Shown here in pieces: positions 1 to 34,454 of a DNA stretch of 34,454 nucleotides. Source of the stretch: Candidatus Nitrosomaritimum aestuariumsis. Its GTDB lineage: Archaea > Thermoproteota > Nitrososphaeria > Nitrososphaerales > Nitrosopumilaceae. The notes below the pieces were generated by a model. The model ran no database searches. It saw only the letters and a list, made by a program, of their open reading frames with translations, and was not told the DNA's origin. Within the stretch, counting starts at the first letter, position 1. Each line of letters starts with the position of its first letter. The position numbers and the translations under genes were made by a program. The DNA is taken from NCBI GenBank assembly GCA_013867335.1, contig JACEMX010000146.1, positions 1-34,454 of the forward strand, written 5' to 3'.

Positions 1-420
1 TTCCTTTGGTTCATAGTTTCTTTTAGCATCAATTGCAACTACTACACATTGCCGTCCAAAAATTTCCATGAGTTCAGTGAGGAGTTTTGGATTTTTCACA
101 GCACCTGTATTAATTCCAACCTTATCTGCACCGTTTAGTAAAATATTGCGAGCATCCTCAAGAGAGTTTACTCCTCCTCCCACTGTAAAAGGAATGTTAA
201 TTACAGTTGCAACTTGTCTAACCAAATTTTTTATTGTTTCTCGTTTTTCCTCTGATGCTGTAATGTCCAGAAATACCAGCTCGTCAGCTCCTTCATCACT
301 GTACTGTTTTGCAAGTTCTACTGGATCTCCTGCGTCTTTAATTGATTTGAAATGAAGTCCCTTTACTACTCTGCCTTCTTTTACATCAAGGCATGGAATA
401 ATTCTTTTTGTTAGTGTCAT
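1..420 (-). CDS. hisF: Imidazole glycerol phosphate synthase subunit HisF (partial, runs off the window start)
   Basis: Reverse-strand translation from ATG at 420: [56 protein letters not shown]...; classic HisF N-terminus; 4-bp overlap with hisA. Confidence 0.95.
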
Positions 421-1121
421 GATAATTTTTTTGCCTCCTCAATTGAAATTTTGTTCTCATAAAGGGCTTTTCCTAAAATGACCCCAAATGGATTTTTTTC
501 TTTAACATTTTCTACATCTTTTGCATTAGAGATTCCGCCACTTGCAATGACATTGGCATTGAGATTGCAAGCTTTTTCCAAGAATTCTAAATCAGGACCT
601 TCAAGGGTTCCATCTCTATTGACATTGGTTAGTAAAAATTCGGTGAATCCCATTGCAAGAAAATCTTTGATTGAATCAATCAAGTCAATGTCGGTTCCTT
701 TTTGCCATCCATGAGTTACAATTTTGCCATCTTTGTGGTCAACTGAGATTACAATTTTTTCAGAGCCTAATTTTTCTAATAATTTTTTAAGAATTTCTTT
801 ATCTTTAAAGGCCAAAGTACCTATTACAATTCTTTTTGAGATATGAGCTGCATCCATAACTATTGATTCATCTCTTAGACCTCCTGCTATCTCAACTGGA
901 ATGCTGATATTTTCTATTATTTTTTTAATAATAGAAAGATTTGATCCCAATCCAAGGGTGGCATCAAGGTCAACGATATGAAGCATGTCTGCTCCATTTT
1001 TTTCCCATTTCTGGGCAATTTCAATTGGATTATCACTATAGACGGTTTTTTGTTTCGGATCCCCTTTGTAAAGTCGTACTACTTGTCCACTCATCAGATC
1101 AATTGCAGGAATTATTTTCAT
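417..1121 (-). CDS. hisA: HisA, phosphoribosylformimino-5-aminoimidazole carboxamide ribotide isomerase
   Basis: [21 protein letters not shown]..., [16 protein letters not shown] motifs; his operon context. Confidence 0.95.
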
Positions 1122-1726
1122 TTCTTACACTCGTTTAGAAAATTTTCAATCATAATAGTTCCAACTTTTCCTGATTTTTCTGGGTGAAATTGTGTTCCAA
1201 AAAAGTTGTCCTTCTCAACTACTGCTGGAACTTTAATCCCATAATCAGACTCTGCTGTAATTACATCATCTGATGTGGGTTTTGCTCTAAAAGAATGAAC
1301 AAAGTAAACCCATGATCCTTCCTTTACACCTTCAAGTATTTTTCCGGGTTTTTTTATCTCCAAATCATTCCATCCCATGTGAGGAACTTTTAGTGTTGGA
1401 GGTAGTTCAATTACTTCTCCACCAATTACGTTGAGCCCTTTTTCATGTCCTTCTTCGCTTTTCTCAAAAAACATCTCCATTCCAAGGCAGATTCCTAATA
1501 CAGGAGTTGTGTCTTTTACATAATCTTTGAATTGGATTTTGGAATGTTCGTTAATGCTTTTGATAGCTGGATCAAAGTTACCAACTCCGGGTAGTAGTAG
1601 ACCAGAGTAGTGATTAGGCTCATCAAATGTTGTAATAACATCTACCGTAGCTCCTGCGTTTTCTAGAGAGTTTTTGAGGCTGAAAATGTTTCCAGCACCA
1701 TAATCAAATATTGCTACACTTACCAT
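1118..1726 (-). CDS. hisH: Imidazole glycerol phosphate synthase glutaminase subunit HisH
   Basis: FDYGAGNIFSLKNSL, GICLGMEMFFEKSEE (nucleophile Cys), TQFHPEKSG. Confidence 0.95.
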   Translation of the reverse strand: MVSVAIFDYGAGNIFSLKNSLENAGATVDVITTFDEPNHYSGLLLPGVGNFDPAIKSINEHSKIQFKDYVKDTTPVLGICLGMEMFFEKSEEGHEKGLNVIGGEVIELPPTLKVPHMGWNDLEIKKPGKILEGVKEGSWVYFVHSFRAKPTSDDVITAESDYGIKVPAVVEKDNFFGTQFHPEKSGKVGTIMIENFLNECKK

Positions 1727-2322
1727 TACATTGAACCTTTTGTACTTGGAATTCCTTTTTGTTTTTTATCGTATGATGAAGCTGTTCTGAAGGCAACTGC
1801 TAGTGATTTGATTGCAGATTCAACTTTGTGGTGGTCGTTTTCCCCATACTTTACAGTGAGGTGGATACAGCTGTTTAGATTTTGAAGCAAAGATTGGAAA
1901 AAGTGTTCCAAATCCTCTTTTGATACATCCTCGATTTTATTGCGTTTGATAGATAAAACCAATTTCCAAAAAGGTCTTTTTACCAGATCTATTGATGCTT
2001 CTGCCAGAGATTCATCCATTGGAACAGAAGCATAGCTGAATCTAGTAATTCCACTTCGATTTCCTAGCGCTTTATCAACTGCAAGACCAATAGTTATTGC
2101 AGTATCTTCAATTAAGTGATGTTCAATCTTATCATTTGATTTTGCATTTACTTTGAGATCCATCATTGAATGTTTCCCAAATGATGTGATCAAGTGATCA
2201 AGAAAGTTAATTCCTGTGTTAATTGAGGTTTTTCCTGCACCATCTAAATTTACAGAGACTGAAATTGTTGTTTCCTTTGTTTTTCTATTAAGAGTGCTTT
2301 TTCTTGCTTTCATGTTTACCAC
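1726..2322 (-). CDS. hisB: Imidazoleglycerol-phosphate dehydratase (monofunctional HisB)
   Basis: [27 protein letters not shown]-type metal-binding His motifs ([21 protein letters not shown]). Confidence 0.95.
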
Positions 2323-2339
2323 AGAAGATTAACTCTACC

Positions 2340-3314
2340 TCATTCTAAATTTAATACCTTCGGTAGTAATTCTATTGAATCTAGTACTAGTTGGGCACCA
2401 TTTTTTTCAAATAAATCTAGTTTTTGTGAAGGATTTTTGCTTGTTCCTATTATCCCACAAAAGTTAGTTTTGTGTCCTTGCTCAGTTGCTTTTTTAGCCA
2501 TGATCAAGTCCTCCATTGAATCGCCCACATAAAGAGAGTTTTTAGTATTCATTGCCTTAATTGAGCGAATTAGTGATTCAGGGTTAGGTTTTGCAAGACT
2601 TCTTGGTTCATCTTCTAAAAAGGCAGAATTATTTACATCAAACTCTTCTAACAAATTTCTGAGTGAATATCTAACTGATTCTTTTCCTCGTCCAGTTACA
2701 ATTCCTATTTTTGAGTTGTATTTTGATTTTAATTTAGAAATTAATGATGCATTTACTATGACAAGATCATTTTCAATTAATCCAGGAGTTGAGAATTCAG
2801 ATTTGTTATTGAAAAGTTTTTCATATAATTCTGGTCCATAAAATAATTGATCAAAGATTTTGTATAAGGGATTGTCATGATGAGTTCCTGGATATGACAG
2901 ATGATTTTTAATTTCATCAAAATTAATAATTTTTTCAAGGTATTTTTCTGTAGAAATAATACCTGATGTATCACAGTTTTTAATAACTTCAAAAATAAAC
3001 TCTAGTTGATCTCTTTTAGTTTTTTTTGCTACAAAAATTGAAATGATTGCAGCATATGCCAAATCTACTTCATCATTGAATCCTCCAGTTGATTTGAATC
3101 CATCTATAATTTTAGAATCAATACTAATTGCATCAGTAATGTTTGAAAATTTTTCCAAAACATATTTTGTGGTTTTATCAATAGTTAGATCATAGGATTT
3201 TGTAATATCAATTAAAACACCATCACAATCAAAAATTATTCCGTCACTGTTTGTAAGGGAATCAATTATCGAGTCATCTAGATAGATTCCAGGTTGATAT
3301 TCAGATAAAGTCAT
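2340..3314 (-). CDS. HAD-superfamily hydrolase in the his operon; candidate histidinol-phosphate phosphatase
   Basis: HAD motif I FDCDGVLID, motif III K in LAKPNPESL, motif IV YVGDSMEDLIMAKKA; located between hisC and hisB. Confidence 0.85.
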   Translation of the reverse strand: MTLSEYQPGIYLDDSIIDSLTNSDGIIFDCDGVLIDITKSYDLTIDKTTKYVLEKFSNITDAISIDSKIIDGFKSTGGFNDEVDLAYAAIISIFVAKKTKRDQLEFIFEVIKNCDTSGIISTEKYLEKIINFDEIKNHLSYPGTHHDNPLYKIFDQLFYGPELYEKLFNNKSEFSTPGLIENDLVIVNASLISKLKSKYNSKIGIVTGRGKESVRYSLRNLLEEFDVNNSAFLEDEPRSLAKPNPESLIRSIKAMNTKNSLYVGDSMEDLIMAKKATEQGHKTNFCGIIGTSKNPSQKLDLFEKNGAQLVLDSIELLPKVLNLE

Positions 3315-4381
3315 CTTAATAGATCACGAATAGCTAACAAAAATCTGGAATTCATTTCTTTGGTTCCAATGGTTACCCTTAGACATCCTTCATGGTTTCC
3401 AATTTTTCCTAATTTTCTAATGGAAATTCCTTGCTCAAATAAGGCTGTAAATACGCGTTGATAGGAGCCGTGAGCGTCAAATAGTACAAAATTAGCCTCA
3501 GAATCAAAGACCTCAAAAGTATTGTATTTCTGAAGAGTTTCAATTATTCGCTGTCTTTCTTTTTTGATAATTTCTACAGAGTCCTTCATTTGTTGAGGTT
3601 TTTCTACAGCTAAAATTCCAGCCTCAATTGTAAGTGTGCTTAGTGGATATGGGTATTGTAAAACTTTGGTGAATGCTTCAGTAAATTGCTTGTTAGCAAT
3701 AAAGTATCCTAGTCTTAATCCTGCCAGTCCAAATGATTTGGATAAGGTTTGAACTACAATTAGATTTGGTTGTGTTTTTACCATGTTTGCCAAAGAGTAT
3801 TTGCTAAACTCTCCATATGCTTCATCAATTATTACCAATCCATCAAATGATTTTACAAGTTTTTGTAAATCAGCTTTTGAAAATTGGAATCCAGTAGGAT
3901 TGTTTGGAGAATCAAGATAGAGAATATCTGCATTTTTTGATTGTTTTTTAAATTCAGCGACATTTAATTTCATATCATTTGAGAAGGGTAGGGCAATCAT
4001 AGGAATAGAATAAAGTTTGCATCTTTCTTCAAAAAATCCAAATGTTGGATTTGATGTTAGTACTTTGGTTTTTGTTGTAGCAAAATTAGCTAATATCAAA
4101 TCTAATATTTGATCAGAGCCATTTCCAACTCCAATCATTGAAGAAGGTATTTTGATAAATTTTCCTATGGCCTGAATTAATCGTTCTACTCCACCTAATG
4201 GATATTCGCGTACATCAGATTTTTTTTTGGCGCCAGAAATTAAATCATTTTGAAACTGTTTGGAGATTACATAATTTTCATTGGAATCAAGTTTTAGGGA
4301 ATCTTGTTGTAATTCAGGTTTCTCATATCCTCCTATTGACAACAAATCATTGATTTTTTTTTCATACCAATTCGTTTTCAT
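3311..4381 (-). CDS. hisC: Histidinol-phosphate aminotransferase
   Basis: LDSNENY, GVGNGSDQILDLI, DSPNNPTG, DEAYGEF, QTLSKSFGLAGLRLGY (PLP Lys). Confidence 0.92.
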   Translation of the reverse strand: MKTNWYEKKINDLLSIGGYEKPELQQDSLKLDSNENYVISKQFQNDLISGAKKKSDVREYPLGGVERLIQAIGKFIKIPSSMIGVGNGSDQILDLILANFATTKTKVLTSNPTFGFFEERCKLYSIPMIALPFSNDMKLNVAEFKKQSKNADILYLDSPNNPTGFQFSKADLQKLVKSFDGLVIIDEAYGEFSKYSLANMVKTQPNLIVVQTLSKSFGLAGLRLGYFIANKQFTEAFTKVLQYPYPLSTLTIEAGILAVEKPQQMKDSVEIIKKERQRIIETLQKYNTFEVFDSEANFVLFDAHGSYQRVFTALFEQGISIRKLGKIGNHEGCLRVTIGTKEMNSRFLLAIRDLLR

Positions 4382-5652
4382 TCTATTCTTCCTCTTACTG
4401 CTTCATAGTGGTTTGGTAGACCTTCTGCTTTAGTAAACACATCAAGATAATTTGCAATTTTAGACAAGGATTTCCTAGTTGCACTAACTTGGGTGTTAAT
4501 CTTGATAAAATCAAGAACTGATAGGGACCCTCGTGTCTTTCCAAATCCATTTGTAGGTAAAATATGATTTGAGCCTAAAATATAGTCACTAGCAGAAGAA
4601 GGAGTGTCATTTCCAAGCAAAACTAATCCTGGAGTAGTGATTTTTGATGCCAGATTTTGAGAGTTTCTAGTCATGATTTGAAGGTGTTCTGGTGCTAATT
4701 CATTTGCGAGTTTGATCATATCTGATTGATTCTTACAAATTGCAATGAAGCCGTTTTGTTTAAGGCTCTTTTTTACAAATTCTGATCTTTTAATTTTTGA
4801 AATTAACCCTTCAATTGATTGGTTAACAGATTTTGCTAATTTTTCTGAATTCGTAACAAGATAACAAAAAGTATCACTACTGTGCTCTGCTTGAGAAATC
4901 AAGTCTAGAGCTATGTAATTTGGATTTGCAGAATCATCAGCAATAACTCCTAATTCTGTAGGACCTGCAAGCATATCAATGGCAGTACTATCACTAACGA
5001 CTGATTTGGCTGCAGTTACAAAAGCACCTCCTGGTCCTACAATTTTTTCAACTTTCTTTATTGATTTTGTTCCAAAAGACAGTGCTGCAATTGCTTGGGC
5101 ACCTCCAACTTTGTAAATTTCATCTGCACCACAAATATCTGCAGCAACAACGGTTAGCGCATTAATTTTTCCATTAGAGTCAGGGGGAGAAACAACAACT
5201 ATTCTTTTTACTCCTGCAACTTTTGCTGGAGTCACAGACATTATAACAGAGCTAGGGTATTTTGCAAGTCCTCCTGGAATATAGCACCCAATATTTTGTA
5301 ACGGTACAAATTTTTTAGAAATTTTCACTCCATCATTATTTATGACTATATTCTTAAGGTTAGACTTGATTGAGATTTCAGTCTTTTGTAATCTCATTTT
5401 TGCAATTTTAATTGCGTTAATTTCTTGTTTTGATACTTTGTTGTAAGCATTTTCTATTTCTTTTTTTGATACTCGCAGGTTAGAGAGTTTAGCTCCACTG
5501 AATTTTTTTTCATATTTTTTTACTGCCAAGTCTCCATCTTTCTGAACTTTTTTTATGATGGATTCTACTATTTTCTTGTTTTTTTGAGGCTGTTTTGGTA
5601 TTATTTTAGCTGCAAATTTTTCAATATTGGTTACTTGAATTATTTTCATCAA
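4378..5652 (-). CDS. hisD: Histidinol dehydrogenase
   Basis: YIPGGLAKYPSSVIMSVTPAKVAGV, VGGAQAIAALSFGT, VGPGGAFVTAAK, MLAGPTELGV, AEHSSDT. Confidence 0.95.
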   Translation of the reverse strand: MMKIIQVTNIEKFAAKIIPKQPQKNKKIVESIIKKVQKDGDLAVKKYEKKFSGAKLSNLRVSKKEIENAYNKVSKQEINAIKIAKMRLQKTEISIKSNLKNIVINNDGVKISKKFVPLQNIGCYIPGGLAKYPSSVIMSVTPAKVAGVKRIVVVSPPDSNGKINALTVVAADICGADEIYKVGGAQAIAALSFGTKSIKKVEKIVGPGGAFVTAAKSVVSDSTAIDMLAGPTELGVIADDSANPNYIALDLISQAEHSSDTFCYLVTNSEKLAKSVNQSIEGLISKIKRSEFVKKSLKQNGFIAICKNQSDMIKLANELAPEHLQIMTRNSQNLASKITTPGLVLLGNDTPSSASDYILGSNHILPTNGFGKTRGSLSVLDFIKINTQVSATRKSLSKIANYLDVFTKAEGLPNHYEAVRGRIE

Positions 5653-6644
5653 TTTTCTTCATCACGTTTAATCTCCTCAAGTTCTAAAATTTGTCGTGGT
5701 TCATGAACTACAAGTCCTTGAGCAATTTTCCTTAACTTGGGGATTAGTTTGTGATATTCTTCTTTCCTGATGACAGTGTTTACTCCAAACCAACCATCTT
5801 CACTTAAGGGACTAACAGTAGGTCTTTTGAGTGATGGCATTTGTTTTAATAATTTTTTGAGATTATTTTCTTCAACATTAAGATAAATGTGGAGGTATTT
5901 TCTGCCGTGTACTGCTCCTCTCATCAAAGTTACAATATCAAAGATTTTTTCCCGTTTTTTTGGATCTTTAAGAGATTTTTTGTTAACTATAAGGTGAGCA
6001 GTAGAAGTAAGAACTTCATCGACAATTTTTAATTTATTTTGTTTTAGAGTAGTTCCTGTTTCAGTTACATCCATTATTGCATCTACATCTTCAGGAGGTT
6101 TTGCCTCGGTGGCTCCAAAAGACAAATGAATTTGTACATTTTTGTTTGTCCCTAATCTTACCCATGGAGTGACTATTAGAGGATCTTTTGAGCCATAGTA
6201 TTTCTTATACGATTTTGATTCTTTTAGAAATTTTGAGGCAGTTGTAAGATATTCAGAGGAAATACGAAGAATTTTTTTCTTTTTTGCATAATCTGCAATC
6301 ATTGCATCAAGATTTTTGTAAGAATATTTATCAGGAAATGCAATAACTAATCTAATTTTCCCATATTCCAAATCTAAAATTGGTTCAACATCTGCCTTTG
6401 TTTCTCCTACCCAGTCTTTTCCTGTAATTCCTACATCATACAATCCTTCAGATACTAAAGTTGGAATTTCTTGAGGTCTAAGCATCTTTACAATAATATT
6501 TGGATCATCCAAGAACACACGGTAAGTTCTACTTTTTCTGTTGACTTTGGTCCAGGATCTCTCTAAAAGTTTGAATGTTGCATCCTCAAGACTGCCTTTG
6601 GGTATTGCAAACTTTACCTGAGACATTGTAAATTTTTTCATCAA
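5649..6644 (-). CDS. hisG: ATP phosphoribosyltransferase (long form HisG)
   Basis: KFAIPKGSLEDATFKLLERS, DVGITGKDWV, DVTETGTTLKQN; ~330 aa with C-terminal regulatory region. True start may be the internal Met (MSQVKFAIPKG). Confidence 0.92.
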   Translation of the reverse strand: MMKKFTMSQVKFAIPKGSLEDATFKLLERSWTKVNRKSRTYRVFLDDPNIIVKMLRPQEIPTLVSEGLYDVGITGKDWVGETKADVEPILDLEYGKIRLVIAFPDKYSYKNLDAMIADYAKKKKILRISSEYLTTASKFLKESKSYKKYYGSKDPLIVTPWVRLGTNKNVQIHLSFGATEAKPPEDVDAIMDVTETGTTLKQNKLKIVDEVLTSTAHLIVNKKSLKDPKKREKIFDIVTLMRGAVHGRKYLHIYLNVEENNLKKLLKQMPSLKRPTVSPLSEDGWFGVNTVIRKEEYHKLIPKLRKIAQGLVVHEPRQILELEEIKRDEEN

Positions 6645-6663
6645 CTAGCCATATAATAGGATT

Positions 6664-7920
6664 TTAAATTTCATTTACCAATTCTTTAGCTTTATCCAAT
6701 GAGATATTTTTCTCTTCAATCATTTTTTGAACAATTTTATCAATTTGTTCATTTGCAGCTCCTGCAGCAGCAGCCAAATTTCTAGCGTGTAATCTCATGT
6801 GTCCTTTTTGTATTCCTTCAGTAGACAGTGCTCTAATTGCACTGTAGTTTTGTGCCAATCCAGTTGCTGTCATTATACATGCAAGCTCTTGGGCAGAAGT
6901 GGCTCCAAGAATCTTGTTGCATATTTTTGCAGTAGGATGAACGTTTGCAATTCCACCAACAATTCCAACAGATAATGGTAATTCCAGGGATCCTACTAGA
7001 TTCCCATTTTCATCTTTAGACCATTTACTTAAAGATCTATATCGACCAGAATTTGCAGCATATGCATTTGCTGCTGCCTCAATAGCACGACTATCTTGTC
7101 CGGTTGCATTTGCAACAGCAATGGTCCCGTTCATAATTCCTTTGTTGTGAGTGACTGCTCTAAATACATCATTGTCTGCAAATTGGAATGCAGAAATTAT
7201 GTTATCAACTACATCTTCACCTCCAACAGCATCTTTTTCAAAAACTGCCTTGGCTCTTGCCATCCTTCTTGTTGAATAATTTGATAATATACGTAACAAA
7301 GAACGGCCACCTGTAATTTGCTCTAAAAAGGGAGAAACTCCTTCACACATGGTATTAGTTACGTTTGCACCCATTGCATCTCCAACATCAATTAGTAATT
7401 CTACTATGAGCATTTTTCCTTGCGGAGTTTCAATTTCTTTACATGATACTTCCTTGGCACCTTTACCCATTTTTGATAAGGTATTACTCTTAGAATTTGC
7501 AAGTTTTAGGATTTCATCAGTAGAATTTTTGATTTTTATGATAGCGTCTGAATTATCTACATCCAATATCTGAATTTGTCCTATACTGTATGACTCATCA
7601 GCTTCTACCTCAAATCCTCCTAGGATACGAGCAACCTTGGCACCTTTGGAAGCTGCTGCAATTACAGATGGCTCTTCAATAACCATAGGAATAACATAGT
7701 CTTTTCCATTAATTTTGAAATTTGTTGCAATCCCTAAAGGTAAAGAAAATGTACCAATAGCATTTTCCACCATCTTGTCTGCTTTTTCAAAAGAGATTCC
7801 ACCGTTGGGGTTTTCTAATATTTTTATTTCTTCATCAGACAAGTCGGCAAAGTTTTTGATAATATCTAATCTTTCAGATCTTGATTTTTCAAAAAATTTT
7901 GAAATTGATGAATCCTTCAT
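6664..7920 (-). CDS. Hydroxymethylglutaryl-CoA reductase, class II-like
   Basis: ENAIGTFSLPLGIATNFKINGKDYVIPMVIEEPSVIAAAS and DVGDAMGANVTNTMCEGVSPFLEQITGGRSLLRILSN resemble class II enzymes. Confidence 0.9.
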   Translation of the reverse strand: MKDSSISKFFEKSRSERLDIIKNFADLSDEEIKILENPNGGISFEKADKMVENAIGTFSLPLGIATNFKINGKDYVIPMVIEEPSVIAAASKGAKVARILGGFEVEADESYSIGQIQILDVDNSDAIIKIKNSTDEILKLANSKSNTLSKMGKGAKEVSCKEIETPQGKMLIVELLIDVGDAMGANVTNTMCEGVSPFLEQITGGRSLLRILSNYSTRRMARAKAVFEKDAVGGEDVVDNIISAFQFADNDVFRAVTHNKGIMNGTIAVANATGQDSRAIEAAANAYAANSGRYRSLSKWSKDENGNLVGSLELPLSVGIVGGIANVHPTAKICNKILGATSAQELACIMTATGLAQNYSAIRALSTEGIQKGHMRLHARNLAAAAGAANEQIDKIVQKMIEEKNISLDKAKELVNEI

Positions 7921-7921
7921 T

Positions 7922-9016
7922 TTATTTCAATATCCTCAATAGTTTATCATCCATTCTATCTGGAAAACCTTTTCCATCAGTATTTGAAGTAATTACATAA
8001 AGACTTCCATCTGGACCTTGTGCTACATCCCTAATTCTACCTGCTCCACTTAGAATGCTCTTTTGAGATTTCAACCCTTCTTCCAAGTCTAATTGATAAA
8101 GATTTGAGGCACGTAATGAGGTCATAATAAAGGAGTGTTCTAAATCAAGGGCATCTCCATAATAAAAGAGGATTCCTCCCATTTCTATTCCCGGATCATA
8201 ACACATTACTGCACCTTCAAATTGCTCTGTTTTTAGACATTCATTTTCAGGCCAACCAAAATTTTTTCCTGGTTGAATAAGATTAATTTCATCATTTTTT
8301 TCAGGTCCTAGTTCTGCAGCATACATATTTCCTGCTTCATCCCATGTTAGACCTTGCGGATTTCTAAATCCATAAGAGTATACAGGTGAATTTGAAAAAG
8401 GATTATCATCTGGAATTGTTCCATCATCATTTAATCTCAGAATTTTTCCAGCCAAAGAATTTAGATCCTGTGGAAGATGAGATGCATCAGACACAGTTCC
8501 AGTGCCAACGTATAATTTTTCATCTGGACCAAATTTTAAAAATCCACCATTGGTAAAAACTGAACCCGGAATTTTATCAAAAATTGTTGTAGCGTCTTGA
8601 AGTTTATTATCAGATTCTGTAATTCTGATTACTTTGTTCCACAAAGTTTCATTCTCTTCATATGTTAGAAAAACATAGAGAAAGTGATTGTTAGTATAAT
8701 CTGGATGAGTTGTAATTCCTAATAATCCACCATCAAAAACTTCTGCGGGACGAAATGTGGCTAGAGGCTCTTCTAACAATTCATTATTTTGAATTACTCT
8801 AATTCTACCTTCTTTTTCTGTAACAAAGATTTTTTCATCAGATACTGCTATTGAGCGTGGATTTTCTAGATTTTCTGCAAGAACTGCAACTGAGTTATCT
8901 TCGACTGTTGCAGATGGTGGTTCTGGTAAAGGGATTGGATCATCCTCAGATGTTAATACGAAAATTGAAAAAATGATTGCACCTACAATTCCTGCAATCC
9001 TTAATCTTTTATCCAC
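7922..9016 (-). CDS. Soluble aldose/glucose-sorbosone dehydrogenase family (PQQ-type beta-propeller), membrane-anchored or secreted
   Basis: N-terminal hydrophobic segment (IAGIVGAIIFSIFVLTS); GLLGITTHPDY, GTGTVSDASHLPQDLNSLAGKILRLNDDGTIPDDNPF, YSYGFRNPQGLTWD; GTG start. Confidence 0.85.
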   Translation of the reverse strand: MDKRLRIAGIVGAIIFSIFVLTSEDDPIPLPEPPSATVEDNSVAVLAENLENPRSIAVSDEKIFVTEKEGRIRVIQNNELLEEPLATFRPAEVFDGGLLGITTHPDYTNNHFLYVFLTYEENETLWNKVIRITESDNKLQDATTIFDKIPGSVFTNGGFLKFGPDEKLYVGTGTVSDASHLPQDLNSLAGKILRLNDDGTIPDDNPFSNSPVYSYGFRNPQGLTWDEAGNMYAAELGPEKNDEINLIQPGKNFGWPENECLKTEQFEGAVMCYDPGIEMGGILFYYGDALDLEHSFIMTSLRASNLYQLDLEEGLKSQKSILSGAGRIRDVAQGPDGSLYVITSNTDGKGFPDRMDDKLLRILK

Positions 9017-9039
9017 GAAGGTTTCATCCCTTCAAATCC

Positions 9040-9049
9040 TATTAATTAC
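9040..9049 (-). promoter_or_regulatory. Probable TATA box for the sugar dehydrogenase/hmgr transcript
   Basis: On the minus strand, AATTAATA-like AT-rich element centred about 29 nt upstream of the GTG start at 9016. Confidence 0.4.
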
Positions 9050-9068
9050 TTTCAAGGATTTGATAACG

Positions 9069-9078
9069 CGTATATACG
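9069..9078 (+). promoter_or_regulatory. TATA box for the tRNA gene
   Basis: Palindromic cgTATATAcg centred about 26 nt upstream of the tRNA 5' end. Confidence 0.55.
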
Positions 9079-9099
9079 GCACGTTTTCATTTACGGATC

Positions 9100-9189
9100 A
9101 GCGGGGTGGGGAAGTCAGACTATTTAGGGCTAGGTCATCCCGGCGGGCTCATAACCCGCAAATCAGTAGTTCAAATCTACTCCCCGCTA
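9100..9189 (+). tRNA. tRNA-Met (CAT), probable initiator, with a 15-nt D-loop intron (9119-9133)
   Basis: Acceptor AGCGGGG/CCCCGCT, D-stem GGGA/TCCC, anticodon arm GCGGG-CTCATAA-CCCGC (anticodon 9150-9152), T-arm AGTAG-TTCAAAT-CTACT, discriminator A, no encoded CCA. A1:U72 and three G:C pairs at the base of the anticodon loop are archaeal initiator features. Confidence 0.92.
9119..9133 (+). other. tRNA intron (actatttagggctag) in the D-loop
   Basis: Removing it restores D-loop agtcaGGtca. BHB: core helix 9113-9116 AGUC with 9128-9131 GGCU; 3-nt bulges 9117-9119 (AGA) and 9132-9134 (AGG); outer pairs A9112:U9135 and G9111:C9136; inner pairs C9120:G9127 and U9121:A9126. Confidence 0.85.
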
Positions 9190-9190
9190 C

Positions 9191-10519
9191 TTAATTTTCA
9201 TATAAAGAGAACCACGAAGAAGAATTATCAAATTTAGAATTTTTGTTTGCTTTACCTATACGCGTAATAGGCCTACTGAGATGCCTATGAGCAGAAATAT
9301 CTGGAATGTATTGTTGTTTTTTTATTTTTCTAGGAATTTCTAAAGAGGTCTTTTTCTTGGCTGTTTTTCCGCATTTTACACATTTGTAACCTTGATTCTT
9401 TCCTTTTGATTTCATTTTTTTATTGCATTTTACACATAGAGGATTTGTTTGTGATATGTTTTTTTCAAGATTTAGTATCTGAATAAATTCTAGATTTAAT
9501 GTTCTAGGATGGGTTTTTGATGCCTTTCTTACACCACCTCCCACTCTTATTTTGTCTCCTTTAATCAAATTCAATCCAATCGAGGATAATCCTGTGGGTT
9601 GGTATATTGCGCAGTGTATTTCTATATTATCAACAGAAATTGAAAAAAATACATGTCCGCCTTTTTCGATTTTTGGAGTTGATGATACTATACCTGTGAC
9701 AATCCCAGATGCATATGGTTTGAGAGTAGTACTGGTCAAAGTATTTTTGAGATGATCACCTGTTCCCTGATTAGATTTGAATATCATGTGTCCATCTAAT
9801 TTTTCTTTAGTTTCAAGAATTTTTGTGGCCTCTAACAACGATTCAATTTTTTCTCCACGAACACCATAAAATACAGGATCAGGTCCATGAGGTGTAATTA
9901 GTACTCTGGATTTTTTATAATCAAAACTATTGAATGTGTGAGGAAATGTTTGTTGCTGCATTGTTTTTACACTTTGAGCAGAAATCTTTCTCTCTTTTCC
10001 AAACTTTGAGCGTTTTCTATAACTAAGTAATTCTAGTGTATGATCATCAAAATTATACCCAATGGCACCAATTGCACCAACAAGTCCTTGTCCATTACCC
10101 TTGTAAAAAACTTCAAGATTGTTTTTTGAGGCAAATTCTTTTGCATGGTTTCTGTTGATTAGTTGCCATAATGCCAATTCGCTGAATTCTGTGAATTTAG
10201 ATGGAATTGCTGTATTTTCATAAAATACAAGCCCAGGATTTGCCCCGTTTTTTGTGTCAGAGTATTTTGAAACAAAGTTTTTAATTTTATTTTTAATTTT
10301 TTCGGGATCCTCGGTTCTAATTTTTAGTGATACAGCCCCATTTCCGCGTGTTTTCCAAGGAATATTGGGGTTAAACCTAATTAATTTTGGATAATCTAAA
10401 AATTCTAAATCCTGCGTTTTCAAATAATTTACAATTTTGAAAGCCAAAAATGTAGTACACATTCCCTTTGGCGAGTCAGTATCATCAAAACCAATGTGAA
10501 GAACGGTTGAATTTTCCAT
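9191..10519 (-). CDS. tiaS: tRNA(Ile2) 2-agmatinylcytidine synthetase TiaS
   Basis: LHIGFDDTDSPKGMCTTFLA, TRGNGAVSLKI, C-terminal zinc ribbon CVKCNKKM...YKCVKCGK. Confidence 0.92.
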   Translation of the reverse strand: MENSTVLHIGFDDTDSPKGMCTTFLAFKIVNYLKTQDLEFLDYPKLIRFNPNIPWKTRGNGAVSLKIRTEDPEKIKNKIKNFVSKYSDTKNGANPGLVFYENTAIPSKFTEFSELALWQLINRNHAKEFASKNNLEVFYKGNGQGLVGAIGAIGYNFDDHTLELLSYRKRSKFGKERKISAQSVKTMQQQTFPHTFNSFDYKKSRVLITPHGPDPVFYGVRGEKIESLLEATKILETKEKLDGHMIFKSNQGTGDHLKNTLTSTTLKPYASGIVTGIVSSTPKIEKGGHVFFSISVDNIEIHCAIYQPTGLSSIGLNLIKGDKIRVGGGVRKASKTHPRTLNLEFIQILNLEKNISQTNPLCVKCNKKMKSKGKNQGYKCVKCGKTAKKKTSLEIPRKIKKQQYIPDISAHRHLSRPITRIGKANKNSKFDNSSSWFSLYEN

Positions 10520-10570
10520 GTATTCATAATTATTTGGCAGACATTTTTAGTTGTCGAGTTTTACAGTTGG

Positions 10571-10579
10571 TTTAAATTA
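10571..10579 (+). promoter_or_regulatory. TATA-like element for dph2
   Basis: tttaaatta centred 28 nt upstream of the TTG start at 10603. Confidence 0.5.
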
Positions 10580-10602
10580 AAATCACAATACTTGAAGTTG
10601 CC

Positions 10603-11598
10603 TTGATAGTAATAGATGAAAAAAGGATTTTTGAAGAAATTAAATCAAAACAGCCAGCTTCAGTATCCTTGAATGGACCAGATGGAATTTTACCTCAAAT
10701 CCAAGAAACTGCTACCAATATTACAAAAAAATTTGGCATTCCAGCATATGTTTTGGCCGATACCACATGGGGAACATGTGATTTGAATTCAAATGCAGGA
10801 AAAATTTTAGGAACTGGTATTCAATTTAATGTAGGACATACAATTAACACTGAATCTATTGAGAAAAATGTAATTTTAATTGATGCCTTTGATGATGTAA
10901 ATTTTGATAGTGTTGCAAACAAATGTGCAAAAATATTATCTGGAAAAACTATTGGGCTTGTAACAGACAGCCAGCACCTTCATCAAATGGATAATGTAAA
11001 GAAAATTTTAACTGATAATGGTGTTGATGTGAAAATTGGAAAAGGTGGCGGACAATTAAATGATGGTCAAGTCTTTGGATGTGAATTTTATCCTGCAACT
11101 AAGCTCAAAGAGAAAGTAGATGCATATGTCTTCTTAGGACAAAGTAATTTCCATGCATCAGGAATAGCATTATCAACAAACAAACCCACATATGTTTTGG
11201 ATCCATATTTCAATGAAGTAAGAGAAATTACTGAATTTGCTCAGAAATTAAAAAAGAAAGCAACACTTGCAATTTACAAAGCAGCAGAAGCAAAAACATT
11301 TGGAATAATTGTTGGACTCAAAGAAGGACAGTTATCAAAATTATTTGCATTAGAATTCAAAAAGCAATTAGAAAAAGAAGGTAAAGAAGTTCAATTGTTT
11401 GCATTAACTGATATTACAAGCGATAGGCTAAACAACCTAAAGGGAATAGATGCCTTCATTCAGGTAGCATGTCCAAGAATATCTACTGACAATCAATTTG
11501 ATAAACCAGTTTTATCTTCCCCCCAGGCAAATGCTCTTTTGAGATTATTAAGAAATGAAAGTCTTCAAGAGTATTTCGAATTACCTCATTGGCTATAA
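10603..11598 (+). CDS. dph2: 2-(3-amino-3-carboxypropyl)histidine synthase Dph2 (diphthamide biosynthesis)
   Basis: SLNGPDGILPQIQ, VLADTTWGTCD, DGQVFGCEFYPA, QVACPRIS (three spaced Cys for 4Fe-4S); TTG start. Confidence 0.9.
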   Translation: MIVIDEKRIFEEIKSKQPASVSLNGPDGILPQIQETATNITKKFGIPAYVLADTTWGTCDLNSNAGKILGTGIQFNVGHTINTESIEKNVILIDAFDDVNFDSVANKCAKILSGKTIGLVTDSQHLHQMDNVKKILTDNGVDVKIGKGGGQLNDGQVFGCEFYPATKLKEKVDAYVFLGQSNFHASGIALSTNKPTYVLDPYFNEVREITEFAQKLKKKATLAIYKAAEAKTFGIIVGLKEGQLSKLFALEFKKQLEKEGKEVQLFALTDITSDRLNNLKGIDAFIQVACPRISTDNQFDKPVLSSPQANALLRLLRNESLQEYFELPHWL

Positions 11599-11600
11599 AA

Positions 11601-12206
11601 TTAGGAGAATAAGCTTTGATATCTAGGATCATTTGTAAGATTTTCAAAAAACTTTGATTTTTTTGCTTTGATTTTGTATTGATTTCCCTGAGAGATTGAA
11701 TTTTTTAAATTATCAAGAGCTTCTTCTATTTGAGATAGCATGATTAGATTACATGCTTTGTCAAACAAAACATCTCCATTGTTGGGATAATCCTCTAAAA
11801 TTTTATTACAGCATAAAATAGAGTCTTGAAATTTTTCCATTGAAAGTAGGATTCTTTCTTTATGATACAAAGCAATATTGTATTTGGGATTATTCTCTAA
11901 AATTTCATCACATAAAGATACTGCTTCTGGAAGATTTCCTTTTTTTCTCAGAGAAGAGATCTTGTTTACAAGTACCGGAATATCCTTAGAATCTAATTTT
12001 AATGCAGCATCATAGCATTGTATAGCAGAGTCATAATCTTTGAGTTTGCTTAGTGCATACCCTTTATTGTTTAAACATGCCAAATGGTTTGGATTTTCAT
12101 TTAGAATTTTGTCGTAGTAAGTTATTGCCTCTTGTAATTTTCCGTGTAAGAATAATCTGTTGGCTTCATCTAAAATTGAATCAATTTTGGGATCAGTCAT
12201 AATCAA
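11601..12206 (-). CDS. TPR-repeat protein
   Basis: Repeated TPR units: ALSKLKDYDSAIQCYDAALKLD, LLSMEKFQDSILCCNKILEDYP. Confidence 0.8.
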   Translation of the reverse strand: MIMTDPKIDSILDEANRLFLHGKLQEAITYYDKILNENPNHLACLNNKGYALSKLKDYDSAIQCYDAALKLDSKDIPVLVNKISSLRKKGNLPEAVSLCDEILENNPKYNIALYHKERILLSMEKFQDSILCCNKILEDYPNNGDVLFDKACNLIMLSQIEEALDNLKNSISQGNQYKIKAKKSKFFENLTNDPRYQSLFS

Positions 12207-12213
12207 ATCAGGA

Positions 12214-13284
12214 TTATGGCTTCATTAGGATTTTTCCAAAAAGACCCTTACCTTTGAGCATTTTGTTATGCGCTTCAGGTGCCTGTTCTAGGGAATAAAC
12301 TGAATCAATTATGGCTTTTATTTTTCCTTGTGACATCCAAAATAATCCCTGCTCTAATTCTGCTCTTGTTCCTTGAGTAGAACCTAAAATGTTAATTCCT
12401 TTAAAGAAGATGTGTCGTAAATCAGTTTTTGCCATATACCCAGTAGTAGCTCCCGTCGTTACAATTGTCGCACCGTATTTGAGTAAAGTTAACTCCTTGT
12501 TCCAATGATTTCCGCCAATGTGTTCAAAGATTACATCGATACCAGGAATATCACCGAAAGGCTTTGTAATTTTTTTTGAAATAGCTCGTACCTCTTTATG
12601 CCAATCTTCTTTTCTATGATCTACTGCATAATCTGCTCCTAATTCTTTTAATTTATTCAGCTTATCAGGACTGGCAGTTGCAATAACAGTACATCCAAAC
12701 AGTTTGGCAATTTGAATACCAAAACTTCCTACTCCAGAACTTCCTCCCATTACCAACACAAGTTGTCCGGGTTGAATTTTTGCTCGACCTACAAGCATAT
12801 GCCATGAAGTCAATAGGGTCATAGAAGCTGCAGCAGCTTCATCATAAGTTACATTTTCAGGGATTTTTACGACATTTACTTCTGGTAGATGAGTTACTTC
12901 GCAGTATCCTCCCCAAAGTGGACCAGTTTCAAATCCCCAAATTTTCCTTTTTTTACAATTGTATTCTTCCCCTTTGGTACATGTTTTACATACTCTACAT
13001 GACATGTTTCCATGGGATACTACCCTGTCTCCAACCTTGATATTTTTTACATCGTCTCCTATGGCAATTACTTCCCCGGCAGCATCGGTTCCAGAAATAT
13101 GTGGTAGAGGAATTGCTAATGGTTTTCCTCTCATTCCCCAAATATCGTCATAATTTAATGCCGCTGCTTTTACCTTGAAAATAACCTCATTTGGCTTCGG
13201 TTTAGGCTCAGGAATATCCTTAATTTTTAAAATTTTGGAAAAATCGTCATCTGTAGTATATTCGTCATATACCAAGGCCTTCAT
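12214..13284 (-). CDS. Zinc-binding MDR-family alcohol dehydrogenase / enoyl reductase-like oxidoreductase
   Basis: GTDAAGEVIAIGDDVKNIKVGDRVV; structural Zn Cys cluster CRVCKTCTKGEEYNC; VMGGSSGVGSFGIQIAKLFG nucleotide-binding motif. Confidence 0.85.
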   Translation of the reverse strand: MKALVYDEYTTDDDFSKILKIKDIPEPKPKPNEVIFKVKAAALNYDDIWGMRGKPLAIPLPHISGTDAAGEVIAIGDDVKNIKVGDRVVSHGNMSCRVCKTCTKGEEYNCKKRKIWGFETGPLWGGYCEVTHLPEVNVVKIPENVTYDEAAAASMTLLTSWHMLVGRAKIQPGQLVLVMGGSSGVGSFGIQIAKLFGCTVIATASPDKLNKLKELGADYAVDHRKEDWHKEVRAISKKITKPFGDIPGIDVIFEHIGGNHWNKELTLLKYGATIVTTGATTGYMAKTDLRHIFFKGINILGSTQGTRAELEQGLFWMSQGKIKAIIDSVYSLEQAPEAHNKMLKGKGLFGKILMKP

Positions 13285-13367
13285 GATTTTTCTGAATTGT
13301 TTTGTAGTTATATGATTTCCTAAGATGAACTATAAACAATTATAATCATAAAAATGAGAATGAAATC

Positions 13368-13919
13368 ATGTCAGAGTCCACTGTAATTCCTGGAGATAAA
13401 ATCGCATCAATTGAAGAATATGAATCTGGACACAATACATTTGATGATGGAGATATGGTTCGTGCATCTACTGTAGGTGAGAAAATTCTTGATAAATCAA
13501 CTCGTGTTGCTAGCGTAAAACATCCTAGACTTTTGTCTATCCCCAGAGTTGGTGATATTGTAACAGGAACAGTTGTTGCAGTGATGTCTTCAATGATTGC
13601 AGTGTCTATCGACTACATTAATGGAAAACCAACAACATCTAAGGTAGAATGTGTTTGCTCTACAAGAAACATTAGAAGAAAGAATATTGCATTGGCAAAT
13701 GATATAGTAACTCTAAAAATTTTAAATCATCTTAATGGAACCATCCATGCAACTATTGATGAATCTCAATTAGGTGTACTATTTACAAAATGCAGAAAGT
13801 GTGGAGGAAAAGTTGTTCCAATGCGTGATGCCATTAAATGTACTGAATGTGCATGGATTGATGAAAGAAAACTTTCATCAAACTTTGGCAACGGTGATTT
13901 TGTTCATCTTAGAGATTAA
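13368..13919 (+). CDS. csl4: Exosome complex RNA-binding protein Csl4
   Basis: VIPGDKIASIEEY, S1-like PRVGDIVTGTVVAVMSSMIAVSIDYI, C-terminal zinc ribbon CRKCGGKVVPMRDAIKCTECAWIDERKL. Confidence 0.9.
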   Translation: MSESTVIPGDKIASIEEYESGHNTFDDGDMVRASTVGEKILDKSTRVASVKHPRLLSIPRVGDIVTGTVVAVMSSMIAVSIDYINGKPTTSKVECVCSTRNIRRKNIALANDIVTLKILNHLNGTIHATIDESQLGVLFTKCRKCGGKVVPMRDAIKCTECAWIDERKLSSNFGNGDFVHLRD

Positions 13920-13922
13920 GAA

Positions 13923-14738
13923 ATGACAAAAGTATCGTTCCAAGGGGAGCGAGGTGCATACAGTGAAGCTGCAGCAAGATCCTTTTTCGTAGATGATATT
14001 GAAACAGTTCCTCTTCCAACTTTTTCAGAGGTTTTAGAAAGTACAGTAAATGACAATACAGACTATTCAGTTTTACCTGTAGAAAATTCTCTAGAAGGAA
14101 GTGTTGGGGAAAGCTACGACTTGCTAAATACAACTTCTTTGAATGTGATGGGTGAAATTTATCATAGAATTGAGCATTGTTTGATTGGAAACGGAAAGTT
14201 AGAAGATATTGATACTGTTTATTCTCATCCTCAAGCTTTGGGTCAATGTAGAGACTTTATCCAGAGACATCATATGAAAACAGTTCCCACTTATGATACA
14301 GCAGGTAGTGTTAGAATAATCAAAGAGATAGGAAAAGGTAGTAATTCATGTATTGCAAGTAAAACCGCCTCTGAAATTTACCAAATGCCTGTAATTGAAG
14401 AAAATATTGCAGATACAACGAATAACTATACTAGATTTTTGGTGTTATCCAAAAACGAAAGCCAAGAAACTGGGAAGGATAAGACGTCAATAATTTTTTC
14501 AATAAAACATGAACCAGGTTCACTTTTTAGAATAATAGAGAATTTTCATATTTTTAATGTCAATTTAACAAAGATTGAATCAAGACCAACCAAAGCTACA
14601 AACTGGGAATACAATTTCTATGTAGATTTTGAAGGTCATGCAAAAAACCAACAAATTGCAGAAATGCTTGAAAAAATTAAAGCAGATACTATGTTTATGA
14701 AAATTCTAGGATCTTATCCTTCTGCAAAATTGGATTAG
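13923..14738 (+). CDS. pheA: Prephenate dehydratase with ACT domain
   Basis: VSFQGERGAYSEAAA, VLPVENSLEGSVGESYDLL, NYTRFLVL, ESRPTKATNWEYNFYVDFEGH. Confidence 0.93.
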   Translation: MTKVSFQGERGAYSEAAARSFFVDDIETVPLPTFSEVLESTVNDNTDYSVLPVENSLEGSVGESYDLLNTTSLNVMGEIYHRIEHCLIGNGKLEDIDTVYSHPQALGQCRDFIQRHHMKTVPTYDTAGSVRIIKEIGKGSNSCIASKTASEIYQMPVIEENIADTTNNYTRFLVLSKNESQETGKDKTSIIFSIKHEPGSLFRIIENFHIFNVNLTKIESRPTKATNWEYNFYVDFEGHAKNQQIAEMLEKIKADTMFMKILGSYPSAKLD

Positions 14739-15202
14739 AATCCTTTTGGTTTTCTTAGAGTAAAGCCCATACTAAATCCAATTATAACCATACCAGAAAT
14801 GATCACCATAAGATCATATGTAAACCAAATTGGCTCAGAACTTCGTACCAATTTTCCTGTTATTGTTAGTTCTGAATTTCCAGTATTTTGTATTTTTATT
14901 TTAGTTTCCCCGTCTTCAGAATGTTCCCAATTTAATTGCAATTCTTTTTTGTATGATGTATTAGGAATTTGATATCCATCACCTGGACTTTGAAGAGTAA
15001 GATCAAATGCATCACCAGAAATATTCATGATTTGTGTGGTTCCAATTGGCGCGGGAATAGTGTAAGATATGGATTCTCCAATCTCAACAGTGTAATTTTC
15101 ATCGATCATAAGGGGTCCAATGTGATTTACCAAAGAAACAACACCAATTCCAATTATCACTGCACCGGCGATTAGTCCAATTATAGTCCGTTTTGATAAC
15201 AC
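14735..15202 (-). CDS. Hypothetical protein with N- and C-terminal transmembrane helices and an extracytoplasmic beta-rich domain
   Basis: IIGLIAGAVIIGIGVVSLV at the N-terminus and LMVIISGMVIIGFSMGFTL at the C-terminus. Confidence 0.7.
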   Translation of the reverse strand: MLSKRTIIGLIAGAVIIGIGVVSLVNHIGPLMIDENYTVEIGESISYTIPAPIGTTQIMNISGDAFDLTLQSPGDGYQIPNTSYKKELQLNWEHSEDGETKIKIQNTGNSELTITGKLVRSSEPIWFTYDLMVIISGMVIIGFSMGFTLRKPKGF

Positions 15203-15237
15203 AGCTTTATGGTTTGAGATACTGCTTAAAAAATTAA

Positions 15238-16671
15238 CTACATCACAGAAACATCATGAGGTTGACTTTCTGCAAAGCCGGCCCTTGACATTTTGATAAA
15301 TTCAGCATTTTCCTGCATTTGAGCAAGGGTATGAGCACCACAATAACTTAGACCAGAACGAACTCCTCCTGTTAGTTGCTTTAGGATATCAGTTACTGTG
15401 CCTTTGTATGGAACCATTGCCTCAACTCCTTCGGCAACATAATCATTAAGATCATCATCAAAGGAGACTGAGCCTGTTTCTTTTGATTTTCTGCCAAGAG
15501 AAGCACCTAATGAAGCCATACCACGATAAACTTTGAATCGTTTTCCGTTTTTAGTCAATACTGTTCCTGGGGACTCGTCTGTTCCGCCTAGCATACTTCC
15601 AACCATTACAGAGGATGCACCTGCTGCTAAGGCCTTTGTTGCATCACCAGAAGTTCTTGTTCCTCCATCAGAAATTATGGGAATTCCGTAATCTCTTCCT
15701 ACTTTTGCACAATCCATTACTGCAGTTAATTGTGGTACACCAGATCCAGTGATAACTCGAGTAATACAAATTGAACCAGAACCTACTCCAACTTTTACGG
15801 CATCAACACCTGCTTTAATCAAATCTTCTGCTCCTTGAGCTGTTGCAATGTTTCCTGCAATTAATTCACAATCTGGAAATGCTTTTTTGATATTTTGAAC
15901 TGTACTGATTGCATTTTCGCTATGTCCGTGTGCAATGTCCACTACCAATACATCAGTTCCTGCATCCAACAATGCCTCTGTTCTTTCCAAAAAGTCTCCC
16001 TTAACACCCACTGCAGCTCCAACAAGAGGTCTTCCCTTTTTGTCCTTTGATGCAGAAGGATAATCCTCAATGTTTGTAATGTCTTTGCTGGTGATAAGAC
16101 CTGTGATTAGTCCAGATTCATCAACTAGAGGTAGTTTTTCAATTTTATGATTATGTAAAGTCTCTTTTGCTTCTTCTAGACTAATTCCAGGTTTTGCAGT
16201 AACTAAATCGGTAGACATTACATCTTTGATTAAACTAGAATTATTTTTCTCAAACAGTAAATCACGGTCAGTAACAATTCCTACAAGTTTAGAGTTAGAG
16301 TCAACTACCAAAAGTCCAGACACTTCTTTTTCTTCTGCCGAATCTATGGCATCTTGAACGGTTTTGTCCTGATTAATTGTATAAGGATTTTCGATAATCA
16401 CACTTCCAGCTCTTTTGACCTTTAGAACCTCGTTTGCCTGTTCTTTGATTGTTAGAAATCTGTGAATAATTCCAATACCTCCCGCACGAGCCATAGTTAC
16501 AGCCATAGCAGATTCTGTGACGGTGTCCATATTGGCACTAACAAATGGAATGTTAATGGAGATATTTCTTGATAATTTTGTGCTTAAATTGGTTTGAGAT
16601 CGGCTAGTAATATCTGAATATTTGGGTACAAGAAGAACATCGTCAAAAGTTAATCCTTCTTTGAATTCCAA
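15238..16671 (-). CDS. guaB: Inosine-5'-monophosphate dehydrogenase
   Basis: [16 protein letters not shown], tandem CBS domains, [17 protein letters not shown] (catalytic Cys loop), [22 protein letters not shown] start. Confidence 0.95.
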
Positions 16672-16701
16672 CTAAACCTTGTTAAGAAAGTAAAATATTG
16701 A

Positions 16702-17568
16702 TTATAAGCCTTTGTTTCTCTTAGAGAGTTTTGATGCCACCAAAACCGCATCTTTTGTCTCCGATACATTATGCGTTCGTATAATATCAGCACCATTCAG
16801 AACAGAGACTACTTCAGCTGCAATAGATCCAAAGAGTCGATCAGAAGGATTTTCTTTTTGTAAAATTTTTCCAATTACAGATTTATTTGAAACAGAGATC
16901 AAAAGTGGGTATTTTTCTTTTATTGATTTTAGATTTTGTAGCACTTTGAGATCTCTCTTATACCAATCTGATCGTATTTTTGTAAAAAATTTACCTTCTC
17001 CAGATTTTCTAAAAAATCCAATTGCCGGATCTAAAACAATTTTGTTAGAAGGAAAATTAACTTTTTTTGAAATAGCCAGACTTTGCCTGAGAAGAGTTTT
17101 CGTTGAGGATACTGGATCCCCTGTTACTAATTTGGTGTCAAATGCACATAAAATTAATGATGGGTTGTAATTGGATATCACTTTGATCATTTTACTATCA
17201 TATTTTAATCCAGAAATATCGTTGATAATATCAACACCAAGCTCAAGTGCAGAATTTGCTACTGCTGCTCTGCATGTATCTACAGAAATAGGAAGATTAG
17301 AAACGTTTTGAATAATTTTAATTGCTTTAGAAATTCTGCTAAATTCTTCTTTTTCAGAAATCAAAGTTGACAGATATGGTGCGGTGGACATTCCTCCAAC
17401 ATCAATAAAATCTGCACCATCTAGTTCCATTTCTTTGATGGTGTTTGAGATAGATTGTTTTGATGTTTTTATGGATTTTTTGTAAAATGACTCAGAACTA
17501 GTGTTTAGTATACCCATAATACGGACTGGGTTGGTTCCACCTATGCCTACATTACCTAGTTTTGTCAT
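16702..17568 (-). CDS. folP: Dihydropteroate synthase-like protein
   Basis: VRIMGILNTSSESFYK, GADFIDVGGMSTAPY, SVDTCRAAVANSALELGVDIINDISG, LDPAIGF. Confidence 0.88.
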   Translation of the reverse strand: MTKLGNVGIGGTNPVRIMGILNTSSESFYKKSIKTSKQSISNTIKEMELDGADFIDVGGMSTAPYLSTLISEKEEFSRISKAIKIIQNVSNLPISVDTCRAAVANSALELGVDIINDISGLKYDSKMIKVISNYNPSLILCAFDTKLVTGDPVSSTKTLLRQSLAISKKVNFPSNKIVLDPAIGFFRKSGEGKFFTKIRSDWYKRDLKVLQNLKSIKEKYPLLISVSNKSVIGKILQKENPSDRLFGSIAAEVVSVLNGADIIRTHNVSETKDAVLVASKLSKRNKGL

Positions 17569-17575
17569 ATGATTT

Positions 17576-18340
17576 ATGATGAACTATACCAATTTGAGTG
17601 ATATGATGATTTCAGGATGGAATTCTAGATATAATGAAATTCTGAAAGAATTCAAGTACAATAAACGAAAAGATATGGAATCTGCTATTTTATTAGAATC
17701 TATGATTAAAAACCAAAATCAAATAAAAAAAATCAAGCAATTAATTAATAACCAAATAGTTGTTGTGATTGGTTCTGGACCTTCATTATCTTATGCAATT
17801 CCAAAATTAAAACAAATAAAAAAAACCATAACAATTGTTGCAGATTCTGCACTCAAGAAAGTAGTTGAAAATGGAATTAAGCCAGACATTGTTGTAACTG
17901 ATCTTGATGGAGATGAAATGACTTTGAAAAAAATTGGTAAGACAAATGTAGTGTTTGTGGTTCATGCTCATGGAGACAATATTTCAAAACTTGATTTTGT
18001 TGGAAATTTCAAAAATTATTTAGGATCAACTCAAACGAAACCATTTGGAAAAATACAAAATTTTGGAGGATTTACAGATGGAGACAGAGCAGTGTTTCTT
18101 GCAAGTTATTTTAATGCAAAAAAGATTATTCTTTTTGGGATGGATTTTGGGAATAGGATCGGTAAATTTTCATACACCAAGCCATCTGAAAGAAAAATTA
18201 AATTAAAAAAATTAAGAAAAGGGAAATATTTGTTAGAATGGCTTTCAACAAAAACAAAATCTGAATTATTTACTACTTCTCAACCCTTATCTGGTTTCAA
18301 AAAGATCCCTTACAGGAATCTGGATATCATAATTACCTAG
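17576..18340 (+). CDS. mptE: 6-hydroxymethyl-7,8-dihydropterin pyrophosphokinase, MptE-like (DUF115)
   Basis: VVVIGSGPSLSYAIPKLKQ, ADSALKKVVENGIKPDIVVTDLDGDE, VVHAHGDN, GFTDGDRAVFLASYFNA. Confidence 0.85.
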   Translation: MMNYTNLSDMMISGWNSRYNEILKEFKYNKRKDMESAILLESMIKNQNQIKKIKQLINNQIVVVIGSGPSLSYAIPKLKQIKKTITIVADSALKKVVENGIKPDIVVTDLDGDEMTLKKIGKTNVVFVVHAHGDNISKLDFVGNFKNYLGSTQTKPFGKIQNFGGFTDGDRAVFLASYFNAKKIILFGMDFGNRIGKFSYTKPSERKIKLKKLRKGKYLLEWLSTKTKSELFTTSQPLSGFKKIPYRNLDIIIT

Positions 18341-18364
18341 AATGCATTTAATAGCCATATCTAC

Positions 18365-18937
18365 TTGAGTCCAAACATGAAACCATCAGAGGAGCAAATA
18401 AAAGAGATTGTTAGCTGGCGAGAGGATTTAGTCAAACAGATAGATAAGCATACTCAAGCCATAGAAATCCTACAAAATAGGCTTCAGGTTTTAGATTCTA
18501 TGCTCAAAGAATCCAGTTTTACAAAGGCATCTTCTTTAGGTACATCACAAAAACCCTCAGAAGAAAAACCCATCGCTGGAAAAAAATCAATACCCATTAC
18601 TAGTGGAAATGAGGGTAAAGTTATTGCAAATGCCTTTGTGTCTCCAGAGCAAGTAGAGATAATTTTAGAAAATGATATGAAAATTAATCCAGATATCCCT
18701 CCTTTCAAATCATTCTTTTTAGATAGAATTATTGGAGAAATGAAAAGAAAAGATGTAGCTGATGCAGATAATGGAAAAATTCAAAAAAATTCTATTATTG
18801 ATTATGTAATTAATAAAAATGGTTCAGATATTCGTGAAATAATTATCAAAAACTACAAGGAAAAAGAAAGAGTAAATGAAATAATCAACACTGCTGGTTG
18901 GTCTCTTACACGTATGCTAGAAAATATCAAAAAGTGA
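18365..18937 (+). CDS. Hypothetical protein with N-terminal coiled coil
   Basis: Intact ORF in co-directional context; heptad-like REDLVKQIDKHTQAIEILQNRLQVLDSML; low-complexity linker, then a conserved-looking C-terminal domain. ATG at 18377 is an alternative start. Confidence 0.7.
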   Translation: MSPNMKPSEEQIKEIVSWREDLVKQIDKHTQAIEILQNRLQVLDSMLKESSFTKASSLGTSQKPSEEKPIAGKKSIPITSGNEGKVIANAFVSPEQVEIILENDMKINPDIPPFKSFFLDRIIGEMKRKDVADADNGKIQKNSIIDYVINKNGSDIREIIIKNYKEKERVNEIINTAGWSLTRMLENIKK

Positions 18938-18941
18938 TTAA

Positions 18942-20465
18942 ATGGATAAAATAGTTGTTTTAGATTTTGGTTCGCAATACAGTCATCTTATCTGTAGAAG
19001 AATACGAGAGTTTTCAGTTTATGCAGAACTTGTTCCATATGATATTTCACTAGAAGAATTAAAAAAACATAATCCAAAGGGAATCATTTTTTCAGGAGGG
19101 CCATCAAGTGTATACAATTCAGATGCTCCAACTCCAGCTGAAGGAATTTTTGACACTAGTTTACCTCTTCTTGGAATTTGTTATGGACATCAGTTAATCG
19201 TAAACAAATATGGTGGAAAAGTAAAACGAGCAAACAAAGAATATGGTTCATCTCTGCTAACAATAGATAACGATAAAGATCTTCTGAGTGGAGTTGGTGA
19301 ATCCGTAAGAGCATGGATGAGTCATGGAGATGAGGCAGAAGAGATTCCTCCTGGTTTTCAAGTGATTGGTCATACTGAAAGTGCAAAGGCTGCTGCAATT
19401 GCTTCGGAGGAAAAATCAATTTATGGAATTCAGTTTCATCCCGAAGTTGTTCACACGGAACAGGGTACAGAGATTCTCAAAAATTTTGTTCTCAAAGTTT
19501 GTGGCGCTAGTCAAGATTGGACTATGGAGGGATTTATCGAAACCGAGGTAGAGAAATTATCAAAAATCCAAGGAAATGTCTTGTGTGGAGTAAGTGGTGG
19601 AATAGATTCTACAGTTGCGGCCTTGCTAATACATAGAGCAATTGGAGATAGGCTAAAGTGTGTTTTTGTAGATAATGGTCTTTTGAGATTAGATGAAGCA
19701 AAAGAAATTGAAGAGATGTTCAAGAATAATTTTAAGGTGAATTTTTCAGCTGTAGATGCGGGAGAAGTTTTTCTAGGTAAACTAAAAGGAATAGAAGATC
19801 CTGAGAAGAAAAGGAAAATTGTTGGTGAAGAGTTTGTTTCAGTTTTTACTGAATTTGCAGAAAAGAATGGCCCATTCAAATGGTTGGCTCAAGGTACTTT
19901 ATACCCAGATGTGATTGAAAGTGGAGTTTCAAAAGGTCCTGCATCAGTCATAAAATCCCATCATAATGTGGGCGGATTACCTGATTGGTTAGATTTAGAG
20001 GTATTAGAACCACTAAAGGAGTTGTACAAAGATGAAGTAAGGGAGATTGCAAAGATTCTAGAAGTTCCTGAGAAATTATTTATGAGACATCCATTCCCTG
20101 GACCAGGTCTTTCTGTAAGAATAATTGGAGAAATTACTCCGAAGAAACTTGAGATTTGTAAATTAGCTAGTAAAATTGTTGAAGAAGAGTTGATGGAAGC
20201 CAATCTCTACCAAAATGTTTGGCAGGCATATGCAGCAGTTGGAGATGATAAAGCAGTCGGAGTAGTAGGAGATGAAAGAAAGTATGGAAATATAGTGATG
20301 ATCAGAGTTGTTGATTCAATTGATGCAATGACTGCAGATTGGACAAGACTTCCACATGGGTTATTGGAAAAAATGAGCAATAGAATAACTAATGAAATTG
20401 AAGATGTGACTTGGGTTACCTATACAATTTCAAGCAAACCTCCAGCTACTATTGAGCCCCAGTAA
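18942..20465 (+). CDS. guaA: GMP synthase (glutamine-hydrolysing), fused GATase + ATP-PPase
   Basis: VLDFGSQYSHLICRRIRE, LLGICYGHQL, QFHPEVVHT, GVSGGIDSTVAA, HPFPGPGLSVRIIG. Confidence 0.96.
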   Translation: MDKIVVLDFGSQYSHLICRRIREFSVYAELVPYDISLEELKKHNPKGIIFSGGPSSVYNSDAPTPAEGIFDTSLPLLGICYGHQLIVNKYGGKVKRANKEYGSSLLTIDNDKDLLSGVGESVRAWMSHGDEAEEIPPGFQVIGHTESAKAAAIASEEKSIYGIQFHPEVVHTEQGTEILKNFVLKVCGASQDWTMEGFIETEVEKLSKIQGNVLCGVSGGIDSTVAALLIHRAIGDRLKCVFVDNGLLRLDEAKEIEEMFKNNFKVNFSAVDAGEVFLGKLKGIEDPEKKRKIVGEEFVSVFTEFAEKNGPFKWLAQGTLYPDVIESGVSKGPASVIKSHHNVGGLPDWLDLEVLEPLKELYKDEVREIAKILEVPEKLFMRHPFPGPGLSVRIIGEITPKKLEICKLASKIVEEELMEANLYQNVWQAYAAVGDDKAVGVVGDERKYGNIVMIRVVDSIDAMTADWTRLPHGLLEKMSNRITNEIEDVTWVTYTISSKPPATIEPQ

Positions 20466-20528
20466 TTGAAATTAATCTGTGCCTAATTCTAGGTGTGGTT
20501 ATTATTTGAGTAGAAAAATCATTCCTGT

Positions 20529-20888
20529 ATGGAGTACCAAAAGATCTGTGATGAAATTGTTGATTGTGATGAACATATTCGTTATGTAGGAATTTATGAT
20601 TATGGAGAACTATACGAAAAAACCAAACCAGGAATCACTAATTATCTTACAAGAGAGGAGACAGAAACTTCGTTATCTCAGGCTATTTACAGATGGTCTA
20701 CAAGGAAAAAAACCATCACCAAAATTGGAAAGCCAATTTTTGCAATGGCAAAATATGAAAAAGTATACCGGATTACTCTTCCAGTAGGTGGTGCAGGATT
20801 AATTTTAGTAAGCACGGAATTAACTGCCAATGTAAATGAAATTGTGGATAAAATTTTGAAAATCCAATCAAAGTATTTAGAAAATTAA
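20529..20888 (+). CDS. Small hypothetical protein (possible DUF6659-like)
   Basis: Intact 119-aa ORF; family assignment from memory only. Confidence 0.6.
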   Translation: MEYQKICDEIVDCDEHIRYVGIYDYGELYEKTKPGITNYLTREETETSLSQAIYRWSTRKKTITKIGKPIFAMAKYEKVYRITLPVGGAGLILVSTELTANVNEIVDKILKIQSKYLEN

Positions 20889-20937
20889 AATTGATTATTG
20901 TAAAACTACTTTAATACAAATTTGGTTTATAGAAAAC

Positions 20938-21399
20938 ATGGTAAAAATCCCAAGTGAGATTAAAGAGTTTATCGAGGAGCAGGGTATTTTTGTAGTAGGT
21001 ACTACAAGTGGGGGAAATATTGTAAATGTGTCACCAAGAATTTTCTTTAAAATTGAGGAAGAGGTAGTTTACTGGTTAGATTTTTTTAAACATAAATCAT
21101 ACAAAAATTTCAAAGCGAATCCTTGGACCACTCTTGCAGTATTTAACAAAGATAACTTGAAAGGGTATCAATTTCGTGGAACTGTTAGTTTTATCACTGA
21201 TGAACCAACAAAAAATCAAATAAAAAATTCTATAATATCTGAAACTCTTGCAAGATCATCATCTCAGAAAATCAAATCGCTTTCCAATCAAGAAGCTGAA
21301 GTAATTCAATTCGAAGTAAAGGTTTGTTATTCATTAAACCCAGAAGAATACTCAGACATGTCAATCGGATCAGATGTTGATTCCACCCAAATGTTTTGA
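20938..21399 (+). CDS. Pyridoxamine 5'-phosphate oxidase-family (FMN-binding split-barrel) protein
   Basis: FVVGTTSGGNIVNVSPRIFFKIEEEVVYWLDFFKHKSYKNFKANPWTTLAVF. Confidence 0.8.
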   Translation: MVKIPSEIKEFIEEQGIFVVGTTSGGNIVNVSPRIFFKIEEEVVYWLDFFKHKSYKNFKANPWTTLAVFNKDNLKGYQFRGTVSFITDEPTKNQIKNSIISETLARSSSQKIKSLSNQEAEVIQFEVKVCYSLNPEEYSDMSIGSDVDSTQMF

Positions 21400-21439
21400 T
21401 AGTAATCTAATAAATAATCAAAAATTTTTCAAATTCAAT

Positions 21440-21700
21440 ATGGATTTTCATGTGTTTGATACCTATGTTAAAGCAAAAGATGGGCATACTATGCACTTTG
21501 ATGTGATTACTGACAATAAAGAAATTGAAAGGGCAATAGAGTATGCAAAAAAATGGCTTTCTTCAATAGGCGAAAATGATGCAAAGGTAACGCTAGAAGA
21601 ATGCAGATTTTGTCATTCTCAGTCAGTACCTGAAGAAATTGAGATTGAGATTATGACTGATGGATATTATATTTCTAAAATGGAAGGATGTCCAGAGTAA
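21440..21700 (+). CDS. DUF2024-family protein
   Basis: MDFHVFDTYVKAKDGHTMHFDV...EECRFCHSQSV; start revised from the track's 21374 to ATG at 21440, which avoids overlap with the upstream gene. Confidence 0.7.
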   Translation: MDFHVFDTYVKAKDGHTMHFDVITDNKEIERAIEYAKKWLSSIGENDAKVTLEECRFCHSQSVPEEIEIEIMTDGYYISKMEGCPE

Positions 21701-21701
21701 T

Positions 21702-22583
21702 CTAATTTAGCAAAGCAGCCCCAAATACTCCTGCCGAATCTCCAAGACTGTTTTTCAAGATTGGAGTGTCAACTAGATCGCTGAATACTTTTTTGTATAC
21801 ATTTTTGATCCCATCCGTATAAAGAAAATCAATATTGGATAATCCTCCTCCCATAACAATAACATCAGGATCTAAGATATCTATTACATTTGCAAGACTT
21901 GTTCCAAAATTATCCAAAAAATTTTCTTTCCATTGTACAAATTTAGGATCCTTGGAATTTACTATATTAGGTAAGGATTCTTTTGTTCCAGTTAATGTCT
22001 CCCAATTTTTTTCAAGAGCAGGTCCGCTGATGTAGGTTTCCACGCATCCTTTTTTGCCGCAATAACATTGGTTTCCATTTTTGTATAAGGTGTGATGGCC
22101 CCATTCTCCCGCAATGTTTGTTCTACCATGATGAATTTTACCATCAATAACAATTCCTCCACCTACACCTGTTCCCATAATTACACCAAAAACTACTGAA
22201 TGGTTTTTTGCACAACCCATATTTGCCTCGGATATTGCAAAACAATTTGCATCATTTTCCATCATAATTTTTTGTTTAAGATTTTCTTCAAGATCCTCTT
22301 TCAAAGGCATACCTATCAGACATTGAGTATTGCTATTTTTTAACAAGCCCGTTTTTTTTGATATTGCACCAGGGGTACAGATACCAACAGTAAAATCATT
22401 GATGTTTTGTGAAAGTCCATTTACTAAAGAAGAGATTTGATTTATTATTTCTCGATAATTTTCTTTTGGTGTTGGAACTCTAACACGCTTAATAGTACTT
22501 AGAGTATCATCAAGAAGTATTCCTTCAATTTTAGTTCCACCGAGGTCGATTCCTATTTTATACACAAAGCATCTAATGAGCAA
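21702..22583 (-). CDS. ROK-family sugar kinase (glucokinase-like)
   Basis: IGIDLGGTKIEGILLD, GTGVGGGIVIDGKIHHGRTNIAGEWGHH, CYCGKKGCVETYISGPAL. Confidence 0.9.
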   Translation of the reverse strand: MLIRCFVYKIGIDLGGTKIEGILLDDTLSTIKRVRVPTPKENYREIINQISSLVNGLSQNINDFTVGICTPGAISKKTGLLKNSNTQCLIGMPLKEDLEENLKQKIMMENDANCFAISEANMGCAKNHSVVFGVIMGTGVGGGIVIDGKIHHGRTNIAGEWGHHTLYKNGNQCYCGKKGCVETYISGPALEKNWETLTGTKESLPNIVNSKDPKFVQWKENFLDNFGTSLANVIDILDPDVIVMGGGLSNIDFLYTDGIKNVYKKVFSDLVDTPILKNSLGDSAGVFGAALLN

Positions 22584-22610
22584 GAACGGTTAAGTTTTCA
22601 GGAAAAATTT

Positions 22611-24224
22611 CTAGTGTCCTGGCATTCCACCAGGTGCACCTGAACTTGCAATTACATCATCGATTCTAAGAATCATGCAAGCTGCCTCAGTTGCAGATTT
22701 TATGATTTGTTCTTTTACTGCAATTGGTTCTACTACATCAATTGATAACATATCTGCAATCCTTGTATTTTTAGCATCAATTCCGGTCCATTTTCTACCT
22801 TGGCTTTGTTTTGCCCTGAGTTTTGCCATTGTATCAATTGGATCCATGCCTGCATTTTCAGCAATTGTTAAAGGAATTATCTCAAGAGCTTCTGCGTATT
22901 TTTTAATTGCAAGTTGTTCTCTGCCATCAAAGTTATCAGCCCAATCTTTTAGAAGTGATGCAGCATAAGATTCTGGTGCTCCACCACCTGCAACAATTTC
23001 AGGTTTTTCAATTACATCCTTTACTACCATAAGAGAGTCATGAATTGAACGGTCAACCTCATCAATTACTCTCTGAGAACCACCTCTGATTAACATTGTA
23101 ACAGATTGAGGGTTTCTACAGCCTTCAATGAAGACCCATTTGTCAGATTCTACTTTCTTTTGATGGACTAGATTTGCAGCTCCAAGATCTTTTTCTGTAA
23201 GATCTTCAAGATTTGCTGAAACACGGCCGCCTGTTGCTTTTCCAAGTTTTATCATGTCGCTTTCTTTGACACGACGAACGGCCAAAATTCCATATTTAGC
23301 AAGATAGTGTTGAGCAATATCATCAATGCCCTTTTGACAAATTAAGACATTACATCCAATGTCATGGAGTTTGTCAACCATTGTTTTTAGCATTCTATTT
23401 TCTTCTTCTAGGAACATCTGCATTTGTGTTGGATCTGAAATTCTAATTTCAGAACTCATTTCAGTTTTTTCAATTTCGAGAGCAGTGTTTAGAAGAGCAA
23501 TTTTTGCATTTTCAATACGAGTTGGCATACCGCTGTGGACTATTTCTTTGTCCAGAACTATACCTTTTACAATTTGTGTGTCTTGTATAGAACCACCTGT
23601 TTTCTTTTCTACTTTGATATTATCAAGATCTACACTGTAATTATCGCCTTTCTTTGTAGCAATATTTAGGATAGAATCAACAACTACTTTAGATAAGGTA
23701 TCACTGTCTTCAGAAATTAATTTTGATTCCATACTGGTTACTGCAATTTTTAATAATGATTCTTTATCGTCAGGTTTGATTTTCTTTGCCATTTCTGAGT
23801 AAATTTCTAATGTTTTTTCTGATGCTGCTTGATAACCATCGACTATTACTGAGGCATGAACATCTTTTTTCAAAAGATCCTCTGCCTTTGCCAAAAGAGT
23901 TCCTCCAAAAACTACTGATGAAGTAGTTCCATCTCCAACTTCATTATCAACGGTTTTTGATATTTCAACCATCATTTTTGCGGCTGGATGCTGGACATCG
24001 ATTTCTTTCAAAATTGTTGCACCATCATTGGTAATTGTAACATCTCCTAACGAATCAACTAGCATTTTATCTAGACCACGTGGACCGAGGCTGCTTTTAA
24101 CCAAATTTGCTACCAATTTTGCGGCTGCAATATTGTTTTGTTGAGCATCTTTACCTTTTTGTTGTAATGCACTCTCTTTTAGAACTAATACAGGTCCATT
24201 TGGTCCTTGTTGAATTGATGCCAT
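22611..24224 (-). CDS. Thermosome (group II chaperonin) subunit
   Basis: [52 protein letters not shown]-terminal GGMPGH. Confidence 0.97.
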
Positions 24225-24236
24225 TAAGATTCAGCT

Positions 24237-24254
24237 TCAATCCCCTGAATCCCC
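24237..24254. repeat. Tandem 9-bp direct repeat in the thermosome upstream region
   Basis: TCAATCCCC TGAATCCCC (one mismatch), between an AT-rich element (24255-24266) and the thermosome start at 24224. Confidence 0.5.
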
Positions 24255-24268
24255 CTTTTTAATATTAC

Positions 24269-26032
24269 TTAGATGATCGGGTTGATGTATGCTCTTTTTT
24301 TGACATCAATGATTCCTCTTGAAAGAATTCTGACAGAAGGTAAGGCCAAAAATGGTAGAAACAAAGGAATTAGATGTGGCCTTGAGAATTTACATCCAGA
24401 ATCAACTATACTATTATTGACATTCTCAAAATTTGATGAAACCTTTTCAAAAGAATCAGTCGAGACGATTCCTGCAAAAGGTAATGGTAGTAGAGCATCT
24501 GTTTTTCCAGAACTTACCACGACTAAACCACCCTGAGTTTTTCGTAATGTGTTTGCGGCTAGAGCCATATCAGAATCATTTGAGCCAATAACAATCAAAT
24601 CATTTTCATGAAAACTCCAAGTTGAAGCAAAGGCACCAATATTGGCTCCAAAATTCTCTAAAAATCCCACAACATGATTTTTGGTTCCGTGAATTCTATC
24701 AAACGCTGCTACTTTCCATACATCCTTGTCAAGAGAGGAATTTACTTTACCTTCAGATACCTCTAATTCAGAAGTACCAAGTTTGGTGATAATTTCAGTC
24801 TGCATAAATATTGTATTTACATTAACTTGCTTCTTTTTTGATTTAATTTCAAAATCACTACTTGAAAATTTTTTAGTTTTTACAGTATTTTTAATCCATG
24901 CAGGGATAGTTTTCTTTCTGAGAGGTGCCACAATGCTTCCATTTGAAGCGACTAATTTTCCTCCAACAAAAACTTTTGATGGCTTTACATTCTTTAAATC
25001 ATCAAAAATGAGAATATCTGCAAGCTTTCCAGGTGCAAGTCCTCCCAGATCTTTTCCCATCTTATAATAATCAAAACAATTTCTGGAAGCCATTGTTATA
25101 GCATCAATAGGTTCCAGTCCAAGTTTTACTGATTCTCTAATACAATGATCAATGTGTCCATATTTTGTAATGTCTAGTGGATCAAGACCATCAGAGCAAA
25201 ACATTAACCGGTCTAGATAGATTTTGTTTGACAATACGCTTGGAATGATATCTTTCAGATCACGTCTGATAGAACCTTCTCTAATCATTATCCACATTCC
25301 TAATCTCAATCTATCTAATACTTGATCATAGTTTGTAGGTTCATGGCAAGATAAAATCCCAGATGAAACATACGCGTTTAATTTTTTTTCACTTGCTCCT
25401 GCAGTATGACCATTTATGATGCAATCATTATCAATCATAGAAGAAATAGATTTCATTGTTTTAGGGTCCCGTAATGTTACCTTGGTCCAAGAAAAAACTT
25501 CTCCAAGACCTAAAACATTTGGGTGCTTAATTGCAGATTTTTCTTGAGTTAGTGATAGAGTTTTACTGTTGCTGAATTTTCTATCAACTGGAAGTCCGCC
25601 AGGAACTACCTGAAAAATTCTTATCGGTAGATTTTCTCCAAGTTTGAGAAATTCTTGGAATCCCTTGTATCCTGCTGCACTTACAATATCAATAGGATCA
25701 GAAAACAAAGATGTAACTCCACAAAGAAGAGATTTTTTTGCAAGTTCAGAGGGCAGAACAAACTGATCAATGTGAACATGAGGATCAGCAAATCCTGGAC
25801 TCACGTACTTTTCTTTTACATCAATAACTGCAGTTTTTGGACCAATTGTATGACTGGCGTCGGGACCAACATATGCAATTCTATCACCTATAATCGAAAT
25901 CTGTGTTTTTGGAATAATTTCTCTAGTGTAAACAGATACCAAAGAGCAGTTTTTTAAAACGAGATCGGCTTTTTTGTCTCCCATTGCTACAGAATTCAAT
26001 GAATTGATTGATTTTGATAGGCTGCTAGTCAC
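24269..26032 (-). CDS. ade: Adenine deaminase
   Basis: VSPGFADPHVHIDQFVLPSELAK, VFSWTKVTLRDPKTM, INGHTAG, CSDGLDPLDI, LGGLAPGKLADILIFDD. Confidence 0.88.
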   Translation of the reverse strand: MTSSLSKSINSLNSVAMGDKKADLVLKNCSLVSVYTREIIPKTQISIIGDRIAYVGPDASHTIGPKTAVIDVKEKYVSPGFADPHVHIDQFVLPSELAKKSLLCGVTSLFSDPIDIVSAAGYKGFQEFLKLGENLPIRIFQVVPGGLPVDRKFSNSKTLSLTQEKSAIKHPNVLGLGEVFSWTKVTLRDPKTMKSISSMIDNDCIINGHTAGASEKKLNAYVSSGILSCHEPTNYDQVLDRLRLGMWIMIREGSIRRDLKDIIPSVLSNKIYLDRLMFCSDGLDPLDITKYGHIDHCIRESVKLGLEPIDAITMASRNCFDYYKMGKDLGGLAPGKLADILIFDDLKNVKPSKVFVGGKLVASNGSIVAPLRKKTIPAWIKNTVKTKKFSSSDFEIKSKKKQVNVNTIFMQTEIITKLGTSELEVSEGKVNSSLDKDVWKVAAFDRIHGTKNHVVGFLENFGANIGAFASTWSFHENDLIVIGSNDSDMALAANTLRKTQGGLVVVSSGKTDALLPLPFAGIVSTDSFEKVSSNFENVNNSIVDSGCKFSRPHLIPLFLPFLALPSVRILSRGIIDVKKRAYINPII

Positions 26033-26070
26033 ATATTTTTTTGGGCTTTGCGCCTATTATAGATTCAATG

Positions 26071-26079
26071 CTTAAATTA
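26071..26079 (+). promoter_or_regulatory. TATA-like element for rpl44e-rps27e
   Basis: cttaaatta centred about 27 nt upstream of ATG 26102. Confidence 0.45.
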
Positions 26080-26101
26080 CCGTGGAGTCGGTTTTTCTGA
26101 T

Positions 26102-26383
26102 ATGAACATCCCAAAGACTATGCGAAAGTATTGTCCAAAATGTAAAACGCATACTGAACAAAAAATATCGATTTACAAGGCCGGGAAAAGGCGAGGTTCA
26201 GCACGGGGAGAACGAAGACACGCAGAGAGAAAACAAGGATATGGTGGACAAAAATTCCCAAAACTTGCCAAACCTGCAAAAGTTACAAAAAAAGTTACTC
26301 CACTAATTACTTGTACAGTATGTAAAAAGAAATACAATAAACAGGGTGTCAGAATTAAGAAATTTGAGTTGGTAGCAGCATGA
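26102..26383 (+). CDS. rpl44e: Large ribosomal subunit protein eL42 (L44e)
   Basis: MNIPKTMRKYCPKCKTHTEQKISIYKAGKRRGSARGERRHAERKQGYGGQKFPK. Confidence 0.96.
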   Translation: MNIPKTMRKYCPKCKTHTEQKISIYKAGKRRGSARGERRHAERKQGYGGQKFPKLAKPAKVTKKVTPLITCTVCKKKYNKQGVRIKKFELVAA

Positions 26384-26577
26384 AGAAAGATCATATCGAA
26401 ATTCCAAAACCATCAAGCAAATTCCAAAAAGTGGATTGTAGTGAGTGTGGAGAGCAGCAAATTGTGTACTCTCATGCATCAACAACTATTGCTTGCAACT
26501 CTTGTGGAAATAACATAGCAGAGCCAACAGGTTCTAAAGCAAAAATTAACGGCAAAATTTCAGGTAGTGCCGAGTAA
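26380..26577 (+). CDS. rps27e: Small ribosomal subunit protein eS27 (S27e)
   Basis: FQKVDCSECGEQQIVYSHASTTIACNSCGN zinc ribbon; ATGA overlap with L44e. Confidence 0.95.
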   Translation: MKKDHIEIPKPSSKFQKVDCSECGEQQIVYSHASTTIACNSCGNNIAEPTGSKAKINGKISGSAE

Positions 26578-27144
26578 GACATAGTCTTCTTTTGTATTTA
26601 CATTAAATCCTATTCTCTTATCATCTATAATTACAAAATTTTCTTCAATGTTATCCAAGTTGGAAATTTTTTTAGAATTAATCATGGAAATTCCAGAGTA
26701 ATAACAAACTTGATTCTCATAATTAACCTCATAATTTGAAGAGATTCCTAATTTTTTCAGAAAGTTTTTTGTAACAAGAATTGAAGTCCAAAGATGATTC
26801 TCATCGTATAAGGATGTAATTTTTTTAATTATGTTTTGATCTAATAGTGGCAAATCAGCTGAGGTAACAAAGACAGAATCTCCTATAGATTGTAGTATGT
26901 TGTTTAAATCTTGTACATAACCTTGGCCTGTTGAATCAATTATTTTATAATTATTTTCTAAAAGTAACTTTTTTGTTTTTGGAGAATTTGGGCTGGTGAT
27001 GAAAATAATTTCAGAAAAACAATCAGAATCAGATAAAGCATCAGCTACATGTAAGATTATAGGTTTTTTGTACGGTAGTAATAATTTTTCATCAGATGAT
27101 TTCATTCTACTGCCTTTACCACCAGCCATCACAATTGCAATCAT
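26560..27144 (-). CDS. cobY: GTP:adenosylcobinamide-phosphate guanylyltransferase CobY
   Basis: MIAIVMAGGKGSRMKSSDEKLLLPYKKPII, SVFVTSADLPLL; cobalamin operon context. Confidence 0.85.
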   Translation of the reverse strand: MIAIVMAGGKGSRMKSSDEKLLLPYKKPIILHVADALSDSDCFSEIIFITSPNSPKTKKLLLENNYKIIDSTGQGYVQDLNNILQSIGDSVFVTSADLPLLDQNIIKKITSLYDENHLWTSILVTKNFLKKLGISSNYEVNYENQVCYYSGISMINSKKISNLDNIEENFVIIDDKRIGFNVNTKEDYVLLGTT

Positions 27145-27866
27145 AATGAAACAAATACCAAAACTGATGCTAGACGAGATAATTCATTTGCTGTTCCTAA
27201 AATATCGCCTGTAATTCCACCAAAACTTCTCGTAGATAAAGCAAGTAAAAATAAAGTTAGAGTTGTTCCAGCCGCAAAAATAATCATTCCTGTAGTTCCT
27301 CCTAATGCAATTAATGGGATTAAGGTGATAGTTGTTGTAACTAGGAGTTTTTTTCTATTTTTCATTAGTTCAACAAAAGGAGAATTTGAGCCTACAGATG
27401 CAGATTTTCCTAAACTAGCCATCAAAACCATAGAATATTTTGCAACAATTTCACTAAGCAGGATTGCTAAAAATAATTCAAAGCCACCAGAAAGAGAGAA
27501 TGCTATAATCAAACCAACAAGATACAAAACAATAGCAACAATACCAGCTGATCCTGTTGCTAAGTCCTTCATTGCAGAGAGTTTTTTTTCTTTTGTACCC
27601 TTTGTCATAAGGCCGTCTGCAAAATCTGCCAAGCCATCAGTGTGATGAATACCGGTAATCAATGCAAGAGAAGCTACTACAAGAAGACTTACAATCAAAG
27701 GATCTAGAAAGAAAGAAAGGCCAAACCCTATGGAACCAACAAGTAAACCAATTGCTATTCCAACAATTGGAAAAAGATACATGTATTTTGCAACAGTTTC
27801 AAGATTTGCACTACCAGTTGGAATTATCGTAAGAAATGAAAATATGGATCCTATTTCTTTAAGCAT
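27141..27866 (-). CDS. cobS: Adenosylcobinamide-GDP ribazoletransferase CobS
   Basis: IGSIFSFLTIIPTG, GIHHTDGLADFADGLM, SFGGITGDILGTANE. Confidence 0.92.
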   Translation of the reverse strand: MLKEIGSIFSFLTIIPTGSANLETVAKYMYLFPIVGIAIGLLVGSIGFGLSFFLDPLIVSLLVVASLALITGIHHTDGLADFADGLMTKGTKEKKLSAMKDLATGSAGIVAIVLYLVGLIIAFSLSGGFELFLAILLSEIVAKYSMVLMASLGKSASVGSNSPFVELMKNRKKLLVTTTITLIPLIALGGTTGMIIFAAGTTLTLFLLALSTRSFGGITGDILGTANELSRLASVLVFVSL

Positions 27867-28830
27867 GAACCCACCATCCTAAATAAGAAAGCAATAGAAC
27901 CAATGGAATCACTACAATTCCACTGAAAATAATTGATGTAATTTTCATAATAGATATTGCTGATTTAACATGGTCTTTGGAGAATTCAACATCCCCATCG
28001 CCTAATGAATAATGATTTAGCTTTTCAAATCTGGTTTCCAATGCACCAGCTATTGCTGCCATAGGGTAACCTGCATTCGGACTTGTTGTTTTTCTTCCAT
28101 CACGCATCATTATCTTGTATGAATTTTGCCAGTTATGCCCTAGAATCATGGCACTAAGAACCATTGTTAAGGCTGTCAGTCTGGAGGGAAGATAGTTTAA
28201 GATTTTATCACAGTTGGCAGCAAACCATCCAACGTTTTTGAAAATATTATTTTTGTATCCAATCATAGAATCAGCAGTGTTTATTGCACGATAAACAAAA
28301 GCGCCTGGCAATCCGAATAGTCCAAAATAAAATAACGGTCCAGTAACCCCATCCACCGTATTTTCGCTTACACTTTCGATGACGCCTGAAAACACATGAT
28401 TTTTGTCAAGATTCTTAGTATTTCGTTTCACAATCATGGATAAGTTATCTCTAGCTGCTACAATGTCATTGTTTTCAATTGAGTGTACTACTGCCAAGGC
28501 ATGTCTCTCCATTCCCTTTACGGCAAGAGTTGTTTTTAGAAGAATTCCACTTACAATGATAGAAATTACAATTGTTAGTATATCGGTTGTAATTATATCA
28601 ATTCCCATATCTAAGAAAATAATTAATGATGCAACAATTCCACATACGCTAAGAATCAAAATTATTCCTGTAAATTTTTCTATCAAATCAGACGAGTTTT
28701 TACAAAATGGTGTTAGTTTGGCAATTAAAGAGCCAATCCATGCAGTTGGATGATACTTATTTTTGGGATCACCCAAAGTAAAGTCTAGCAACAAAGCAAA
28801 GAAAATTATCGAGAGAGATTCTATGATCAA
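27859..28830 (-). CDS. cbiB: Adenosylcobinamide-phosphate synthase CbiB
   Basis: LLLDFTLGDPKNKYHPTAWIGSLI, ENTVDGVTGPLFYFGLFGLPGAFVYRAINTADSMIGYK, SPNAGYPMAAIAGAL. Confidence 0.93.
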   Translation of the reverse strand: MIIESLSIIFFALLLDFTLGDPKNKYHPTAWIGSLIAKLTPFCKNSSDLIEKFTGIILILSVCGIVASLIIFLDMGIDIITTDILTIVISIIVSGILLKTTLAVKGMERHALAVVHSIENNDIVAARDNLSMIVKRNTKNLDKNHVFSGVIESVSENTVDGVTGPLFYFGLFGLPGAFVYRAINTADSMIGYKNNIFKNVGWFAANCDKILNYLPSRLTALTMVLSAMILGHNWQNSYKIMMRDGRKTTSPNAGYPMAAIAGALETRFEKLNHYSLGDGDVEFSKDHVKSAISIMKITSIIFSGIVVIPLVLLLSYLGWWVHA

Positions 28831-29666
28831 TTTATCATCCTTTCTATTTGTTTAAAGTTGAGATTAGAATATACCAGTTTACTTAGTTTCTCAATTTCTT
28901 GATCTATTTTTTCTAAATTTTTTTTAGTCCATGCGATATCTTTAGGTTTTGCATTTAGGGAATCTTCTTCAGGAAGATCAAAGTCAAACATTGGAATAGT
29001 TCCTAACACAGGTTTTTTTGTTTTTTCTTTTATTTTTCTGAATCCAGGTTTGAGGATTTTTACATCTCCCCTGAATTTGTTAATTACAAAACCTTTGATT
29101 AAATTTTGATGTTTTTTATCCAACAAAGCCAAAGTTCCTACAATACTTGCAAAGGAACCCCCTCGATCAATGTCAGTGACTAGTAGAACAGAAGAGTTTA
29201 CTTTTTCAGCCATCTTCATGTTTGCTATATCAAATTTATCTAAATTAATTTCTGCAGGAGAACCAGCACCTTCTAAAATTACAAAGTCATGTTTATTTTC
29301 GAGAGATCTGATGGATCTCAAGGCAGTTTTTAATCCCTGAGATCTTACAAATTTTTCATAGTATTGTTTAGCGTGCATTTTTTTGTATTTTTTTCCTAGC
29401 AAAAATACGTCACTGTAGTAATCCCCCAATGGTTTTAGCATAATTGGATTAAGATCAGGCGTGATTTCACATCTAGCGGCCATTGCCTGTATGGCCTGGG
29501 CACGAGAAATTTCAAACCCTTTCCACTTGTAACCGAAATTAGACATGTTTTGTGACTTGAAGGGGGCAACTGAAAATCCCTTATTTGAAAAAATCCTACA
29601 CAATGCAGTAACTAAAGTAGTTTTTCCAGCCCCAGATGAAGTTCCTTGAATCATTAATGATTTCAT
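28827..29666 (-). CDS. cbiP: Cobyric acid synthase-like protein (CbiP/CobQ) consisting of the N-terminal ATPase domain only
   Basis: MIQGTSSGAGKTTLVTALCRIF, APFKSQNMSNF, EGAGSPAEINL, DIDRGGSFASIVGT, INKFRGDVKILKPG; 279 aa, ends without a GATase domain. Confidence 0.88.
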   Translation of the reverse strand: MKSLMIQGTSSGAGKTTLVTALCRIFSNKGFSVAPFKSQNMSNFGYKWKGFEISRAQAIQAMAARCEITPDLNPIMLKPLGDYYSDVFLLGKKYKKMHAKQYYEKFVRSQGLKTALRSIRSLENKHDFVILEGAGSPAEINLDKFDIANMKMAEKVNSSVLLVTDIDRGGSFASIVGTLALLDKKHQNLIKGFVINKFRGDVKILKPGFRKIKEKTKKPVLGTIPMFDFDLPEEDSLNAKPKDIAWTKKNLEKIDQEIEKLSKLVYSNLNFKQIERMIN

Positions 29667-30736
29667 ATTTCTTTCAGAGCCCTCAGGAGTTTTTGATTTT
29701 CTTTTCTTTTTTTTACTGCTATTCTAATAAAATTATGATCTAGTCCTCTAATGTTGCTGCAGTTTCTAATCAATATTTTTTTCTGCAAAAGTTTTTTTTG
29801 CAATTCATCTGAATCTATTTTTGTTTTAATTAAAATAAAATTGGTGGTGGAATCATAGCAATCAAATTTATCTAATTTAGAAATATTTGCTTTTAGATAA
29901 TTTAATTCTTGTAAAATTAATTTTTTAGATTTGATCAAGTAATTGGGTGTGGATATAGATTCTTTTGCAGCCTGTTGAGCTAAACCGGAAACATTCCAAG
30001 GAATTTTAATTTTATTTAAAATGGAAATTATTTTTTTTGAGCTAACTCCATAACCAATCCGAATACCAGCTAGTCCAAAAGATTTTGTCAATGAGCGAAG
30101 TATGATTAGATTATCATTTTTCTTAACCAGATCTATGATTGATTCTTCATGTTGTGGTACTAGTTCTATAAAACATTCATCAACAAACATCAGACAATTA
30201 TTTCTCTTTGCTTGAGAAAGTATTTTTTTTAAATTATTTTTAGAAATAAGATTCCCAGTGGGATTATTAGGATTACAAATGAATATGCATCCATTATTTG
30301 GTAATTTTGAAATAAAATTATCAATATCTTTTTCTAAATCAAATGTTTTGAAAAAGGTTATTTTAGCTCCGGATAATCTAGCAGCTGCCTCATATTCTCC
30401 AAAAGTGGGAATGGGAATCAGAACTTTGGTTTTAGATGATAGAAAAGATCTACAAAAATTATAGATTATTTCAGTAGCTCCATTTCCTACTACAATTTGT
30501 GATGAAGGTATTTTGGTGTATTTTTGTAAAATTTTTCTCAAATCAGATGATTCAGGATCTGGATAAATAGACAAGGTCTTAAGATTGCTTTTGATGGATT
30601 TCACAGCTTTCGGAGTAGGACCTAAAGGATTGATGTTTGAGCTAAAATCAAGGATTTTAGGGTCAGGATTGGGAATAGAGTAAATTCCTCCATGAGATAC
30701 GGGTTTATGAGAAATTATTGTTGAATCAAGTTTCAC
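29663..30736 (-). CDS. cobD: Threonine-phosphate decarboxylase-like aminotransferase (CobD/HisC-like)
   Basis: HGGIYSIPNPDPKILDFSSNINPLGPTP, VGNGATEIIY, NPNNPTGNL, RSLTKSFGLAGIRIGYG; first gene of the cobalamin operon; GTG start. Confidence 0.85.
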   Translation of the reverse strand: MKLDSTIISHKPVSHGGIYSIPNPDPKILDFSSNINPLGPTPKAVKSIKSNLKTLSIYPDPESSDLRKILQKYTKIPSSQIVVGNGATEIIYNFCRSFLSSKTKVLIPIPTFGEYEAAARLSGAKITFFKTFDLEKDIDNFISKLPNNGCIFICNPNNPTGNLISKNNLKKILSQAKRNNCLMFVDECFIELVPQHEESIIDLVKKNDNLIILRSLTKSFGLAGIRIGYGVSSKKIISILNKIKIPWNVSGLAQQAAKESISTPNYLIKSKKLILQELNYLKANISKLDKFDCYDSTTNFILIKTKIDSDELQKKLLQKKILIRNCSNIRGLDHNFIRIAVKKRKENQKLLRALKEI

Positions 30737-30756
30737 GCTTGGGAATGTATTTTCCT

Positions 30757-30766
30757 AATATAGTAT
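30757..30766 (-). promoter_or_regulatory. TATA-like element for the cob operon
   Basis: On the minus strand, ACTATATTAG about 25 nt upstream of the GTG start at 30736. Confidence 0.45.
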
Positions 30767-30818
30767 CTTTTGGTCATTTCAGATAACGATTATTAATTGA
30801 ATCAGAGGTAACTGCCAT

Positions 30819-31895
30819 ATGGATAAAAAGCGGGTGGCCATTATTGGAGTGACAGGCTCAGTTGGTCAAGAATTTGTTCAATCATTGCATAATCATCCAT
30901 GGTTTGAGGTAACACAAATTGCTGCATCTGAGCGTTCGGCTGGGAAAAAATACGTTGACGCAATAAGAGAGCCTAGTGGAATTGTTGCATGGGATGTAGG
31001 AGGAGAAATTCCTGAATATATCAAAGATATGACTGTAAAGAGAATTGACGAATTAGATGTATCACAATTAGATTTAGTATTTTCAGCAGTAGAATCAGAA
31101 GCTGCTAGAGCAATTGAAACCAAAATGGCAGCTGATGTACCTGTTATTTCTACTAGTTCAGCTTATAGATATGAAGAAGATGTTCCTATTCTTATTCCAG
31201 GAGTAAATGATGATCAAGCAGAACTGCTTGAAACTCAGAAAAAGAACAGAAATTGGAAAGGTTGGGTTGCACCATTACCAAACTGTACGACAACGGGTCT
31301 TGCAATTACCCTAAAACCATTATTTGAAAAGTACGGTGCAAAGAAAGTCATGATGACATCTATGCAAGCAATTTCTGGCGGAGGAAAATCAGGAGTAACT
31401 GCAATGGGAATTACTGATAACATATTGCCTTACATTCCAAAAGAAGAAGGAAAAGTAAGAATCGAAACAAGAAAAATTTTGGGTAAATTAAAAGATGGTA
31501 AGATTGAGGATGCAGATATTAAAGTAAGTTGTACTTGTACACGTGTTCCAGTAATTGATGGGCATACGGAATCAGTCTTTGTAGAAACTGAAAAAGAAAT
31601 TGATCCAAGTACTGCAAAAGATACCTACAATGAATACAACCATTCCATTTCAGTTGCAGGATTACCTTCTGCACCTAAAGACTACTATGCATTCCATGAA
31701 GATCCAACAAGACCTCAACCTAGAATGGAGAGAGATGTTGGTGGTGGAATGACTACAACAATTGGTAGAGTTGAAAAAGAAGAACTGTTTGATAAAGGTC
31801 TAAAGTACATGTTGTTCTCTCACAATAAGAAAATGGGATCAGCAAAGGGTGCAGTGTTATTAGCAGAAATGCTTTACAAAAAAGCAAAAATTTAG
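30819..31895 (+). CDS. asd: Aspartate-semialdehyde dehydrogenase family protein
   Basis: VAIIGVTGSVGQEFVQSL, LPNCTTTGLAITLKPL (catalytic Cys), CTCTRVPVIDGHTESVFVE. Confidence 0.88.
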   Translation: MDKKRVAIIGVTGSVGQEFVQSLHNHPWFEVTQIAASERSAGKKYVDAIREPSGIVAWDVGGEIPEYIKDMTVKRIDELDVSQLDLVFSAVESEAARAIETKMAADVPVISTSSAYRYEEDVPILIPGVNDDQAELLETQKKNRNWKGWVAPLPNCTTTGLAITLKPLFEKYGAKKVMMTSMQAISGGGKSGVTAMGITDNILPYIPKEEGKVRIETRKILGKLKDGKIEDADIKVSCTCTRVPVIDGHTESVFVETEKEIDPSTAKDTYNEYNHSISVAGLPSAPKDYYAFHEDPTRPQPRMERDVGGGMTTTIGRVEKEELFDKGLKYMLFSHNKKMGSAKGAVLLAEMLYKKAKI

Positions 31896-31896
31896 A

Positions 31897-31916
31897 TATT
31901 TTTTGTAATTTTTTCA
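31897..31916 (+). terminator. T-rich putative transcription terminator after asd
   Basis: tattttttgtaattttttca immediately downstream of the stop codon. Confidence 0.4.
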
Positions 31917-31923
31917 ATAATAA

Positions 31924-31950
31924 CTTTATAAGATGTAGAAATCTACATCT
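31924..31950 (+). promoter_or_regulatory. TATA-like box (31924-31930) abutting a perfect palindrome (31931-31950): candidate autoregulatory operator
   Basis: ctttata followed by AGATGTAGA-AA-TCTACATCT (9-bp arms, 2-nt spacer) directly upstream of the Lrp/AsnC gene. Confidence 0.6.
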
Positions 31951-31965
31951 GCCTAGGTGTTTTAA

Positions 31966-32433
31966 ACGGCTAAAGTTGATGACCTTGATTTACAAATTTT
32001 ATCAGAATTATCAAACGATGCATCAATTTCAATTCCCAGATTATCAAAAAAAATAGATGTAAATTCCTCTGTTGTTTATTCGCGAATAAAGAGACTAGTA
32101 AAAAGAAAACTTATCGAGCGATTCACTATTGATGTAAATGATGCAGAACTTGGATACAATGTCAAGGCATTGACTGGGATTAACATGGATACAAAAAAAC
32201 GCGATCATATCATAAAGGAACTCTTCAAGATTGAAGGGGTAAGAGAGGTAGCAGAGGTGACTGGAAGATTTGATATTTTAGTAACAATGTATTCAAAGTC
32301 TTTAGATCAAATGCACAAAATGGTTTCAGAACATATTGGACGGATTGAAGGAGTCCAGTCATCTGAATCATTTATTGAAATGAAATCAAGGCAGAAGGCA
32401 ATGCCATATATGCCATCAGAGGATAAGGATTAG
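31966..32433 (+). CDS. Lrp/AsnC-family transcriptional regulator, apparent ACG start codon
   Basis: In-frame translation from 31966: (T/M)AKVDDLDLQILSELSNDASISIPRLSKKIDVNSSVVYSRIKRLVKRKLIERFTIDVNDAELGYNVKALTGINMDTKKRDHI...; N-terminal HTH plus RAM domain; TAA at 31963 blocks upstream extension. Confidence 0.85.
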   Translation, partial: TAKVDDLDLQILSELSNDASISIPRLSKKIDVNSSVVYSRIKRLVKRKLIERFTIDVNDAELGYNVKALTGINMDTKKRDHIIKELFKIEGVREVAEVTGRFDILVTMYSKSLDQMHKMVSEHIGRIEGVQSSESFIEMKSRQKAMPYMPSEDKD

Positions 32434-32435
32434 TA

Positions 32436-33365
32436 TTGCAAAAACAAAAGTCTGAGTCACGCATCGCAGTATATTACGAATTAACAAAACCAAAGATATG
32501 GTATTTGTTAGTATTTACCGCATTTGGGGCAATTTTGACTGCATCTAACATTTATGGCATCGAGGTATCTCCAGCAACTTGGGCTTTGGCCTTGTTTTCA
32601 GTAGCAGCGGGATCTGCAGCAGCCAACACCTTGACTAATTATCATGACAGAGACATTGACGCAATAATGGAGAGAACAAAAAATAGACCCTTACCATCAA
32701 AAAGAATTTTTCCTGCAGTAAAGGCAAGGAATTTTGGATTAGTGTTAGCAGGTATATCACTAGTTCTTGCTTTTGCAATATCATTTACCACAACATTAGA
32801 GCAAGGACTTTGGGCAACTGGCTTTATCGCATTTGGATTAGCAAATAATGTTCTTGTTTATTCATACGCACTAAAAAGAAATTCTAGAACCAATATTATT
32901 TTGGGAGGATTATGTGGTGGTTCTCCACCAATGGTCGGATGGGTAGCAGTTACAATGTCAGACCTATGGACGATGGGTCTTGCTATGGCAGGATTGGTGT
33001 TTATTTGGATTCCAATGCATATTTGGGCTCTAACTTTGCATTTCAAAGAAGATTACAACAAAGTAGACGTTCCTATGCTTACTGCTGTTCAATCTGAGAA
33101 GACATCCTCCAGAGTTATTGCAATTTCTACTTTTGTGATGGTTTTGTTTTCCATAACACCATTTTTCATGGTGACTGAAAACAATGAACCAATGGTTGGA
33201 CCTGTTTATTTGTGGACTGCAATCGCTTCAGGTGCAGTAATGGTTGCATTATCCTCATGGGTCATTTCAAAACCTATGGAAAAAGCAGCATGGACATTAT
33301 TCAAATTCTCTAGTCCTTACTTGGCTGTTTTGTTTATCGCATTAATGGTGGATTCTGCTTTATAG
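32436..33365 (+). CDS. ctaB: Protoheme IX farnesyltransferase (heme O synthase)
   Basis: YYELTKPKIWYLLVFTA, NTLTNYHDRDIDAIMERTKNRPLPSKRI, YSYALKRNSRTNIILGGLCGGSPPMVGW; TTG start. Confidence 0.95.
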   Translation: MQKQKSESRIAVYYELTKPKIWYLLVFTAFGAILTASNIYGIEVSPATWALALFSVAAGSAAANTLTNYHDRDIDAIMERTKNRPLPSKRIFPAVKARNFGLVLAGISLVLAFAISFTTTLEQGLWATGFIAFGLANNVLVYSYALKRNSRTNIILGGLCGGSPPMVGWVAVTMSDLWTMGLAMAGLVFIWIPMHIWALTLHFKEDYNKVDVPMLTAVQSEKTSSRVIAISTFVMVLFSITPFFMVTENNEPMVGPVYLWTAIASGAVMVALSSWVISKPMEKAAWTLFKFSSPYLAVLFIALMVDSAL

Positions 33366-33569
33366 AATACTGTTATCAACATCTAGACTGTTAAGTTCTT
33401 TAGTTATTTCCGAGTGTTTTTCAACTAAGGATTCTAATTCCTTTTGTTTCTCTGAGGAGTTCCATTCATCTTTTATCAAAAAAGTTAATTTTTCTATAAT
33501 GCTCCATTGCAAATTATTTTGGTTATCAATTAATTCCAAAAATCGTTTCCCTTTATCATCTTCAGACAT
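33360..33569 (-). CDS. Small hypothetical charged helical protein
   Basis: Intact 69-aa ORF with ATG start, convergent with ctaB; no competing ORF. Confidence 0.5.
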   Translation of the reverse strand: MSEDDKGKRFLELIDNQNNLQWSIIEKLTFLIKDEWNSSEKQKELESLVEKHSEITKELNSLDVDNSIL

Positions 33570-33617
33570 AATATTTTAGAAAATAATCAATCATAAAAAA
33601 TTTGGTATTGTAGGTAA

Positions 33618-33821
33618 TTGTATTATTTCAAATTTTTATTAATAAAAGATCACTCAGATTCAATATTGCAATGCAGTATTTCAGAATGTAAATCAAAGGC
33701 AATTCAACCAGTAAAAATTGGTTTTAAGGAGACAAGAAATCTTTGTGATTATCACTATAATTTGTTTAAAAATAAAGACAAAGAGCATACTCCCAATTTC
33801 AATAAAGCCTCTAATTTGTAA
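33618..33821 (+). CDS. Small putative zinc-binding protein
   Basis: C-x4-C ... C-x2-H: CSISECKSKAIQPVKIGFKETRNLCDYHYNLF; a TTG at 33666 is an alternative start about 30 nt after an AT-rich element. Confidence 0.5.
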   Translation: MYYFKFLLIKDHSDSILQCSISECKSKAIQPVKIGFKETRNLCDYHYNLFKNKDKEHTPNFNKASNL

Positions 33822-33888
33822 AAAATTTCAAATTTTAGAACTTTGGAATTATTGAAAGATTTAACATCTACTCTTTTTCATCTAATTT

Positions 33889-34362
33889 ATGGCAGCCAAG
33901 AAGGCAAAAGTACAAAAAAAGAAACCTGCTAAAAAAACTACTACCAAACCAAAAAAGCAGGCAAGTGCATCTCCTAAACGAACTGAGTTTGATAAGGCCT
34001 GGAAAGACTACAATTCAGCCTTAGATATGTGGAAAGAATCACTTGCACAATGGCAAAAAGCCACAAATGAGACACTTATGACTTATCATGATGCCTGTCA
34101 ACGTGCATTAGAATCTGACGCAGAATTATTGAAAAAAGTAAGTTCAAGTTGGGAACAAACATGGGAAGAAATTGGTCCTGAATACATTAAACAACAAAAT
34201 AAAATGATTGAAAACATTTTCAAGGAAACCAATATTGATTCAATGAAAAAATTCAATGATCAGTGGGAAAAATTTCTCAGTACATCCGGAGATGATTCTA
34301 TTAAGGCATATCAAGAAGCAATAAAACGATTTAATGAAACTTGGAAATCAGCTCAAGTATAA
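33889..34362 (+). CDS. Phasin-like helical protein with Lys-rich N-terminal tail
   Basis: MAAKKAKVQKKKPAKKTTTKPKKQ tail, then amphipathic W/Q-rich helices (FDKAWKDYNSALDMWKESLAQWQKATNETLMTYHDACQRAL). Confidence 0.6.
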   Translation: MAAKKAKVQKKKPAKKTTTKPKKQASASPKRTEFDKAWKDYNSALDMWKESLAQWQKATNETLMTYHDACQRALESDAELLKKVSSSWEQTWEEIGPEYIKQQNKMIENIFKETNIDSMKKFNDQWEKFLSTSGDDSIKAYQEAIKRFNETWKSAQV

Positions 34363-34364
34363 TT

Positions 34365-34454
34365 TTAATTTTCTAGAGATTCTAATTCTGCTATTTGTTT
34401 TTCAAGCTGTTCTAGTCTAGCAATCTGTTCTGGTGTGGCTTCTTCTGGTTCTGG
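34365..34454 (-). CDS. C-terminal fragment of a coiled-coil protein (partial, runs off the window end)
   Basis: Reverse-strand translation PEPEEATPEQIARLEQLEKQIAELESLEN then stop. Confidence 0.6.
   Translation of the reverse strand, partial: PEPEEATPEQIARLEQLEKQIAELESLEN

Follow-up and report, generated by a model that had tools for sequence, protein, structure and literature searches.

In a 34,454-nt stretch of DNA from Candidatus Nitrosomaritimum aestuariumsis (hereafter, the window), we identified a cobyric acid synthase (CbiP) that retains its ATP-dependent synthetase domain and its C-terminal helices and lacks the glutaminase (GATase) domain between them. We consider it probable, though well short of certain, that this protein is an ammonia-dependent cobyric acid synthase, whose GATase activity disappeared at, or close to, the emergence of archaeal ammonia oxidation and whose GATase domain was subsequently deleted, probably on more than one occasion. 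Our search of the open-access literature, with subscription journals outside its scope, found no prior description of the missing CbiP GATase domain.

The cbiP locus and its product

The cbiP gene occupies positions 28827–29666 on the minus strand and encodes, from an ATG start, a protein of 279 amino acids; the plus-strand reading of this interval contains many stops, and the real open reading frame is that of the minus strand. It lies in a tight minus-strand run composed of cobD (threonine-phosphate decarboxylase-type aminotransferase; 29663–30736), cbiP, cbiB (27859–28830), cobS (cobalamin synthase; 27141–27866) and cobY (NTP:AdoCbi-P nucleotidyltransferase; 26560–27144), which were assigned from their reading frames and from gene order in relatives, and it overlaps both of its neighbours by 4 bp. 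As the original prediction had stated, the cbiP stop codon overlaps cbiB; the overlap is with the TTG start of cbiB (TTGA, 28830–28827), so that no GATase remnant lies between the two genes. The order cobD-cbiP-cbiB-cobS-cobY is shared by amoA-bearing genomes from four families and by one amoA-negative relative, the one exception being cobY, which was unmatched at one contig end. Because this gene order is common to the amoA-bearing families and the amoA-negative relative, the orthology of cbiP is secure.

The NCBIfam model NF001989 (cobyric acid synthase) matched the product with 333.1 bits against a cut-off of 273, and only positions 1–245 of the 480 in the model were aligned. The equivalog cut-off of TIGR00313 was not reached (292.9 versus 309.9 bits) and the C-terminal half of that model remained unmatched, a shortfall that is what the loss of half the model would give. 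A Pfam search with the protein matched the CbiA/AAA_26 synthetase domains and returned no GATase_3. The synthetase domain, a DTBS-like P-loop amidoligase, spans residues 1–240 (28947–29666, minus strand, as are all features of the protein given below) on the evidence of Pfam, an AF2 model and PDB folds, and every synthetase motif quoted in the original prediction was found in the product. In the P-loop QGTSSGAGKT (residues 7–16; 29619–29648), Q7, G8, S11, G14 and K15 are at least 95% conserved across intact and excised CbiP, as are D165, I166, G169 and G170 of the DIDRGG motif (residues 165–170; 29157–29174). The EGAGSPAE motif (residues 132–139; 29250–29273) is kept in the aligned CbiP, with one SPVE variant, except in the distant CbiP of family f20, which has EGTGAPTE at this place. 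The AF2 model (pLDDT 85.6, pTM 0.89) found its best PDB fold matches among dethiobiotin synthetases, with a TM-score on the target of about 0.7; a direct sequence search of the PDB gave no significant match.

It had further been predicted that the GATase was excised and the terminal helix kept, and this was borne out by comparison with full-length relatives. In an alignment with 14 intact and 3 degenerate (pseudo-GATase) homologues, the sequence jumps from the end of the synthetase to the last ~30 residues of full-length CbiP, which places an excision scar at about residues 242–255 (28902–28943), where the relatives carry a GATase of ~200 amino acids. An HMM built from the C-terminal 34 residues of 26 excised proteins matched the extreme C terminus of all 15 longer CbiP in a small test set (E values of 2e-10 to 7e-4) and nothing significant elsewhere in these 15 proteins. 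The retained residues 248–279 (28830–28925), homologous to the C terminus of full-length CbiP by the tail HMM, form two confident helices in the AF2 model (248–268 and 271–278), and CobB/CobQ have been described as having an additional C-terminal helix outside the GATase fold (PMC5871853). Because GATase_3 is missing and the original C-terminal helix is present, we infer an internal excision and not a truncation. An assembly or frameshift artefact was ruled out, because far more than a hundred independent genomes, complete ones among them, show the same architecture.

The window protein thus shares with CbiP/CobQ (EC 6.3.5.10; NF001989, TIGR00313) the synthetase domain with its P-loop, EGAGSPAEI and DIDRGG features, the C-terminal helix, the operon neighbours and common ancestry; its position inside the CbiP tree and within a conserved B12 operon upheld the predicted assignment to the cobyric acid synthase family. 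However, it does not meet the feature of the glutamine-hydrolysing class, a C-terminal GATase_3 with a Cys–His pair (Pfam, alignment), and, without a glutaminase domain, it is itself unable to hydrolyse glutamine. It is a CbiP by descent and by core sequence, but it stands outside the glutamine-hydrolysing definition EC 6.3.5.10. Against the sister amidotransferase family of the same pathway it scored 40.5 with a cut-off of 254, and the CbiA of the same genome is a separate protein that keeps its GATase, including the Cys and His motifs. Dethiobiotin synthetase (BioD), the closest solved fold, is likewise a standalone amidoligase-type P-loop enzyme without a GATase, but it differs in substrate and reaction (CO2, ring closure), and the window protein reached only 23.7 of the 83.3 bits set as the bioD cut-off.

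GATase decay and excision across the class

We surveyed 232 genomes of the class with at least 90% completeness, of which 193 had a CbiP match; families carry f labels, f1 being Nitrosopumilaceae and f8 being only inferred to be Nitrososphaeraceae. All 14 CbiP from five amoA-negative families (f6, f7, f13, f14 and f20) were full-length with the GICGG/GVCGG, EIH and HG-F motifs, and the remaining 179 CbiP-positive genomes (hand count) belonged to the amoA-bearing families f1, f2, f3 and f8. No intact GATase was found in the CbiP of these four families, in which not every protein was read. Among the matches listed, those from amoA-bearing families end near the synthetase boundary except in G038 and G099, with two or three running past stop codons; the matches not listed, which were not individually read, score like excised ones (E values of 1e-50 to 1e-94), and intact CbiP matches had E values of 1e-112 to 1e-190. 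The GATase is excised in Nitrosopumilaceae, in the probable Nitrososphaeraceae family (f8) and in a probable Nitrosocaldus genus (the GC content of G037, 42.3%, fits Nitrosocaldus and that of G099, 31.7%, fits Nitrosothermus, by published GC ranges; PMC7819960). We saw amoA in 125 of 136 f1 genomes and missed it in one f8 bin; the bins without amoA in these two families were attributed to genome incompleteness. At the phylum level, every further match that passed the family cut-off covers the model wholly or for the most part. No CbiP match was obtained for G146 (a 98%-complete Nitrosopumilaceae bin), G151 and G199, nor for the families f9, f10 (amoA-negative) and f12.

The three full-length CbiP from amoA-bearing genomes, all of them basal, were considered as counterexamples and rejected, their GATases lacking catalytic residues. 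In G099 a GATase-sized region is kept, in which the nucleophile Cys has become Asp (GICGG to GIDEG) and the His motif is absent; in G038 and G054, both of f3, the Cys is kept, the catalytic His has become Tyr and the EIH motif is lost. Cys94 and His189 are both essential in GatD, and only the Cys and the His are conserved in CobB/CobQ (PMC5871853). Since one or both of these residues are lost in the three proteins, their pseudo-GATase domains are most likely inactive. A working CbiP GATase was therefore apparently absent from all amoA-bearing lineages sampled in the domain survey of ammonia-oxidizing archaea, a check that the original prediction had proposed; judged from sequence, the loss spans every archaeal ammonia-oxidizer lineage sampled, the domain having been either excised or stripped of catalytic residues.

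In a tree built from shared columns only, with the GATase region left out, all 29 CbiP from ammonia oxidizers formed one clade (support 100/99), within which those of f1 and f8 grouped together (98/98). How G099, f3 and the Nitrosocaldus-like genus branch relative to one another was not resolved, and the gene tree allowed a single excision as well as several (AU p about 0.4 in both cases). G099 and the excised Nitrosocaldus-like genus belong to the same GTDB family, and if they are true sisters there must have been at least two excisions; the domain was probably deleted more than once. Four residues, L43, K80, Q86 and Y143, are invariant in intact CbiP, and every pseudo-GATase protein and most of the excised ones differ at these positions. 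This pattern, with the positions not placed on the model, suggests that the synthetase may have become uncoupled from the GATase before the latter was deleted.

The association of GATase loss with amoA gave a Fisher probability of 1e-21 at the genome level, where relatedness is ignored, and of 0.008 at the level of lineages (5 versus 5), where independence is still overstated, the oxidizers being one clade. The domain could have decayed neutrally in a single ancestor, its match to amoA being coincidental, an account that concerns the cause of the loss and not the nitrogen donor and is compatible with other explanations; we regard it as a real possibility, if an unlikely one. The amoA link rests on one clade of CbiP, effectively one origin, so that shared ancestry alone could produce it, and distant GATase-less CobQ-like proteins do occur in two genomes of non-oxidizers (G349 and G369). 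However, the domain decayed in parallel in different ways, with the nucleophile Cys replaced by Asp in G099, the catalytic His by Tyr in f3 and the GATase excised in the others, which fits a relaxed need for it throughout the group; the domain is lost from none of the amoA-negative CbiP, whether in the class or among the phylum-level matches above the cut-off; and the two distant proteins are only ~27% identical, lack DIDRGG and lie outside a B12 context on the contigs read. These two proteins, of 313–319 amino acids and with a similar C-terminal tail, were rejected as CbiP; they represent a different paralogue, and we assign them to an uncharacterised amidoligase-like family.

Source of the amide nitrogen

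We propose that the window CbiP is the sole cobyric acid synthase of this archaeon, an ATP-dependent amidoligase that acts on adenosylcobyrinic acid a,c-diamide and amidates its b, d, e and g positions. Its synthetase would activate each carboxylate with ATP, and the nitrogen donor is inferred to be free cytosolic ammonia instead of ammonia channelled from glutamine. GATase activity would have ceased to be needed when archaeal ammonia oxidation arose, or close to that time, and the domain would then have decayed and, probably repeatedly, have been deleted. In favour of this proposal, enzymes of the matching BioD-type fold work without any GATase, and CobB was reported to accept either glutamine or ammonia (PMC8123684). 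Against it, ammonia use is without biochemistry and is inferred only, and because CbiA (same pathway, same flux) and other class-I GATases are retained, ammonia cannot be a simple substitute for glutamine everywhere. It also counts against the proposal that many ammonia-oxidizing archaea live at very low external ammonium. A more specific scenario, in which CbiP passed from glutamine to ammonia dependence at the origin of the ammonia oxidizers, its glutaminase became catalytically dead and was then removed lineage by lineage, and four of the amide nitrogens of B12 come from ammonium, we hold to be evenly poised between right and wrong.

The main rival is that CbiP is still glutamine-dependent and that a separate glutaminase, either an orphan GATase or the GATase of CbiA, docks onto it and supplies ammonia in trans, which we think distinctly unlikely without being able to dismiss it. 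MurT–GatD shows that a CobQ-like GATase can indeed be encoded by a gene separate from that of its synthetase (PMC5871853), and MurT, like the window CbiP, is a synthetase polypeptide without a GATase of its own; however, MurT is a Mur ligase and not a DTBS-type synthetase, and it has a dedicated CobQ-like GatD in the same operon, whereas no such gene was found for the window CbiP. A search of its genome for a standalone CobQ-type GATase found none, the GATase_3 matches being CbiA and PurQ, and the gene-order comparison revealed no separate GATase_3 gene inserted beside cbiP. In 18 selected genomes, strong GATase_3 matches were frames of CbiA or CbiP size; weaker matches in frames of 200–240 amino acids read in f2 and f3 genomes were rejected as a CobQ-type partner, lying instead at PdxT or PurQ/HisH loci. 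HisH (1118–1726, minus strand) and GuaA (18942–20465, plus strand), both within the window, keep their GATase domains as predicted, and TrpG, CarA, GuaA, PyrG, HisH, PurQ and PdxT (names assigned by size and sequence) all retain theirs.

The best in-trans candidate was an orphan class-I GATase of 180–189 amino acids (C171:2559-3095 in the same genome as the window). Its GICYG nucleophile elbow and FHPE motif are intact. Nearly all ammonia-oxidizer genomes carry it, including G099 and G038 with their pseudo-GATases, mostly with E values of 1e-45 to 1e-89; no match of that strength was obtained in f13, f14, f6, f20 and G042, which have intact CbiP. The match in distribution is not clean, however: this GATase, or one closely related to it, is also present in G056 alongside an intact CbiP, and in f12 and G086 in the absence of any CbiP. 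It also lies outside the cob operon, belongs to PF00117 and not to GATase_3, and adjoins a C39-peptidase-like/TPR gene, a neighbour that suggests another pathway, and often a large membrane protein. Overall, the evidence leans towards free ammonia over a GATase in trans, and the question is not settled.

A second full-length CbiP, which would have refuted the original prediction, was not found in a profile search of the genome with NF001989, which recovered a single CbiP. Other ammonia-oxidizer genomes almost always had one match and few had two. In the single-contig genome G104 the two matches are one gene split by a break into two frames, and the cbiP of G106 is without its N-terminal part; either may reflect sequencing error or a pseudogene. 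Strong purifying selection acts on the synthetase half (pN/pS 0.08–0.22), 73 columns are conserved and identical between intact and excised CbiP, cobalamins are present in the culture medium of N. maritimus (PMC8281238), and both N. maritimus and N. viennensis can be grown without vitamins in the medium (PMC4303638). On these grounds the window CbiP most likely performs the whole cobyric acid synthase step, the four-fold amidation itself being inferred from indirect evidence only. That the protein has ceased to be a complete cobyric acid synthase (being inactive, acting on another carboxylate or performing some of the four amidations, with another enzyme completing the step) appears highly improbable, for although the defining domain is missing, the TIGR00313 score lies under the cut-off and residues 43, 80, 86 and 143 differ in most or all ammonia oxidizers, the catalytic motifs are intact and purifying selection persists, the gene is the only CbiP candidate in the genome and sits within the B12 operon, and ammonia oxidizers make cobalamin (PMC8281238).

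Consequences for vitamin B12 synthesis and gene surveys

In the literature, archaeal ammonia oxidizers count among the major marine producers of vitamin B12 (PMC4303638, PMC8123684). If the ammonia-dependent reading is true, four of the amide nitrogens of the vitamin from these abundant archaea would come straight from the ammonium pool, and a switch of nitrogen donor that coincided with the emergence of ammonia oxidation, and of which degenerate intermediates survive, would tie cofactor synthesis to energy metabolism. The protein would then be a natural, minimal cobyric acid synthase, and its architecture would give a genomic hint about ammonia levels inside ammonia-oxidizer cells.

Full-length models can miss the CbiP of ammonia oxidizers, which affects surveys made at the cut-off of TIGR00313, which served Doxey et al. 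as a marker model for cobalamin. In public MAGs, contigs carrying Nitrosopumilaceae cbiP were found under the labels Chitinophagaceae and Phycisphaerales, probably through binning contamination or mislabelling.
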